Shown in pieces: positions 1 through 64,000 of a DNA stretch of 64,000 bases. The number at the start of each line of letters is the position of its first letter. Positions within the stretch are counted from its first letter, which is position 1. Made by a program: the position numbers and the translations under genes. Source of the DNA: Stygiolobus caldivivus. Lineage in GTDB: Archaea > Thermoproteota > Thermoprotei_A > Sulfolobales > Sulfolobaceae. The notes beneath the pieces were generated by a model. That model ran no database searches, was not told the origin of the DNA, and saw nothing but the letters and a program-made list of their open reading frames with translations. The stretch covers positions 496,001 through 560,000 of the forward strand of contig NZ_AP024597.1 in NCBI RefSeq assembly GCF_019704315.1. Direction: 5' to 3'.

Positions 1-3
1 GTA

Positions 4-1173
4 TTAATATTTGTGAAACCCTTCACCTTTATTCTTCCCCGTCTTACCTTCCGAGACTAGACTCTTAATCAGGTTTGTCGGTTTATACGCCTGATAGCCT
101 TTTGAATATATATCCTCCAAATTTCTAAGTATATTATCCAGACCTACTTCATCAGCCATCTCCATTAAGCCCTTAGGAAAATTAAAACCATAAATCATTA
201 CTGTATCCACGTCTTTAGCTGAAACGATCCCGTTCTCCACCATCCAGCTGGCCTCATTTACAGCTAATGAAATGAGTCTTGAAGGGTCAACTTTACTTGA
301 ATCGGGTAATTGGACTTTAGCGTATTTTCCCGGTGCAGGGTAGGCGTAGAAACCTTTTCCCGATTTTACACCCAAGTTCTTTTCTTCTACTTTAGCCTTA
401 AACATAGAACATTTTACGTCAGGAGTCCCTCTTGTAGTTAACACATTCCAGATGTCTACTACTACGTCAAGACCTACGTAATCTGCGAGCTCAAATAACC
501 CCATAGGCAATTTAAGCTTATTCCTCGCTGTACTGTCAACTTCTTCTATTGTCGCCTCTTTATCTTCAACTTCTCTGCAAGCTTCTTGTAAGAGCCTTAT
601 GAATATCCTATTTGACACGAAACCGGGGATCTCGTACTTTAGGCTCACTGGTATTTTATTCATCTTTTTTGCTAATTCTACTGTTTTGTCGACAGTGTCC
701 TGATCCGTATACTTACTTGGAATAACTTCTACCAGTTTCATAATCACGGGTGGGTTGAAGAAGTGCATGCCTATGACTTTTTGTTTTCTACCAGTAGCCT
801 CTGCTATGTCGGAAATCGGAATTGACGACGTATTAGTAGCTAAAATAGCGTGGGAGCCCATTACACTGTCTAACGTTTTGAACACAGTTTTCTTCAGTTC
901 TAATTTTTCTGGCACTGCTTCTATAGCGAAGTCCGCATCCTTTGCTATATCATAAGACGTATTAAATTCAATTTTCTGTAACACTGCGTTAGGGTCGTTT
1001 ATTTGTTTCTTTTCAGCTAATTTGTTTAAAGAGTCCGTTATACGTTCTTTTGCTCTATTTAAAAAATCCCATGATACGTCTATTAGAGCTACTTCGAATC
1101 CAGATAGAGCAGCTACTTCTGCTATCCCGTGTCCCATTGTGCCCGCTCCTACTACAGCTATTTTCCTGATCAT
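4..1173 (-). CDS. 3-hydroxyacyl-CoA (3-hydroxybutyryl-CoA) dehydrogenase
   Basis: This soluble enzyme oxidises (S)-3-hydroxyacyl-CoA to 3-oxoacyl-CoA with NAD+. In Sulfolobales such enzymes serve 4-hydroxybutyrate recycling or fatty-acid degradation. The N-terminal Rossmann domain carries the GAGTMG dinucleotide loop at about residues 9-14. The catalytic His lies in GMHFFNPP near residue 140. Two C-terminal 3HCDH dimerisation domains follow, each ending in an [10 protein letters not shown] or [10 protein letters not shown]-like segment. About 389 residues is normal for a dehydrogenase with two C-terminal domains, and no crotonase domain is fused. The reading frame opens with TTG directly followed by ATG; I chose the ATG at 1173. 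The stop lies at the very edge of the window, so the operon context downstream is unseen. Confidence 0.9.
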
Positions 1174-1239
1174 CAAGTAACAGAGAAAAAAGTAGATTAT
1201 AAATGAGCATGTTTTTACATCTTTTTTATTATCGTAAGT

Positions 1240-1248
1240 ATTTTTATA
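1240..1248 (+). promoter_or_regulatory. TATA box of the GNAT gene
   Basis: A T/A run of the form TTTTTATA is centred about 26 nt upstream of the ATG at 1270. This is the spacing expected for an archaeal TATA box driving a leaderless mRNA. No Shine-Dalgarno sequence precedes the ATG. Confidence 0.5.
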
Positions 1249-1269
1249 CCTCTTTACTAAAGTATAAAT

Positions 1270-1722
1270 ATGAGCTTGGAGTTACAAGTGAATTACCGTA
1301 AAGCTGAGGAGAAGGACTGGAAAAAAGTACTTGAGTTATATAACTGTTTATCCGCAGAAGATTTATATTTACGTTTCTTTTCTTACCACAAACTTAGCGA
1401 AGAAGAAGCCAAAAAAATTGTGAGTGGAGGGGATCACTATACGATAATAGTTGAATTAGGAGATAAAATAATAGGAGAAGGCACTATATACACTGATGGT
1501 GAGTTTGCCCTAGTAGTCCACCCTGATTACAGGAGGCTAGGGATAGGGACGGAGATTGTAAAAAGACTAATTGAAGTTGCTAAGGAAAAGAAATTTTGCG
1601 GGGTAAAGTTTTACACGCTACCCGATAATTACCCTATGATTAGAATAGGAAAAAAACTAGGATTTACAATTACCGAAGATTCTGATGAAGTATTTGGTTA
1701 CCTAAAGCTTAATTGTAATTGA
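1270..1722 (+). CDS. GNAT-family N-acetyltransferase
   Basis: This is a 150-residue single-domain GNAT protein that would transfer an acyl group from acyl-CoA to an amine; the substrate cannot be read from the sequence. The acetyl-CoA pyrophosphate loop is the RRLGIG stretch at about residues 83-88, preceded by the beta-4 strand with VVHPDY. A C-terminal GKKLGF motif is typical of the family. The gene is single, divergent from the dehydrogenase at its left. A TATA-like stretch at about 1240-1248 lies roughly 25 nt before the ATG, which predicts a leaderless transcript. Confidence 0.85.
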
Positions 1723-1807
1723 AAAAAGCTAAACAAATTGGGAGAATAAATTAACAAAGTTTAAAGTAACTTTTATTAAATTATAATACAAATGTTTATC
1801 GTAGTGA

Positions 1808-2191
1808 ACAATAATTACGAGGGAAAAAAGACAGATCAATAAAAAGATTCAAGCACCTTGCGAAACAGCAATAAAGGACGTTATACCTGCTATTAGGAGC
1901 TTACTAGCTGAACAATTACTGAAAAGGGGATATTCACAGAAAGATATAGCAGAATTACTCGGAATATCCGTTGCCGAAGTAAACTACCTAATTAAAGGAA
2001 AAAGAGGAGACTTAGAAATAAAGAAGGAACTGGAGAATGATGAGGACTTTGCTGACTTAATAAACTCTTTTGTCAATAAGCTTGTAAATGAAAAAGGCAG
2101 TGAAGAAAACGTAATATCTTTATGTCCTCTTTGCAGTTATGCGAGGAGAAAAGTTTTAAAGCAGGAATCTGCATGTCCTTATGACATATGA
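1808..2191 (+). CDS. Helix-turn-helix transcriptional regulator without a canonical start
   Basis: The open frame encodes about 120 residues. It has a PCE motif near its start, a helix-turn-helix (GYSQKDIAELLGISVAEVNYL), and a C-terminal Cys cluster with CPLC and CPYD. This arrangement matches the small archaeal HTH regulators of the COG2522 type. The frame opens after a stop at 1805-1807 and contains no ATG, GTG or TTG upstream of the HTH. An ATT at 1847 would give the N-terminus usual for the family. Alternatively an ATG at 1792 in the neighbouring frame encodes 16 residues before a stop, and a +1 slip in the six-A run at 1824-1829 would join the two frames. The gene may be functional with a non-AUG start, frameshifted, or contain a one-base sequence error. 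Its stop codon lies inside the C box of a guide RNA. Confidence 0.65.
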   Translation, partial: TIITREKRQINKKIQAPCETAIKDVIPAIRSLLAEQLLKRGYSQKDIAELLGISVAEVNYLIKGKRGDLEIKKELENDEDFADLINSFVNKLVNEKGSEENVISLCPLCSYARRKVLKQESACPYDI

Positions 2192-2237
2192 TGAGCTTCC
2201 AGGCTCTGGAAAAGTGAAGAAAGATTGCAAGCACTGA
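2188..2237 (+). ncRNA. Candidate box C/D sRNA overlapping the HTH gene stop codon
   Basis: Box C is ATGATGA at 2188-2194, a degenerate box D' is CTGG at 2206-2209, box C' is GTGAAGA at 2214-2220, and box D is CTGA at 2234-2237. The two guides are 11 and 13 nt and the D'-C' spacer is 4 nt. The 50-nt length and spacing are those of archaeal 2'-O-methylation guide RNAs that bind L7Ae, Nop5 and fibrillarin. The TGA stop of the preceding gene (2189-2191) is part of box C. The D' box departs from CTGA, so confidence is moderate. I could not assign targets. Confidence 0.6.
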
Positions 2238-2358
2238 TTGTAACTCTTTTTAGTTATATAGTGAGTTGCCCTTTACTCTTTTACAAATCTCTTAACTATT
2301 AGCCTTCAGTTAAGTTTATTTTCTTGCTATCTAATCGAATATTGACATGAGCGGTAAT

Positions 2359-2496
2359 GGGCCCGTAGCTCAGCAAGGTAGAGTGCCGGGCTCCAGATAT
2401 GGAGAACATTGGGTCTAACGACCCCTGAAGGGGGATGAGCGGTATCTGGAAAAGTGAGAGACCCGGTGGTCCGGGGTTCAAGTCCCCGCGGGCCCA
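2359..2496 (+). tRNA. tRNA-Trp (CCA anticodon), intron-containing
   Basis: The acceptor stem GGGCCCG (2359-2365) pairs with CGGGCCC (2489-2495), followed by discriminator A at 2496; the CCA tail is not encoded. The D arm begins GCTCAGC, and the T arm contains GGTTCAAGTCC. The anticodon stem CCGGG pairs with CCCGG across the intron. The loop reads CT-CCA-G in the 5' exon, placing anticodon CCA at 2393-2395, so the tRNA reads UGG (Trp). Removal of a 64-nt intron after position 37 restores a seven-base anticodon loop. A short open frame antisense to this region is a shadow. Confidence 0.93.
2397..2460 (+). other. tRNA-Trp intron (position 37/38)
   Basis: This 64-nt intron sits at the canonical archaeal position 37/38 and would be excised by the splicing endonuclease at a bulge-helix-bulge formed with the anticodon stem. 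It can form a GGGTC-TAAC-GACCC hairpin (2411-2424) or an alternative CCCC-TGAA-GGGG hairpin (2422-2433). It contains CTGA (2425-2428), GATGA (2434-2438) and CTGG (2446-2449), a weak box D'/C'/D-like series. A 10-nt segment ATGAGCGGTA occurs both in the intron (2435-2444) and just upstream of the tRNA (2347-2356). Confidence 0.85.
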
Positions 2497-2633
2497 TTAT
2501 TTTTAAACCTCTTACCCTTAAGGTGATAGAGTTCGCTCCAGACTATTCTCTAGTGAGTATATTACATTATACTAATTTTGGACTCGTAGGTGACATATAA
2601 AGATTTTAAACAGTATAAAAGGTATTATAATTG

Positions 2634-3059
2634 ATGAGTCAGGAGAGAAGAATTAAGGTTCTCGTGGCAAAGTTAGGGTTAGACGGTCATGATAGAGGGG
2701 CAAAAGTAATAGCTAGGGCACTCAAAGACGCCGGTATGGAAGTAGTTTACACTGGGTTAAGGCAGACTCCAGAACAAATAGTGAAAGCTGCGCTACAAGA
2801 GGACGTAGATGTAATAGGAGTGAGTATACTGAGCGGAGCACACCTAGAGCTTGTCCCGTTAGTAGTACAGCAAATGAAGGAAAAGGGTCTGAATGATGTA
2901 GTCCTAGTAGTCGGAGGAGTAATCCCACCCCAAGATATACCGAAACTTAAGGAAATGGGTGTAGACGAAGTATTTTTACCCGGGTCGAGCCTGAAGGAGA
3001 TAACAGAGAGGATAACCAAAGCGGTAAGCACTAAGAGGGGCTTAAAGATTGCTTCTTGA
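2634..3059 (+). CDS. Methylmalonyl-CoA mutase, cobalamin-binding (small) subunit
   Basis: This 141-residue protein is the stand-alone B12-binding domain of methylmalonyl-CoA mutase, which interconverts methylmalonyl-CoA and succinyl-CoA. The base-off cobalamin signature DxHxxG is visible as D17-G-H19-D-R-G22, followed by the GVSILSG and [10 protein letters not shown] loops typical of the Rossmann-like B12 fold. The catalytic large subunit is not in the window. In Sulfolobales this enzyme belongs to the 3-hydroxypropionate/4-hydroxybutyrate cycle. TTG precedes the ATG at 2634, and I chose the ATG. The gene overlaps the following meaB gene by 11 nt, so the two are one operon. Confidence 0.92.
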
Positions 3060-3984
3060 GAGAGCACTAGAAGGAGACGAATTATCTATTTCACGATTAT
3101 TAACAAAAATAGAAAGGATGACAAATGAAGGGTTAGAAAGCCTACAAGAGTTAATGAAAAGGTCTGGGAAGGCACACGTAATAGGGATTACCGGTTCGCC
3201 CGGTGCCGGAAAAAGCACGTTAATAGGAGAATTAATTAAAGAATATGCAAAGAGGAACCATAAAGTAGGGGTAATACTAATCGATCCCTCAAGCCCATTT
3301 AGTATGGGCTCCTTTATGGGAAATAGGATAAGACTGACCGGAGTAGAAGAAAAAGACGTGTTTGTAAGGAGTATAGCTTCTAGAGGGCATTTAGGCGGGA
3401 TCTCTTCAGAAGCGTTAATGTTAATTGAAGCATTAGACGGCTTAGGGTTTGATAGGATTATTGTGGAAACTGTAGGTGCTGGACAGACTGATACTGATGT
3501 AGTAAACGGCGTACACACTATAGCAGTAGTTAATGTACCCGGCACCGGAGATGAAATCCAAGCTCTTAAAGCCGGGATTATGGAAATAGGTGATATTTAT
3601 ATAGTCAACAAAGCGGATAAAGTAGAAGCGGAGATGCTGTTTAACGTTTTACGCTTTGCAATAGATACTGCTGAAGTAGACTATAGGGATGGATGGAAAC
3701 CCAGACTAGTAAAAACTGTAGCTATTAAAGGAATAGGGATCAAAGAGACAGTAGACCTTTTTGAAGAGCATTTGAAATACGTAGTGGAGAAAGGTCTCTT
3801 TGAGAGGCGGATCAGAGAAAGGAGAGTAAAGATGATGGAACTATTACTAAGGAAAAAAGTTAATGATGTGGTGACTAAAGTGGTTAAGGAAAACAATGGA
3901 ATAATATCTAAAAAGCTAAATGAAGAACGTGATATAATAGGTATATTAAACGAGATGTACAAACTGGTTAAAGAAACTCTGTGA
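3049..3984 (+). CDS. meaB: MeaB/ArgK-family G-protein chaperone of methylmalonyl-CoA mutase
   Basis: This GTPase loads and protects the adenosylcobalamin cofactor of methylmalonyl-CoA mutase. The P-loop GSPGAGKST lies at residues 49-57, the switch-region glutamate-rich [10 protein letters not shown] segment near residue 140, and the base-specificity motif NKAD near 187. The C-terminal part is a helical dimerisation arm. About 311 residues matches the family. It starts with TTG at 3049 inside the end of the B12-subunit gene, with a GAGGGG-like Shine-Dalgarno about 9 nt upstream; no ATG lies near enough to replace it. It abuts the convergent gene at 3985 with no spacer. Confidence 0.9.
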
Positions 3985-4620
3985 CTACTTTGGAATTAAA
4001 CCTTGTCGTTTCATCTCTCTAACTACTAACTCGCCTACCCTTGATAGACCGTAGTATTTATGGTGCGTTCTAGTTTCTTTTTTAGGCTTAGACCTTCTCT
4101 CTCTAAATTTTATTATCTTAGCTTGTGCTTCCTCTAACAATCCCATTCGCTCTAATTCCTCTAATTTTGGAGTGACTTCTTCTAGAGGTTTGTGGAGTAG
4201 TTTAGAATATGTTAATGCATGGTCCGCATTTACTTCATCAGCTACTTTCAATATATCTAAAGCGAACTGGTCACTTTTCACAAGGTCTATGTACGCTTTG
4301 ATAAGCTCCTTTTCATCTAACTGTCTAAGGAGATGGTCACCTTCTCTCGTTAGTGTGTAATACGTATGGTGTTTATGTACTTCCTTACTTAGTTTAAACT
4401 TAGCTTCAGTATTCTTTAATGTAGCACCATGGACTCTCTCGATTAACCCTAATTTTTCTAGCTGGTCAAGGAGGTCAACGACTTCTTGGATTGGGATCTT
4501 AGTATTTAACATTATAGACTTTCCATAGTCTACATTGGCTTTTCTCAGATGTTTCATAACTTCCAACAGTCTTTTATCCTTCAGAATCTCAAAGAGCTTC
4601 TTCCTTAACTCTTCATCCAT
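3985..4620 (-). CDS. Tandem winged-helix DNA-binding protein (DUF2250-like)
   Basis: This 211-residue soluble protein has two similar halves. Each carries a winged-helix signature: a helix pair with a KLGLIERV or RMGLLEEA motif, then a basic wing containing HHTYY or HHKYY, and a closing LTREGDHL or LSRVGELV helix. The internal duplication and the basic loops suggest DNA binding, probably regulation, but no target is visible. I associate it with the archaeal DUF2250 family from memory. It lies 3 nt downstream of the alpha/beta hydrolase on the same strand, so the two are probably co-transcribed. Confidence 0.7.
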   Translation of the reverse strand: MDEELRKKLFEILKDKRLLEVMKHLRKANVDYGKSIMLNTKIPIQEVVDLLDQLEKLGLIERVHGATLKNTEAKFKLSKEVHKHHTYYTLTREGDHLLRQLDEKELIKAYIDLVKSDQFALDILKVADEVNADHALTYSKLLHKPLEEVTPKLEELERMGLLEEAQAKIIKFRERRSKPKKETRTHHKYYGLSRVGELVVREMKRQGLIPK

Positions 4621-4623
4621 GAT

Positions 4624-5205
4624 TCACTCTCCCTTCAGGAAGCTTACTATTGCATTGTTAAAACTGACGTTATCATCTAGATAGCACGCGTGTTGTTTAC
4701 CGACGATCACCAGTTTAGCAGTATTTATTGTCTTCATTATAAGTTCAGCGTTACTTCTAGGGGATACTGAGTCTTTTTCTCCCCAGATTAAAAGAACCCT
4801 TTTTCCCGCCAAATTTTTCAGTTTTTCCTTATAGCTTGAAACGCCCACTGCACCTACTAGGACTAGACCGTCTACCATATCTGGGTTATCTACCGCAAAA
4901 CCTAATACTGCTTCACCGCCCATTGAAGCCCCTAACAGATACGCTTTGCTTATACCAAGCGTGTCCATAAAGTCCTTTATAAATGATGATAAAGAATCGA
5001 AATTACCGTTAGCCGATTTTCCGAAGCCTGGAAAATCTACAGATATTGCTTTAAACCCAGCACTAGCTATACTTTCTACCGTCTTTGTCTCCACCCACGT
5101 ATGTGCGTTAAACCTCGCACCGTGAAAAAGGAGAAAGGGCTTTCCTGAGCCTTCTTCTATAAAGTGTATCTTAGCACCTTTTACATCAACATATTTATCT
5201 TGCAT
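4624..5205 (-). CDS. Alpha/beta-hydrolase
   Basis: This is a compact 193-residue alpha/beta-hydrolase lacking a large cap domain. The oxyanion-hole region is LLFHGARFNAHTW, the nucleophile elbow is GASMGG (Ser near residue 94), the acid is in LIWGEKD, and the catalytic His is in KQHACYL near residue 168. The substrate is unknown; a small ester, thioester or lactone is likely. It is followed at 3 nt by the winged-helix gene. Confidence 0.85.
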   Translation of the reverse strand: MQDKYVDVKGAKIHFIEEGSGKPFLLFHGARFNAHTWVETKTVESIASAGFKAISVDFPGFGKSANGNFDSLSSFIKDFMDTLGISKAYLLGASMGGEAVLGFAVDNPDMVDGLVLVGAVGVSSYKEKLKNLAGKRVLLIWGEKDSVSPRSNAELIMKTINTAKLVIVGKQHACYLDDNVSFNNAIVSFLKGE

Positions 5206-5267
5206 AATTTAAAGTACTCCAGATCATCTAAAAACTTATTTCCTCATTTTATACTTTGTTTTCTTAT

Positions 5268-6113
5268 TTACTCGTTTATATCAATAAATTTTAGAATGAA
5301 ATCTAAAAGGCTTTCATTTACTTTATAATTACCTGGTTCAACGTCCCATGCTCTTACAGCCCTCACATACTTCATAAACGAGGATACGGGGATTAACCAC
5401 GGTGGATAAGAAAATAATTTCGCTATATCCTTGAAATCGTCCACAAGTAAGACTTTTCCGGGGGAGACGATAAATAGCATATCGGCATTAAGGGAAGAGA
5501 AATTAGGTGCTAACGCATCATTGTACGATTCTATAATGACATTCTCGTACTTGTGAAATATGTTTTGTGTGCACTTTTCTGTTAGGTTTGGAGAGGAATT
5601 AAGTAACTCTTTCAACTTTTCACCTTCCACTTGTACAGCACCTAAGACTTTATTTAAATGCAGTATTTTCTCAGCTAAGGGACTAGGAATGACTTTCTGT
5701 ATATCACTCAAAGAAAAATGAATTGAACTATTGCAGTCAGATACTCTAATAGTTACTATTATCCCTTCCGACATTAACTCTCTATAGAGCCGTACATTAA
5801 AGTTTAGTTTCTCTATATCTGGAACTGCTAAAAGTACAGCGAAAGGGTTTATTTCACGTATTATCTCCTTCTTGTCATTAACGTATTGGCTTTCAGATAT
5901 TTCATCATAATATTTTAATGCATCATTACCCACAAGTTCATTAAGCTCTTCACTCCTTAGCATGGTATAAAAACTGTACCATGCGTTATGACCTGCTACA
6001 GGCTTATGAGGGAATATATTAATACCATTATCTTTGAGGGCCGAGATTAAAGACAGAGAAAAAGATGTCTTACCTGAATCAAATTGTAACAGCCCAGATA
6101 TTAATAGCCTCAT
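5268..6113 (-). CDS. P-loop ATPase-like protein of the dethiobiotin-synthase/MinD class
   Basis: This 281-residue protein begins with a deviant P-loop, [13 protein letters not shown], resembling the GTDTxxGKT loop of dethiobiotin synthase and related ParA/MinD-like amidoligase folds. No further family signature is clear to me and no biotin genes are nearby. It begins inside the last codons of PEP carboxylase (ATG overlaps the ppcA stop by 4 nt), so it is translationally coupled to ppcA. A role linked to oxaloacetate formation is only inference. Confidence 0.6.
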
Positions 6114-7645
6114 CCCAATGATCTTCTTATTTTAGCCATTTCTAAAATGTAATTCTTAGCCTCGTCGATATGCCCTTCTTTAAGTGCCAATAATGCTAAG
6201 CTGGTCATTAAGTTATGTTTCTTGCTTACGTAATCATTACCCCCTAGACGTATGCCTAGTTGATTTTCGACAAATTCCATATCTTTCTTTATTTTATTTA
6301 AAGCGTTATCATCTACGTGCCAGATCTCCTTGACTAAGCTCAATGATTCTATGCTTACGAACTTTGAAGCACATTCAATATCATATTTAAAATACTTATA
6401 ATTTGCAGAGAAAACGTTATACTCTTCCTCACTAATATCTCCCAAGGAAGAAATACCTATTATCTCTGGAGGTATTCCTAAGCTATACAATGCCCCGGTA
6501 AAGGATATAGCTCTAGGTAACGTGACTTTACCCGTACTCCTTGAATACCCGAATAGCCCTATGTGTAGCTTCCTAGCCCTTCTCCTTGGTAATAGTAACG
6601 CTATTTTGTTTATAGCATCTGCTAAACTTTCAATTACGGGTTGATAGCTTTCAGTGTATTTTCTAGCTATCTTCTTAAGAATCTCCTCTTCTTCTTCTCT
6701 TAAAATAGGCTTTTCTTGTACTTCTCTCTCATTTACTTTTCTTATTGCACTGACGACTTGGTCTTCATCATAATCATATTTAAACGCTGACTGGACAGTG
6801 TAAGTATAGACCCCTTTGTACTCATCCATTGTTTTATCTACGTTTTCCGGGCTAAAATGGCCCCTAAAGGGCAGAGCCCCAACACCTAGCATCGGGAAGA
6901 TCGAGACGTTATATTCTTTCTCCATTTTCCCTAACCTACTTAACGCATACTTTACTGACAATATTGCCGAAATCATCCCGTAGTTCATCGCTGGGTCTGA
7001 TCTGGCTAGAAAGACCCTCATATAGGGGGGCTTAATAGTTTTGATGTACCCGCCTACAATCTCATCCACTCTTAACATAGAGTCTCTGTCTTCTATCAGA
7101 GGGATAATCTCTATCTTTTTAGGATTTATTTCGCCTATGAGGTCTTTAACATAGATATCGTCAACTAATTTTATATCTTCTGTATTAACTATCACGTTTT
7201 CATAGTATTTTACTATAGATACTAGTTCCTTATAATCAGTAGTGAAAGGGAGTATAACCTCAAATACCGGTGGAGTCGGCTTAGTCTCGAAAAATTTCTC
7301 AGCTAGGTCATAAGTTATAGGAATACTCTGTAAAGTTTCTGCGAATACTTTCTTTTCAGCTCCCTCTATTTTAGGGTTGGGAATTCTATACGTAAGAAAA
7401 ATATCTCTTCCTAATACTTTCTCCTTAAAAAATTCTGGGTACTGTGAAAGAAGCTTTCTCACTACATGAGTATCCACGTCCTTTCCTTCAGCGTCCCACA
7501 TTACTTCATCTACACCATAATGTGAATAGGCTAGGTAAGCTTCTACTACTTCTCCTTCCCCACTTATCACTTCTCCCCTATTCCACTCAGGTACCCGGGC
7601 GTTATCGGGGTGTTGCGTTGACATAGTCTTAGGAATTTTTCTCAT
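6110..7645 (-). CDS. ppcA: Archaeal-type phosphoenolpyruvate carboxylase
   Basis: This enzyme carboxylates phosphoenolpyruvate with bicarbonate to oxaloacetate, the anaplerotic entry to the citric acid cycle. The 511 residues match the short archaeal PepcA family rather than the roughly 900-residue bacterial type. The N-terminus contains the conserved [11 protein letters not shown] signature, followed by the [19 protein letters not shown] stretch. The glycine- and arginine-containing GHFSPENV and GYSRSTGKV segments are also typical. I kept the ATG at 7645; a second Met lies seven codons downstream. A P-loop ATPase gene overlaps its 3' end. Confidence 0.95.
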
Positions 7646-7703
7646 ATTAGTAAGGCGTGAGAATACGCGATATAAAAGCTTAAATTATTAAAATTTGTGG
7701 AAA

Positions 7704-7710
7704 GAGGTGA
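7704..7710 (+). promoter_or_regulatory. Shine-Dalgarno site of the peroxiredoxin gene
   Basis: A GAGGTGA sequence ends 6 nt before the ATG at 7717. This is a good complement to the archaeal 16S anti-Shine-Dalgarno. It is unusual here because most single genes in the window have no leader. It supports the chosen start. Confidence 0.6.
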
Positions 7711-7716
7711 TAACGT

Positions 7717-8175
7717 ATGCCCCTAAGTAAAGGTTCAGACGCTCCAGATTTTGAAGCGGAATCGAGTAACGGTAAAGTTAAACTCTCAGATTATAGAGGA
7801 AAGTCAATAGTGGTACTCTATTTCTATCCAAAGTCCTTCACACCAGGTTGCACGAGAGAAATACAAAGGTTTGCAGAACTTTATGAGAAATTCAAAGAGT
7901 TAAACGCAGAGGTAATCGGAGTAAGTGTCGACTCAGTGACTACGCAAAAGCGGTTTGCTGAAAAGTATAACGCTAAGTTCCCAGTAGTATCAGATAAGGA
8001 AAAAAAGATAAGCGAGGCTTATCAAGTCCTAAATGAGAAAGGCACGAGTGCTCAAAGAGTTACGTTCATAATAGATGAAGAGGGAAAAATAGTAGAAGTG
8101 CTGGAAAAGTTAAAGAAAGCAGAAGAACATGCAGACAAAGCATTAGAAATTGTACGCAATTTGAGAAAGAGCTAA
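7717..8175 (+). CDS. bcp: Peroxiredoxin of the Bcp/PrxQ type, apparently 1-Cys
   Basis: This thiol peroxidase reduces hydrogen and organic peroxides in the cytosol. The 152-residue protein has the Bcp fold with PxxxTPGC(T/S) giving the peroxidatic Cys45 (FTPGCTRE) and the VIGVSVDS strand. No second Cys five residues after Cys45, nor anywhere else in the protein, is present, so it should act as a 1-Cys enzyme that needs an outside thiol. This resembles the Bcp2 type described in Saccharolobus solfataricus. It overlaps the convergent Nudix gene by 4 nt. Confidence 0.9.
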   Translation: MPLSKGSDAPDFEAESSNGKVKLSDYRGKSIVVLYFYPKSFTPGCTREIQRFAELYEKFKELNAEVIGVSVDSVTTQKRFAEKYNAKFPVVSDKEKKISEAYQVLNEKGTSAQRVTFIIDEEGKIVEVLEKLKKAEEHADKALEIVRNLRKS

Positions 8176-8639
8176 CTATCTTTAACATCCTCCCAACCGT
8201 ATTCACTATATATCACCCCTTTCTTCAGCCCTAACTCAATAGCCTGCTTCACATATGGCACTATATTTTTTGGTAATTCAGAGAGACCAAACCACTCTAG
8301 TCTCTCGGCCTTATCCGGTTCCCTAATTGTCAGTTTACCCCTCCATTTATTAGCTTTAAAGAAGAAATCGACTCTCTCTTGATTCTCAAACCTATGCATT
8401 ACGTGAACTAACGAGAGGTCTTCACGAGATAACTCTATCCCAGCCTCTTCCCTAGCCTCCCTTATCATGGCTTCAGTTGCCGATTCCTTAGCCTCAACAT
8501 GGCCAGCTATAACACTCCAGCAACCATCCCTATAACCCGTATTCTTCCTTAGCTGCAGAAGTATTTTATTATCTCCCAATAGAAAGAGGTGAACGGAAAG
8601 AATTTGAGGATACCTAGTTTTCATACTCTGTCTTTCCAT
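8172..8639 (-). CDS. Nudix hydrolase
   Basis: This 155-residue protein has a complete Nudix box beginning GHVEAKES and ending REAREEAGIEL, which binds the metal and cleaves nucleoside diphosphates linked to another moiety. The start region VHLFLLGDNKILLQLRKNTGY and the later HRFENQERVDFFF resemble MutT/Ap4A-type members. The substrate cannot be assigned. It is convergent with the peroxiredoxin gene. Confidence 0.88.
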   Translation of the reverse strand: MERQSMKTRYPQILSVHLFLLGDNKILLQLRKNTGYRDGCWSVIAGHVEAKESATEAMIREAREEAGIELSREDLSLVHVMHRFENQERVDFFFKANKWRGKLTIREPDKAERLEWFGLSELPKNIVPYVKQAIELGLKKGVIYSEYGWEDVKDS

Positions 8640-8784
8640 GGGAGGAAATTAAAGTTTAGCAGTTATTCTACTTTCCCTTGGTAATGCAAAATACTCGTAT
8701 TATTGATAAGTTTTTTAGATTTACGTCTGGTTTATTGAAAAAATGTGAAGTACGAAAAGGTTCTAAGCACTGCAAAGGGCGAGC

Positions 8785-8875
8785 TCAGTAGTCAGGGAGG
8801 TCCTCAGCCTGGAGGGCATTGAGTAGCTTCTCCAGTTCGTTGAAAACCGTTTAGGAGATCCGCCAGTTCTGATAA
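8785..8875 (-). pseudogene. GC-rich remnant of a protein-coding gene
   Basis: Within the AT-rich gap 8640-9061, the stretch at about 8765-8877 is markedly G+C rich. On the minus strand it reads as a peptide end, VFNELEKLLNALQAEDLPDY then TGA (8785-8847), with a related ELADLLNGF reading just upstream in a different frame. Codon choice (CTG, CTC, GCC, GAC) differs from the neighbouring genes. This looks like the broken C-terminus of a transferred gene. A CTGGAG/CTCCAG inverted repeat (8809-8814 and 8830-8835) leaves a small structured RNA as an alternative. The rest of the gap shows nothing. Confidence 0.35.
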
Positions 8876-9061
8876 AAACCTTTAAGTTACGTTAAAGTAG
8901 AATAACCATTAAACTTATTATATAGAAAAATAGCAATAAGAGGAATATATTTAGATTTATGTTAAACTATTATAACTAGATAAAATATTAGAAATAAATC
9001 TTGATATTATTTAAATAAAAACATTTGAATTAATAAACATATTTATAGAAACTTAGGAAAA

Positions 9062-10567
9062 TTAACCATTAATTATTCTTTTATACACCTTATTCCTAAA
9101 AGCTTCTACGGGATTGTTAAGTACTTCTGGTATGTGTTTAACGATGTCAGTTGCAACAATATGCTCTCCTAATTTTCTATAAGCTAATGATCCAGCTAAA
9201 CTATTAACAAACACCCCTATATATGCTGCAGTAAACGGGTCTATTTTTTGTGCCATAAACGTGGCAACGATTCCCGTTAAAGTATCTCCAGTACCGCCAA
9301 CTGCCAAACCTGGATTTCCGGTCTTGTTAAGCCTAAACTCCGTACCATTGCTTATAATGTCAATATAACCCTTCATCAAGACTACACAATTACACTTTCT
9401 TGAAGCCTCAACTACTTGCTTTACCCTCTCTTTGATAGATTCCTTAACCTGCTCGCCAAAGAAGATCTTAAACTCACCGATATGCGGAGTGATTACAGCA
9501 TTAGGATAAAGTCCTATTCCCGCGTTTGCCTTTAACGCATCAGCATCAATTACTGCGGGTTTATTAGTAGATTTTAAATAATTAACGATAAGTTTAGAGG
9601 CCTCAACAGTCTCTGGTTCCATCCCCATTCCTGGCCCTACAACCACTACATCAGCCCTACTAATCCAAGGTTTTAACTCTTCTAGGCTCTCTGGGGAAAT
9701 ATTCCTTCCCTTAAGCTTTATAGTTATTAAATTCGGAGAAAAACCTGCGATAATCCTTGCGGTCTCTTCTGGGGAAGCGACATAAACAAGATCCGCACCG
9801 GTTCTTAATGAAGCTAAAGCTGAAAGTGTCGGCGCACCGCTGAATGTATAACTCCCTCCTATTACGAGAACCCTACCATTATCTCCTTTCTTAGCCTTAA
9901 AGTCTCGTTTTCTTATATTTACGACTACATCTCCAGGACCTACATAGATCTCAGCTTCTTTTGGAATACCTATCTTCTTAATTGCTGTCTTTTCTACAAA
10001 ATTCCTAAGACCTAATTTCATATCGTGAAAGGTCACGATCAAGTCGGGATTTACGTATTCGGACGGAGCTTCGCCCGAGTCAGAATCTATACCTGAGGGT
10101 ACATCAATTGAAACCTTAAACCCTTTGCTGTTGTTGAAGACTTTTATCGCTGTTGCAAAAGGTTCTCTTGGTTTACCTGAAAAACCGGTACCTAACATAG
10201 CGTCAATTAGGACGTCCCCTTCTACAGGTGAAAGCTGGAAAACGTCTTTTATTTCAGTAACTTTTATAGAATAATCCATTTCTTCAATAGCGTTAAGGTT
10301 TAGGATAGCGTCCCTATGCTTATTCTCTCCTAATAAGAAAACTTCTACATCAGCTCCGTCCCCTGCCAAATGCCGTGCTGCTACTAGCCCGTCTCCACCT
10401 TTACCTCCATGTCCTACAAAGACTTTAACCTTTAGACCTTCTGGGTTAAACCTTTTGATAATCTCGTCCCTTACACTCCTTCCCGCATTCTCCATTAACA
10501 ACAGTGTAGGTACACCTAAAGCTTCACTATTAATCTCTAATGCCTTCATCTTTTTTGTAGATATCAT
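9062..10567 (-). CDS. nnr: Bifunctional NAD(P)HX epimerase / ADP-dependent dehydratase
   Basis: This repair enzyme converts damaged hydrated NAD(P)HX back to NAD(P)H. The N-terminal YjeF_N half (about residues 1-210) epimerises the S and R forms, with the GHGGKGGDGLVAARHL and DAMLGTGF motifs. The C-terminal ribokinase-like half (about 220-495) is the dehydratase, with VIGGSYTFSGAP, VVVGPGMG and the catalytic GGTGDTLTG loop. At 501 residues both halves are complete. It starts with ATG at 10567. A box C/D sRNA gene on the same strand lies just upstream, between this gene and the divergent gene at 10708. Confidence 0.94.
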   Translation of the reverse strand: MISTKKMKALEINSEALGVPTLLLMENAGRSVRDEIIKRFNPEGLKVKVFVGHGGKGGDGLVAARHLAGDGADVEVFLLGENKHRDAILNLNAIEEMDYSIKVTEIKDVFQLSPVEGDVLIDAMLGTGFSGKPREPFATAIKVFNNSKGFKVSIDVPSGIDSDSGEAPSEYVNPDLIVTFHDMKLGLRNFVEKTAIKKIGIPKEAEIYVGPGDVVVNIRKRDFKAKKGDNGRVLVIGGSYTFSGAPTLSALASLRTGADLVYVASPEETARIIAGFSPNLITIKLKGRNISPESLEELKPWISRADVVVVGPGMGMEPETVEASKLIVNYLKSTNKPAVIDADALKANAGIGLYPNAVITPHIGEFKIFFGEQVKESIKERVKQVVEASRKCNCVVLMKGYIDIISNGTEFRLNKTGNPGLAVGGTGDTLTGIVATFMAQKIDPFTAAYIGVFVNSLAGSLAYRKLGEHIVATDIVKHIPEVLNNPVEAFRNKVYKRIING

Positions 10568-10606
10568 GTTAAGTTTAAATGTGCATAAAACACTGATAAT
10601 TCTTTC

Positions 10607-10655
10607 TCAGTCTCGGGTTACGTCGTCACTACTCAGCATTGGAGTTATTCATCAT
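10607..10655 (-). ncRNA. Box C/D sRNA
   Basis: On the minus strand the order is box C ATGATGA (10649-10655), a 12-nt guide, box D' CTGA (10633-10636), a 3-nt spacer, box C' GTGACGA (10623-10629), a 12-nt guide, and box D CTGA (10607-10610). This is the textbook archaeal layout of a dual 2'-O-methylation guide. A TATA-like run on the minus strand at about 10671-10680 is correctly placed to start the RNA. From memory, the D' guide matches 8 nt of archaeal 16S around AUUGGAGU, and the D guide 8 nt around CGGGUUAC; these short matches could be chance. Confidence 0.88.
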
Positions 10656-10707
10656 TATCTTTCAAATATTTTTATAACACAAGGACTTTTTAATAGTTGA
10701 GGGTAAA

Positions 10708-11133
10708 ATGAAAGGGACCCAGACAGAAATGGGATTAAAAGAGCTTTTTATGGCTAATTGTGAAGACCACCTACTCCTCTCCTTTACATCTGAAAAACTA
10801 TATGAATTAAACAAAAAAGATGAAGCCCAGATGGTAAAAGAAAAATCACTGGTAGAATTGGGGCATGCTAAAGGAATTCTAGAAAAATTAATAAAATATA
10901 TGGGGCTTGAGAGTATGAAGGATTGGCTAGAAGAAATCAAAAATAAAAAAGCAGAGAATATCAAGGAAGATTTTATGCTTACGTCTACAGTTTATCTCCT
11001 AAGTAAATTGCTTTCCGAAAAGGTAAGTGATACTAAAGAAAAGGAAGAACTGAAGGGCCAAGCAGAAGTTTACTACCAAAAAGCTAAGGAAAAATACGAG
11101 CAGGTTCTTGAATCAAGTATAAGTTCAGCCTAA
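10708..11133 (+). CDS. Uncharacterised helical protein
   Basis: This 141-residue protein is soluble, charged and predicted almost wholly helical. It contains EDH near residue 20 and ELGH near residue 51 that would be spaced like carboxylate/His ligands of a helical bundle, but I recognise no family. TATA-like sequence lies about 15-25 nt upstream of the ATG. It precedes a rubrerythrin-like gene on the same strand, 87 nt away. A link to metal or oxidative stress is inference only. Confidence 0.7.
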   Translation: MKGTQTEMGLKELFMANCEDHLLLSFTSEKLYELNKKDEAQMVKEKSLVELGHAKGILEKLIKYMGLESMKDWLEEIKNKKAENIKEDFMLTSTVYLLSKLLSEKVSDTKEKEELKGQAEVYYQKAKEKYEQVLESSISSA

Positions 11134-11179
11134 TCTCTGCTAATTTTTTTAGATATATACGAAAAATGTTTAACAAATC

Positions 11180-11187
11180 TTTATATA
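11180..11187 (+). promoter_or_regulatory. TATA box upstream of the duplicated rubrerythrin-like gene
   Basis: TTTATATA lies about 37 nt before the ATG at 11221, which predicts a short leader of roughly 10 nt. Between the two is GATAATGATAATTC (about 11197-11210), which resembles half-sites of metalloregulator operators such as Fur boxes. No regulator binding can be shown from sequence alone. Confidence 0.4.
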
Positions 11188-11220
11188 TCCCATTAAGATA
11201 ATGATAATTCGGGTACCTAA

Positions 11221-11595
11221 ATGTCCTACCTCAGCCTCGAAAAAATATTAAATGAGTTTGCAGAAAAAGAAGGAAAAGAACACGTAGATACTTACAACAA
11301 AGTAGCCCTAACAGCAAAAGCCGAGGGCTATGCAGACGTAGAAGCAATGCTATGTGCATACGCTGAGGAAGAAGCAAAAATAGCACAAACAGCAAAGAAC
11401 GTAAGTGAACTCCTAAAAGTAAAAGCACTACTCAGTGAGTTTGCAGAAAAAGAAGGAAAAGAACACGTAGATACTTACAACAAAGTAGCCCTAACAGCAA
11501 AAGCCGAGGGCTATGCAGACGTAGAAGCAATGCTATGTGCATACGCTGAGGAAGAAGCAAAAATAGCACAAACAGCAAAGAACGTAGCAGCATAA
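11221..11595 (+). CDS. Rubrerythrin/ferritin-like protein made of two identical helical hairpins
   Basis: The 124-residue protein consists of two 61-residue units whose 50-residue cores are identical. Each core follows the pattern of a rubrerythrin half: FAEKEG, then TY, an AKAEGY turn, and a second helix with EEEAKIA where an ExxHA iron-ligand motif is expected, the His being replaced by Ile. An EGKEH motif in the first helix could supply ligands. Two hairpins would build one four-helix bundle. Each repeat has one Cys (MLCAYA). Known relatives carry diverged halves, not identical ones. Function could be iron, oxygen or peroxide handling; metal binding is uncertain because of the missing His. 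Confidence 0.6.
   Translation: MSYLSLEKILNEFAEKEGKEHVDTYNKVALTAKAEGYADVEAMLCAYAEEEAKIAQTAKNVSELLKVKALLSEFAEKEGKEHVDTYNKVALTAKAEGYADVEAMLCAYAEEEAKIAQTAKNVAA
11253..11403 (+). repeat. Perfect 151-bp direct repeat, copy 1
   Basis: This segment is identical base for base to 11436-11586, at an offset of 183 bp (61 codons), so both copies are in frame. The 32-bp spacer and the nine codons before each copy align in protein pattern but differ strongly in DNA. Confidence 0.97.
11436..11586 (+). repeat. Perfect 151-bp direct repeat, copy 2
   Basis: This is the second identical copy of the repeat at 11253-11403. It ends three codons before the stop. Identity at every synonymous site points to a recent duplication, gene conversion or an assembly error. 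Confidence 0.97.
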
Positions 11596-11715
11596 AGAAA
11601 TCAATTTTTAGTCTTTTTTCTTATCTGTGGATTTAACTTCTATATTAGCTTAGGATCGGTAATACTTGTTACTTTCGCAAAATTATTAAATGTTTACCAT
11701 GACTAGTATTTTAGC

Positions 11716-13200
11716 ATGACAATAGGGTATATAGTAGGTTCAGCGACCACAGAACAAGCTACCGCACTTCTTGAAAAGAAAATAAGAAACGGGTACTATG
11801 TAGTAGTTGAATATGATGATGAAAAAGTCTTGGGTTTAGTCACTCAAACTTTCACCGGTAGTCCTCTTCTTGATAATAACCTTAGTGATATAGAATTTAT
11901 CCAGAAGATTAAGAAGTTTAATAACTCTATTCCTTATTTCATAAAAGCTAGAATTAAGTTGCTTTGTAAACTTAATAACAGCCTATCTAGACCAGACATC
12001 CCGCCTGTAGCGGGTTCCCCTATTAGATTGGCAACAGACGAAGAGCTTAGATCAGTATTTTCAAATGGAGAAATAAAAGTAGGTAAGGTCATAGGGACTG
12101 ATGTTGAAGTAAAGATAAGGCTCAATTCTCTCGCAAGGCACTTGGCGATATTGGCAGCTACCGGATCTGGAAAATCTAACACAGTCGCAGTGCTGTCATC
12201 ACGTATAGCGGAGAACGGAGGTTCAGTCCTCATCTTTGACTATCACGGGGAATATTTCGATAGCGAAATACCTAGACTAAACCAAATAGAGCCCAAGATC
12301 AACCCCCTAAAACTTACTGTTGGTGAGTTCGCTACGTTACTTGAACTGAGAGAAAACGCTAACATCCAATACAGAATATTAAGAAGAGCATTCAAACAGT
12401 TTGTGGAGGAAGTCAATAAAGGGATAGCAGAAAATACTATTAGTTTCGTTGAACTCAACAACAACTTCGTTCAGTTACTTTCGGATAAGGTAGAGCAAGT
12501 GTCAAAGGACGAAAAGAGAAAAGAAAGTAGGGACGAAGTATTAAATAAAATTGAAGACTTCGCCGACAGGTACGCTGAACTTATAGACTTCACTTTCGGC
12601 GATGTTATTGATAGACTTAAAGTAAGGAGCGTGAACGTGGTAAACCTGAGCTCATTAGACGAAGATGGCATTGACGCTGTAGTAGCACATTACTTAAGAA
12701 GAATTTTAAATGCACGAAAGGAAAACAAGTTAAAGAAAAACGGTGGACTTAAGTTCCCTATATTGTCGGTCATAGAAGAGGCGCATGTCTTATTATCAAA
12801 AGAGGAGAACACCCTGACCAAACACTGGGCAGGGAGGATAGCTAGAGAAGGTAGGAAATTCGGTGTAGGTCTGGTCATAGTGAGTCAGAGACCTAAAGGT
12901 CTAGACGAAAATATCCTGAGCCAAATGACTAATAAAATAATCTTGAAGATGGTAGAACCGACAGATAAAAAATACGTCTTAGAGACTAGTGATAACTTAA
13001 GTGAAGATCTAGTCGATGAACTTTCATCATTAGATACCGGTGAGGCGATAATGGTCGGGAATATCGTACGTTTACCCACTCTAGTTAAAATTGACAAATT
13101 TGAAGGAAAGCTAGCAGGTAGTGACCCTGATCTACTTAAAGAGTGGAAAGAAATAGAAGAGATAGAGAACAGGAACGCAGATACGGCATTCTGGGGATAA
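11716..13200 (+). CDS. herA: HerA bipolar DNA translocase/helicase
   Basis: HerA is a hexameric FtsK/VirB4-like ATPase that works with NurA in resecting DNA ends. The N-terminal HAS-barrel region precedes the RecA-like domain with Walker A ATGSGKSNT near residue 148 and Walker B LSVIEEAH near residue 350. The arginine-containing GREGRKFGVGL and SQRPKG segments are characteristic. At 494 residues it is full length. It is the first gene of the herA-mre11-rad50-nurA operon and stops 2 nt before the mre11 start. Confidence 0.95.
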   Translation: MTIGYIVGSATTEQATALLEKKIRNGYYVVVEYDDEKVLGLVTQTFTGSPLLDNNLSDIEFIQKIKKFNNSIPYFIKARIKLLCKLNNSLSRPDIPPVAGSPIRLATDEELRSVFSNGEIKVGKVIGTDVEVKIRLNSLARHLAILAATGSGKSNTVAVLSSRIAENGGSVLIFDYHGEYFDSEIPRLNQIEPKINPLKLTVGEFATLLELRENANIQYRILRRAFKQFVEEVNKGIAENTISFVELNNNFVQLLSDKVEQVSKDEKRKESRDEVLNKIEDFADRYAELIDFTFGDVIDRLKVRSVNVVNLSSLDEDGIDAVVAHYLRRILNARKENKLKKNGGLKFPILSVIEEAHVLLSKEENTLTKHWAGRIAREGRKFGVGLVIVSQRPKGLDENILSQMTNKIILKMVEPTDKKYVLETSDNLSEDLVDELSSLDTGEAIMVGNIVRLPTLVKIDKFEGKLAGSDPDLLKEWKEIEEIENRNADTAFWG

Positions 13201-13202
13201 CT

Positions 13203-14336
13203 ATGACGAGAATCCTCCATGTTTCGGATACACACTTAGGTAAAAGGCAGTACGATAGAGATTTCAGAGAAGACGATGTCTATGATACATTTAAACAAGT
13301 CATTGATAAAGCTATTGAAGAGAAAGTTGACGCCGTAATACATACAGGTGATTTCTTCGACAAGAATGAACCGCCTAACAAAGCAGTCCTAGTCGCACTA
13401 AAGGAGTTAAAGAGACTTAAAGAAAAGGGTATACCCTTTATAGCAATAGCCGGTGACCATGACTCACCGAAAAGGGGGAGTAGTATATTCCCGCAAAGGA
13501 TCCTAGAAGAAGAAGGTTTATTGGTACTGTTAGATCACCAAAAGACTGAGTACAGTATAGGTGACTTGAATATTCAAGGGCTATCCCATATCCCTCTTAC
13601 GGGTGCAAGCGTGCTGAAAGAGAGACTTGCTAAGATGAAACCAGCTTCGAAGAAGAGTATATTACTACTACACCAAGGTGTGAGGACATTACTACCCTAC
13701 CAGTACAGTTACCAGATAGACTTATCGGACCTACCTAAAGGCTTTGGGATTATAGCCTTAGGGCATTTCCACGATAGGTTTAAGACCGAGTTAGACGGGG
13801 GGACTGTTATAGAGATAGCCGGCTCACCTGAAATAATAAGTACGTCTGAAATTGAAGGTTATGAAAAGAATAAGAAAGGTATCACACTCATAGACTATTC
13901 TACTGCAGATCCAACTTTTACTTACATAAACATGGATATAAGACCCCAGTTTGAAGTGGTAATTAATACTGATAAGCTAGATAACGATATTAAGTCTATT
14001 GTGACTAAATTTAGTTCAATAAGTGGTAAAAAACCGATATTACATATTACGTTGGAAGGTTCACCAGTAAAAAAGAGCCTAATAGTTAACAGACTCAGAG
14101 AACTCTCTAAAGTATCTGAATATTATAGGATAGCCCACGATAATACTTCTTACCTCCCAGACCAGACCGAAGTTAGGCCCCCATCTTCTTCATCGCTGGA
14201 TGAAATGATTATGACGTATTTGACTAAAGTGGCGAATTACAATGAAACAGAAGCAAAACTAATCCTTAGCTTAATCCATGAAGAGGACGATGAAGAAATT
14301 ACAAAGATATTAAAGAAACTTTCGGGGTATGAGTAA
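13203..14336 (+). CDS. mre11: Mre11 nuclease
   Basis: Mre11 is the manganese-dependent exo/endonuclease of the Mre11-Rad50 complex, which processes double-strand breaks. The phosphodiesterase motifs are DTHLG, HTGDFFD, GDHD and the later GHFHDR. The open frame extends upstream to 13143, inside herA, but the ATG at 13203 gives the family N-terminus (MTRILHVSDTHLG) and 377 residues. The GGGGAT stretch at the end of herA can serve as a Shine-Dalgarno site. Only 2 nt separate it from herA and 2 nt from rad50. Confidence 0.95.
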   Translation: MTRILHVSDTHLGKRQYDRDFREDDVYDTFKQVIDKAIEEKVDAVIHTGDFFDKNEPPNKAVLVALKELKRLKEKGIPFIAIAGDHDSPKRGSSIFPQRILEEEGLLVLLDHQKTEYSIGDLNIQGLSHIPLTGASVLKERLAKMKPASKKSILLLHQGVRTLLPYQYSYQIDLSDLPKGFGIIALGHFHDRFKTELDGGTVIEIAGSPEIISTSEIEGYEKNKKGITLIDYSTADPTFTYINMDIRPQFEVVINTDKLDNDIKSIVTKFSSISGKKPILHITLEGSPVKKSLIVNRLRELSKVSEYYRIAHDNTSYLPDQTEVRPPSSSSLDEMIMTYLTKVANYNETEAKLILSLIHEEDDEEITKILKKLSGYE

Positions 14337-14338
14337 AG

Positions 14339-17035
14339 ATGATCGAGATAAGAAAAGTGAAATTGGAAAACTTCCTAAGCCATGAAAGATCCGAGGTCAC
14401 ATTCAGTCCCGGGATAAACGTAATTATCGGACATAACGGTGCTGGAAAGAGTTCAATAATAGACGCGATATATTTCTCTCTATTTAGAGAACCTGTAAGG
14501 AAAATTAGCCTAGAAGAGCTGATTAGAAAAGGTGCTAAAGACGCTTCAGTTGAGCTATTAGTCGAAGTAGATAACAGAAGCTATTTGATCTCACGTAATA
14601 TCAAGGGCGGTATAGTAGATACGCTAAGTGAATTAGTCCCCAATAAGTACAGTAAAACTATAGCTAGAGGAGCCAAAGAAGTAAATGAACACGTATACAA
14701 GCTGTTAGGTGCTAATGAAGATGTGTTTTCGTCTACATTGTTTATAGGCCAGGGTAAAATAGAGGAGGTCTTCGATAATTTATCTGAAATTATGGAGAAA
14801 ATCCTTAAATTAGAGAGAATGAACAAGTTGAGGGAAACTAACGGACCGATCCACTCATTAATAAAGGAAATCGAAGGAGAACTTAAGGTTATAGAGGAGA
14901 AGAAGAAACGACAGAAAGAACTTGAACATGGAATAGAGGAGAGCAAAAAGAAAGTAGAAGAAGAAGAGAAAGCCTTACATGAAAAGACTAAAGAGAAAGA
15001 AGAGATAGAAATTCGGATAAAAGAGAAGAAAGAAGAGATAAATAGCATAGAAGATAAAAGAAATAAGTTAATCTCTTTAACGAATCAGAAATCAAGATAT
15101 GAAAATGAGACCTCTAACATAAGAGAGAAATTAAAAGAAAGACCTCTTCTAGAGAAGAAGAGGGATGACCTTCAGAACTATATCAAGGACGAAGAGCCAC
15201 TAAATGAAAAATTAAAAGCAATTTCTGAGACATTAACACTACTTGACCAAATTAACCAGAGCGATAAGTTAATCCAAAAGTTAAGAGAAGAGTTAAGCAA
15301 AAAGAAAAGTGATCTCGAAGAGAAAAAGAAGCTGGAGGAAAAAGAAAGACGATACCGAGAACTTGATATGAGGAAAAACGAGCTGGAGGAAAAAGAAAAG
15401 CAATATATATCAAAAACAGCTGAACTGAGACGTGATAAGATAGCGTTAGAGGAAAAGGAGAGAAAACTTAAGGAATTCAAAGATATAGATACCTCGGAAT
15501 TAGAAGATAAAATAAAGAAAATAAAGGAGGAATTAGAGGAAAAGAGGAGGCAAATTGAAGGAATAAATTCTAGAAAAGGAGAGATAGAAGGAGAGATAAA
15601 GCAATTGTTAAATATTAAGCAAAATCTTCAGACTTTTAACAAATCTAATAAATGTCCAGTATGCGGGAGAGACCTTAGTGAACATGACAGAACAAGGATA
15701 GACATAGAAATAGAACAAAAAGTAAAGGAGCTATCGGCTAAAAAACTAGAACTGAACAAGGAATACCAAAACATAAATGTTCTAATACGCCAATTAGAAC
15801 AACTATTAGATAGAACAGAGAAAGAATTAAAGGAAGCACTAAGACATAAAGCACAACTTGACGCTCTAAAGAGTGACATACAACACCTACAAGACGAGAT
15901 AAGCGATCTTGAAAAAGAAGTAAGTGAACTTACACCTCTTCATGAAGAGTTTAAAAAAGTATCAGATGAACTAAAAATATTAGTAGATTATCATAACCGA
16001 TATTTAAAAGTTAGCAGTGTTAGTGAAGAAGAAGTTGCTAGACTAGAAGACGAACTACAAAAAGAGGTTGTAGAAAGGGATAGGAGACAAGAAAACTTGA
16101 AGAAAATTTTGAAAGATAAAGGGCTACCTACAGACAAAAAAGAGTTGATTGCTCTCGGTGAAGAAATAGAAAATAAATTGAAAGAAATTAAGAAGAAAAA
16201 GGACGAATTAAGTAACATACAATCCAAGTTGGCTATACTAGAAAGTGAAGAGTCAAGACTCCTAAATCTGGAAAATGAATTGAAAGAAATTGAAAGACAG
16301 ATAAAAGAACTTAATTTCAGAGAGGAAGACTACGCTCTAGCGAAGCAAGAGCTAGATGAGTTGCAACGTGAGTATACTAATCTTACAACTGAAATAGGTA
16401 GGTTAAGCGGGGAGATTACTATTCTTAAGACTAATATAGAAAAAAATAACCAAGAATTAAATGAAATTAAAAAGGAGTTAGAAAAAGAGGAAAAATTAAT
16501 AAACGCAAAGAAGAAGTTAGAAAAATTAAGAGATGTATTAAATGAAAAGAATTTACAAGCCTTCCTCAAGAATAATGCTAAATCTTCCATAGAGAATAAC
16601 CTCGTATCTATCTTATCTAAATTTGACCTATCTTATAGAGCACTGGAGCTAAACTTTGATAAGGCAGGTTCGAAGGGTAAGAACAAGGTTAGTTCTATTA
16701 TAGTCTTTAATGATAAAGGGGAAGAAGTTTCTGTTAATGCACTAAGCGGAGGGGAAAGGACCTCAATTGCATTGGCCCTAAGATTAGCCATAGCAAGATC
16801 TCTTATGAAGGGCGCTGGGATCTTGATACTTGATGAACCTACAGTAAACCTTGATGAGTATAGGAAGAGGGAGCTCATAGATATTATACGATCATCATTA
16901 GAAATTGTCAACCAAATAATTCTGGTCACACACGACGAGGAGCTGATGGAAGCCGGAGATTACGTACTTAAGTTAGAAAAAAGAGGTGGAATTAGTAAAG
17001 TAGAGGTGGTCTCAAATAATCAGCAAGCTCTATAA
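14339..17035 (+). CDS. rad50: Rad50 SMC-family ATPase
   Basis: Rad50 is the ATPase and tether of the Mre11-Rad50 complex. The N-terminal Walker A is GHNGAGKSS near residue 32. A long antiparallel coiled coil runs from about residue 170 to 730, interrupted by the zinc hook CPVC near residues 438-441, which dimerises through Zn2+. The C-terminus has the signature LSGGERTS and Walker B ILILDEPT. At 898 residues it is in the archaeal size range. It starts 2 nt after mre11. Its last codons overlap the probable real start of nurA. Confidence 0.96.
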   Translation: MIEIRKVKLENFLSHERSEVTFSPGINVIIGHNGAGKSSIIDAIYFSLFREPVRKISLEELIRKGAKDASVELLVEVDNRSYLISRNIKGGIVDTLSELVPNKYSKTIARGAKEVNEHVYKLLGANEDVFSSTLFIGQGKIEEVFDNLSEIMEKILKLERMNKLRETNGPIHSLIKEIEGELKVIEEKKKRQKELEHGIEESKKKVEEEEKALHEKTKEKEEIEIRIKEKKEEINSIEDKRNKLISLTNQKSRYENETSNIREKLKERPLLEKKRDDLQNYIKDEEPLNEKLKAISETLTLLDQINQSDKLIQKLREELSKKKSDLEEKKKLEEKERRYRELDMRKNELEEKEKQYISKTAELRRDKIALEEKERKLKEFKDIDTSELEDKIKKIKEELEEKRRQIEGINSRKGEIEGEIKQLLNIKQNLQTFNKSNKCPVCGRDLSEHDRTRIDIEIEQKVKELSAKKLELNKEYQNINVLIRQLEQLLDRTEKELKEALRHKAQLDALKSDIQHLQDEISDLEKEVSELTPLHEEFKKVSDELKILVDYHNRYLKVSSVSEEEVARLEDELQKEVVERDRRQENLKKILKDKGLPTDKKELIALGEEIENKLKEIKKKKDELSNIQSKLAILESEESRLLNLENELKEIERQIKELNFREEDYALAKQELDELQREYTNLTTEIGRLSGEITILKTNIEKNNQELNEIKKELEKEEKLINAKKKLEKLRDVLNEKNLQAFLKNNAKSSIENNLVSILSKFDLSYRALELNFDKAGSKGKNKVSSIIVFNDKGEEVSVNALSGGERTSIALALRLAIARSLMKGAGILILDEPTVNLDEYRKRELIDIIRSSLEIVNQIILVTHDEELMEAGDYVLKLEKRGGISKVEVVSNNQQAL

Positions 17036-17102
17036 CGAGATATTACAGAACAGAAAAAAAATAGTCACGACTACAGCTGAACTAAAAAGCTACCTGTACG
17101 CA

Positions 17103-18017
17103 ATGATAAAGGACAAGTTAGAAAAAGTTTGGATACCTTATTCACCGCAAACTGGTATAACCCCGAAGAAGGTTTTAGCTGTAGACGGTGGACTATGGTC
17201 TAAAGAGACCAGATCAGGCGTTATTTTTATTGCAGATGCCGAAGCCGTACTAATGAGTGATGGAAACATCATCAGACTTGATGATAAGGCGTTAATTGAC
17301 GTCTTTAGACCGGGTAATAAGGCTAAAGAGAGAGCCTCGCTCATAATGCAGTTACTTGAATTGCAGCTGGCAATAAAAAATGGGAATAAAGCTGACCTTA
17401 TCCTTTTAGACGGAAGTATCTCTAAAAAAGTCGGTAGGCACAAGACAGATCTAAAGATTTCAGACGTCGATGACTTATTTAGCCTAGATGATATTGCGTC
17501 CCTTAAGGAGAGGGAAAGCGAGGAAAAAATGCATAAATACCTTGTCGCCGAGAACCAAATAGCTCTCTCAATACTCATTGAGAAATACGGTGATAAGGTC
17601 CTTTTTGTTTCTAAAAACAGCAAGACTTCTGATATCTTTAACCAAGGGTATTCAGATGTAATAATCCTCGAACTTTTTACCCAGGGTATAGGTTATAGCG
17701 AACCGATAGAAAAAGTCATTGAAGATAAATACATCTTAAGTCTTGGGGCTAGTAAAATCCTCTCTAATCTAAAGTATTATACGTCATTTATAAGGCTCGA
17801 TAATGAAGGTAAAATCCTAAGGCTAGATTTCCTCAAAAGGTCTAATCTTATAGATTTCATTAATAGCCTGATACCTATTTGTGTTAGAGGTTATCCGTAT
17901 CCTTTACTGGAAGTACACAAAGATGTGAGGATAAGCAGGGAAGACATAAAAAGAATTATGAGACTGTTGGGAATAAAACCGAAACAAGAAGAATGGTGGC
18001 CAAGTCAATTTCTATAA
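17103..18017 (+). CDS. nurA: NurA nuclease
   Basis: NurA is the 5'-3' exonuclease partner of HerA in end resection. The RNase H-like core is seen as LAVDGGLW, with the first catalytic Asp, and LILLDGSIS, with the second. Coordinates here use the first ATG, giving 304 residues. The frame is open back to 17004, and the upstream 29 codons (ISKLYNEIL...) look like the N-terminal helix of known NurA proteins. An ATA codon at 17016 would restore about 333 residues and an overlap with rad50. The ATG version is therefore probably truncated. It is the last gene of the operon. Confidence 0.92.
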
Positions 18018-18100
18018 AAATATCAATACAATTTTTCAAGAAAATTTTGTTTAGGCCATCCTCCGTCAGTCTTTTAACATTAAACCCAGTATATGTCTTT

Positions 18101-18403
18101 ATGGCAAGAAAAATATTGATCGATATAAGTGTAGAACCTATAGGTACTTCATCTACCAGCCTTTCTCCTTACGTAAGAAAAGTTTTTGAGGTCCTTGATA
18201 GACTTGGTCTAAAGTACTATCCTGCTCCTTCAATGACGACTATAGAACTTGAGGATATAACCCAGCTAGGAATAATTCTAAAGGAGATTGGAGACGAATT
18301 AGAAAAAATGGGTGTTAAAAGGATAGTAACCATTATGAAAGTGGACGATAGAAGAGATAAGGAGAATAGCCTTCAGCATAAATTGGAAGTAATTAAAAAG
18401 TAG
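18101..18403 (+). CDS. MTH1187-family (DUF77) thiamine-binding-like protein
   Basis: This 100-residue ferredoxin-like protein belongs to the MTH1187/YkoF-related DUF77 family; members bind thiamine or a similar ligand in a dimer of dimers. Signatures are the [17 protein letters not shown] start and the [11 protein letters not shown] strand. The open frame extends upstream to 17993, but the ATG at 18101 fits the family N-terminus ([13 protein letters not shown]). It overlaps the convergent CBS-domain gene by 11 nt. Confidence 0.88.
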
Positions 18404-19199
18404 TAGTATATAGTTTCAGTTCTAACAGATATTTTCTGACTTTTTCATCTGTCAAGGCCCTGACAATATCTGTAGTAGTTAATATACCTTTCAACTCGCC
18501 AGATACTCCTACAATAGGTAATCCTTTTACTTTTCTGTTAGCCATTAGTTTTGCAGCGTAATTAAGGTCTTCAAACTCATCCATTATAACTATAGTCGGA
18601 GTCATAACTTCTTTTACTTTTACGCTAATATCTTTTATCTTTAGTACGGGTGCAAGGTAGAGTAAGTCGGTAGTAGTTATAGTGCCGACTATTTTTCCAT
18701 TACTCGTTACGATTAACCTGCTAATATCATTAGTTAGAATAAGATCTAACGCTGCATGTACTGGCGAATTTTCGTCTACAGTAATAGGGTTCTTCGACAT
18801 ATACTCAGATATTTTTTGGACTCCCCTGATAAGACTACCATAATATTGTGATAGATCACTCTTAATTATCATCCCAAGGATTTTTCCGCTATCTGATGTC
18901 ACTATTAACATTGGTTGTTTCTTTTCTATCATTATCTGAGCGGCTTCTATAGGCTCTATTTCGCCCGTAACTGTTACAATATCTTTTCTCATAACTTCCG
19001 ATACATAGACATTATCTAACTCCCTATTACCCATCCTGTTGATGAACTTTAAAGCGTCTTTTTGGCTCACTATACCCAGAGGGTTACCGTTCTCATCTCC
19101 TACTATTAACTTAGGCACGTATTCCATTGTCATTATCTTAACCGTGTGTAAGAGGGAGTCATGCGGTCTTACTACTATAGGCTCTCTGACTATACCCAT
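18393..19199 (-). CDS. Four-CBS-domain protein
   Basis: The 268 residues form four CBS domains, that is two Bateman modules, which bind adenosyl ligands such as ATP, AMP or SAM and act as energy or metabolite sensors. Repeats are marked by the recurring [23 protein letters not shown] and GILTTTDI motifs. No enzymatic domain is attached, so it probably works by contacting other proteins. It is a single gene, divergent from 19249. Confidence 0.9.
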
Positions 19200-19248
19200 G
19201 AATTAAAATAATGAAATTTAAACTCATAAATGCTTAGTATATTATTTG

Positions 19249-19752
19249 ATGGAGAAGTTCAGAGAACTAATTGTTGACCTAGCACTTTCAAAAGAGATAA
19301 ATAACTATGAAGAGATATTGGAAGAAGGACGAAAAAAGAGAGATAGTTGTGTATATTTAATAGATAATACTTGTTCAAGATATATAATAAAAAAAGATTC
19401 AATTTTAGTTGAATGGATAGATAAAAACCATAGAGCTACTCCTCATCCTCTTCTATGTTATATTTGCCCCTATTACTCCATCAGAGAAGAGGATAAAAGG
19501 GATGTTTTAGACATCTTCGATTTGTATTTATACTATGAGAACGAGAAAGAAGCCGTTGAGAGGGAACTACTATTTCTCGATAGAAGATATGATGAAAACC
19601 CCTTTCAACTCCCTGTCAAAAGACGTAGAGAAGATCTCATTATTTTCCTAGAAGATATAAACCAAAAAATAAATATAATTAAAAGAGTAATTAAGATGGA
19701 AAGTAATGACGTAAAGGATATTAGCACTAAAGATGAAGGGTCAACGGTATGA
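19249..19752 (+). CDS. Uncharacterised protein with conserved cysteines
   Basis: This 167-residue soluble protein has a helical, acidic and lysine-rich composition. It has a Cys set, DSCVYLIDNTC and LLCYICPYY, that could bind Zn or an Fe-S cluster. I do not recognise a family. A TTG precedes the ATG at 19249; the ATG was chosen. A strong inverted repeat lies 39 nt downstream of its stop. Confidence 0.65.
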   Translation: MEKFRELIVDLALSKEINNYEEILEEGRKKRDSCVYLIDNTCSRYIIKKDSILVEWIDKNHRATPHPLLCYICPYYSIREEDKRDVLDIFDLYLYYENEKEAVERELLFLDRRYDENPFQLPVKRRREDLIIFLEDINQKINIIKRVIKMESNDVKDISTKDEGSTV

Positions 19753-19790
19753 AGTGAATGGTAAATGTGTGGTGTTACCTATCAATTCGG

Positions 19791-19832
19791 ACCTCTGGTC
19801 ATCGCAAGGCTTATACCTAAGCTCCCAGAGGT
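19791..19832. other. Two-part inverted repeat, candidate structured RNA
   Basis: ACCTCTGG (19791-19798) pairs perfectly with CCAGAGGT (19825-19832). Inside it, GCTTA (19809-19813) pairs with TAAGC (19818-19822) around a 4-nt loop. The stretch is more G+C rich than the rest of the gap 19753-20052, in which I see nothing else besides the Fur promoter. It may be a 3'-end structure of the gene upstream or a small RNA. Confidence 0.5.
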
Positions 19833-20052
19833 GATCCTGCCTACCTATATTTTGTGTAAAATGGGCTTTATTTAATTTACATGATATCGTGTCGTTACTT
19901 TTATTAGATGAATGGTAAACTTATACAAAGAATGATAAGTAATTTTTCTATTAAATAAATAATTTAGAAGACGTAATACATGATAGTAAATACAGAATAC
20001 ACTACATTATGTAAATAATTTTTAAATTGCTTTGTGTTAATAGTAACTACTT

Positions 20053-20475
20053 GTGGAATTAGATTTAGCAAACCTATTAAGGCAAAAAGGCCTGAAAGTA
20101 ACTCCTCAAAGACTCTCTATACTAAAACTCTTATATACTGGTGGGCATTTTAACGGTGAGCAAATATATAACGAGCTTAAGAAATCAGAGCCTAGCATAA
20201 GTCTATCCACTGTATATAATGCGCTAAATACACTAGAAAAAGCTGGTTTGTTAAACTCATTTGAGGTTAATGGTATTACTTGGTATGAGATAAAAAGAGA
20301 CTTACATGTAAACGTATTTTGTGAAGATTCGGATCAGATAGTTGATGTAGACGTAGATTTGGAGGAGTTGTATAAAAAACTTAATGAGAAAGGGATTAAT
20401 GTAAAATCCCTTAACGTAGTGGTTACAGCTGAATGTTCTAAGCTTTTGAGAGAACATCAATTAAATACTTCTTAA
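20053..20475 (+). CDS. Fur-family transcriptional regulator
   Basis: This 140-residue repressor has the Fur winged helix: [20 protein letters not shown], the [11 protein letters not shown] helix and the recognition segment [16 protein letters not shown]. The dimerisation and metal domain is reduced: in place of the usual HHH-x-CxxC motif it reads LHVNVFC followed by EDSD, and only one further Cys (AECS) remains, so the structural Zn(Cys)4 site is missing. It starts with GTG, with a T/A-rich TATA-like element about 28 nt upstream. Its 3' end overlaps the convergent nucleoside hydrolase by 38 nt. Confidence 0.88.
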
Positions 20476-21361
20476 ATTTAATAGAATCAGCCTTAGTTAT
20501 TATTTCGACTTTTGTTTCACTGTTCGTTAAATTGTACCAATCTATTAACATAGCTCCTCTTGACTTACCACATGTTTCTACATCTACACTTTTCTTAACA
20601 GATCCGAGAACTAGTGTATTGTCATAGGCTATTGTAACTGTTAATGAGTCGGGGTGCACACTACCTGGTGATCCAACTTTTTTAGAATACTCTCTTAAGA
20701 TCTCATTCACTTTTACAAAAAAGTTTGAACGTTTAGTATTTAAGGCACTTATTTTCTCCCATTCATCATCAGTGATGGTTGCAGATTCCTCCGTAACTTC
20801 CCAAGGCACAAGGGTTATATTGAAACCGCCATTAATTACTATTTTTGCAGCCTCAGGGTCTACCCAGAAATTAAATTCGGCTATTTCAGTGGTATTTCCC
20901 TTGGTAAATGCACCTCCCATAATCCATACTTTTTTGATTCTATTCACTATTGAAGGATCCTTAAGGTAAGCTAGAGCGAGGTTAGTTAATGGTGATACAG
21001 CCAAGACTTCTAATTCACAACAATACTTCTTGGACAATTCTATTATAGCATCACTAGCAAACTTGTTCTCAGGTTTTTTAGAAGGCGTAGGTATATCCCA
21101 TCTTCCCATCCCCTTTTCGCCGTGTACTTCTTCTACGGTCCTCCATACACCCATTATAGGCCTTTGTGCCCCAAGAAATACTGGGACATCTTCACGCCCA
21201 AGATATTCTAAGGTAAAAAGAGCATTTTTAACTTCATGTTCAAATTTTACATTACCTGAGACAATAGTAACTCCTATAACATCAAAAAAGTCTAAAGACA
21301 TCATCAGGGCAATTGTATCATCACTCGCAGTATCTGTATCAAAAATAACTTTTCTCTTCAT
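20438..21361 (-). CDS. Nucleoside hydrolase (inosine-uridine preferring family)
   Basis: The enzyme splits the N-glycosidic bond of ribonucleosides to ribose and free base, for salvage. The Ca2+-binding [12 protein letters not shown] motif is at residues 7-18; the second metal Asp is probably in the later [10 protein letters not shown]. The [10 protein letters not shown] stretch and VWIMGGAF are also typical. At 307 residues it is full length. Purine or pyrimidine preference cannot be read safely. Confidence 0.92.
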
Positions 21362-21953
21362 ATTTCATTTTATACTTTTAGTGTTTGATTTAAACTTATT
21401 TTGTCTTGATAGTTGAGAGGTTAACCCTTAATTTCTTGTAAAAATTGTCTTAACTATTAATATAATTTAATATCTAATATTTACATTATTCTGTTAATAT
21501 CTTTAAGTTAATACTAATTGCATAGTGGTTATAATAAGGAACTTTCACAGACCTTGGGTCTTTCACGGCTCCTTTGCGATTTCTATTTGTCTAAATATAA
21601 TTAGATTAAAACTATTAAATATATATTAAAAGCAATAATTAATACATAGTACATGTAAAGAGCACAAGATGACGGGTTATTAACTTAGTTTATCCAGTGA
21701 TCTTATGTATACTATATTACTTATGCATTGAATTATACTAATTTAACAGAGAAAATTACAATTCACAAAGAATCCTTGATCGCCTTGCAGTAAGTTTCAT
21801 ATCTTGTACTCTAAGTCCAGTTTTTTACCACTCTATTAAGATTAAAATAGGTTTACCTTACCTTTTTACCCTATTTATTCTATACGTATTAATAATATTC
21901 ATTTCTAATTATTGATGAAAATATTTTTAAGGTTAGATAATGTATTATGATTA
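21362..21953. other. AT-rich intergenic region without recognised gene
   Basis: This 592-nt gap between the divergent nucleoside hydrolase and SMC-like genes has no open frame of note on either strand. It holds a short motif where CTTTCAC occurs twice (21542-21548 and 21560-21566) around GACC-TTG-GGTC (21550-21560). A TATA-like run at about 21927-21933 is suitable for the gene at 21954. I see no guide RNA boxes. Confidence 0.5.
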
Positions 21954-23702
21954 ATGCAAGTTAGGCTTTATAATGTAGGTGGAATTAACAGAGAGTTAAA
22001 TCTCTCTATAAAGAAGGGTATAACTGTATACGAAGCACCAAATGCTTACGGTAAGACATCTTTAGCGAGATCTCTGATTTCCCTATTGACTTCTGAGATA
22101 ACAGCTGAGGACCTGCTAAATGTATTTAGTGACGAAGGTTATATAGAAGCCGAGATAGAGGGTAAAATTTATTACAGAAGATTTAAGAGGATAAAAAATA
22201 GGATTGAAGAGGATAAAAAATTATATATGGACGATAAGAATGCGCTCCTCTTATCGTATTTTTCGCCAGAAAATCAGTTAGTAGCTAGGATATTGATGGG
22301 AGACGAAAATATAGAGTGGTTTATTTCAGCCGCGGCTAAGATAGACGAGATCAAAAAGAAGAGAGAAAACTTACAGTTTAAGCTTGGAGAAATAAAGGCA
22401 GAATATGAGGAATATCAGAAAAAATATAATGAAGCAGAAAATTATATGAAACAACTAGAGGTTATTAACCAACAATTAGAGAAATTAGAAAAGGATAAGG
22501 AAAGTATAAAAATAAACACAGAAAATAGTATAAAAATAACGAGGAGAAATAGGTTAGAGGATCTAGAAAAAAGATTAGAAGTAAGGCAAAAAGAACTGAA
22601 AGAAAAGGAAGCTAAGGTTAAAAAAATAGAGAAAGAAATAGAGGACTTGAAGAAAACGGTAAGTACAATACCTAAAGAAAACATACTAAAAGAAGTTGAA
22701 CAGCTTAACGCGAGTTTACAAAACCTAAATTCAAGAAAGTATAACCTTGATGTGGACTATAGAATGTTAGGCAGGGTATTAGATGAAATAAAAGAGGCAA
22801 ATGAAAGACATCTCTCAGTATGTTACGTGTGCGGACATGAAGTGGATCCCTCCATATGGAAAGGAAGGCTGGATACTATAAAGAAAGAATTAACAGAAGT
22901 AACTAGGCAAAGAGATGAAATTACAAAAGAAATAAACAGCATTCAAGCTAAAATAAATGAACTCAACACTAAGCTCAGAGAAATAGAAAAATACGAGCAA
23001 TTAATTACAAATAAACAGAAAGACCTTGAGCAACAAAAATTAGAAATAAGTGAGATACAAAAATCTATAGAAACACTACTAAGACAGATAAGAGAACTTA
23101 AAGAGAAAATAGAAGAATTAGACACTAAGGAACCGTCCTCTAACGGTGAGAGTGATATAGACAGACGTATTAGAGAACTGAGAGAGCAAAGAAGTAACAT
23201 AGAACTAGAATTACAAAGGATAGGGATACCTAGGAAGATAATGGAAGAACTACAGAGTTATAGAAAGAACATAAAAGAACTAGAGGAACAAATATCGAAT
23301 TTAGATAGAGAATATATCAGGAGACTTACAGTAGTAAAAGACACGTTCAGCAGTCTAGCTAATACTATAATGAAAGACTTAGAGTTTAGTTATACAGCTG
23401 AAATAGATGAGAAATATCGGATCACTATCAAAAAGGAAGGTACTAAGATGGACTTGAAAAAGCTGTCTACATCAGAAAAAACAGCAATAGCTTTAGTCCT
23501 TGTCTTAATAGGGTTAAAAGAGTACTTCAAGAGCCCATTCTTCATTATAGATGAATCATTTATGACATTTGACCAAAAGAGATTTGAAAAAATTAAGAAG
23601 TACTTAAGCGGTATCGTGGACTATACTATAATAACGAGAAGTAATGAGACAGTGCAATTCAGAAATGAAAGAGTATTAGAAACCAGTCAAGTTATTACAT
23701 AA
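21954..23702 (+). CDS. SMC/Rad50-like ATPase with zinc-hook motif (coalescin candidate)
   Basis: This is a second SMC-superfamily protein, 582 residues. The N-terminal Walker A is APNAYGKTS near residue 30. Two long coiled-coil arms flank a CYVC hook near residues 289-292. The C-terminus has a degenerate signature LSTSEKTA, Walker B FFIIDES and a D-loop region. It lacks an Mre11 partner and is half the length of Rad50. Sulfolobales have an SMC-like protein, coalescin (ClsN), that shapes chromosome compartments; this gene fits that description and the archaea-specific SMC-related family, but I cannot prove orthology. It stands alone with long empty flanks. Confidence 0.8.
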   Translation: MQVRLYNVGGINRELNLSIKKGITVYEAPNAYGKTSLARSLISLLTSEITAEDLLNVFSDEGYIEAEIEGKIYYRRFKRIKNRIEEDKKLYMDDKNALLLSYFSPENQLVARILMGDENIEWFISAAAKIDEIKKKRENLQFKLGEIKAEYEEYQKKYNEAENYMKQLEVINQQLEKLEKDKESIKINTENSIKITRRNRLEDLEKRLEVRQKELKEKEAKVKKIEKEIEDLKKTVSTIPKENILKEVEQLNASLQNLNSRKYNLDVDYRMLGRVLDEIKEANERHLSVCYVCGHEVDPSIWKGRLDTIKKELTEVTRQRDEITKEINSIQAKINELNTKLREIEKYEQLITNKQKDLEQQKLEISEIQKSIETLLRQIRELKEKIEELDTKEPSSNGESDIDRRIRELREQRSNIELELQRIGIPRKIMEELQSYRKNIKELEEQISNLDREYIRRLTVVKDTFSSLANTIMKDLEFSYTAEIDEKYRITIKKEGTKMDLKKLSTSEKTAIALVLVLIGLKEYFKSPFFIIDESFMTFDQKRFEKIKKYLSGIVDYTIITRSNETVQFRNERVLETSQVIT

Positions 23703-24066
23703 TTTTAACATTTTAAGTTTAATGAAACATATTATATAATATTTAATTCAAGTTAAGATCCTTCTTTAAAGTATGAGGTAACTAGATTTAATTTCATATT
23801 TATAGCGGGCATCGGTTTTTCATTGTGATTTTTATTGTGAACTGTAACATTCATGTTTGAATTAGTATAATTTAGAATGCAAATAATACCTAACAAACGT
23901 GTTTTATAACTTTTTACTTTATATAGTTATTCGCATTAATTACACATTAAACACGCTCACGTATTAAAGATGAATAAAATTGAGAAAAATTACCAAATTA
24001 TAAAGCATTATAATTCTTTTTAAGAATTAAAATATATAATTATAATTAGAATAAACCTTTTAGCAA
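23703..24066. other. AT-rich intergenic region, nothing recognised
   Basis: This 364-nt gap lies between the 3' ends of two convergent genes. I found no credible open frame, guide RNA box series or strong hairpin on either strand. Confidence 0.5.
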
Positions 24067-24414
24067 TTAAACATTATTAGCATTTAGCTCTGGCGACCAA
24101 GGAACATCTAGCTCTTTCATGAGTAGCTTATTTAGATCAGTCCTTATAGCTTCCTCCACCTCTGGCGGTATATTATCGATCTGCGTAAACCAACCTACCA
24201 TGGCCATCATACCTAACTCCTCAGCTTTTTGTTTTAACCATAGAGCTACTGCTAAACCAGCTTTTGTTGGTTTAAATAACACAATTGACGCACCTATAGA
24301 GGAACTTGCTATTTTTATAGCATGTTTAGAAACTGTCTTCCATCTCGTCTTGGTAATAATCTTAACCAGCTCCTTAGCTCTGTCTCTTTCACCGATCGCA
24401 TAGAATATTATCAT
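24067..24414 (-). CDS. Uncharacterised small protein
   Basis: This 115-residue protein begins with a beta strand (MIIFYAIG) followed by amphipathic helices, including GASIVLFKPTKAGLAVALWL, a pattern of a small alpha/beta fold. It has no Cys. I do not recognise its family. It lies 33 nt downstream of the CBS/zinc-ribbon gene on the same strand and may be co-transcribed with it. Confidence 0.6.
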   Translation of the reverse strand: MIIFYAIGERDRAKELVKIITKTRWKTVSKHAIKIASSSIGASIVLFKPTKAGLAVALWLKQKAEELGMMAMVGWFTQIDNIPPEVEEAIRTDLNKLLMKELDVPWSPELNANNV

Positions 24415-24447
24415 AAAATAAAGTAATGAATACTAAACTAATAAAAT

Positions 24448-24942
24448 TTACCCAGAGCCAGTGCCACACCCACAATATCCATATTCGTCTATCTCCATTC
24501 CACACACCGGGCAAGTGTACCCAGTTCCCTTCACTTCCGATGCCTCCTTTCTAAATTGAAATACATGAGGGTCTAACATAGACCTAACTAAATCCCTTAT
24601 GCTTACAATTCCCACGATCTTACCGTCCTTTCCTAATATCGGTAGGTGTCTGAATCCGTGATCCAGCATAACTTCCAACGCATCTATAATATCTGTGTCC
24701 TCCGTTACACCCAAAACGTTTCGTGTCATATAATCGGAAACTTTAGCGTCTATCTTTTTATCTGCAACAACTCTTACTAGATCTCTTTCAGTTATTATAC
24801 CTACAACTTTCTCGCTACTATCAATTACTATAAGAGCGCCTATATTATGTTCACTGAGCTCTTTTGCTGCTACTGAAATGGGATCCGTATCTTTAACAAC
24901 ATGAACTACTTTGTTTCCAATAATTCCTACTTTTGCTTCCAT
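24448..24942 (-). CDS. CBS-pair protein with C-terminal zinc ribbon
   Basis: The 164 residues hold two CBS domains (one Bateman module), seen in GIITERDLVRVV and GIVSIRDLVRSM, and a C-terminal rubredoxin-like knuckle CPVC followed by CGC. Such proteins sense adenine nucleotides and may bind RNA or protein partners through the metal knuckle. The stop falls just after GCGTGSG, so the second half of the ribbon is short. Confidence 0.88.
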   Translation of the reverse strand: MEAKVGIIGNKVVHVVKDTDPISVAAKELSEHNIGALIVIDSSEKVVGIITERDLVRVVADKKIDAKVSDYMTRNVLGVTEDTDIIDALEVMLDHGFRHLPILGKDGKIVGIVSIRDLVRSMLDPHVFQFRKEASEVKGTGYTCPVCGMEIDEYGYCGCGTGSG

Positions 24943-25041
24943 AAGATATTATTTATAAGATGATACTCATAAATCTTATCCTCATTTTTCTAGGTAAATT
25001 CTAGTAACATGTTATCACTACCTTCACTGGTACGCCCAGCT

Positions 25042-25067
25042 GTTTTATAATGTTGATATTATAAAAC
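25042..25067. repeat. AT-rich inverted repeat
   Basis: GTTTTATAAT (25042-25051) and ATTATAAAAC (25058-25067) are a perfect 10-bp inverted repeat with a 6-nt loop. It lies in the divergent intergenic region 24943-25218. The same gap contains a perfect 12-bp palindrome CTTTACGTAAAG at 25140-25151, an operator-like site. The TATA element of the gene at 25219 lies near 25193-25203. Confidence 0.5.
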
Positions 25068-25218
25068 GTAAAATTTAATCCTTAGGGATTGCATTTAGTC
25101 AGATACTAAAGGTAGGCTTTGCTATCTCATTTGTTTCGGCTTTACGTAAAGGAAACCGTTACCTTTATAAGCTGACCTTATAAAACACGGCAATTTTTAA
25201 ATATTTAAAGATAACAGT

Positions 25219-25842
25219 ATGGACATGGTAGTATTAGTATTTATTAGACACGCTCAATCCGTCTCTAATTTAAATAGAATTCTCTCTGACGATATTAATA
25301 AATACCCTTTAACTGATGAAGGAAGGCAACAGGCTAAGGAAGTAGCCAAAGAATTGAGAAAACTCAATAGTATTAATAAACTCTTTAGTAGTCCTATCTT
25401 AAGGGCATATCAAACTGCAACTATCATAGGCGAAGAAATAGGCTTAGTACCTATAATAGATGATAGACTCAGAGAGAGAGAATTGGGTGAGTTAAACAAC
25501 TTAAAGATAGATGAAATACACAATTGGAGGATTAAAGTATATAGAAGAGAACTCCCATCTAAGGGACTCGAACCTTGGGAGATATTAATGAAAAGAATAG
25601 CAAACTTTGTAGAAGATATTGTAGAAAACGAAAAAGGGATAATAATAGCGGTCAGCCATTATGACCCTATCAGGGCTTTTTTATCGCATATATTAGATTT
25701 AGATGACATAGGATCGTGGGGGATTTCATTACCAAATGCTAGTATAAGTATTATAAAGTGCGAGAGCATAGACACAAAAAAATGCAAAATATTAGCTATA
25801 GGAACACCGATTCTGACAAGTGAAATATTATCTAAATTCTAG
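25219..25842 (+). CDS. Histidine phosphatase family (phosphoglycerate-mutase-like) protein
   Basis: The catalytic motif is RHAQS near residue 11, with LTDEGRQQA, the SSPILRAYQTA arginine and the second His in VSHYDPIRA. These define the histidine phosphatase superfamily, which works through a phospho-His. The 207-residue size suits a small-molecule phosphatase or a cofactor-dependent mutase; the substrate is unknown. The first ATG was used; a second lies two codons on. It overlaps the convergent dtdA gene by 15 nt. Confidence 0.88.
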   Translation: MDMVVLVFIRHAQSVSNLNRILSDDINKYPLTDEGRQQAKEVAKELRKLNSINKLFSSPILRAYQTATIIGEEIGLVPIIDDRLRERELGELNNLKIDEIHNWRIKVYRRELPSKGLEPWEILMKRIANFVEDIVENEKGIIIAVSHYDPIRAFLSHILDLDDIGSWGISLPNASISIIKCESIDTKKCKILAIGTPILTSEILSKF

Positions 25843-26559
25843 CTTTATTTTACTATTAATCCTTTGAATAGTTTCTATTATCCTATTCCTTGTAGTTGAG
25901 TTCACGTTATCAAAAATAACTTTATCAATAGGTTGTATTGTGTTTGAGATTAATTGAAAGACCACATCGGGTGTAATTGAGTCAAGGTAATACTTAGAAA
26001 TCACATGAGAGATACATTTAGTTATACTAACCTTAGAAAAATAAGGAGTATAATGAGTACCTCCTAGCCCCGCTACTACTTCTTCACATTCAGTATTTCC
26101 CAGATTATCAACCGCCCTTAACGTAGCTTCCACCATAGCCCTTACAAGACCCTCATTCTCCCAATATCTTTTATCGCTCCCTATCTCGACAAAAACGACC
26201 GGATGCACCTGATAAGTGGGGCCGTGATGCGTCGCTTCTATAGCTTTTTTAATATTAGTTTGTAATAACGAGATTTCTCTATATATAGAAGTTAATAGTC
26301 TAGGGAAGGCTACACCTAGTCTGTAGGGCTCCCCACCCAATACATTAGGACCCGGGTTTCCGGGGTAATGTACCGTAAACGAAGGAGTATTTGTAGAACT
26401 TTCGTGCCTAGAAAATATAACAATAGCATCACCCTTATCATATTTAAAGTCGATCACGTCTTCTTCAATTTCCTCAAATTTATAGCCTAATTTTTTTATC
26501 GTCAAGCCTACCGGGTCTTTGAGTGAAATGAGAAAGTTGACCTTCATACTTCCTATCAT
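25828..26559 (-). CDS. dtdA: D-aminoacyl-tRNA deacylase
   Basis: DtdA removes D-amino acids mischarged onto tRNA and protects translation. The archaeal/plant-type family is recognised by FSRHESSTNTPSFTVHYPGN near residues 50-70, the ATHHGPTYQVHPVVFVEIGS stretch near 110-130 and GGTHYTPYFSK. The 243 residues are full length. Its start overlaps the stop of the upstream FAD oxidoreductase by 4 nt, so the two form an operon. Confidence 0.94.
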   Translation of the reverse strand: MIGSMKVNFLISLKDPVGLTIKKLGYKFEEIEEDVIDFKYDKGDAIVIFSRHESSTNTPSFTVHYPGNPGPNVLGGEPYRLGVAFPRLLTSIYREISLLQTNIKKAIEATHHGPTYQVHPVVFVEIGSDKRYWENEGLVRAMVEATLRAVDNLGNTECEEVVAGLGGTHYTPYFSKVSITKCISHVISKYYLDSITPDVVFQLISNTIQPIDKVIFDNVNSTTRNRIIETIQRINSKIKLEFR

Positions 26560-27473
26560 CTAGGTAAATAGCTAATAGCTTCATCTATTATAAAAGGAGT
26601 CATAGCTAACCCAAACCTATAACCTGTTACCAGGACTGCGTTATCAGCAACCTTCTCTAATACGTACTTTCTCCTGCTAGATGCTGTCCTAAATCCTACC
26701 GATATCGATAACGTGTTACTCAGAGGGTATATAGAGCTTACTACATTAAGAGCATCAATAACCTTTTCATAATTTATTCTACCATCTGATGATTTCTCAG
26801 TATCTGAACTGATTAAAACATTTCCAGAATTATCCCGTAGAAATATTTTCCCCTTATAAAATATAATGGTGTTTAAATTGAAGGAAGACCTAGATATAAC
26901 CAGATGACCCTTATATATTTCTAGGTCTGGGATGTTGAATAGTTTATGTGTCATATAGCCTGGAGCAAATATGACATTGCCTTCAACACTTACCCTCTCA
27001 CCTGAAGATAATTCTAACTCTGTTATTTTACCGCTCTCCTTCTTGAAGGCAATTACTTCGCCTTGAATTATTTTAGAATTTATTTTCCTTAAGAGGTCTC
27101 GCCCATCTATGAAAAGACCTTCCTCATAATAATATAGCATGGTATTGCTTGGAAAACTAACTTCACTTTCAATTTTTTTCGCATCATCATAGGAAATCCT
27201 CTTTCCTATCTCTTTGTCAGATATTATACCAGTCCTTTTGAACTTAACATTGTATTTTTCGCATAGTTTGATGTAGTATTTAATTGAATGTAAACACTTT
27301 TCAAGAAGGTCACCGCATAGAGGCGGGATCACAGTCCATACACTCTGGTTAGAGTTTAACTTATTAAAAGACCCCTCTTTATCAATGACTTTAACTTCAT
27401 GTCCTTTTTCTAGCATCTTCTCCTTTGCAATTGCACCTACTATCCCACTACCTACAATAATTGTTTCAGCCAT
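26556..27473 (-). CDS. FAD-dependent oxidoreductase, D-amino-acid-oxidase-like fold
   Basis: The 305 residues start with the FAD-binding IIVGSGIVGA dinucleotide loop and EVKVIDKEG, and end with VTGYRFGLAMTPF, the usual C-terminal FAD contact in the DAO/glycine-oxidase superfamily. It is shorter than most members (about 370), mainly in the substrate domain. Its coupling with dtdA, which deals with D-amino acids on tRNA, makes D-amino-acid oxidation an appealing inference, but the substrate is not determined by the sequence. Confidence 0.78.
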   Translation of the reverse strand: MAETIIVGSGIVGAIAKEKMLEKGHEVKVIDKEGSFNKLNSNQSVWTVIPPLCGDLLEKCLHSIKYYIKLCEKYNVKFKRTGIISDKEIGKRISYDDAKKIESEVSFPSNTMLYYYEEGLFIDGRDLLRKINSKIIQGEVIAFKKESGKITELELSSGERVSVEGNVIFAPGYMTHKLFNIPDLEIYKGHLVISRSSFNLNTIIFYKGKIFLRDNSGNVLISSDTEKSSDGRINYEKVIDALNVVSSIYPLSNTLSISVGFRTASSRRKYVLEKVADNAVLVTGYRFGLAMTPFIIDEAISYLPR

Positions 27474-27541
27474 TCTATCATTTTTAAAAATTAGATAAAA
27501 TAAATTTTTTAAAGTGTGGGAAAGATTGTATATAGATTGTT

Positions 27542-27958
27542 ATGAATGAGGAAAATGATCCTGAGTTACAAAAACTTTTAGAGGAGAAAGCCAAGAAACT
27601 TGCTATGTCAACACCAAAAGAAAAAGAGGAAAACAAAGAGGTAGTAGCCCACTTAGATTCTAACAATTTTGACTCATTCATTGCCTCCCACAAAATAGCG
27701 GTCGTTGATTTCTGGGCTGAATGGTGCGCACCTTGCCTAATTTTGGCACCGATAATCGAGGAACTAGCCCACGATTACCCGCAAGTAGGTTTCGGAAAGG
27801 TGAACAGTGATGAAAACCCGGACATTTCATCAAGATATGGCGTCATGAGTTTACCCACAGTCATATTCTTCAAAAATGGAGAGCCGGTAGATGAAGTTCT
27901 AGGTGCTGTGCCCAGAGAAGAAATTGAAACTAGAATCAAAGCGCTTCTAGGTGAATAA
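27542..27958 (+). CDS. trxA: Thioredoxin with N-terminal extension
   Basis: The thioredoxin fold starts near residue 37. The active site is W-C62-A-P-C65, followed by the cis-Pro in SLPTVIFF. The CAPC form of the active site (instead of CGPC) and the charged 36-residue N-terminal extension are like some archaeal thioredoxins. It should reduce protein disulfides in the cytosol. The next gene starts 3 nt after its stop. Confidence 0.9.
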   Translation: MNEENDPELQKLLEEKAKKLAMSTPKEKEENKEVVAHLDSNNFDSFIASHKIAVVDFWAEWCAPCLILAPIIEELAHDYPQVGFGKVNSDENPDISSRYGVMSLPTVIFFKNGEPVDEVLGAVPREEIETRIKALLGE

Positions 27959-27961
27959 AAA

Positions 27962-28612
27962 ATGAAACCATTGTTATTAGGGATCGATGGCCTTAGTTAC
28001 TCTAGCTTTATGAAATGTAATCCGAGAACTCTAATGATGCTCTTCAGCAGCACTTTTAGGGGTGTAGTAGCTAACAAAAGTAAGAACACACACCCTACGC
28101 CCGCTTGGTTAAGCATCCTGGAAATGACAGATGATATACCTAGTACAGGCTTTTTGACTTCGTTACCTGACTTAAAACTGATCAAAATTACTAAAGCTGT
28201 TGCCATTAATATACCTATAACTAACCCTACCTATGGTGAAGTAAAGATACCATATGATAAGAGTGTATCTGTTACTGATGAACTGAATAAGGTTAAGGAA
28301 GCTATCCTTGAAAATATAGATGATAGCCCTGTCATTGCCGATATAACTGCACTGGATAGAATGTTAATAACTGACGGAAATGCAAATAAATGCTTGATAT
28401 ATAACGAGATTGACTCATTTGTTAAAGAGATTGTAAATAAGATCCAAGATTTTATCGTATTTTCAATTTACGGAGAGCCTAAAGGTAATAAGCATGAAGA
28501 CTACGGGATATTCTTATCTACTGTGCCAAGACCTAATGAACATGACACAGTGAAATTACCAGAATTAGGAATACTATTCTCTAAGCTAGCTAAAGGGGAG
28601 GTATTTTATTAA
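27962..28612 (+). CDS. Small protein resembling the alkaline-phosphatase superfamily
   Basis: The 216 residues begin LLLGIDGLSYSSF and soon have THPTPAWLSILEM. These resemble the metal-binding start and the nucleophile Thr region of phosphodiesterase/nucleotide-pyrophosphatase-like alkaline phosphatases. The family is normally about 400 residues, so this is a shortened or degenerate member. The later metal-binding His motifs are not evident apart from HEDYG and HDTVK near the end. It is in an operon with thioredoxin. Confidence 0.5.
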   Translation: MKPLLLGIDGLSYSSFMKCNPRTLMMLFSSTFRGVVANKSKNTHPTPAWLSILEMTDDIPSTGFLTSLPDLKLIKITKAVAINIPITNPTYGEVKIPYDKSVSVTDELNKVKEAILENIDDSPVIADITALDRMLITDGNANKCLIYNEIDSFVKEIVNKIQDFIVFSIYGEPKGNKHEDYGIFLSTVPRPNEHDTVKLPELGILFSKLAKGEVFY

Positions 28613-28831
28613 TTTTTACTATTAAATTTAATTATCTTAAATGAAAATTAAATAAATAGAGACAAATACAGCCATTTTTTCATGAATAAATGTGGAGATA
28701 ATTTGGCATCGAACTATGCGAGGTACAACTACCTAGAATGACTTATTCGCTCTCGACAAAGATTAGCTCGATCCAGCCCTTTAAACTCCTTATATAACTA
28801 TTGCTTAGGAAAAACTAATAATAAAACTCAG

Positions 28832-29998
28832 TCACTTATAATATTCTAGTGCCATATGATAAGGTGTACTAAAAGAAGATGATATTAACATAGCTGAATA
28901 TAGTTTTTTCAGGTATTTATATACATTCCCCCACTTAAAGTCTATTTTCTTGACGTATTTATTAGAATCAAACACCAGCATTCCTGCATAATCTCCTGAA
29001 TGCATCATACAGATAACACCTTGTACATAATACGGTAAGGACTTGCCGCTTACCTCTTTAATAATTGTAGCAGCTGCGTTTTCAGCCGATATCATAGCTG
29101 CCCTCCCCGTTTTAGCAGGAATCATACCCTTTGCAGCATCTCCTACTCCAAACACGTTTTTATATAGTGTTGACCTAAAAGTAGGGTGCTCAACCGAAAT
29201 AAAGCCAGAGTCGTCGGTAAGTCCTGCATTCTTAACCACTGTCGGTGCTGATAGAGTTGGAAGGACAGAGATTAAATCCGCTTCTACTTCTAGGCCGTTG
29301 CTCAGTAATACTTTGTGTCCAGATATTTCTTGGACATAAGCGCCTTTTATTAACTTTATACCTCTTTTCTCGGCATAGGAATTGACTTGGTTTGGTATCC
29401 AGTCCACGGGCAATATACCAAACATACCTTTAGGGCTCTGTGTAGCTAGATACACAGTAAACTTTTTACCTAGTTTCCTTCCCAAGTATTCAAGGATTAA
29501 CGCTACTTGGTAGGAAGGGCCCTCAATAGGGCTATTCTTAGCATTACCCACGAGTGCTACTAGTTCGTCCTCTTTCTCAACCATATTTTTAATACCTAGG
29601 AATCCTTCTAGAGGATGGTGCATAAAGGCGTTTTCGTGGCCCTTTATTTTCTCAAAATTTTCATCATAAGCTCCACCTAAAGCTATTATCAGATAATCAT
29701 AGTCAAATACACCTCTATCTGTCTTTACTTCGTTAGACTGTGGTAGGATATCTAAAACCTTAGATTTCAAAAATTTAATACCTTTAGGCGGTAATCTTTT
29801 AGATGCGTCGAAGTACGTATTTTGAATATTTACCTCGTCGGTTAACAGTGCTGGAAATATTGTATTGTCATAAACCAGATCCGACTCTGAAATTACTATA
29901 ACATCAACTTTATCTGGTACATGTTCCGCTAATCTATGTGCTGCAGTAAGACCAGAAAATCCTGAACCAAGTATTAATACTCTTTTCTTTAACGGCAT
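28832..29998 (-). CDS. NAD(P)/FAD-dependent oxidoreductase, sulfide:quinone-reductase-like
   Basis: The 388-residue flavoprotein has the SQR/NDH-2 layout: LILGSGFSGLTAAHRL at the start, LIIALGGAYDEN, and VFGVGDAAKGMIPAKTGRAAMISAENAA near the C-terminus. Only one Cys is present (VICMMHSGD), matching the position of the third SQR redox Cys; the other two Cys of classical SQR are absent. A C-terminal amphipathic region could sit on the membrane. A GTG precedes the ATG used here. Its start overlaps the stop of the upstream gene by a single base pair of codons (ATGA-type), so they are co-transcribed. Confidence 0.8.
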   Translation of the reverse strand: MPLKKRVLILGSGFSGLTAAHRLAEHVPDKVDVIVISESDLVYDNTIFPALLTDEVNIQNTYFDASKRLPPKGIKFLKSKVLDILPQSNEVKTDRGVFDYDYLIIALGGAYDENFEKIKGHENAFMHHPLEGFLGIKNMVEKEDELVALVGNAKNSPIEGPSYQVALILEYLGRKLGKKFTVYLATQSPKGMFGILPVDWIPNQVNSYAEKRGIKLIKGAYVQEISGHKVLLSNGLEVEADLISVLPTLSAPTVVKNAGLTDDSGFISVEHPTFRSTLYKNVFGVGDAAKGMIPAKTGRAAMISAENAAATIIKEVSGKSLPYYVQGVICMMHSGDYAGMLVFDSNKYVKKIDFKWGNVYKYLKKLYSAMLISSSFSTPYHMALEYYK

Positions 29999-30510
29999 CA
30001 CTGTATTCTATTATAGAAAGGATATAAGGCTATCACAACTGGTTGGACGTAAAGGTCTTTACGAGTTATATAGTTTTTAGTGAGATAGCCTATGGCCCCC
30101 TCATACTGTTTACTATCTTTTGTAGAAAATACTATATCAGTAGCCTCACCTAGTTCTTTCCCTTGAACTACTAACGAAGCAATTGAAGGAGGTAACGGAA
30201 ATGACGCTGAAAAAGCGAAATTCTCCATCCCTTCTTTACTAACTGCATATACTACGGCATAGCCTAGCACCTTATTTTCATAATAAAAAATCCCACCTTC
30301 TATTCCTACCCCTATATCAGCTCCACTTATTCTTAGGGCCTTATATGCTCGCCTTTTGGCACCTACGAATGTCTGATTACATATAGGCTGTGGCGGGACT
30401 TCAGGGTCTATTTTAACTGCCTCGACTTTAGCAGGAAGACCTATTATCTTAATCGCCTCTTTAACTGCCTCGACTTTAGCCTTATTTGTAGAACCTATGG
30501 CAACAAACAT
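29998..30510 (-). CDS. Inosine/xanthosine triphosphatase (DUF84/YjjX family)
   Basis: This house-cleaning phosphatase hydrolyses ITP and XTP and so keeps deaminated purines out of nucleic acids. The 170-residue protein begins VAIGSTNKAKVEAV, then has QPICNQTFVGAKRRA and GVGIEGGI, all typical of the YjjX/DUF84 fold. It is the first gene of a two-gene operon with the SQR-like flavoprotein. Confidence 0.9.
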   Translation of the reverse strand: MFVAIGSTNKAKVEAVKEAIKIIGLPAKVEAVKIDPEVPPQPICNQTFVGAKRRAYKALRISGADIGVGIEGGIFYYENKVLGYAVVYAVSKEGMENFAFSASFPLPPSIASLVVQGKELGEATDIVFSTKDSKQYEGAIGYLTKNYITRKDLYVQPVVIALYPFYNRIQ

Positions 30511-30539
30511 TTTTATTTACACTACCAAAAAGTTTGGTT

Positions 30540-31406
30540 ATGGTAACAATAAAAGTTGGGCCACTAGCAGATTCAGGAGATCTGTATCCGTTTATACCTC
30601 TTATAGAAGGAAAAGTAAAACCAGAGGGAATAAACCTTGAATTTGAAATCATCAGCACAGTACAGGATACTAATGAAAAAGTATTAAAAAAAGAGGTTGA
30701 TGTAGCTGTACCGTCAGCGGCTATGTACCCTTATATTCAACAAGATTATTATATAATCGGAGAAGCTGTAGCTTCTGCAATTGACGGAATAACAGGTATG
30801 CCTATTTTATCTACTTCTCCGCTAACAATAGAGGATTTAAAGAATTCAAGAATAATTGTCCACGGACATAACACCACTGCATACACTTTATATAGGCTTC
30901 TCGTAGGTAAATATAGAAAATTAGTAATAATAAGAAAGGTCTTAGACGAAATAAAAGGGCTAGGTAAAGAAGGGGACGCGTTAGTAGCCGTACATGAGCT
31001 TAAAATGATGTATGCACTTGAAAAATTAGGCGTAAAAGTACATAGAATAGCTAGCATGTGGGAATTATGGAAACAAATTGCAGGAGATTCACCTATGCCT
31101 ATGGGAACGGTAGTAGTAAATAAAGATTTAGGAAAGGAGATAGCTATAAAGTTTAAAGAGGCTTACCTCAGGAGTAAAGCCTATGCTGAGAAACATTTAG
31201 ATGAAATAATTAAGAAGGATGCTGAAATTATGAGAGATGCACATAAAGAAAACATTGAGGAGGAAATTATACGAAAGACAATATGGGCAGATATACAGGA
31301 GTATAACGTGCCCTTGAGTGACGTAAAAAGAGGGCTAGAAACCTTTTACAGATTAACTGCTGAGAGAGGAATACTACCGAAGGTACTCGAAATAGATATT
31401 ATTTGA
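30540..31406 (+). CDS. MqnA/MqnD-family (DUF178-like) protein
   Basis: The 288-residue protein has a periplasmic-binding-protein type II fold as in the futalosine-pathway enzymes MqnA and MqnD. It starts VGPLADSGDLYPFIPL and includes VDVAVPSAAMYPYI, IIVHGHNTTAYTLYRLL and HELKMMYALEKLGV. There is no signal peptide, so it acts in the cytosol. Sulfolobales use sulfur-containing benzothiophene quinones rather than menaquinone, so a menaquinone role is doubtful. TTG lies two codons before the ATG chosen. Confidence 0.75.
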   Translation: MVTIKVGPLADSGDLYPFIPLIEGKVKPEGINLEFEIISTVQDTNEKVLKKEVDVAVPSAAMYPYIQQDYYIIGEAVASAIDGITGMPILSTSPLTIEDLKNSRIIVHGHNTTAYTLYRLLVGKYRKLVIIRKVLDEIKGLGKEGDALVAVHELKMMYALEKLGVKVHRIASMWELWKQIAGDSPMPMGTVVVNKDLGKEIAIKFKEAYLRSKAYAEKHLDEIIKKDAEIMRDAHKENIEEEIIRKTIWADIQEYNVPLSDVKRGLETFYRLTAERGILPKVLEIDII

Positions 31407-31409
31407 GGC

Positions 31410-32084
31410 TCAGACTGAGGAACTTATTATTTTTTCACATAACTTAGCTCTACACATGTAATCAACTGTTTTTATCACCAAGTTAATGTAACATTCTGGT
31501 ACATATAATTCTATCAAATAAAGGATAATATTTTCAGGGTTAATCACCTTATATGCCACTCTAATAAACGGAAAATATTCTAATTCATCTAAGATTTCTT
31601 CTTCATAGGTTAAAACGTCTACGAAAAAATCTCTTTTACCGTAATCTACTATGAAACCCCTAATATTTAGCAGGTTTAGTTGATCTACCGTATTCCCTTT
31701 GGCACTAGCTGTTATTTCCCCGAACTCGGTGGAACTTATAGAAATGTAGTCGGCCTTTCTGTCGTAATTAGGACTCCATATATCTAAATATGGATCATAT
31801 TCTTCTGGTTTTCCTGAATAATTTCTGATCTCAATCGTCTTAAGCTCTTGATCTATTAGAAGCATTTTCTTATTTTTAATGCTCAGCCTAAAAATGTCAT
31901 CCTTAACTAAACCTCTACATAAAGAGAATCCATCAAACTTAGTTATCGGAGTGAGGCTTAGGTCTTTTATACTGTTTGCAAGCCTTCTTATATCTTCTAC
32001 ATTTGTTTTAACTAAATACGCGATTAAATCGTAATTATCGCCCAGAACCCTCATTTGACGTATAAGTTGAACATGCGTTAGCAT
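31410..32084 (-). CDS. Uncharacterised protein, possible N-terminal helix-turn-helix
   Basis: The 224 residues have a helical N-terminus (LIRQMRVLGDNYDLIAYLVKTNVEDIRRLANSI) that could form a helix-turn-helix, followed by a mixed beta region and a closing Cys-containing helix (MCRAKLCEKI). Its general layout resembles the protein at 39457-40353. I know no named family. It is convergent with the MqnA/D-like gene, with 3 nt between the stops. Confidence 0.6.
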   Translation of the reverse strand: MLTHVQLIRQMRVLGDNYDLIAYLVKTNVEDIRRLANSIKDLSLTPITKFDGFSLCRGLVKDDIFRLSIKNKKMLLIDQELKTIEIRNYSGKPEEYDPYLDIWSPNYDRKADYISISSTEFGEITASAKGNTVDQLNLLNIRGFIVDYGKRDFFVDVLTYEEEILDELEYFPFIRVAYKVINPENIILYLIELYVPECYINLVIKTVDYMCRAKLCEKIISSSV

Positions 32085-32144
32085 TACACTTTATGTAATA
32101 GGATTAGTTTTTTATACATTTTTCTTGTAGTTTTATCACCAGTA

Positions 32145-33182
32145 ATGGCATTTTTGGTCTTTAACCCTAGAAGATGGGACTTATTATCCATAGATCCTTT
32201 TGATTTTGGCTTGGAAAAATTTGTAGAACCGAGTAAGGCTCAAGTCGAGTTCGAGAATCTGATTAAAATTCTAGGCGAATTAGGAGAAGTAAAAGACATT
32301 TGTAATATAATAGACAAAGAAAAATTAATTGAAGTAGTATTGGAGTCAATGACTATCATCGGAGAAGGCAAACTAGAGGAGGAAAAGTTTAAGTCCTCGA
32401 TATCTTCTCTAGATAAAGATGCACTTTGTAATCTTTTTGTTTTAAATCCTACTTTAATACTTTCAGAAAGCTCAAATAGAAGTGTCCCTAAGCTACGTTT
32501 ATTTTCAGAAAAAATAAGAGGAGAACTATTATGGCTTCACAAATATGCAATTATCGATAACGCAGTTATAATAGGATATCCTTCAATTAACAGTAGTAAA
32601 ACTGAGATAAAATTAATTTATTATTCTCTATGTAAAGAGACTGGTCAAGAGCCTGTAATTGCTGACTATCCTCCTGCTTTATTAAACTTCGACGATATAA
32701 TTATAGATAAAAATAGGAATTCGATACTGGCACAAATAGGAGGCTCTACTAACGTAGAAGGATTAGCCAGGTTATTTAGATTAAAGTACCCGATACTAGC
32801 AGAGCTTTACATTAGTGATAACTTCAATAAATTACCTCTTTCGACCTTTCTAAGAATTTTGAATGAAGATTATATACTAGTAAACAGAGATATATTGAAC
32901 ATAACTAGGGTTGATATATATGAGTATACCACCGATAATTATCACTACAAATATACGTATAATCTAAAAGATTTTTTGAACATGATAAATGAGAAAATTA
33001 TAATTGTAGATAGTCAAGATATGTCTTTTCTAATAACTAATAATAAAGTAGTCATAAAGGAAGAAACAGATAAATCCGTCAGCAGTATATTCTCGCAGTT
33101 AGGATTAGATATAATAAAACTCCCGATGTCAGAATTAGGCACTAACTATCGTGGTCCTTATAATTTAGTAATACAGTATTAG
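32145..33182 (+). CDS. Uncharacterised protein, weak resemblance to amidinotransferase fold
   Basis: The 345-residue protein starts AFLVFNPRRWDLLSIDPFDFG followed by a QVEFENLIKILGELGEV helix. This order resembles the start of arginine deiminase/dimethylargininase-fold (GME) proteins. The usual catalytic Cys near the C-terminus is not present at the expected place, so an active enzyme of that family is doubtful. It is divergent from 31410-32084 with about 60 nt between the starts. Treat the fold as a hypothesis. Confidence 0.55.
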   Translation: MAFLVFNPRRWDLLSIDPFDFGLEKFVEPSKAQVEFENLIKILGELGEVKDICNIIDKEKLIEVVLESMTIIGEGKLEEEKFKSSISSLDKDALCNLFVLNPTLILSESSNRSVPKLRLFSEKIRGELLWLHKYAIIDNAVIIGYPSINSSKTEIKLIYYSLCKETGQEPVIADYPPALLNFDDIIIDKNRNSILAQIGGSTNVEGLARLFRLKYPILAELYISDNFNKLPLSTFLRILNEDYILVNRDILNITRVDIYEYTTDNYHYKYTYNLKDFLNMINEKIIIVDSQDMSFLITNNKVVIKEETDKSVSSIFSQLGLDIIKLPMSELGTNYRGPYNLVIQY

Positions 33183-33527
33183 CTATATAAATAACTTATA
33201 GAATAGTATTATACAAATTTTCTTGCATTTTAATTATCTATATCATTAGCTATTTTATTTAAGTATTCTTCCACATTAATTTCTATGTATGATTATGCTT
33301 TTTATGTCTAAATAATTTTCTGTTATACTCGAATCTACAAAAAGTATTTTTAATGTGACTCTATAAAAAAGTAGTTGTTACAGATCAATTATTTTAAAAT
33401 TTTTAATTATTTAATATTAATTCTGAAATAAAATAATAATATAAATAAAATTCTTAAAAAACAGTGTTAATTAGAGAAAGACTTGTCTATTTAATTAAAA
33501 TTTATTAGTTTAAAGGTAAAAACAACA
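33183..33527. other. AT-rich intergenic region, nothing recognised
   Basis: This 345-nt gap is very AT rich, with long A and T runs. I see no open frame, box C/D series or strong hairpin. A TATA-like element near 33498-33508 would serve the small gene at 33528. Confidence 0.5.
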
Positions 33528-33695
33528 ATGGGGATAAAGATGGCAGAAAATAAAAAGGATGAAGTGGAGATTAACTCCTTTACGGATCTAATAAAAGCAC
33601 TATTTAGGTATGATAATTGGTATCTAGGAGGATTTGTAATATTACTTATACTGTTCGTTCTGTTAGATGTAGTTCTATTCACACCTCATTCTTAA
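33528..33695 (+). CDS. Single-pass membrane microprotein, 55 residues
   Basis: This small open frame was found by reading the gap. It encodes a charged N-terminal part (MAENKKDEVEINSF preceded by MGIK) and a hydrophobic helix WYLGGFVILLILFVLLDVVLF close to the C-terminus, then PHS. The ATG at 33528 has a TATA-like sequence about 25 nt upstream, so a leaderless message is likely; a second ATG is four codons in. Such size and layout are common among small subunits of membrane complexes, but no partner is next to it. Confidence 0.6.
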   Translation: MGIKMAENKKDEVEINSFTDLIKALFRYDNWYLGGFVILLILFVLLDVVLFTPHS

Positions 33696-33757
33696 TAAAA
33701 TTATATAAAGATAAGCTATTTAACACACTTTTTAAAAATAAATTACTGTGATAGTTA

Positions 33758-34354
33758 GTGCCGAGAGCTAACCTAGCTGCAGATGCTGAATTAATAGAGG
33801 AATTAGAGCAAGAAGTAAAGAAAAAAGGATATACTATGTATGCAATTACCAATTTAGCGTTAAAAGCTGTCCTAGAGATCTTAAAAGAAGGTGGAGATTC
33901 AGAAACGTTGAATTCGCTAGTAGAATATTACAAAACTATAAAAGATTTAGAAATAGTACCAGTTACTGTGTGGTATTTAGAGAACATCGTTAAGCTAGCT
34001 TATGAACACGATAAAAATAAGGCATCTGAAATCTGTGAAATAACCGGTGTACAGTTAGCGTCTTATTTAAGGACTAAAGCTAGCGACCTATCAGATCTAA
34101 TAGAATTATATGAGAAGATAAAAGAACTAATTCCAGTCAAAGATATATCGATAAAACAAAACGGTGAAACAATAGATATTAGGATTACGGGTACAGGGTT
34201 TGGCTTAGAATCTACTACATGTGCATCTATCATTCTAAAGAGAATTCTTGAAGAATATGGCTTCGAAGTCCTTTCACTAAACCCTACCCCTGGTGGGATA
34301 ATACTAGTTAAAGCAAAGATCCCTAACTCTTCAAACTCTAATAAGACCAAGTAA
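33758..34354 (+). CDS. Uncharacterised protein, possible ribbon-helix-helix N-terminus
   Basis: The 198-residue protein starts with GTG (PRANLAADAELIEELEQEVKKKGYTMYAITNLALKAVLEIL), which fits a ribbon-helix-helix or similar small helical domain. A middle helical part and a C-terminal alpha/beta domain follow, with TGFGLESTTCASIILKRILEEYGFEVLSLNPTPGGIILVKAKI. I do not recognise the family. Its 3' end overlaps the convergent nep1 gene by 24 nt. Confidence 0.65.
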   Translation: MPRANLAADAELIEELEQEVKKKGYTMYAITNLALKAVLEILKEGGDSETLNSLVEYYKTIKDLEIVPVTVWYLENIVKLAYEHDKNKASEICEITGVQLASYLRTKASDLSDLIELYEKIKELIPVKDISIKQNGETIDIRITGTGFGLESTTCASIILKRILEEYGFEVLSLNPTPGGIILVKAKIPNSSNSNKTK

Positions 34355-34999
34355 TGAAAGACATACCGTAGACAACCTGCATATCACTTGGTATGTTTCT
34401 AAAACATTATCCCCGATTGAAAGAAATCTATCCGCGTTAGCTTTTACCTCGTCGGAAAAATCACCATGAGGAAAAGCCCCGACACCTATAAGCCAGCTAT
34501 CGCCTAATTCGCAAATATCACGGATTGGGACTTTTTCACCGCCCTCCGACAGAACCGCAAGTTTATACTTTTTCTTTAAAGATTTTAATGTTAAATCTGT
34601 AATTTCCATCAATGGTTCATTAGAATTAACTGGTACTCTCTTATACCTTAACAGTTGCTCCATTAAACTCGTAAACCTATTATAGTTTTTCGGAATTCTT
34701 GTCTTATTGCTAACACGTATTATTTTACCGTCTATTGTGTGAAGGAAAAAATCACCTTTAATTTCGTCCTCTAAAAATAGAAAATTCAACATGGCTAAGT
34801 GAACTATGTCGGGTCTGCCTCTTTTTTCCTTATCTTTTAACCTCGACATAGCTTTATAATGTAATGACTTATCCAAAAGTACAAACTTGGGGTCTTTTCC
34901 TTTTTTCTTAGCATTTGAAATCACAGAAGGATGAGATAAAAGTTCCTTAGGGACTAGTTCTAAGGAGGAATCCAACAAGATAAGATTAATTTTTCCCAT
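34331..34999 (-). CDS. nep1: Nep1 16S rRNA pseudouridine-N1-methyltransferase
   Basis: Nep1 (Emg1) is a SPOUT-class enzyme that methylates N1 of a pseudouridine in helix 35 of 16S rRNA and assists small-subunit assembly. The 222-residue protein shows SLHYKAMSRLKDKEKRGRPDIVHLAMLNFL near residues 45-75, IHTIDGKIIRVSNKTRIPKNYNRF around 100 in modified form, and the SAM-binding knot VGAFPHGDFSD near the C-terminus. It is divergent from the RNase P gene by 19 nt, so the two share a promoter region. Confidence 0.94.
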   Translation of the reverse strand: MGKINLILLDSSLELVPKELLSHPSVISNAKKKGKDPKFVLLDKSLHYKAMSRLKDKEKRGRPDIVHLAMLNFLFLEDEIKGDFFLHTIDGKIIRVSNKTRIPKNYNRFTSLMEQLLRYKRVPVNSNEPLMEITDLTLKSLKKKYKLAVLSEGGEKVPIRDICELGDSWLIGVGAFPHGDFSDEVKANADRFLSIGDNVLETYQVICRLSTVCLSLLGLIRV

Positions 35000-35018
35000 A
35001 AAGCTTGAGTTAAGACTA

Positions 35019-35330
35019 ATGAAAATAAAAGTAATGAAAGAACATAAGAGAAGAGCTATTGAATTAATAGACCTTGCGATAAAAGAGGCTGAAAAGAACG
35101 AGCTGGATTTAGCTAGACGATACGTAAGCTTAGCTGTAAATTACGCTAACAAGTATAAATTTAAGTTACCCTTAAAATATAAACGAAAATTCTGCAGAAA
35201 ATGTTTTACACCATTAATTCCAGGATTAACGGAGAGAAGGAGAATAAAAAATAAAGTCATCGTAGTATCATGTGTATGTTGTGGTTGGATCAGAAGATAT
35301 CCCGTTAAAAAAACTGATAAAGGAAGCTAA
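35019..35330 (+). CDS. rnp4: RNase P protein component 4 (Rpp21/Rpr2)
   Basis: This 103-residue protein binds the specificity domain of RNase P RNA together with Rpp29 in tRNA 5' maturation. The N-terminal helices are rich in Lys and Arg (HKRRAIELIDLAIKEAEKN, LARRYVSLAVNYANKYK). The zinc ribbon ligands are CRKC and CVCC. It is the first gene of a three-gene overlapping operon with the CRM-domain and DUF371 genes. Confidence 0.92.
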   Translation: MKIKVMKEHKRRAIELIDLAIKEAEKNELDLARRYVSLAVNYANKYKFKLPLKYKRKFCRKCFTPLIPGLTERRRIKNKVIVVSCVCCGWIRRYPVKKTDKGS

Positions 35331-35550
35331 GGCCAGTCATGCTGAGATAAGGATAGGTAAAAAAGGAGTTACTGAAGAAGTAATAAACGAGATAAAGAGA
35401 AGGCTTAAGGAACATAAGGTGGTGAAGGTAAAAATAGGGATCGAAATAGAAGATAGACGTGAATTTGCTAAAGAAATTGCGGAAAAAGTTGGCGCAAGAT
35501 TGATAGAGGTAAGAGGGTATACATTTATACTAGCTAAGAAAGATGATTGA
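35272..35550 (+). CDS. YhbY/CRM-domain RNA-binding protein
   Basis: The 92-residue protein is a single CRM domain, as in bacterial YhbY that binds pre-50S or 23S RNA. The signature GKKG loop (RIGKKGVTEEVI) is near residue 30, followed by HKVVKVKIG and the C-terminal RGYTFILAKK strand. It starts with GTG inside rnp4, giving a 59-nt overlap; GTG codons slightly downstream are alternatives. It probably takes part in ribosome or RNase P RNA assembly. Confidence 0.88.
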   Translation: MYVVVGSEDIPLKKLIKEAKASHAEIRIGKKGVTEEVINEIKRRLKEHKVVKVKIGIEIEDRREFAKEIAEKVGARLIEVRGYTFILAKKDD

Positions 35551-36022
35551 GTTAATAAAAGCTGAAGGTCATTATAATGTAAGAGGTATTCACAAGACCA
35601 CTCTAGAGGTAACGAAAGATGACTATTTAACTCCTAATGGAGACTGTATAATAGGAATTAACGCAACTAAAGGTGCTGCGGAACTTTCTGATAGACTGAA
35701 AGAGGAGTTGAGGAAGGACGACACTTACGTTTACGCCATAATTGTAGTGGATGGTTTATACGATTTAATAGCAGGAAAAGGATCAAGTAAATTCACTTTA
35801 TCTGATCCTAATAAAATAATCCTGAGGAGGTCAACTTTTATTTCCGATGCTACCGTAATGATAAACGCAAACAAGGCAGCTAAAGATGTTGATAGAAAAA
35901 TAGTTCAGAAACTCCAGAAAGGCTCAGAATTATTGCTTTTCCTCGTTACATCTGACTCTGCCCTTAAAGACGAAGAGATCTTTAGAATAATCGTTAACTT
36001 TTATCCAATCAGTTTTTCCTAA
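35543..36022 (+). CDS. DUF371 family protein
   Basis: The 159-residue protein is a member of the archaeal DUF371 family, recognised by EGHYNVRGIHKTTLEVTKDDYLTPNGDCIIGI at its start. The function of this family is not established. The conserved His, Lys and Asp residues in this start segment look catalytic or RNA-binding. It overlaps the CRM gene by 8 nt and the convergent methyltransferase by 93 nt. Confidence 0.85.
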   Translation: MIELIKAEGHYNVRGIHKTTLEVTKDDYLTPNGDCIIGINATKGAAELSDRLKEELRKDDTYVYAIIVVDGLYDLIAGKGSSKFTLSDPNKIILRRSTFISDATVMINANKAAKDVDRKIVQKLQKGSELLLFLVTSDSALKDEEIFRIIVNFYPISFS

Positions 36023-36691
36023 ATATCTCGAAGCCTCCTCTTCAGAATGACACAGAATGTAAAAAATAACCTCCCGTGCAACTCTACATATTTCGTCCTT
36101 AAAGGAGCTAATCATAGTAGGGTTGTCGGCAATACCTATGTCAATACTTTTATCTCTAAAAGGTAAATAGTGAGCGTCATACTGAACTATATCTATAGAA
36201 CCTTTCAACTTATTTAAAAGTATAGATTCTTTAAGGAGTACTAAACCATCGATGTTTAAGTCACCTGCTACGATATAACCACACTTTCTAGCTAAATGAA
36301 TTGCTATAGCACCGTAACCAGCAAATAAATCACCTATAACCCTTTTGCACTCAACCTCACTTTCTAGCCTATCTCTCTCCGACGAGAGTGAAACATTAAC
36401 GTATACCTTAGAAATATCTACCTTAAAACGTAAACCGCTTTCCTTATATATAGTGGTAGTTTTGTATTCTCCTCCAGCGAAGTCTAATTCGTTTATCCTT
36501 AACTCACCGCCAACCTTCTTACGGATAAAAACGGATTTTATACGCGGATTTATTTGTAAAAGGACTTTAGCCAGTTCCTCTTTATTTATATCATCTTTGG
36601 GTGAAACAAGAGCTATATCTCCTATTATATAATAACTTCTTACTCCACGTATTATATCACTAAGTCTGGGAGTAATCTTCTTAGGTGCCAC
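35930..36691 (-). CDS. Trm5/Met10-like class I SAM-dependent methyltransferase
   Basis: The 253-residue protein resembles the Trm5 and Taw2 family of tRNA-G37/wyosine enzymes. It has the N-terminal YYIIGDIALVSPKDDINKEELAKVLLQINP domain, VYVNVSLSSERDRLESEV, and the SAM motif I VIGDLFAGYGAIAIHLA. Motif IV, NPP in Trm5, reads DNPTM. It could be a Trm5 paralogue or a wyosine-pathway (aminocarboxypropyl or methyl) transferase. Its last 93 nt are antisense to the end of the DUF371 gene. Confidence 0.82.
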   Translation of the reverse strand: MAPKKITPRLSDIIRGVRSYYIIGDIALVSPKDDINKEELAKVLLQINPRIKSVFIRKKVGGELRINELDFAGGEYKTTTIYKESGLRFKVDISKVYVNVSLSSERDRLESEVECKRVIGDLFAGYGAIAIHLARKCGYIVAGDLNIDGLVLLKESILLNKLKGSIDIVQYDAHYLPFRDKSIDIGIADNPTMISSFKDEICRVAREVIFYILCHSEEEASRYLGKTDWIKVNDYSKDLFVFKGRVRCNEEKQ

Positions 36692-36744
36692 TTTGACTTA
36701 ATAATTAAAGCAAGAAAGAAGATAAAAAGAATTTGTCATATATC

Positions 36745-37749
36745 TTATTTCTTAAATTTATCCATTTCTGAGCTGTGTCCTGCAAATAACGAAGCGTTTG
36801 GATCAACATATTTCTTTGCTACACTAACAGCTATAGCAGCTTGCCCAAATCCCACCGCTATTAAAGCTAATTTGGGAGCTCCTTCTTGGTTCGCAATATC
36901 GCCTGATGCATAAACTCCAGGCAAATTAGTTTCCATCTTAGCGTTTACTAATATATCTCTACCTTTCATGTTGAGACCCCACTTTAACATATTGCCTAAG
37001 TCTCCTTTATGACCTATACTTATTATCACTGCATCAACGTCTAACGTTTTTTCTTCCTTAGTCCTGTTGTCGAAGATCACAGCACGTGTAACTCTATTAC
37101 CATCACCTTCGACTTCTTTTAGCTCATGCCACGTATATACCGTAGCTACTTGATATAACTGTTTCACGCTTCTTTCATGTGCCCTGAACTGATCTCTTCT
37201 ATGTATAAGAGTGACGGACTTAGCTATAGGGGCTAGTGTTAATGCCCAATCTACTGCTGAGTCACCCCCACCTACTATTAATATCCTTTTCCCTTCGAAG
37301 TCCTTTTTCCTCCTAACAGTATAGAAAACTCCTTTATTCTCATACTCTACTTCACCCTTAGCCCCTAACCTTGATGGAGTTATCTTCCCTATTCCCGCAG
37401 CGATGAGAACAGTCTTAGCTTTTAGAGCAGTACCCTTATCAGTTTTTACGACCCACATATTATCGTTTGTTCTCTCTAGGGTATCAGCCCATTCTTTAAC
37501 TCTTATTTCCGGTGAAAACATTTTAGCTTGTTCAACTAAGTTTTGCGCAAGGTCATAGGCTAATATGCCCGGAAATCCTCCTACATCATAAACCATTTTC
37601 TCTGGGTATAGAGTAACTAACTGGCCTCCTAATTCGTCTTGGGCATCTATAAGAGCTACTTTCATATCCCTTAAACCCGCATAAAAAGTAGCATACAGCC
37701 CTACTGGACCTCCACCAATGACTACCATATCGAATTCTGCCAAAATCAA
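36745..37749 (-). CDS. Thioredoxin-reductase-like ferredoxin-NADP+ reductase
   Basis: The 334-residue flavoprotein has two dinucleotide sites, [16 protein letters not shown] near residue 10 and [15 protein letters not shown] near 155, and the C-terminal [11 protein letters not shown] motif. The CxxC redox pair of thioredoxin reductases is missing, as in the YumC-type ferredoxin(flavodoxin)-NADP+ reductases known from bacteria and Sulfolobus. It would move electrons between ferredoxin and NADP(H). It is a single gene, divergent from 37816. Confidence 0.88.
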
Positions 37750-37815
37750 ATCCCCATTTTTTCATTTTGCTTATACTATTTAAACCTTCACATTAATTTA
37801 TAATGAGAGATTACT

Positions 37816-38172
37816 ATGTATGCTGTGTTCGCACTTTTATTTTTTGCAATGTCATTAGGTCTCATCTTGCTTATGAGAGGGTGGTTATATTATTATAGAA
37901 AGATAATGCTGGCTGCAGTAGAATATGTAGGTGAAAATCCCGAGAAGACCGTATTAACTTTAAAACCTAGCGAGCACGTGATACTAAAACTAAACGGGAA
38001 GACTACTATAATAGTGTCGGGAGTAAATAGTTGGATAACATTGAAGTATAATGGGATAAAACAAAAAATCTATAAGGTGAGGCTCATAAATCACCACGGA
38101 GAAGTAGAACTAATTAATGAAAGTAAAGTTTTCACGGTAAATGTTATTATTTTAAAGGAGTATCATAACTAA
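37816..38172 (+). CDS. Membrane-anchored small protein
   Basis: The 118 residues start with a hydrophobic helix (VFALLFFAMSLGLILLMRGWLYYY), probably an uncleaved signal anchor, followed by a beta-rich soluble domain. No family is recognised. It precedes NAD kinase by 5 nt and so is the first gene of a nadK-nob1 operon, but I see no functional tie. Confidence 0.65.
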   Translation: MYAVFALLFFAMSLGLILLMRGWLYYYRKIMLAAVEYVGENPEKTVLTLKPSEHVILKLNGKTTIIVSGVNSWITLKYNGIKQKIYKVRLINHHGEVELINESKVFTVNVIILKEYHN

Positions 38173-38177
38173 CGTAG

Positions 38178-38921
38178 ATGCTACTCAAAATACTTACTAA
38201 AAACTCGCCCGATGCAATAGAGTTTAGTGAGAAAGTTAAGAAAATAGCTGAAGAAATGGGATTTAAAATTACAGAAGAAAATGATCAAGACTATGTCTTA
38301 GTAATAGGTGGAGATGGTACGTTTCTTAAAGCTGTAAAATTTAACTCTCCTATAATAGGTATTAAGTTTGGCAGGAGATCCGCTCTATTAGATGTTAACC
38401 CAGAAAACGTGAAAGACGTCTTTACTCGATTAATTAAAGGAGAATACACTGTCGAAGAATACGTTATGCTCGATATAAAAACAGATCAGATTAGAGCTAT
38501 AGCTTTTAATGAGGTAGCAATCCTCTTCGATAACCCAGAGACTATTTTAGGAAGCGTTATAATACATGATAAAAAAGTAACTTTCGAGGGAGACGGGGTA
38601 CTTGTTTCTACCCCTCAAGGGAGTTGGGCATGGAGTTATTCAGCAACGCGGACATTACTCCACAGAGATATTAATGGACTGGAGATCACGTTTATGAACT
38701 GTATAATTCCAGACGTGCGGAACATTATTATTCCTATAAAGGAAAAAATAAGAGTAAAGCTCGAGAATAAAGGACGCCCCCAGATAGCTAAAGTAGTAGT
38801 CGACGGAGAAGTGGTTGGTTACCTAAGAAGCGGAGAGGATGAAGAAGCAATGATAACACAACATGACAGAAAAGCTAAAATATTAAGATTCTATAGACAA
38901 ATTAACCTTGGTTATTTATAA
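38178..38921 (+). CDS. nadK: NAD kinase
   Basis: This enzyme phosphorylates NAD+ to NADP+. The GGDGTF motif is at residues 44-49 and the NE/D segment is AFNEVAI near 117. The glycine-rich loop EGDGVLVSTPQGSWAWSYSA near 145-165 holds the family TPTGSTAYS equivalent in altered form. The 247-residue length is archaeal-typical. Its stop overlaps the nob1 start by one base. Confidence 0.93.
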   Translation: MLLKILTKNSPDAIEFSEKVKKIAEEMGFKITEENDQDYVLVIGGDGTFLKAVKFNSPIIGIKFGRRSALLDVNPENVKDVFTRLIKGEYTVEEYVMLDIKTDQIRAIAFNEVAILFDNPETILGSVIIHDKKVTFEGDGVLVSTPQGSWAWSYSATRTLLHRDINGLEITFMNCIIPDVRNIIIPIKEKIRVKLENKGRPQIAKVVVDGEVVGYLRSGEDEEAMITQHDRKAKILRFYRQINLGYL

Positions 38922-39397
38922 TGAAAAAGATCATATTTGATACAGCTGGATTTCTTGCAGGTTTACAAAACCTTTTCCCACAAGTTTATACTACACCTTT
39001 AGTCCTCGATGAAGTTAAGGATCTAAGGTCATCTAACTTACTCAGGTTGTCAATGGAATCAGGTAAAATAGTCGTAGTTATGCCCTCATCAAGTACATTA
39101 GCCCAAGTTACAAGTACCATTAGTCGAGTTAAAGAGAAAGGGCTTTCTCAAACTGATATTAGTGTAATAGCACTTGCTTACGATTTAAGACCGTCAATAG
39201 TATTTACAGATGACTTAGGAGTACAAAATGTCTTACTGCACTTAGGAATAGAATTTAATTCGGTAAAATTGTCCTTTAAATTACGGAATAAGAAAACAGC
39301 AAAGTACAAGTGTACAGCATGTGGCAGAATCTTTAATACCTGCTATATAGAATGTCCTTACTGTGGACATAAAATAGTCATGATAAGAGAAAAATAA
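38921..39397 (+). CDS. nob1: Nob1 rRNA endonuclease
   Basis: Nob1 makes the final cleavage at the 3' end of 16S rRNA. The PIN domain has the first acidic residue in IIFDTAGF, the second in LVLDEVKDL, and SQTDISVIALA and VFTDDLGVQ for the others. The C-terminal zinc ribbon is CTAC and CPYC. The 158 residues match archaeal Nob1. It is co-transcribed with nadK through a one-base overlap. Confidence 0.94.
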   Translation: MKKIIFDTAGFLAGLQNLFPQVYTTPLVLDEVKDLRSSNLLRLSMESGKIVVVMPSSSTLAQVTSTISRVKEKGLSQTDISVIALAYDLRPSIVFTDDLGVQNVLLHLGIEFNSVKLSFKLRNKKTAKYKCTACGRIFNTCYIECPYCGHKIVMIREK

Positions 39398-39456
39398 AAC
39401 GAATAAAATTCTTCTAATATCCGCCAGCATTTTGAAGAAAAATTTTTATTTTTACC

Positions 39457-40353
39457 GTGCTAAATTTTTTAGAGTTGAATTATAGTGAGCTTATTAAATT
39501 CATAAAATTAGTAGGCTTAAACCCCCATTTAATTTCTAAGCTGTTGAAAGAACCTTTAAATAACGTCTACTCCTTACTTCTCTCATTATTCCATGAATAC
39601 CAAATATCAGTTTTCCCTATTTTAAATACTGAAAAACTTGGTCTCTGGAAAGCCGTAATCTGGTGCGAAAAATCTGTAATAACATATAGTAAGGCAAAAA
39701 AATTAGCAGGACCGTTAGCTAATATATTTAGAGGCGATATTGAAGACAACTCGTTTTTATTAATATTTTATACGAATCCCACTGTTTTTGAAGAAGCTAA
39801 GACCAATTATGAAGAGATATTTAAAAAATTAAACATGGATTGTTCTGTCAATTTAGTTTTACAAAGTTTCAGATTTATAAATGATGAAAACTGTTATAAT
39901 TTCGATGTTAGAAAATGGATATGTAACAGAAAAGATGTATATATTTCAGTCCCTTCAAGGAAGTTTATTAATCTAGATAAAAAAGACGTAGACTTACTTA
40001 CAAGTATTCAAGTGAACCCGTCTATACCTTACTGGAGAAACTTACATTACAAGCACATTAAAGCCACTCTGCACGGCTTTATGTATACATTAGGTAAAAC
40101 TAATTATATTATAGACATAAAGTCAAGGAAAATAGTTGATAATCCGTACCTAGTATGGTCTGCACAACTAGACAACGGAGAATACCTTGCTGAATACCAT
40201 ACAGATAAAGAAAACTTAAAAAATATTTTAGATAAAAATACTGGAGAAATAATTTTAGCAGTAAAAGACCTAAATTACGCTCATGGTTTTAGCATCCCTT
40301 TTGAAATATTCAAAGATAATAAGTGGAAAATACCTAAGATAAAAATTGAGTAA
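39457..40353 (+). CDS. Uncharacterised protein, possible N-terminal helix-turn-helix
   Basis: The 298-residue protein starts with GTG. Its N-terminal helices ([35 protein letters not shown]) could be a helix-turn-helix, and a mixed alpha/beta C-terminal region follows. The general plan is like that of the protein at 31410-32084. The family is unknown to me. It overlaps the acyl-CoA synthetase by 8 nt, so it may regulate or be co-expressed with it. Confidence 0.62.
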
Positions 40354-42062
40354 AATGGATTATTTTGCCGTTTACCAAAAAGCCTTAGAAAAACCTGAAT
40401 GGTATTGGAACCAATATGCTGAAAAACTTAAATGGTTCGACAGATGGGACTCAACACTCATCAAACAAGGCTATACTGGGAAGTGGTTCGTAAATGGAAA
40501 AACTAACATATCTTTTAACTCGGTCTCCCATAGCGGTGAAGCACTTGTCTGGTATAGTGAAGATAATAAAAAGGTCGAACTCGCATTTAGGGATCTCGAA
40601 AGAGCCGTAAAACATTTGGCCTTTATTTTGGCAAATAAGGGCTTAAAAAAAGGCTCTAAGATAGCAATTTATACTCCTAATACCCTTCAAGGAATTATCT
40701 CTGTATTAGCTTCAGCCTGGATAGGGGCAATTTATACCATCATTTTTGCAGGATTAGGTGAGGAGGCAATTAAAAAAAGATTAGAGGACTTCCAACCCGA
40801 CTTTAAAATAACTGCTACCTATACTGTACGTAGAGGCAATAGAATTCCCCTCTTATTTAAGGGAAATTTGAACTTTAGAGAAAAGAAAGATAGTGAAGAA
40901 CTTGAGGATTTGCTCGGCTTTAACGAGGAAAAAGTAAAGGCTGAACAAATAGAAGCTAATGAACCTCTAAAGGTAATGTATACTTCTGGAACCACCGGGA
41001 AGCCTAAAGGGATAATACTACCTCACGGTGCCTGGATGGTGGGTGATTTTACAGTTTTTGATTTAATGTTTAACCTAAAACCTGGAGACGTTGTACTAAC
41101 TACCTCAGACATGGGGTGGATTACGTTCTCAAGGATAATGTATGGTACACTACTACACGGCTCTACTTTTGTGTTCATGGAGGGAGCTCCAGACTATCCC
41201 AAGGAGAGATTGGTAAAGATCCTCGACGAAATGAGACCAAAGGTATTGTTCACCTCACCTACCCTACTGAGGACATTAAGAAAGTACGGCTTGAAGTTAC
41301 CGAGAGTGGACTACTTGGCTACTGCTGGAGAGATTTTTGATGAACAGACATGGGAATACGCTAAAACTTTTGCTGATAGAGTAACAGACGTATACGGCCA
41401 AACGGAATTAGGTTACGTAGTAGGTATACCATATTCACTAGATGGAATAGAGCCTAAACCGGGTTATGCCGGTGTACCGTTTCCAGGTGCGCTGTTGGAG
41501 ACGGTAGACGATGAGGGAAAACCGGTTTATAATAGGCCCGGGTATTTAGTTTGTAAAACACCTTTTCCCACACAGTTCATTGGCGTGTTAAACAACAAGG
41601 AAAAATTCAAGTCTTATTTTTCCAAATTCGGGTACCATGATACTGGTGATATTGGAATAATAGATACTCCTTATATAAAAATAGTAGGGAGAAGCGATGA
41701 TATGATCAAGATAGCCGGACACAGGATCACTTCCGGAGAAGTAGAGAACTTACTGATGGAAATAGAAGGAATAAAGGAAGTTGCTGTAGTAGGTATACCA
41801 GACGAAATAAAAGGAGAGAAGATGGTAATCTTCGTAGTTGGAGATAGTAACGTACATGAAGAAAAGATAAAAGAAAAAATAAGGGACTCGTTAGGGCCTA
41901 TTTACCTAGTAGACAAGGTGATTAGAATAAATAGGCTGCCTAAATCTAAAAGCGGTAAGGTAGTTAGGAGGATGCTAAGAGATCTAATGTTGGGTAAAGA
42001 AGTAGACCCTACAATCCTTGAAGACCCTGACGTAATTAACGATATAAAAGAGGCTGTAAAAA

Positions 42063-42076
<14 letters not shown>
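40346..42076 (+). CDS. Acyl-CoA synthetase (AMP-forming, acetyl-CoA-synthetase-like)
   Basis: The enzyme activates a short-chain acid with ATP and CoA through an acyl-AMP. Domains are the ACAS N-terminal segment ([13 protein letters not shown]), the AMP-binding motif [11 protein letters not shown] near residue 213, [14 protein letters not shown] near 350, the hinge [10 protein letters not shown] and [16 protein letters not shown], and the catalytic Lys in [12 protein letters not shown]. The 576 residues are slightly shorter than acetyl-CoA synthetase (about 650). Acetate, propionate, 3-hydroxypropionate or 4-hydroxybutyrate are all possible substrates. It starts with TTG; the ATG three codons on is an alternative. 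Confidence 0.92.
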
Positions 42077-43161
<1,085 letters not shown>

Positions 43162-43190
<29 letters not shown>

Positions 43191-44109
43191 TCCTCTCAAA
43201 TGCCTCTTTGGCTTTCTCAGCTACGTCGGTTGGTACTTTAACTTCATAAACTTCTTCTTCTAATGACCTCTTAATCTTTTCTAAAGTTACCATAGCCATA
43301 TAAGGACACCTTGCACACCCACACGCCTCAGTGGTCACTAAGGGGTAAAAGACCTTTTCAGGGACTTGGATTTTTAACGCGTTTATCATGCCTAACTCAG
43401 TGGCAACGATAAATTCTTTATTTGGGTTCTCTTTGGCAAATTTTATCATCTGATTAGTTGAACCAACGAAGTCCGCTGCGTCTAAAATTTCTATAGGACT
43501 TTCGGGGTGTGCCATTAATAGAGCATTTGGGTATTTTCTTCTGGCTAACGTTACTAACTGTTTTGTATAACTTGCATGAACAATACACCTACCGTTTGGG
43601 GGGACCTTAATTAGCTTTTTACCAGTCTTTTGCTCTACAAAATTTGCTAGGTTCACATCGGGGCCAAAAATTATGTTCTTAGCATCAAGTTTACTTACTA
43701 CCTTTACAGCTGTAGACGACGTGACTATATAATCAGCTAACGCCTTAGTGTATATACTAGTATTAATGTATAGGACTACTGGTGCATCGGGATAGATACT
43801 CTTATATCTCTTTAACGTCTCTACGTCTAAAGAGTCCGACAGAGAACACCCAGCATTTGGATCAGGTGAAAGTACTTTCTTATCCGGATTTAGTGCTGCA
43901 GCTTGTTCGGCCATGAAATAAACTCCGGCAAATACAATCATTTTAGCGTCGGTTTTCATAGCCTTAACCGCTAAGTCATAAGAATCTCCGGTAAAATCTG
44001 AGACTAATTGGACACCATACTCCATATAGTTATGTCCAAGGATAATAGCATTCTTCTCTTTTTTCAATTTCTTTATTTCGGCCATTATGTTGGATTGAGC
44101 AGAGATCAT
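43162..44109 (-). CDS. nadA: Quinolinate synthase
   Basis: NadA condenses iminoaspartate with dihydroxyacetone phosphate to quinolinate, the first committed intermediate of NAD. The 315 residues contain the [4Fe-4S] ligands in DPNAGCSLSD, PNGRCIVH or neighbouring, and the ACGCARCPYM segment. AIILGHNYMEYGVQLVSDFTGDSYDLA starts the first domain. NadB and NadC are not in the window. It overlaps the aminotransferase by 29 nt at the 3' end. Confidence 0.95.
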
Positions 44110-44132
44110 ACCTCGAACATGTGTTCTATGAT

Positions 44133-44498
44133 TTAATCAGTTTTAAACTTTATTATTGAAAAATATAGTTCCTCCAAATCTTCCATAATTCTGACCAACA
44201 TAGTGTATAGTGTTAGATCGTCTACTTTATCTATCTTACTCACCACGTCTATTATATCTAAATACTCTTGTATCAATTCTGGTTTAATGGCCTTAAGTCT
44301 AGCCAAATCCCATATAAAATCACTAGATTCGATCTTTGCCAAGTTTAACTTCTTTTGCACTTCTTGAAGTATAAGAGTGTAAAGTCCTTTTATAGCGTCC
44401 GTTACTTCTTTTTTCAATTGCTTGTTAGAAGAAAATTCCTCAAAAGTAACCTTTGTCCCCTTTTCAATACCTCTGTAGTATTCCCAGAATATATCCAT
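44133..44498 (-). CDS. Uncharacterised helical protein
   Basis: The 121-residue protein is all-helical and acidic (TDAIKGLYTLILQEVQKKLNLAKIES, IDKVDDLTLYTMLVRIMEDLEELYFSI). I recognise no family. TTG precedes the ATG at 44498, which I chose. It is divergent from the CobT-like gene at 44537, and lies 23 nt upstream of the start of nadA on the same strand, so it may be co-transcribed with it. Confidence 0.65.
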   Translation of the reverse strand: MDIFWEYYRGIEKGTKVTFEEFSSNKQLKKEVTDAIKGLYTLILQEVQKKLNLAKIESSDFIWDLARLKAIKPELIQEYLDIIDVVSKIDKVDDLTLYTMLVRIMEDLEELYFSIIKFKTD

Positions 44499-44536
44499 CA
44501 AAATTAAAATGTGTGCATTTTAACAAAAAGTCACTT

Positions 44537-45577
44537 ATGCAATACATAAAGGAAATACTAGGGAGTGTAAAGGATCTAAAAGACAGAAGAACATTATTCA
44601 CACTGGTCATAGCGACAACTGATGTGAGCCTTATTCCAGGGATTACAGTAGCAGGAGCTACACCCGAATTGACCCATTTTACCCCTGCTGCGGATGCTGA
44701 GTTCTTGATCCTAGGGAAATGTAGATCGATAAACACAATACCGATAACACCTGACGGCATTCCTACACCAGCAATTATTACCAGAGCCTCACTAGAACTA
44801 GTTAAAATACCAAAGCTAATAATAAATGCTGGTAGTAGGGTTATCCCACGACTACCTATTATAGATATTGGAGGAGAGCCTGGAGGAGATATTAGAAAAT
44901 TCTCGTTAAGAAAGGAAGCAGCCCAAAAAATACTGGAGAACAGTATAATATTAGGAGAGGAACTATCTAAATCCTTTGACCTTTTAATTATTGGAGAATC
45001 AATACCAGCAGGGACTACTACGGCAATGGCGTTACTAACGGGTCTGGGCTATGACGCACTAGATAAAGTGAGTTCTGCATCACCCCAGAACCCAAAAGAC
45101 CTTAAGAGAAAGGTTGTCTTAGAGGCTATTAAGGACTTGCCAGAAGACACCTTGGGTAAGGTCAGTAAGCTGGCAGACCCTATGTTATTGGCAGCTGCAG
45201 GGTTAACAATCGGGTTTAAAGGGGATGTCGTTTTAGCCGGAGGGACACAAATGACAGCTGCATCCGCGTTAATTAGAGAACTTGATAAATCAGCACTAAC
45301 TAAAGCCACTATAATTACGACTAAGTGGATAGTTGAAGACACCTCCTCTGATATCGTTAGTTTAGCTAAGCAAGTAGGGGTATCTTTAGCCGCATCTACT
45401 CTAGATTTCTCTAGGTCAAAATTTGAGGGTCTAAGAGCTTATGAAAAGGGATATGTTAAAGAAGGAGTAGGAGCCGGAGGAGCTTCAGGGTTAGCCCTAG
45501 CACATGGATATACTCCTGAAGACATTTTAAATAAAGTTGAAGAAATATATTCCCAATTAATGAGTAATAACAAGTAA
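44537..45577 (+). CDS. CobT-like nicotinate-nucleotide phosphoribosyltransferase
   Basis: The 346-residue protein belongs to the archaeal branch (TIGR00303 as I recall) of nicotinate-nucleotide:dimethylbenzimidazole phosphoribosyltransferase, which prepares the lower ligand of cobamides from nicotinate mononucleotide. Motifs: SLIPGITVAGATPELTHFTPAADAEF, GESIPAGTTTAMALLTGLG, VLAGGTQMTAASALI and EGVGAGGASGLALA. The open frame extends to 44453, but the ATG at 44537 fits the family start. It is the first of four tightly packed genes. The B12-dependent mutase at 2634 gives a use for the product. Confidence 0.88.
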   Translation: MQYIKEILGSVKDLKDRRTLFTLVIATTDVSLIPGITVAGATPELTHFTPAADAEFLILGKCRSINTIPITPDGIPTPAIITRASLELVKIPKLIINAGSRVIPRLPIIDIGGEPGGDIRKFSLRKEAAQKILENSIILGEELSKSFDLLIIGESIPAGTTTAMALLTGLGYDALDKVSSASPQNPKDLKRKVVLEAIKDLPEDTLGKVSKLADPMLLAAAGLTIGFKGDVVLAGGTQMTAASALIRELDKSALTKATIITTKWIVEDTSSDIVSLAKQVGVSLAASTLDFSRSKFEGLRAYEKGYVKEGVGAGGASGLALAHGYTPEDILNKVEEIYSQLMSNNK

Positions 45578-45882
45578 TGCTAGCAGATTTTGACTTCCTT
45601 ACTACGAGAGAAAAAATTATTATACTCCTCAAATATTCTGATTATCCTTTAACAGCTAAAGAAATCAAAGAGAGATTATGCATAGAAAATGAGAAAATTG
45701 TATATGAACACCTATTACATATAGCTAAATCGTTGAAAAGAAAGAATATGCAGTTAATAGTATATTTACCTAAGTGTAGGAAATGTGGATATGTATTTAA
45801 CCTCGAAAAACCTAAAAAACCTAGTAAATGTCCAAAGTGTAAAAGTGAGGATATTGAACCACCTAGATTCCTTATCAGGTGA
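45577..45882 (+). CDS. Small HTH and zinc-ribbon protein (predicted regulator)
   Basis: The 101 residues combine an N-terminal winged-helix segment (TTREKIIILLKYSDYPLTAKEI) with a C-terminal zinc ribbon, CRKC and CPKC. This matches the archaeal COG3357-type predicted regulators. Start overlaps the CobT-like stop by one base. It may regulate its own operon, but this is inference. Confidence 0.82.
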   Translation: MLADFDFLTTREKIIILLKYSDYPLTAKEIKERLCIENEKIVYEHLLHIAKSLKRKNMQLIVYLPKCRKCGYVFNLEKPKKPSKCPKCKSEDIEPPRFLIR

Positions 45883-45888
45883 TCAAGT

Positions 45889-46548
45889 TTGGGTAAAGTA
45901 ATTTTTGTAGACATGGGAGAGACCTTAGTGAGTTTTTCGCCAAAATTTCACCAACCCTTATATGAGTTTCTAGTCAAGAAAGGGTATAAGGTTAATGAAA
46001 AACAAGTATTTCGTGCAGTATATAAGAGCCTTGGGAAAGACCATTTTCCTGACCCAGTCCTTGGAGGGCTAAGCGAACTAGATTTTAAAGAGGTGCTTTA
46101 TGATCTAAAAATATGCCCTAAGAGATGTCTTATAGAGCAGTTAAAGTCTCTAGTATTACTCTCGGGCCATTGGGAGCTATTCGACGATGCAAAACTTTTT
46201 CTTAGTGAGTTAAAGAAATACGGATACAAGGTTGTGATGATTACAAACGCTACGCGAAGCGTATATAAAATCGTCGACGATTTAGACCTCACTAGCTATC
46301 TCGATGATATTATAGCATCTTGCGACCTTGGTATAATGAAACCCCACCCTCGTATATTCAGAATCGGTATAGAGAAATACGGTAAACCAGTTTTCCACAT
46401 CGGTGATATTTACGAAATTGACTATATAGGAGCTTTAAGAGCTGGGATAACTCCTATACTCCTTGATAGATATAACTACTATGACGATATCAACGCTAAT
46501 AAGGTGAAAAACCTATTAGAAGTCCTAGAATTAATAAAAAATATCTAG
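45889..46548 (+). CDS. HAD-superfamily hydrolase
   Basis: The 219-residue protein has HAD motif I in VDMGETLVSF (Asp near 7, the second Asp replaced by Glu), motif II MITNAT near 115, and motifs III/IV MKPHPRIF and HIGDIYEIDYIGAL. It is a small-molecule phosphatase of the Gly-phosphate/2-haloacid type. The second catalytic Asp of motif I being Glu is unusual for phosphatases. It starts with TTG, 6 nt after the regulator. Confidence 0.82.
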   Translation: MGKVIFVDMGETLVSFSPKFHQPLYEFLVKKGYKVNEKQVFRAVYKSLGKDHFPDPVLGGLSELDFKEVLYDLKICPKRCLIEQLKSLVLLSGHWELFDDAKLFLSELKKYGYKVVMITNATRSVYKIVDDLDLTSYLDDIIASCDLGIMKPHPRIFRIGIEKYGKPVFHIGDIYEIDYIGALRAGITPILLDRYNYYDDINANKVKNLLEVLELIKNI

Positions 46549-46556
46549 AAATATTT

Positions 46557-47159
46557 TTGGAAAAAGTCCCACCACATCCAAACCCTAAATACGAATTAGA
46601 GCAATATATCACTCCTTCAAATTTAGCATCAACGCTACTGTGGACAGCTTATTTAAGAAACGAAATAGGTAGAGAAAAATACGTTGCGGACTTAGGCTGT
46701 GGCACGGGCAGGCTTTGCGCTGGTGCAGTTATTCTTGGTTCAGATTGCCTATGTATAGAAATAGACAAGGAGAGTATTTATCTTGCTAGAGAATTCTTTG
46801 AAGAAAACGGCTTAAATGCAGATTTCTTGCTTGCTGATGTAGAGAAGCTTAATATTTCAAGGGAAATCGATACTGTAATCCAGAACCCACCATTTGGAGT
46901 AGTAAGAAAAGGTATTGATATTACATTTCTTAAAAAAGCATTAGAAATAGCTGATACAGTATACACTATCCATAAGTCCAATATTATGACTAGAAAACTA
47001 ATTGAAAGATTAGCCGGTGAGTTCAATAGGTCTACAGAAGTTGTCACTCTAAACTACGAGCTGAGACCTTATTATCCTTGGCATAAGGAGAGGCACCATA
47101 TATTTATGGTAGACCTCTACATTTTAAAGAGACATCCGCCCAGAAGTTATCCCTTTTAA
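46557..47159 (+). CDS. METTL5-like N6-adenine RNA methyltransferase
   Basis: The 200-residue class I methyltransferase has SAM motif I VADLGCGTGRLCAGA near residue 44 and the N6-adenine catalytic motif NPPFG near 104. These features and size place it with METTL5/COG2263, which modifies small-subunit rRNA in other organisms. It starts with TTG, 8 nt after the HAD gene. Its end overlaps the convergent phosphatase by 36 nt. Confidence 0.88.
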   Translation: MEKVPPHPNPKYELEQYITPSNLASTLLWTAYLRNEIGREKYVADLGCGTGRLCAGAVILGSDCLCIEIDKESIYLAREFFEENGLNADFLLADVEKLNISREIDTVIQNPPFGVVRKGIDITFLKKALEIADTVYTIHKSNIMTRKLIERLAGEFNRSTEVVTLNYELRPYYPWHKERHHIFMVDLYILKRHPPRSYPF

Positions 47160-47783
47160 GAATTCTAATATCCCGTCTCCATTTGGTTTATCAAGGATTA
47201 TATCCGCAATAGCCTTAATCTCAGGTAATGCGTTACCAACAGCGACCTTAATATCAGCTACCTTAAATAGAGACAAATCGTTCTGACTATCGCCTAGAGC
47301 TACTACCTTACCAGAAAAGTTAAGGAGGCTTTTGACAAACATGACACCACTCCCTTTATCAACATTATCAGGTAATATCATAGCGTCATTTCTATTCCAT
47401 TCCACTTTAACACCTTTTACATTTATATTTAAAGGATTAATAACGTTGTTAACATAAACAATCACCTCACCTACACTGTACTGTATACCTGTCCGATCTA
47501 GCTCTTCTAATACTTCTTTTCTTACCTCAGGCCAATTATTCGGTGCGTTAGTAAATACCTTACCTTGATAAATTATTATTGCACCGTTTTCAAGAACCCA
47601 ACCGGTAGGCTTAAGGGCGGGAGCCAACTTGGAGATAAACTTTCTTTCCCTCCCCGTAACTACAAAAAAAGGGTATCTACTTGAAAAATTATTTATGAAT
47701 TCAGCTACTTCCTTTTTTATGACGAAATTGTCTTTTTCATCTGCTAATGTCCTATCGTAATCAGAGGCAAATAGATAACTCAT
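47124..47783 (-). CDS. Archaeal phosphoglycolate/sucrose-phosphatase-like HAD (Cof type)
   Basis: The 219-residue HAD phosphatase has motif I ASDYDRTLAD, VTGR in motif II, and motif IV GDSQNDLSLFK. The cap is the C2b type found in archaeal phosphoglycolate phosphatase and sucrose-6-phosphate phosphatases. It lies 1 nt downstream of the endonuclease IV-like gene and is probably co-transcribed with it. Confidence 0.86.
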   Translation of the reverse strand: MSYLFASDYDRTLADEKDNFVIKKEVAEFINNFSSRYPFFVVTGRERKFISKLAPALKPTGWVLENGAIIIYQGKVFTNAPNNWPEVRKEVLEELDRTGIQYSVGEVIVYVNNVINPLNINVKGVKVEWNRNDAMILPDNVDKGSGVMFVKSLLNFSGKVVALGDSQNDLSLFKVADIKVAVGNALPEIKAIADIILDKPNGDGILEFLKGITSGRMSL

Positions 47784-47784
47784 T

Positions 47785-48618
47785 TTAGGTAAATTTGTAA
47801 CCTAATTCCTCTAATACTTTTTTCATCTTAAGGGCGTCCTTTTCAAGTTCCGGGCTTTCACATATCAACGTGATTGACAAGTCCTCTCTTTTTACTAATT
47901 CTTCAGCTAGAGGTTTAAAGGGAGGTGCATCATTCTCAATTGGTAGGTGCTCATCAACATACTTACCATTCCTAAAGACAAGAGACTCAAAATGAGAGTT
48001 TATATGAGTAAGACCTAATTCTCTTTTAAGCCTATCTATGATTTCTCCGTAGTCAATTCTCCCACCCTGTCTAGCAAAAGTGTGAGCCCAATCGATATAA
48101 GGAATGACTCCTTTGATTTCTTTCGAGATAGAAACCACTTCATCGAGAGTACCGAAAGCCGTATCTTTAGCCATTGTTTCTACGCCAAATTTTACATTTT
48201 TAATTCCCTGAGACCTTGCCTTATCGACAACTTCTCCCAATTCTGATTTAACTTGTTGGTAACATTCCTCAGGGCTTAACTTACCGTAAAAGGCAATATG
48301 GATAGCAATCGCGTCAGCTTTCATCCTCTCAGCCCTATCAGCAGTATCAAAGATCCTAGCCTTAGACGCTTCTACCTTTTCCCGTTCATTAGAACATAAA
48401 TTCACAAAATACGGTGCATGAACAGAAAGTCTAACTCCCAACTCCTCTGCAATTTTCCCTGCTTCTTCCGCCGATTCAGGTTTCATTTTAACTCCTTGAA
48501 CAAACTCCACCTCCATAGCGTTTAGTCCTAATTCCTTAACAGTCCTTATCCCGTCTATTGTATTCCTCTTTTTTGAAGATAGAGGAACCCCTGCAGGCCC
48601 TAAATATATCTTAACCAT
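47785..48618 (-). CDS. Endonuclease IV-like TIM-barrel protein
   Basis: The 277-residue protein is an AP-endonuclease-IV/xylose-isomerase fold. It shows the metal ligands in VHAPYFVNLCS, AIHIAFYG, GVETMAK, IDWAHTFAR, NSHFES and ICESPELEKDA. These match the three-zinc site of Nfo, so base-excision repair of abasic sites is likely. It is divergent from no gene; the oxidase gene at 48666 is upstream on the same strand, 47 nt away. Confidence 0.85.
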   Translation of the reverse strand: MVKIYLGPAGVPLSSKKRNTIDGIRTVKELGLNAMEVEFVQGVKMKPESAEEAGKIAEELGVRLSVHAPYFVNLCSNEREKVEASKARIFDTADRAERMKADAIAIHIAFYGKLSPEECYQQVKSELGEVVDKARSQGIKNVKFGVETMAKDTAFGTLDEVVSISKEIKGVIPYIDWAHTFARQGGRIDYGEIIDRLKRELGLTHINSHFESLVFRNGKYVDEHLPIENDAPPFKPLAEELVKREDLSITLICESPELEKDALKMKKVLEELGYKFT

Positions 48619-48665
48619 AATTGTGCTATACGTAAAAAGGATTTAAAAGAGTAAGACTACTTCGA

Positions 48666-51600
48666 CTAGCTAGTTGCATCCGCAGTCAAGGTAGTCGCCT
48701 TCTCTTTAATCACTCTCTCATTCTCTCTCACTAATAACACTAGAGTCTGCTTTAATACTCCTTCATCAAACTGTTCTGTAGTTAATCCTTTTACTTGGTT
48801 TACTACAACGTCAACTATAGGATCTAGAGGCATAGTCGAAATTATACTACTTATTTCCCTAATTAACGTAGACAAGTAATTTACTATGTCATCATATGAA
48901 GCACCTTGCGATTTCTTATTATCTATAAGTTTCTTTATATAGGTCCTTATCCCATTCCCTGCCTCATTTAACGCTTCAATAACAACATTCTCTATAATTT
49001 TCTTATACTCATCTATCCCACTGCTTGTAAAGGTCACCGTATCAGCAATGATACTTGACTTACTAGACAGACTTTTTATAATTGAAGTCGTGATAGAGTT
49101 CTTAAGGTCTTGCTTTTCTGTATCTGATAATTCTAATTTAACTTTCATTGAAGTTGAAACTACTGGCGTCAGTCCCACTTTCTCTGCTACGAACTCTACT
49201 AGTGTTTTAGAGGGAACTCCATTTTCCTTAAACTTGAGAGCAGCTAGAGGGCACAAGGTTATTAACATGGGATATTTAGCACCTAAGGCCCTGGCCATTT
49301 TATCAGCTCTTTTACCTAAGTTTTTCTCTAGTATTGCACCTGAACATCCTTCTACCTTTTTAACTCTAAAACCTAAATCCGTAAGCCTCTTTACAATCTC
49401 TCCGACGTAAGGGGTAGCAAAACACGCCGCATGTAGATATATCTCTTCTCCATTTCCATCTATTTGTAATGACTTGAGTAATCTCAGCTCTATCGGTGAC
49501 ACCTCAAACCCTACTCTCATACTGTTCATATTGGAATAGTCCTTGTAGGCTTCAGAAAACACCCTATAGTCTTCAGGCGATATAGTTATAACTTCTACTG
49601 CTGTAGATAAAATTGATTTGTTTTTCTCCATTTTCTCGTTTAATTTTTCACCTCCGCTGATATAGTCCATAAATCCGCTATCATAGGTAGTCCCAACTAC
49701 TCTTACTTTAGCACCTAAAAGTTTCAAAAGCCTTAGAACAGTTATCGCTACATTAGGGTTTTCAACTAAGTTCCTTCCAACCCATAATACTATATCGCTT
49801 GAGCTATCGTTTACCGACTTTAACTCAGGGTCTTGAAGTAAAGGAACGTCAACTGGGGGCTCCTCTGGCATCTTCTTAGCTACTATACCGTTTAGCCTGA
49901 CTAATAGTGAAGAAATAGGTATTTTAGCTGGACATACACCATCACATAACCCACATTTATGACAACCTGATAACTCAACTATGGCATCATCTGTTATATC
50001 TACTCCTCCTTTAAGGTGGTAATACGTTATAGCACCTTTAACAAAATCAAACATCCCTTTAGGGGCATAAGGCGTTTGTGGAATTAGCTTGAATTGTGGA
50101 CACACCGTTACGCACATTGCACAGTCTATACACTGCATAGCATAGTCCGTAAATATATCCAAATACCTCTTAACGTATGTAAACCCGTTGACCTCTCCAC
50201 CAGGTGTTATAGCCTTAGCAAAACCTATACCAAACCTAAACCTTAAAGCCTCTTGTTGCTTACCTACTATTTCAAGGACTACCTTACCCCTCTTCTTAGG
50301 GTCTAGGACTTTACCCGGATTGAATATTTCTTCTGGATCCATTTCCTCTTTGTACTTCTTGATTACTTCATATCTATCAATTCCTAATTGTTGGAACGTC
50401 TTACCCATCGCACTGAGCCTATTCTTAGCGTACTTATGTGCAAATATACCTACAGAGAGTAGGGCACCTCCAACTTTTATAAACGAGTCCATCATTAACG
50501 TATTTTTAGCTAAATCGTAAATGATCTTTTTATCTTCATTCTTAAGCGAGACTTCCGTAAAGGCGTTCACCAGCAATACTTCTCTCTTCTCAAGGTCTAT
50601 ATCAAGGTCAAACCCGGCATTAGGTTCCAACTTCCCTAATTCACCTAAAAATCCTTTTAGCTCGTTAACAAGTTCCCCTAATTTAGTATAATGAATAAGG
50701 CCATGCTGGTGTATTAAGAGACCCTTAGACCTTAAAGCTGCAACTACACCGTGATTAAAAGACCACCAGCCCGTCCACTCCCCTTCATAAATTTCAGAAT
50801 TAAACATTTGCGCTATCCTATAGATCTTAGGCTCTACTAGAGTAGACCTAGTAGATGGGTACATAATGATCATGTTCCATTTTCCTCTGCTTAGTTTCGC
50901 GTTAAACCTATCTACTATATTCGTCGATATAGATGGACCTCTAACCTGGACGTGCCAAGCGGGTATTACTTCTCTATAAAATTCTCCTACAGCTTTTATG
51001 GCGTCTTCAAATGAGTTAAAAGCTAATACGATCGCTTCTGTCGGGGCATATTTCCTTAACTTAATCCCGGCTCTTACTATAATCCCAGTTATACCTTCTG
51101 CACCAGAAACTAAAGCTAAATTAGAACCTTCTAACCTGACTATCTCTCCCTTAGGGTTAATCATGTCTACGAAGGAAACGTTATCTGATATAAAGCCGTA
51201 CTCGTAAGAGCCTATACCTAATGCATCGCCCGCTACTCCCCCACCCACGGTCGAATCATATGACGAGGGAAAGGTCCTTAACTGTAAACCTTTAGACTGT
51301 GCAGCCAAGTCAACTAGTTTCCACGTAGCGCCCGGCTCAGATATAGCTTGTGAATTAACTTCGTCTATTTCTACCTTGTCCATCTTAGCAAAGTCTACTA
51401 TAATCCCGCCGTCAACTGGAATAGCATTACCGTATCTGTTTGTAGCCCTACCGTAAGGTATTATAGGGACTTTGTATTTCAAAGCAATTTTTACGAGATC
51501 AACGACGTCTTCAATAGACGTAGGATAGACCACGTAATCTGGAATAAGATTTAATTTTAATCCACCAGACCATACTAGTTGAGGTACAAACCCCATGTCA

Positions 51601-51680
51601 GCTGAATGTGAGAACCTCTCAGTAATACTATCGGAAAAGTTATTCCCAAAACGTGATTCTAATTCTTCCCTTATTCCCAA
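48666..51680 (-). CDS. FAD-linked oxidase fused to Fe-S (GlpC-like) domain
   Basis: This 1004-residue protein resembles D-lactate or glycolate dehydrogenases that feed electrons to the quinone pool. An N-terminal FAD_binding_4 domain (about 35-180, with PYGRATNRYG and GGGVAGDALGIGSYEYG) is followed by the FAD-oxidase C-terminal domain to about 460. Two [4Fe-4S] motifs are at about 517 (CIDCAMCVTVCP) and 571 (CHKCGLCDGVCP). A reduced CCG domain with HAACFATPYVG and EGCSGA follows. About 170 residues at the C-terminus are helical, without known domain. The D-2-hydroxy acid is not identified. Confidence 0.88.
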   Translation of the reverse strand: MGIREELESRFGNNFSDSITERFSHSADMGFVPQLVWSGGLKLNLIPDYVVYPTSIEDVVDLVKIALKYKVPIIPYGRATNRYGNAIPVDGGIIVDFAKMDKVEIDEVNSQAISEPGATWKLVDLAAQSKGLQLRTFPSSYDSTVGGGVAGDALGIGSYEYGFISDNVSFVDMINPKGEIVRLEGSNLALVSGAEGITGIIVRAGIKLRKYAPTEAIVLAFNSFEDAIKAVGEFYREVIPAWHVQVRGPSISTNIVDRFNAKLSRGKWNMIIMYPSTRSTLVEPKIYRIAQMFNSEIYEGEWTGWWSFNHGVVAALRSKGLLIHQHGLIHYTKLGELVNELKGFLGELGKLEPNAGFDLDIDLEKREVLLVNAFTEVSLKNEDKKIIYDLAKNTLMMDSFIKVGGALLSVGIFAHKYAKNRLSAMGKTFQQLGIDRYEVIKKYKEEMDPEEIFNPGKVLDPKKRGKVVLEIVGKQQEALRFRFGIGFAKAITPGGEVNGFTYVKRYLDIFTDYAMQCIDCAMCVTVCPQFKLIPQTPYAPKGMFDFVKGAITYYHLKGGVDITDDAIVELSGCHKCGLCDGVCPAKIPISSLLVRLNGIVAKKMPEEPPVDVPLLQDPELKSVNDSSSDIVLWVGRNLVENPNVAITVLRLLKLLGAKVRVVGTTYDSGFMDYISGGEKLNEKMEKNKSILSTAVEVITISPEDYRVFSEAYKDYSNMNSMRVGFEVSPIELRLLKSLQIDGNGEEIYLHAACFATPYVGEIVKRLTDLGFRVKKVEGCSGAILEKNLGKRADKMARALGAKYPMLITLCPLAALKFKENGVPSKTLVEFVAEKVGLTPVVSTSMKVKLELSDTEKQDLKNSITTSIIKSLSSKSSIIADTVTFTSSGIDEYKKIIENVVIEALNEAGNGIRTYIKKLIDNKKSQGASYDDIVNYLSTLIREISSIISTMPLDPIVDVVVNQVKGLTTEQFDEGVLKQTLVLLVRENERVIKEKATTLTADATS

Positions 51681-51825
51681 CTTAATGACACCTCATTATT
51701 GTAAATAACCTTTACCTATACCCCTTTATAATCTTTTGTAACAATAAATAATATTTTTTATCATTGCAAAACTCTCGTTCCTAATAAATTCTATTAAATT
51801 CACTAACTAATCGCATACAAAAACT

Positions 51826-52464
51826 TTGGAAAAATTAAAATTTAACAAGCAAGTATATGAAGCAGTGAATGCAATCTTACTCACATTATTAATAGTATTT
51901 GGTTTAAGCTTTATATCAAATATAATACCGTTTGCAGGGGCTCCTTACACTATAATTACATCGTATTTCATAATCCATTATCATGCTCCTTTACTCCTAG
52001 CTGGAATATATATATTAGTTTCTGGCATTGGGGCAGCTTTAGCTAAAATTTTAACGTACCTTTTGGGCGTAGGACTAGAAAAACCTCTCAATAAAAATAA
52101 GAATTTACCGATTTTGAAACGGTTTATAAACTCTAAATATTTCTTATTATCATTATTTATCTTAGCAATACTGCCCGGTCTTCCACTAGATGATTATTTA
52201 TACATCGGCGGAGGTCTGGTAAAGACTTCCTTGCTTAGAATGATCAAAATAACTATACCAGCTAAAATAATAAAAAGCAGCATAGAGATACCTTTAGAAA
52301 TACTGGGAATAATTCAGATAAGTTCCATAAGTGGATTAAGCCCACTGGAGTTAACAATAATCTCTTCCGTAGCCTTTGTAATTCTAGGAATAATACTGGT
52401 TAAAATAGATTGGGAAAGGATATACGTAATAATTAAACAAAAATACCCTAAATTCAGTTTATAG
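51826..52464 (+). CDS. VTT/DedA-like membrane protein
   Basis: The 212-residue protein has about five hydrophobic helices, beginning AILLTLLIVFGLSFISNIIPFAG, and a conserved loop LFILAILPGLPLDDYLYIGGGL typical of VTT (SNARE-associated/DedA) proteins, which are proposed lipid or ion transporters. It starts with TTG; there is no nearby ATG. The Nudix gene follows 6 nt after its stop. Confidence 0.78.
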   Translation: MEKLKFNKQVYEAVNAILLTLLIVFGLSFISNIIPFAGAPYTIITSYFIIHYHAPLLLAGIYILVSGIGAALAKILTYLLGVGLEKPLNKNKNLPILKRFINSKYFLLSLFILAILPGLPLDDYLYIGGGLVKTSLLRMIKITIPAKIIKSSIEIPLEILGIIQISSISGLSPLELTIISSVAFVILGIILVKIDWERIYVIIKQKYPKFSL

Positions 52465-52470
52465 TCTCAA

Positions 52471-52995
52471 ATGAAGATCTACTCTTCAAGAAAATTCGAC
52501 GTAGAAATAAACAATTTTACTCTACCTAATGGTAAGACAGTAGAAAAACCTTACGTAAGACATCGTGGCTCGGTAGTAATAGCACCATTTCTAGATAATG
52601 AGACAATAATTATGATAAGGCAATATAGGCCTATAATAGGAAAATGGTTGATAGAATTTCCCGCAGGCACTATAGAAGAAGGCGAACAATTAGAAACTAC
52701 TGCCTCAAGGGAATTAGAAGAAGAAGTAGGATACAAAGCAGGTAAACTTCAGAAAATCTTGTCATTTTATGTCTCTCCAGGTGTAATGACTGAAGTAATG
52801 CACTTATACCTAGCTACTAAATTAGAGAAAACTGCCCAAAAATTGGAGGAGTATGAAGTGATCGAACCATTCGAAATTAAGCTTAATGACGCAATAAGGC
52901 TAGTCGAAGATGGGAAAATAGAAGATGGGAAGACGATCCTCTCTTTACTATTTATTTCAAGAAAATATAGAGATCTCCTATTTCTCCTACAATAA
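52471..52995 (+). CDS. ADP-ribose pyrophosphatase, Nudix family
   Basis: The 174-residue enzyme hydrolyses ADP-ribose to AMP and ribose 5-phosphate. The Nudix box begins GTIEEGEQ and ends SRELEEEVGY near residue 70-90. The preceding MIRQYRPIIGKWLIEFPAG, and the YVSPGVMTEVMHLYLA after it, are the ADPR pyrophosphatase signatures. It is in an operon with the VTT protein. Its 3' end overlaps the convergent heme protein gene by 44 nt. Confidence 0.92.
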   Translation: MKIYSSRKFDVEINNFTLPNGKTVEKPYVRHRGSVVIAPFLDNETIIMIRQYRPIIGKWLIEFPAGTIEEGEQLETTASRELEEEVGYKAGKLQKILSFYVSPGVMTEVMHLYLATKLEKTAQKLEEYEVIEPFEIKLNDAIRLVEDGKIEDGKTILSLLFISRKYRDLLFLLQ

Positions 52996-53629
52996 TGGGC
53001 TCTTCAAAAGCGACCCATTTTCTAGCCTTTACTTCCCTAAGCCTTTCAACTACATTTATCCACTTATCTAACTCGGGTATCTCATAGATTACGACAAATT
53101 CATAATCACCTATACCGAAGGAATAAGTAGTATAAGACCTTATCCCTTTATTATCGGGGTGTGACCTTGCAACGTTTATATGTTCATCCATAACCTCTTT
53201 CCTTTCTTCAAAAGGAAGTAAATACCAGTCTACGGTCTTTTTCATCGGATAAGCGACAAAATACCTTAATGGCTCTTGCTTAATGTACTTTAGGATCTCC
53301 ACAGACGTCTTACCGGTATAAGGAGAAGGTTTGAAATAAGAAAAGAATAATAAACGTTCACTGACAAGCCCAGAAAGAGAGGATAAAACAGAATATCTGA
53401 ACTCGTTCAAATTCGACGTATCGGTATCAGCCACCCAATATATAATATCTCCGTTATCTCTCAGTGAATTGTATCTCTTTATAGAACCTAATTTATTATA
53501 ATGTGACTTTTCCACTTCACCGATTGTCGAGATAAATTGGCCTCTTTGAGCTTTGCTTAATTCCCACCATTTATCAGAAAACTTTAACGATATAACATAC
53601 ATGAAAACGCCTTGTGAAGTAATTGACAT
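52952..53629 (-). CDS. Chlorite-dismutase-family heme protein (HemQ-like)
   Basis: The 225-residue protein belongs to the Cld/HemQ superfamily. It shows the conserved SLKFSDKWWELSKAQRGQF start, the VAYPMKKTVDWYLLPFEERKEVMDEHINVARSHP stretch (res. about 135-170), and the SFGIGDYEFVVIYE strand. Bacterial HemQ decarboxylates coproheme; the Cld catalytic Arg position is not clear here. The family is common in Sulfolobales, where heme is expected to be made by the siroheme-dependent pathway. The ATG at 53602 is a possible shorter start. Confidence 0.88.
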   Translation of the reverse strand: MSITSQGVFMYVISLKFSDKWWELSKAQRGQFISTIGEVEKSHYNKLGSIKRYNSLRDNGDIIYWVADTDTSNLNEFRYSVLSSLSGLVSERLLFFSYFKPSPYTGKTSVEILKYIKQEPLRYFVAYPMKKTVDWYLLPFEERKEVMDEHINVARSHPDNKGIRSYTTYSFGIGDYEFVVIYEIPELDKWINVVERLREVKARKWVAFEEPIIVGEIGDLYIFLK

Positions 53630-53760
53630 AAGTTAATATAATACTAACTCATATTAACGCCTTATTACACGAACTCCATTAATAATGAATAATATTTCCC
53701 TCCCATAATCTTTACAAAACCCTTATCTTAATAACCTTATTTTACACTTACTTAGAGACT

Positions 53761-53828
53761 AAAGGGCAAGACCACGTCCTCCCGTATATCAAGTTTTTCC
53801 GCCCACATTAACGGTCTTGTTACCCTTT
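53761..53828. other. Long-range inverted repeat, candidate structured RNA
   Basis: AAAGGG (53761-53766) pairs with CCCTTT (53823-53828), and AAGACC (53768-53773) with GGTCTT (53813-53818), making a 12-bp stem with an asymmetric internal loop. The 39-nt interior is rich in C and G (CGTCCTCCCG, CCGCCCA). It is the only G+C-rich part of the 53630-53874 gap. It lies 46 nt before the THEP1 start. I see no box C/D or H/ACA layout, so the nature of the RNA is unknown. Confidence 0.5.
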
Positions 53829-53874
53829 GTAGACTCACCGAGAATATAATTATTATAACTGAGATTACCTATTA

Positions 53875-54414
53875 ATGGGTAATAGGCTATTTATAACTGG
53901 TAAACCAGGTGTTGGCAAAACAAAGGTTTTAATGAGACTGGTTAATGAACTCTTAAGGTTAAACGTAAATGTTACAGGTTTCTATTGTCCCGAGATTAGA
54001 AAAGGTGGGATTAGGACTGGTTTTAAGATAATAAGTATACCTTCAGGCAAGGAAGAACTGCTAGCCACAACGGAGAAAAAAAGTAACGTTAAGGTTGGCA
54101 AGTATTTTGTTGTTCTAAATGAAAATTACGTAAAAAACCTTGAAAATGAAATTTTCGCAAAACCTGACGTAATAGCTATCGATGAAATAGGCCCAATGGA
54201 ACTCTCGGTCCCTAGCCTCAAGACCCTAATAGATAAAGTCTTAGAGTCAGACTTCTTTGTAGTAGCAGTCCTACACAGGTCTATTAAATTAGAAGGAAAA
54301 TTAATAGAAATAACAGAAAATAACAGAGATGCTGTTTTCTCCCAACTACTAGACCAAGTTTTAGCTGTTCTGAGAAAAAACAATAGCAGTCTGAATTTAA
54401 GAAAAAACAATTAA
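53875..54414 (+). CDS. THEP1-family NTPase
   Basis: The 179-residue P-loop NTPase has the Walker A TGKPGVGKTK near residue 8 and the Walker B AIDEIGPMEL near 100. THEP1 (COG1618) proteins hydrolyse several NTPs and are common in hyperthermophiles and in vertebrates; the cellular role is not settled. It is followed 23 nt later by the membrane protein gene. Confidence 0.9.
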   Translation: MGNRLFITGKPGVGKTKVLMRLVNELLRLNVNVTGFYCPEIRKGGIRTGFKIISIPSGKEELLATTEKKSNVKVGKYFVVLNENYVKNLENEIFAKPDVIAIDEIGPMELSVPSLKTLIDKVLESDFFVVAVLHRSIKLEGKLIEITENNRDAVFSQLLDQVLAVLRKNNSSLNLRKNN

Positions 54415-54437
54415 AGGCCCAGAGTAACTCAAATGGT

Positions 54438-56039
54438 GTGGATAACAATCTTAGACATAGAATAACCTACATTATACTAACTTCAGTAATATTGTATGTA
54501 CTTATCGTACTAAATTTTAGAACGAGCGTCCTTTCTAATCCTATATCTGCCTCAGTAATATCGATCTCCTTTTTCCTAGTTATAGCCATGATAATAATAG
54601 TAGTAAACCCACATCTCCTAAACCCTTATAGAAAAATAACCATCCTAGATGATTATGTGGCCTTCATATCTAGTATAACTTTTCTACTAGTTAGCGTTAC
54701 CCTGATTAACTCCTTTGGTACCGATGATATGGAATACATCTACGAAGCACTAAATAACCTATTCAGCGGTAAGGATCCTTACTCATTAAACTATTATCCT
54801 AAGGGTGTATGCCCAACTTATACCTTAAACGGAGGGTATGCTGCTCACTTTATATATCCTCCTTTCTCTTTTATAATCTATATACCATTTTATCTACTTC
54901 TAAAGTTTTTGAGTCTACCACCCTATTATTTGAACTTAGAAAATGTAATTTTTGACGTAATTTTATCAATTATAATTTACCTCGAGGGTAGGAAAAAGGA
55001 AGACCCTTTTGCGTTATTACCGGTAATTTTCATCTATATAATGACAGCTGCCTCAGTCCCTCCGTTCTACGGAGTATTCGCTGTAATACCCACGACATTT
55101 TTGGCAATAGCCTACACTAGACGAGATAAAATAGGCGGAGTATCATTAGGTCTAGCTACAATGTTAACACAGCTCTCTTGGCTTGCAGTACCTTTTGTCT
55201 TAATATACAGAATAAAGGATAACAGGGAAAAACCTACACAAACCATTAAAGGATATTTTGTACCCTTTCTAATCACGATCTCAGCGTTATCATTACCTTT
55301 TCTACTTTGGGACCCGCACGCATTTATCTACAACGTTATAACTACAGATTCCTATACAATACCCGTAGGGCAACTAGGTCTTACAGTTATATCCTATTCA
55401 GGTGTTTTCCCCCTAGAGCCTTGGTTTTTCACGTTAAGCTTAGGAATAATATCGTTATTCCTGATTTATATTTATGCAAAACATTTTGAGTTGATTAAAG
55501 AAAGTCTATGGATATTTCCTCTGATAATCAGCTGGTTTTTATGGAGGACATTAACAGAATATTTCTTTATATGGATTCCTTTATTATTCTTATCTTTATA
55601 TAATGTAGATTATAATAAAATCCCGAATATTAGAATAGATATTAAGCGACAGATATTACTCCCACTATTCCTCGTAATAACTTTACTGAGTTCACTAGCA
55701 GTCTATGCTCATATAAATTACGTCCAATCAGACCCGTTGAATATAGAAGGAGTATATCCATTGGGTAAATTACCCTATAATGCGCTTCTAATAAAAGTAT
55801 ATAATACGAAACCATATACGATAAATATAACCTTAGTTAGAGTATCACTCCCTAACAACCTGAACATGGTATGGAACTTCTCAGCAGGAAGCATTCCACC
55901 TAATTCTACGGGGTTAGTATTTGCATACGCCCCAGAACTAAATGAAAGTATCAACAGTACTGTCTTCACAGTCCAAGTATATTACAATTATTATTTCGCA
56001 ACATATACTGTAAATACCTCTTCGCCGAATGTATCATAA
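54438..56039 (+). CDS. Polytopic membrane protein, GT-C-glycosyltransferase-like
   Basis: The 533-residue protein has roughly 11 hydrophobic helices, starting with ITYIILTSVILYVLIVLNF. The first long loop contains GTDDMEYIYEALNNLFSGKDPY, which resembles the catalytic extracytoplasmic loop of GT-C mannosyltransferases acting on lipid-linked sugars. The final 100 residues are outside the last helix and carry several N-x-S/T sequons. It starts with GTG at 54438; an ATG at 54433 is out of frame. A role in S-layer N-glycosylation is inference. It abuts nadE with no spacer. Confidence 0.68.
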   Translation: MDNNLRHRITYIILTSVILYVLIVLNFRTSVLSNPISASVISISFFLVIAMIIIVVNPHLLNPYRKITILDDYVAFISSITFLLVSVTLINSFGTDDMEYIYEALNNLFSGKDPYSLNYYPKGVCPTYTLNGGYAAHFIYPPFSFIIYIPFYLLLKFLSLPPYYLNLENVIFDVILSIIIYLEGRKKEDPFALLPVIFIYIMTAASVPPFYGVFAVIPTTFLAIAYTRRDKIGGVSLGLATMLTQLSWLAVPFVLIYRIKDNREKPTQTIKGYFVPFLITISALSLPFLLWDPHAFIYNVITTDSYTIPVGQLGLTVISYSGVFPLEPWFFTLSLGIISLFLIYIYAKHFELIKESLWIFPLIISWFLWRTLTEYFFIWIPLLFLSLYNVDYNKIPNIRIDIKRQILLPLFLVITLLSSLAVYAHINYVQSDPLNIEGVYPLGKLPYNALLIKVYNTKPYTINITLVRVSLPNNLNMVWNFSAGSIPPNSTGLVFAYAPELNESINSTVFTVQVYYNYYFATYTVNTSSPNVS

Positions 56040-56885
56040 ATGATGCCAGAATATGTTAGGAAAAAACTTATCTCCATAAATTATGACCAAATAATAGAGT
56101 ATATAACGAAAAGAATTAGAGAATATATTGAAGAAAGTGGAAAAGAAGGAGGAATAGTAGGACTAAGTGGAGGAATTGACTCCTCAGTAACAGCAATATT
56201 ATTATCAAAGGCAACGCCAAAAACCTATTTCTTGTTAATGCCTTCAAAATCTACTCCCCTAAAAGACATCGAACATGCTTACCAGATCTTGAAATTAATA
56301 AAAGCTAGAGATGACCAGTACTCTCTAGTTAATATTGATAACCTCACTGAAGAATTTAGTAGACTAATAAACACCGACGACAAATTAATCATAGGAAATA
56401 TAAAAGCGAGAATAAGAATGGTACTGCTTTACGCTTATGCACAGAAACGTAATTACCTTGTTATCGGTACTGGGGACAAAAGTGAACTAATGCTAGGGTA
56501 TTTTACGAAATACGGAGACGGTGGGGTAGATATACTCCCGATAGGTGACTTATACAAATCACAAGTTAGGGCCCTGGGATCTTATCTAGGTGTACCAAAA
56601 GAAATAGTAGATAAACCTCCCTCACCTGGATTGTGGGAAGGGCAAACAGCAGAAGGTGAAATAGGAGTAGACTATGAAACGATAGATTCGATACTTTACC
56701 TGAAGTTCGAGGAAATGTTCGATGAAGGAGATATAAGTAAAATGACGGGTACGGAACTACCTACCGTGAAAAAAATAATTAAAATGGTCAAAGTTTCCCA
56801 ACACAAGAGACTACCGCCAGAAATCTTTCGAATAAGCGGTAGGGCTATAAATTCTGACTGGAGATATCCTAGACAATGGGGTTAA
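56040..56885 (+). CDS. nadE: NAD synthetase
   Basis: NadE makes NAD+ from nicotinate adenine dinucleotide, ATP and ammonia. The ATP-pyrophosphatase P-loop is SGGIDSS at residues 43-49. The GTGDKSELMLGYFTKYGDGG stretch and the IGDLYKSQVRALGSYLGVP helix are typical. The 281 residues match stand-alone archaeal NadE without a fused glutaminase. The start immediately follows the GT-C gene stop, and a nitrilase-family gene overlaps its 3' end by 10 nt. Confidence 0.94.
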   Translation: MMPEYVRKKLISINYDQIIEYITKRIREYIEESGKEGGIVGLSGGIDSSVTAILLSKATPKTYFLLMPSKSTPLKDIEHAYQILKLIKARDDQYSLVNIDNLTEEFSRLINTDDKLIIGNIKARIRMVLLYAYAQKRNYLVIGTGDKSELMLGYFTKYGDGGVDILPIGDLYKSQVRALGSYLGVPKEIVDKPPSPGLWEGQTAEGEIGVDYETIDSILYLKFEEMFDEGDISKMTGTELPTVKKIIKMVKVSQHKRLPPEIFRISGRAINSDWRYPRQWG

Positions 56886-57691
56886 AAATAGAACTTGCAC
56901 AGATAAAACCGAAGTTAGGTGATGTCCCTTATAACTTAGATAAACACATAGAAATAATACAAACCTCATCCGCTGACTGTATTATATTCCCGGAATTGTC
57001 ACTTACTGGCTACGTGTTGAGAGATTTAGTATTTGACGTGTATAAAGAAAGTGAAAAAGCAGTACATAAACTACTTGATAATAAGGGAAAAAAGTGTGTA
57101 ATTGCAGGATTAGTAAAAGAAGTTAGACCTGGCATTCTAAGAAATAGCGTAGTAATTTTAACTGATGAAAAAACAAATTACATTTACAAGTTCTATCTGC
57201 CTACTTATGGGCTTTTCGAAGAAAGGAGATATTTCCAAGCAGGTGACCCAAGGACAGACCTTATTGTTAATGAATATAAGGGATATAAGTTTGGGGTAGT
57301 TATCTGTGAAGACGCATGGCACTACGAACCAATAGAAGCCCTTGCTCTAATGGGTGCGGATCTGATATTTGTACCTGCAGCTTCGCCTATGAGAAGACTT
57401 TCTAGGAGTTTAGTAATTAAAGACCAGTGGGAAGCTCTATTAAAAGCGCACTCTATTATAAACGGTATCTGGAGTATCTTTGTAAATACTGTAGGAAGCC
57501 AGGAAGAGGAGTTCTTTTGGGGCGGTTCTATGGTTATTTCTCCATTAGGTGAAATTATTACTTCAGCAAAATTATTCGAAGAGGATAGAGTTATTACCGA
57601 AATAAATTTAGACGAAGTGAGAAAAAATAGATTTTTCAGCAGTTTCAGAGAACATTTACAAGGCTTCCACGAGGTTTTACATAAGCTATAA
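56876..57691 (+). CDS. Nitrilase-family amidohydrolase, likely glutaminase partner of NadE
   Basis: The 271-residue C-N hydrolase has the catalytic Glu40 (FPELSLTGY), Lys105 (KFYLPTYG) and Cys144 (VICEDAWH) triad. The YVLRDLVFD motif and EERRYFQAGD resemble the glutaminase domain fused to NadE in bacteria and yeast rather than general nitrilases. It overlaps nadE by 10 nt. So the pair looks like a split glutamine-dependent NAD synthetase: this subunit would release ammonia from glutamine for NadE. This is a strong inference from order and motifs, not a demonstrated function. Confidence 0.85.
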   Translation: MGLKIELAQIKPKLGDVPYNLDKHIEIIQTSSADCIIFPELSLTGYVLRDLVFDVYKESEKAVHKLLDNKGKKCVIAGLVKEVRPGILRNSVVILTDEKTNYIYKFYLPTYGLFEERRYFQAGDPRTDLIVNEYKGYKFGVVICEDAWHYEPIEALALMGADLIFVPAASPMRRLSRSLVIKDQWEALLKAHSIINGIWSIFVNTVGSQEEEFFWGGSMVISPLGEIITSAKLFEEDRVITEINLDEVRKNRFFSSFREHLQGFHEVLHKL

Positions 57692-57723
57692 ATTTATACT
57701 TTACCGACTAATATCAAATAATT

Positions 57724-58005
57724 ATGCTGACACAGAGAATTAGTATTGGTAGAATATTACTGTTACTATTACTAATATTGTTAATATTGTCTATATATAA
57801 CCCATTATTTTTAGTACCGGCTATTGCGTTTTCTCTGTTCCACAGTCTAAATAACAAAAGTTTTCTGCCTATACCTTTTTCGATATTTCTTCTACTGCTC
57901 TTAGGACTACGGGAGCCCTATTATACGTTTGTAGTATTAGCACTACTACTATTCCTATTACTATTTATGTTTGTAAACCGAGAGAGATACTTCCCTATCA
58001 GATAA
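57724..58005 (+). CDS. Small polytopic membrane protein
   Basis: The 93 residues are almost entirely hydrophobic, giving three or four short helices (ILLLLLLILLILSIY, LVPAIAFSLF, FSIFLLLLLGL, FVVLALLLFLLLFMF) with a positively charged C-terminus (NRERYFPIR). No family is recognised. A TATA-like run lies about 25 nt upstream, so it is transcribed alone or with the preceding operon. Confidence 0.6.
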   Translation: MLTQRISIGRILLLLLLILLILSIYNPLFLVPAIAFSLFHSLNNKSFLPIPFSIFLLLLLGLREPYYTFVVLALLLFLLLFMFVNRERYFPIR

Positions 58006-58085
58006 CAAATTTTTAAAATGAAAATGAGTTTATTACTATCTAAAACGGCTTAGATTTAAGCATAATAGAAAACAAGTATAATCAC

Positions 58086-58334
58086 ATGAGCATCACAAAA
58101 GTAGATGAACTCTTAACACTACCCGGCTGGGAAACAAGGAAGAAAATAATAGATAGCTTGCAAGAAGGACCAAAAACCGCCTATGAACTTTCTAAAGAGC
58201 TAAACATAAACTATTCTACAGCAAGATATCACCTCGAATTATTGCAAAAATTTGGTCTAGTAAATATTAGAAAAGGCAGGAAATATTACTATGAGCTTAC
58301 CAAAAACGCAAAGCTGCTCTTAAGAGATTATTAA
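58086..58334 (+). CDS. ArsR-like winged-helix regulator
   Basis: The 82-residue protein is a single winged helix: GWETRKKIIDSLQEGPKTAYELSKELNINYSTARYHLELLQKFGLVNIRKGRKYYYELT. This is an ArsR/DUF-type HTH with no sensor domain and no Cys. Regulation of the membrane-protein neighbour or of the orphan cluster downstream is only suggested by position. Confidence 0.86.
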   Translation: MSITKVDELLTLPGWETRKKIIDSLQEGPKTAYELSKELNINYSTARYHLELLQKFGLVNIRKGRKYYYELTKNAKLLLRDY

Positions 58335-58414
58335 CTTTTCTTCCAATACTCGTATAAAACAGGAAAATAACACCAATTATTTTTATATTCTACAAATGGA
58401 GATCAAATAGGAAT

Positions 58415-59128
58415 ATGAAGTGCTCGACAGAGTCTGTGAAAGACATTAGGGGCTTTAATTTCCTAATTTCTGATTGTAACAAAGAATTCTTTACCTCAAA
58501 ATTTGAGGAATTCAGAAAACTCTCAAATGAAAGCGGAAAAACATACATTATAAGGCTGGCTGAAAGTAACTATTTCAGGTTTGAAGTCTTAATGATATCT
58601 AACGGGCCCACTCTACTATCAATATCTACAAGTAGGGGGACTAATAATATAACCCTCCGTGACTTTACGCTATTAGAAGAATTAGGAAAACTCAGTTGTT
58701 GCGCTTATAATAATCAACAATTGAAAGAACTATTTGATAAGTTCCTCAGCTCTCAGACCTCTAACGAATCCGAGGTAGTAGACTTAATGGATAAAAGAGA
58801 AGAAGTTGATGTAAAAGAGGAATGCCAGGGTATCACACAGAAAGAACTAAAGTTACCAGAACAGAGTGAAGGAAAGTGGTCTTCTACAGAGCTCCTATCT
58901 ACTGAAAGACTAGTCCTAAAAGCACTAGCAGGACAGGTGAAGTTCCTTACTATTTCCACTGAAAGGCCACAGAATTCTATCAAGTTTACCTCATTTGAAA
59001 GGCTAAAGAGCTTATGTTGTTTCATTAATTTAGTCCTGGCTAAACTGGACCAATGTCCTAGCCTTAAGGAGAGCTTAGACCCTCTGCTACACCAAGATTC
59101 CAGCGGAAAAAGAAAACGTAAAAGATAG
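58415..59128 (+). CDS. Uncharacterised protein of orphan cluster
   Basis: The 237-residue protein has two parts of similar kind separated by an acidic, lysine-rich linker (about residues 117-155), and ends in a basic tail KRKRKR. Cys residues occur as LSCCAYN and LCCFINL at matching places in the two parts, which may point to an internal duplication. I do not recognise it. The next gene starts 4 nt after its stop. Confidence 0.6.
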   Translation: MKCSTESVKDIRGFNFLISDCNKEFFTSKFEEFRKLSNESGKTYIIRLAESNYFRFEVLMISNGPTLLSISTSRGTNNITLRDFTLLEELGKLSCCAYNNQQLKELFDKFLSSQTSNESEVVDLMDKREEVDVKEECQGITQKELKLPEQSEGKWSSTELLSTERLVLKALAGQVKFLTISTERPQNSIKFTSFERLKSLCCFINLVLAKLDQCPSLKESLDPLLHQDSSGKRKRKR

Positions 59129-59132
59129 AACT

Positions 59133-59645
59133 ATGCAGAGCAAAGACTTCGTTATACCAGTTTATGCTTCAGGTTTTTTTAATTTCAGTAGCGATGGGCA
59201 AGTAACACAATTTACCACATTTTACTACCTAGACAGAAGAGGCTATTACTTATCATTAGGTAAAAGGCGACTTAAGGAAGAATTAAAGACTATTAAGAAT
59301 AACTTGCAAGCTATCATAGATGAAGAGGAAATCAGGATAAATGGAAAAAGGGTAAGAGCTTACGTCAAATGGGTCAAGATTAAGTTATTAGACCCACACC
59401 ACCCTATGATCGAGTTCATCATAACGTTTACTGGGAGCTTAAAGAAAGGCATAAATGAATATTACAATACGTATGAAGAAGAAATAGCTGAATATCCATA
59501 TGAAGCTCTATGGATCTTGCCGGGTAGAATAATTAAGGTTGACATGGCCGGCGAAGCCGAAGTGCGAGAAAACATTCTCAGGTTAAAAGTTAATAAAGGG
59601 ACCAGAGTGGGAGGAAAAGAAGGTATTAGATTTCTTATAACTTAA
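59133..59645 (+). CDS. Uncharacterised protein of orphan cluster
   Basis: The 170-residue protein is beta rich, starting FVIPVYASGFFNFSSDGQVTQFTTFYYLDRRGYYLSL. It has RRLKEELKTIKNNLQAIIDEEEIRINGKRVRAYVKWVKIKLLDP and HHPMIEFIITFTGSL after it. No family is known to me. It is coupled to 58415-59128, which argues for a shared role. Its end overlaps the convergent pterin dehydratase by 11 nt. Confidence 0.62.
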   Translation: MQSKDFVIPVYASGFFNFSSDGQVTQFTTFYYLDRRGYYLSLGKRRLKEELKTIKNNLQAIIDEEEIRINGKRVRAYVKWVKIKLLDPHHPMIEFIITFTGSLKKGINEYYNTYEEEIAEYPYEALWILPGRIIKVDMAGEAEVRENILRLKVNKGTRVGGKEGIRFLIT

Positions 59646-59916
59646 CGCTGTCTATCTTCTTAGCAAGCTCTACATCTAGGTCTGTTATTCCTCCTACATC
59701 ATGCGTAGTAAGTTGGACAACTACTTTGTTGTAGTATATGCATACGTCGGGGTGGTGGTTCATGGAATCCGCAATAGGCTGAATCTTTGTTATAAACTCT
59801 ACAGACTGCTTGAAGTCCTTAAAAAGAAATACTTTCTCTAGCTTATTTTCTTTTAGGCTCCAACCAGAAGATTGTGATAAAAAAACATCGATTTCTTTTC
59901 TATCGAGTTTTCTCAT
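59635..59916 (-). CDS. Pterin-4a-carbinolamine dehydratase
   Basis: The 93-residue protein dehydrates 4a-hydroxytetrahydropterin. The signature SMNHHPDVCIYYNKVVVQLTTHDVGG and a following DL-D-ELAKKID helix mark the family. The open frame extends to 59970, but the ATG at 59916 gives the usual N-terminus (MRKLDRKEIDVFL). A minus-strand TATA element at 59934-59946 lies about 24 nt upstream of this ATG, which supports a leaderless start. The box D of an sRNA gene is directly beyond that TATA. Confidence 0.9.
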   Translation of the reverse strand: MRKLDRKEIDVFLSQSSGWSLKENKLEKVFLFKDFKQSVEFITKIQPIADSMNHHPDVCIYYNKVVVQLTTHDVGGITDLDVELAKKIDSVKL

Positions 59917-59933
59917 ACTATTTCTTTTGGACT

Positions 59934-59946
59934 CATAATATAAAAA
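59934..59946 (-). promoter_or_regulatory. TATA box of the pterin dehydratase gene
   Basis: On the minus strand, TTTTTATATTATG is centred about 24 nt upstream of the ATG at 59916. It is the reason for choosing that start rather than the longer open frame. It begins 2 nt after the end of the guide RNA gene. Confidence 0.6.
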
Positions 59947-59947
59947 C

Positions 59948-59996
59948 TCAGTACTTAAAGGAGTCTTCACAACTCCGACTGGGGAGTTGTCATCAC
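59948..59996 (-). ncRNA. Box C/D sRNA, probable 16S rRNA helix-27-region guide
   Basis: On the minus strand: box C GTGATGA (59990-59996), 12-nt guide, box D' CGGA (59974-59977, one base off CTGA), 3-nt spacer, box C' GTGAAGA (59964-59970), 12-nt guide, box D CTGA (59948-59951). The spacing is identical to the sRNA at 10607-10655. From memory of archaeal 16S rRNA, the D guide is complementary to the 10-nt ACUUAAAGGA and the D' guide to CUGGGGAGU. The fifth-nucleotide rule places the modified bases at about E. coli positions U912 and G886. The TGA stop of the upstream gene is within box C. Confidence 0.88.
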
Positions 59997-60811
59997 TTTA
60001 CTTCAGCTACCATCTTCTTTACGAACATATAAATTAATGGTATTAGCATTATACCGAAGGCTATAGCTAATCCCCATGCTAATGTCTGCAATATTGAAGT
60101 TACATTACCGAAAGGCTGTACTATTATCGCAACAGCGATTAGTATGAATATCGTGTAGAGCAAAAACCTCCCGTAAGTAGTTATGTAACCTGCGTTAGGG
60201 TCATTCTTCGCTATAGTATCTAGAGCTTTGTCAGTTATTGAGAAGCTGAACAGCAAGACTATAGAACCAATTAGGATGTCATAAAACAAGTAGGAACTTA
60301 CTAGGGGAACCCATTCAAATATTGCCAGTTCGGCCGCAATTGTTATTATCACAGCATAAAGGCCGAACCTTAATACGCTCAATATCACTGATATAAACTG
60401 GTCTTGTATAGGCATCTGTCTAGCCATATAGTCTAATAAGACGTTGATCAGGCTCATACCTAGTGTCAGTAATAATATGGCACCAGCCAAATAGGGTAAA
60501 TACCTCGCTATTATAGCAATGTATGTAGACGCAGCACCAAGTTGAAGTATAGAAAGGGCTATAGCTAGGCTCAATAAGATAATTAACGCTTTTACCGTAC
60601 CCGCTACTAACGAAGCACTTATATTAACTGAAGAATGGGTAAATACTGTCCTTAAAACTCTCCCTACTATATCACTCACTATTACAGCGACTATGTAACC
60701 TATTAACACTATAATTATAAACAATATTATCGATGGTATTGCGTTTATTATTTCCGTCGCTAAATTAGTTAATGCTTGAGATATACTAGTTGCTTGATAT
60801 AGGAATAACAT
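59993..60811 (-). CDS. MscS-like membrane protein without the cytoplasmic beta domain
   Basis: The 272-residue protein has about seven hydrophobic helices, and the repeat pattern (TM helix followed by GRVLRTVF or DYMARQMP loops) is that of the conserved-TM-helix family allied to MscS channels. The soluble beta and cage domains of MscS are missing. A channel or membrane-scaffold role is possible. Its stop codon sits inside the box C of a guide RNA. Confidence 0.72.
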   Translation of the reverse strand: MLFLYQATSISQALTNLATEIINAIPSIILFIIIVLIGYIVAVIVSDIVGRVLRTVFTHSSVNISASLVAGTVKALIILLSLAIALSILQLGAASTYIAIIARYLPYLAGAILLLTLGMSLINVLLDYMARQMPIQDQFISVILSVLRFGLYAVIITIAAELAIFEWVPLVSSYLFYDILIGSIVLLFSFSITDKALDTIAKNDPNAGYITTYGRFLLYTIFILIAVAIIVQPFGNVTSILQTLAWGLAIAFGIMLIPLIYMFVKKMVAEVK

Positions 60812-60862
60812 CAGTTATACTATTCTTTCTATCCTTATAAAAAACTAATGACACATTAGCAT

Positions 60863-61216
60863 TTAATTTGTTTTATCTTCATCTATTATTTTTCTTATTT
60901 TTTCTAGGATTCTTCCTAACCTTTCATTTTCTCTTTTCAATTTATCTATTTTTATTTTAATTTCACTAGCTAGCCTAAACTTCTCTACCAAATCACCGAT
61001 GTCCTTTCCTACGTACTTACTCTTCAACTTACCGTCCTCCCAATACCTTAGGTAGTAATACTTTTTGCCTTTGACTAACTTCTCCTCTAAGTGGCCATTA
61101 GGCAGGGACTTTAGTTGCTCAGTTAATACTTTAATTTCCGCATCTAGCTCTTTCTTCCTTTCTTCAATTTCTTTAACTCTCTCCCAAATCAATTTCACCA
61201 CCTTAATTACAGCCAC
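60863..61216 (-). CDS. Coiled-coil protein with a DUF6788-like beta motif
   Basis: The 117-residue protein has two coiled-coil arms around a beta-hairpin motif KGKKYYYLRYWEDGKLKSKYVGKD. Proteins with that motif (which I associate with DUF6788) are found near recombination or replication genes; no function is set. It starts with GTG and lies 23 nt downstream of orc1-3 on the same strand, so it is likely in one operon with the initiator. Confidence 0.62.
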   Translation of the reverse strand: MAVIKVVKLIWERVKEIEERKKELDAEIKVLTEQLKSLPNGHLEEKLVKGKKYYYLRYWEDGKLKSKYVGKDIGDLVEKFRLASEIKIKIDKLKRENERLGRILEKIRKIIDEDKTN

Positions 61217-61239
61217 TTAATTACAGTATGTTAACAGCG

Positions 61240-62400
61240 TTACAAGCCCTCCTCGTACTCTAACTGCATTGTTTCCTCTAACGCTTTCATGATTTTCTCT
61301 TTATCAGCCACCTCGATCACCTTCCTTATCCCCCCTGCTCTCCCCCTGTTTACAATCTTCACCTTTATAATACCAAACATATCCAGTTCAGATATGATAT
61401 CGGAAAACCTCCTATATGAAAGCGGTTTTTGTTTATACTCAGTCGCTAGGTCTGTGTAAAGTTTATGAGCTGTCACCACGTCTTCTGCCCTTATAGAAGC
61501 CATTAACGCCAACTTATAATGGAAAGGTAATGCTTTTATAGCCTCTATAAGCCTCTCCTGTTCATACTCAGTAATTGCCCTATCTACGTGATCCTTTCTA
61601 ATTATACCTTCGCCAGACGCTAACTGAGCTGCTCTAAACAACAAATTTACTGCCTTTCTGGCATCACCATGTTCCCTCGCTGATATCGCAGCAATATAGG
61701 ATAAGATTTCGTCGTTATACGACCCTTTAAATAAACCATATTCGGCATATATTGAAAGGATATACTTCAATTGTTCCGCGTCATAAGGCTTGAAGAACAC
61801 TGTCGGACCTAACGATGAGAGGACCCTGGGCTCCATATAATCCCTAATGTTTATGTCATTACTAATCATGATCACAGAGATATCTGTGTCCACACGTAGT
61901 AGCTGGTAAAGTACTATATCCCCTCCCCGTCTCTTGACCAAGGTGTCTACCTCGTCCAGGTAGACTAATGCCTTATGGTGCATCAGTTCCTCTTTGATCC
62001 TTTCTATATATTCCCCCAAGTTAATACCGTGCTTCGGGACATCGATCCCAGTCAGCTTTTCTGTGAGGGCTGACAATACTGCCTGTGGTGTACCTCCTAC
62101 TTCTCTGCAATTTACATAAGCCTGTATTATACCATCATAATCTTTATCCTCTTTCTTTACCTCTTCGATTTCATTAAACATATACATAGCAACGAAAGTC
62201 TTACCAGTACCGGTCAGACCTAAGAATAATGTAGAGAACTTAACGGAGTTCTTGACAAAATACCTCACTGCTATTGCAAGTTCCTTCAGGATGTCTTCTC
62301 TAAATGGTATATCCTTAAATACAGTTAACGGGTCGATAAACACTTTAGGGTTTTTTATGACCTCGCCTTTCCCTCCTTTTAGTGTCTCTCTGATCGCCAC
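61240..62400 (-). CDS. orc1-3: Orc1/Cdc6 replication initiator, Orc1-3 type
   Basis: The 386-residue AAA+ initiator binds origin DNA and recruits MCM. Walker A is GLTGTGKTF near residue 62, Walker B LVYLDEVD near 145, sensor 1 VIMISND near 180, and the C-terminal winged helix has [23 protein letters not shown] near 330. By memory it is closest to Cdc6-3 of Saccharolobus solfataricus, whose gene is next to icd and oriC2. It starts with GTG ([14 protein letters not shown]). The candidate origin lies immediately upstream. Confidence 0.92.
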
Positions 62401-62838
62401 GTGTCATTTCAGATGTTTCTTATGTTATTTTGGTTATCAGTTATTTCTAATGGTCTTACCAAATCATATAGAATGATAAGAATACCATTTGTTTTACTCC
62501 CCAGTTATACAGTAAATTTCAATCGTTTCACGATACCCATTATACCCTAAATCAGATACATTAAAATAATTTTACTATATCGAAATTATTATTTATAAAC
62601 ATAATACTGTGCGGAGTGTATTTCCGCAGGGCTTGACAGAGAGAGTAAACTTCTTCCGTTTCACGTAATATTTGGCTGTGATAGTCTGAAAGAGAGTTTG
62701 TATAATTAAAAAATAAGGGATATTTTTCGTCGCTGTACTAATGAGTTATTAAATTAGGCTTACGAAGGAAAACCTGGCTCTGTGTTTACAGGTTAGGGTA
62801 TGTAAGGGATGGAAACAAAGGAAAAATACTGTAATAGG
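62401..62838. other. Candidate replication origin (oriC2-like) intergenic region
   Basis: This 438-nt, AT-rich region lies between orc1-3 and icd, the place of oriC2 in Sulfolobus. It contains three mini-ORB-like cores: TGGAAACAAAGG on the plus strand (62810-62821), and on the minus strand GTGAAACGGAAG (62653-62664) and GTGAAACGATTG (62521-62532). A run of A/T (about 62558-62608) could be the unwinding element. A perfect hairpin TGCGGA/TCCGCA (62610-62615 and 62623-62628) lies in the middle. The assignment rests on context and short motifs only. Confidence 0.65.
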
Positions 62839-64000
62839 TTAATTTTCATTAATTATAGCTATTAGTGCGTCAGAGAACTCTTTGGTGCCTAGCGGTTTAA
62901 CTCCCATAAATCTAGCTAGGTCCTGAGTAACCTGTTTCCTCTCTATAGCCTTATTTATACTCTTTTCTATTAGGTCAGCAGCTTTATCCCAACCCATAAA
63001 CCTGAGCATCAGCTCTCCGCCTTTTATTATCCCCGTGGGGTTTGCTATGTTTTTACCGGCGTATTTCGGTGCGGTACCGTGTATCGCTTCAAACATTCCG
63101 CCATCATCACCTATATTTGCCCCACCTAGCATTCCGATATTACCTATTAGAGCACCTGCTGCATCAGAAATATAGTCACCGTTTACATTAGGGGCTAAGA
63201 TTATATCGTATTCATCTGGCCTCGTTATAATCTGTTGGAACATATTATCGGCTATCCTATCATTAATTATGACTTTTCCTTCTGGTTTTACTCCCCGGTT
63301 AATTTCTTCTTCAGTAACTACATGTTCCCTAAACTCTTTAAGGGCTACTTCATAAGCCCACTCCCTAAATGCCCCTTCAGTGTATTTCATTACGTTTCCC
63401 TTATGCATTATAGTAACTTTTCTCCTACTGTTATTTAGAGCGTATTGGATTGCTAATCTAGTGATCCTCTGCGTCTTATACTTGCTTATTACTTTAACGC
63501 CTATCCCGGTGTCGTCTTCAATTTCCACTTTTAGCTGTTCTCTTAGAAATTCTCTTATTTTTTTAGCTTCTTGGCTATCATAAGGATACTCTATCCCTCT
63601 GTACAAATCATCGGTGTTTTCCCTGAAAATTATCATATCTACTTTCTCAGGGTTTTTCAGAGGGCTTTCTAAGCCTGGGATATACTTTACCGGTCTTATA
63701 TTTGCATAGAGGTCTAACATAAGCCGTATAGCTACATTTACAGATTTCCATCCTTTGCCTATAGGTGTTTCTAGGGGTCCTTTTAATACAACTCTATACT
63801 TAAGGAGCATATCTTGAGTATCTTGAGGGAACCTATTTCCAGCTATTTTTTCGGCCTTTTCTCCCGCATATACTTCCATCCATTTTATCTCCTTCTTACT
63901 CCCGTATGCCTTTTCCACTGCGGCGTTAATTACCTTAATCGCGGCTTGAGTTATTTCGGGTCCTATCCCATCTCCTTCTATATATAAGATAACAGGCTTA
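62839..64000 (-). CDS. icd: Isocitrate dehydrogenase, N-terminus cut by the window end
   Basis: This enzyme oxidatively decarboxylates isocitrate to 2-oxoglutarate with NADP+ (or NAD+). The reading frame runs off at 64000; visible sequence begins KPVILYIEGDGIGPEI, so about 20-25 residues are missing. It contains the substrate-binding region GWKSVNVAIRLMLDLYANIRPVKY, the IFRENTDDLYRGIEY motif, the metal Asp in LAPNVNGDYISDAAGALIG, and GTAPKYAGKNIANPTG. It lies divergent from nothing in the window; its 3' end borders the candidate origin. Confidence 0.94.
   Translation of the reverse strand, partial: KPVILYIEGDGIGPEITQAAIKVINAAVEKAYGSKKEIKWMEVYAGEKAEKIAGNRFPQDTQDMLLKYRVVLKGPLETPIGKGWKSVNVAIRLMLDLYANIRPVKYIPGLESPLKNPEKVDMIIFRENTDDLYRGIEYPYDSQEAKKIREFLREQLKVEIEDDTGIGVKVISKYKTQRITRLAIQYALNNSRRKVTIMHKGNVMKYTEGAFREWAYEVALKEFREHVVTEEEINRGVKPEGKVIINDRIADNMFQQIITRPDEYDIILAPNVNGDYISDAAGALIGNIGMLGGANIGDDGGMFEAIHGTAPKYAGKNIANPTGIIKGGELMLRFMGWDKAADLIEKSINKAIERKQVTQDLARFMGVKPLGTKEFSDALIAIINEN

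Follow-up and report, generated by a model that had tools for sequence, protein, structure and literature searches.

The gene at 11221-11595 of the window, by which the whole analysed stretch of 64 kb (64,000 nucleotides) is meant, part of a complete archaeal genome of 2,958,410 bp (G000), encodes two tandem copies of a helical hairpin that appears to derive from the C-terminal (CD) half of a rubrerythrin. Comparison with its orthologues shows that the copies are old and that in many lineages they have been kept base-identical by recurrent intragenic homogenisation, which takes the form of gene conversion in patches together with gains and losses of entire units, atop strong purifying selection on the protein. 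The explanation preferred here as a whole is that of a homogenised array of CD hairpins that would have an AB-type hairpin as partner, pair into bundles, carry di-metal sites and serve in stress protection; its probability is put at about 0.72.

The halves are identical over 151 nt at an offset of 183, as the preliminary description had it, and the match extends to 158 nt at 98%. They constitute the sole direct repeat of at least 60 nt in the window and the only array within it that scores at least 100 in TRF. The nucleotides ahead of the copies differ, the leader reading ...AAAATATTAAA and the linker ...GCACTACTCAG, while both encode a similar pattern (EKILNEF and VKALLSEF); the early observation that these codons have diverged with the protein pattern kept is thus accurate. 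The gene is strongly codon-biased (GTA in 9 of 9 cases, GCA in 19 of 25), and this bias, together with the TATA-like box and the T-rich tract 3' of the gene, suggests a separate, well-expressed transcript, to judge from the sequence. The features are collected in the table.

Features of the array gene and its neighbourhood (positions in the window)
Feature	Position	Strand	Remarks
AhpC/TSA (Bcp-type) peroxiredoxin gene	7717..8175	+	apparent counterpart of bcp3/SSO2255
AB-type hairpin gene, separate	10708..11133	+	intact ExxH (VELGHA) and C-terminal helical extension
Putative TATA-box-like element, TTTATATAT	11180..11188	+	about 33 nt 5' of the array start codon; proposed from the sequence
Array gene, two tandem CD-type rubrerythrin hairpins	11221..11595	+	124 aa; split form without N-terminal hairpin
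Homogenised tract, copy 1	11253..11403	+	151 nt, identical to copy 2
Codon of Glu17, invariant	11269..11271; copy 2 11452-11454	+	equivalent of sulerythrin ligand Glu92
Codon of His21, invariant	11281..11283; copy 2 11464-11466	+	one turn after Glu17; candidate replacement ligand
E51-x-x-I54	11371..11382; copy 2 11554-11565	+	bridging Glu126 kept, His129 replaced by invariant Ile (PMC9589262)
Diverged inter-unit linker SELLKVKALLS	11404..11435	+	position-specific; predicted continuous helix
Homogenised tract, copy 2	11436..11586	+	151 nt, identical to copy 1
T-rich tract, possible archaeal terminator	11605..11621	+	just 3' of the array stop; proposed from the sequence
herA	11716..13200	+	conserved downstream neighbour of the array
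mre11-type gene	13143-14336		after herA; named from ORF sequence and S. solfataricus gene order (PMC1995220)
rad50-type gene	14339-17035		named from ORF sequence and S. solfataricus gene order (PMC1995220)

How do two halves of one gene come to agree at every base? A very recent tandem duplication in the host genome, which had been offered as an alternative to gene conversion, or an assembly error by which one half was duplicated, would readily yield 151 nt without one difference. An artefact is excluded as the sister genome G001 independently has the same two-unit layout. G001 also has the same linker and leader codons, yet its copies differ from those of G000 by 10 synonymous differences each, and at these 10 codons both copies of a genome carry the same species-specific variant. 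In the same pair of genomes herA and the AB-hairpin gene each show a pS of 0.79, herA being near saturation, and the shared variants together with this divergence indicate that the duplication is not young. Moreover, the linker pattern LKVK.LL is common to g2 and g8 and partly to g4, the linker of the window gene being related to those of all three, and multi-unit genes occur in nearly all genera, so that layout and linker extend from the sister species to further genera. Recent duplication or artefact is accordingly considered highly improbable.

The evidence for concerted evolution comes from a core of 45 codons compared for synonymous differences. Within a gene the copies show none in G000, G001, G003, G012 and G007, nor in any of the six g10 (Metallosphaera-type) genomes, and the synonymous identity extends to arrays of three and four units, whereas between species of the same genus pS in this core is 0.31 (g1), 0.39 (g3) and 0.28-0.81 (g10). 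At a rate of 0.31, the chance that none of 29 synonymous sites differs is 2e-5 per species. Copies within a genome are, in other words, more alike than orthologues between species, as expected for concerted evolution, and a tree of 65 units groups them by genus and never by position across genera (10 changes, the minimum). Mosaic tracts with surviving position-specific flanks were also found. Copy 1 of G013 has the alleles of copy 2 in its 3' half, and copy 2 of G015 and G028 has those of copy 1 at nt 15-102. Of the g5 pair, only G014 is homogenised, unlike G005. In both G000 and G001 the codons immediately ahead of each copy have retained a sequence specific to that position. Gene conversion in the core, which had been suggested from the window gene, is thus strongly supported, the cores having been homogenised separately in each lineage and partly in incomplete tracts. 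Among the orthologues the halves are identical in many lineages and diverged in g2, g4 and g6, indicating that homogenisation is recurrent rather than constant and that identity is not required everywhere.

An explanation of the identity by codon bias alone was rejected, since both copies share the same species-specific synonymous variants. In g1 and g3, synonymous divergence of the array is 0.30-0.43 as compared to 0.79-0.87 for herA (L001/L003 and L017/L023), and this lower divergence suggests a constraint on codons or at the RNA level in addition to conversion. Between G005 and G014 (L014, L021) the relation is the reverse, with a synonymous divergence of 0.46 for the unit and 0.18 for herA; import of a foreign unit is possible in this pair.

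Unequal crossing-over with repeated expansion and contraction could likewise render the copies identical, in the manner of birth-and-death evolution and in place of gene conversion. The number of units varies from one to four, every array of three or four units is homogenised, and two loci that are 98% identical in the region, L041 with two units and L049 with one (upstream flanks 98.3% identical), differ by exactly one unit, albeit exact repeats can collapse in assemblies. Two-unit genes, however, show the partial tracts and surviving position-specific flanks described above for G013, G015, G028 and the G000/G001 pair, which is the signature of conversion. For crossing-over in place of conversion somewhat lower odds than even are given, and the two processes are not mutually exclusive.

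The repeated unit is most readily understood as a rubrerythrin CD hairpin. In a search of PDB profiles with a family profile built from 27 aligned orthologues, the top 18 matches were rubrerythrins and sulerythrins (E 1.8e-4 to 0.05), and encapsulated ferritins, which are two-helix ferritin-like proteins, were not among the 21 PDB profile matches. The unit can be aligned with no gap to 60 residues in the C-terminal half of the sulerythrin that the host itself encodes (G000:C1:649544), with Glu17, Tyr25, Glu51 and Ile54 falling on Glu92, Tyr100, Glu126 and His129; the first three of these sulerythrin residues lie at or beside the di-metal site (PMC9589262). These two lines of evidence bear out the rubrerythrin relationship proposed initially. 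It is detectable by profile or fold (PDB profile search, Foldseek), while in the Pfam family Rubrerythrin (PF02915) the array protein scores 12.3 bits, below the cut-off of 22.8, and L031, a member with both AB and CD hairpins, scores 21.6 bits, just below it. Individual members gave Pfam matches to XTBD, DUF1081, Phage_CII and DUF3240, which were dismissed because they are inconsistent between orthologues and fit chance similarity of composition or repeats. Compared to sulerythrin of Sulfolobus tokodaii (PDB 1J30), a rubrerythrin without rubredoxin domain, the CD hairpin is alike over the 60 gap-free residues and the equivalents of Glu92, Tyr100 and Glu126 are kept, whereas the array ORF is devoid of the AB hairpin and of the B-to-C crossover, has Ile in place of His129, does not conserve Glu95, and has its hairpin repeated and the copies homogenised. 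A second match in the host genome (L002, E 0.027) was set aside as unrelated; it looks HEPN-type and lies beside a nucleotidyltransferase, the pair at L002 1462-2228 resembling HEPN plus minimal nucleotidyltransferase. The host also encodes, at G000:C1:2683320-2683697 (L081), a 353-residue protein that matches Rubrerythrin of Pfam with its N-terminal part at 35.4 bits, above the cut-off, this part being apparently joined to another domain.

Ferritin-like bundles are thought to have arisen by hairpin duplication, and the preliminary description had taken the gene for a living form of that step. The part of this claim that stands is the change in hairpin number, which ranges from one to four and differs by one unit between the near-identical loci L041 and L049. 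Two identical hairpins in one chain and a variable unit number would also suit a surviving relic of the primordial duplication that built the ferritin fold. The unit nevertheless matches specifically the CD half of sulerythrin, it is accompanied by an AB hairpin with ExxH, and among the genomes searched only Sulfolobaceae and a portion of the Acidiplasma order have the family, all of which speaks for derivation from a complete rubrerythrin and renders a relic very unlikely. By its sequence relationships, the unit thus appears to be the C-terminal hairpin of a complete rubrerythrin that was amplified secondarily, and not a pre-ferritin hairpin, and the array protein a derived, variable-length rubrerythrin relative from Sulfolobaceae and certain acidophiles of the Acidiplasma order.

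Of the 31 Sulfolobaceae genomes searched, 30 have an orthologue of the array gene, which adjoins herA in nearly every case; the one genome without is 71% complete. In nearly all Sulfolobaceae herA lies downstream of the array and a gene for NAD(P)HX epimerase upstream. A first scan of genome contigs with the single array protein gave no match, the viral contigs searched contained no relatives, and an even sample of the host's order and phylum yielded no further members of the family. Two candidates from the same phylum outside Sulfolobaceae (G530 and G031) turned out to be ordinary rubrerythrins with ExxH-type ligands in both halves. The gene is present in 12 of 117 genomes of the order containing Acidiplasma aeolicum, there too with near-identical units (one to three), and this occurrence implies lateral transfer between acidophiles of two archaeal phyla. 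Proteins common to Thermoplasmata and Sulfolobus have been reported, including Saci_0054 and Saci_0055 (PMC1852104). Since they form a pair and are shared with Thermoplasmata, the two are probably the array gene of S. acidocaldarius and its separate gene for the AB hairpin; in the portion of that source considered here they figure only as a lineage-specific signature, without analysis of repeats.

The repeat unit comprises about 55 residues and recurs with a period of 55-61 residues. One unit is found in g9 and g11, two in g1, g2, g4, g5, g6, g8 and part of g10, three in g3, g7 and part of g10, and four in G027. In L043/L052, L047/L053 and L037 the repeat is interrupted by a run of N or cut off where the contig stops, which makes unit counts in draft genomes unreliable. 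N-run gaps lie in two arrays and a contig end in another, and short-read assemblies will miscount the units. The AB hairpin, with canonical ExxH (ExGHA in most Sulfolobaceae), is fused ahead of the array in g5, g6, g7, g9, g10 and the Acidiplasma order and encoded by a separate adjacent gene in g1, g2, g3, g4, g8 and g11. In g3 (L017, L023) this adjacent gene is oriented opposite to the array. In the window the separate AB-hairpin gene has no Pfam match up to an E of 1. The AB hairpin hence accompanies the array in every Sulfolobaceae genus examined, within the same protein in some lineages and as the product of an adjoining gene in the rest, which at the level of sequence is good evidence that the two function together.

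Does such a unit still bind metal? None of the 27 orthologues in the alignment departs from Glu17, His21, Tyr25, Glu51 and Ile54 in unit 1 or from the corresponding residues of unit 2. ExxI in place of ExxH in both halves (E51-I54 and E112-I115), pointed out from the beginning, was found as described, and the CD-type units keep both Glu and have ExxI in 27 of 27 rows. The equivalent of sulerythrin Glu95 is not conserved in the family, and the array ORF lacks the full ligand set of rubrerythrins, a Glu plus ExxH on both AB and CD, the AB half being encoded at 10708-11133. The position of His21 is occupied by an aromatic residue in sulerythrin and by various residues in rubrerythrins; its invariance makes it a candidate metal ligand. 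From the initial conclusion that the metal site must differ or be lost, the first part is retained, as the ExxH histidine is gone and another invariant His is present, while loss is not evident since both Glu and the second-sphere Tyr are invariant; the site would thus seem changed rather than clearly lost. With two units paired, four Glu and two His would be available, as is usual.

An AF2 model of the array protein from a 10-row alignment has helices at residues 3-34, 38-95 and 99-123 with a pLDDT of 84 and a pTM of only 0.55. Two helices per half, as originally assumed, are predicted, but helix 2 of the first half and helix 1 of the second form a single continuous helix of 58 residues (38-95). 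Foldseek with this model returned sulerythrin and rubrerythrin at a probability of 1.00, the best natural match having an E of only 0.03; natural matches were mainly sulerythrin, rubrerythrin and ferritins, mostly at probabilities of 0.9-1.0 and with a high rmsd, which is due to the model not being a closed bundle. Structure prediction, one of the checks foreseen, thus agrees with the rubrerythrin relationship at weak E-values. The model of a form with N-terminal hairpin and three units was too poor to use (pLDDT 59). From Glu51 to the next Glu17 equivalent (E78) there are 27 residues here and 21 in arrays with a 55-residue period, as compared to 39 residues between Glu53 and Glu92 of sulerythrin (PMC9589262), so that the usual B-to-C crossover is hardly possible; the long B-to-C connection that closes a four-helix bundle is absent, the linker being predicted as helical. 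Since the connection between units is a continuous predicted helix and too short for such a crossover, the natural reading would be that hairpins pair between chains, by analogy to sulerythrin, which has been described as a domain-swapped dimer (PMC12833474).

Taken together, the CD hairpin has left the plan of one AB plus one CD hairpin and become one to four tandem copies, in many lineages kept identical by recurrent intragenic conversion and gain and loss of units. Hairpins would form four-helix bundles between chains or with the AB hairpin of the neighbour, and each bundle might bind two metals through Glu17 and Glu51, which the unit has kept, with either His21 standing in for the missing histidine of ExxH or the AB partner supplying a His. 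The role could be protection against peroxide or metal stress. Such a role would be in line with observations on SSO2253 of S. solfataricus, which was seen only in nickel-treated cells, as was Bcp3 (SSO2255), and which was predicted to be ferritin-like with weak similarity to rubrerythrin, lies 87 nt before herA, and was described with no mention of internal repeats (PMC1995220). By position and family SSO2253 is the orthologue of the array gene; it is likewise upstream of herA (SSO2251) and near bcp3 (SSO2255). The form in g6, apparently Saccharolobus, has the AB hairpin fused, whereas the window gene is split.

The main rival to this account regards the array as a metal-free structural protein, a coiled-coil rod or adaptor of the HerA-Mre11-Rad50-NurA machinery. 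The conserved position beside herA, the predicted continuous 58-residue helix and the loss of the ExxH histidine would all suit a scaffold, and the top Foldseek match is in fact a de novo antiparallel coiled-coil bundle. Against a scaffold speak the invariance of Glu17, His21, Tyr25 and Glu51 in both units of 27 rows, where three of these residues correspond to the metal site of sulerythrin, and the joint appearance of SSO2253 and Bcp3 in nickel-treated S. solfataricus. At the loci of the Acidiplasma order, moreover, herA was not seen in the roughly 1.5 kb of flanking sequence examined. A scaffold is thus rather unlikely. For the array as a di-metal protein of oxidative or metal stress, the best guess from sequence comparison, the odds are judged to be roughly even. 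A more far-reaching proposal is tentative and itself on the unlikely side: the protein would be a homogenised string of half-domains of variable number whose hairpins pair across chains or with AB hairpins to symmetric Glu/His/Glu di-metal sites, the number of units setting the number of sites and conversion keeping the hairpins interchangeable.

Polyubiquitin is a known parallel, as its in-frame head-to-tail units are kept identical by conversion or unequal crossing-over, their number varies and the chain is cleaved into monomers. In contrast, the units of the array are helical half-domains, and no processing site was seen. Concerted evolution of whole paralogous genes has been documented in archaea, and all seven archaeal cases listed are methanogens (PMC6053082). 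As in those cases, copies within a genome are more alike than orthologues between species, recurrently and over long times, but here the copies are half-domains inside one gene of non-methanogen archaea. The array is thus a clear example, in archaea other than the methanogens of that study, of concerted evolution long sustained within one gene, and the homogenised array adjoins the recombination genes herA-mre11-rad50. Furthermore, the members of the family have one, two, three or four hairpins, in fused or split form and with identical or diverged copies, and this natural series lends itself to testing how half-domains can be assembled into ferritin-like bundles, a step that is usually argued from symmetry alone.
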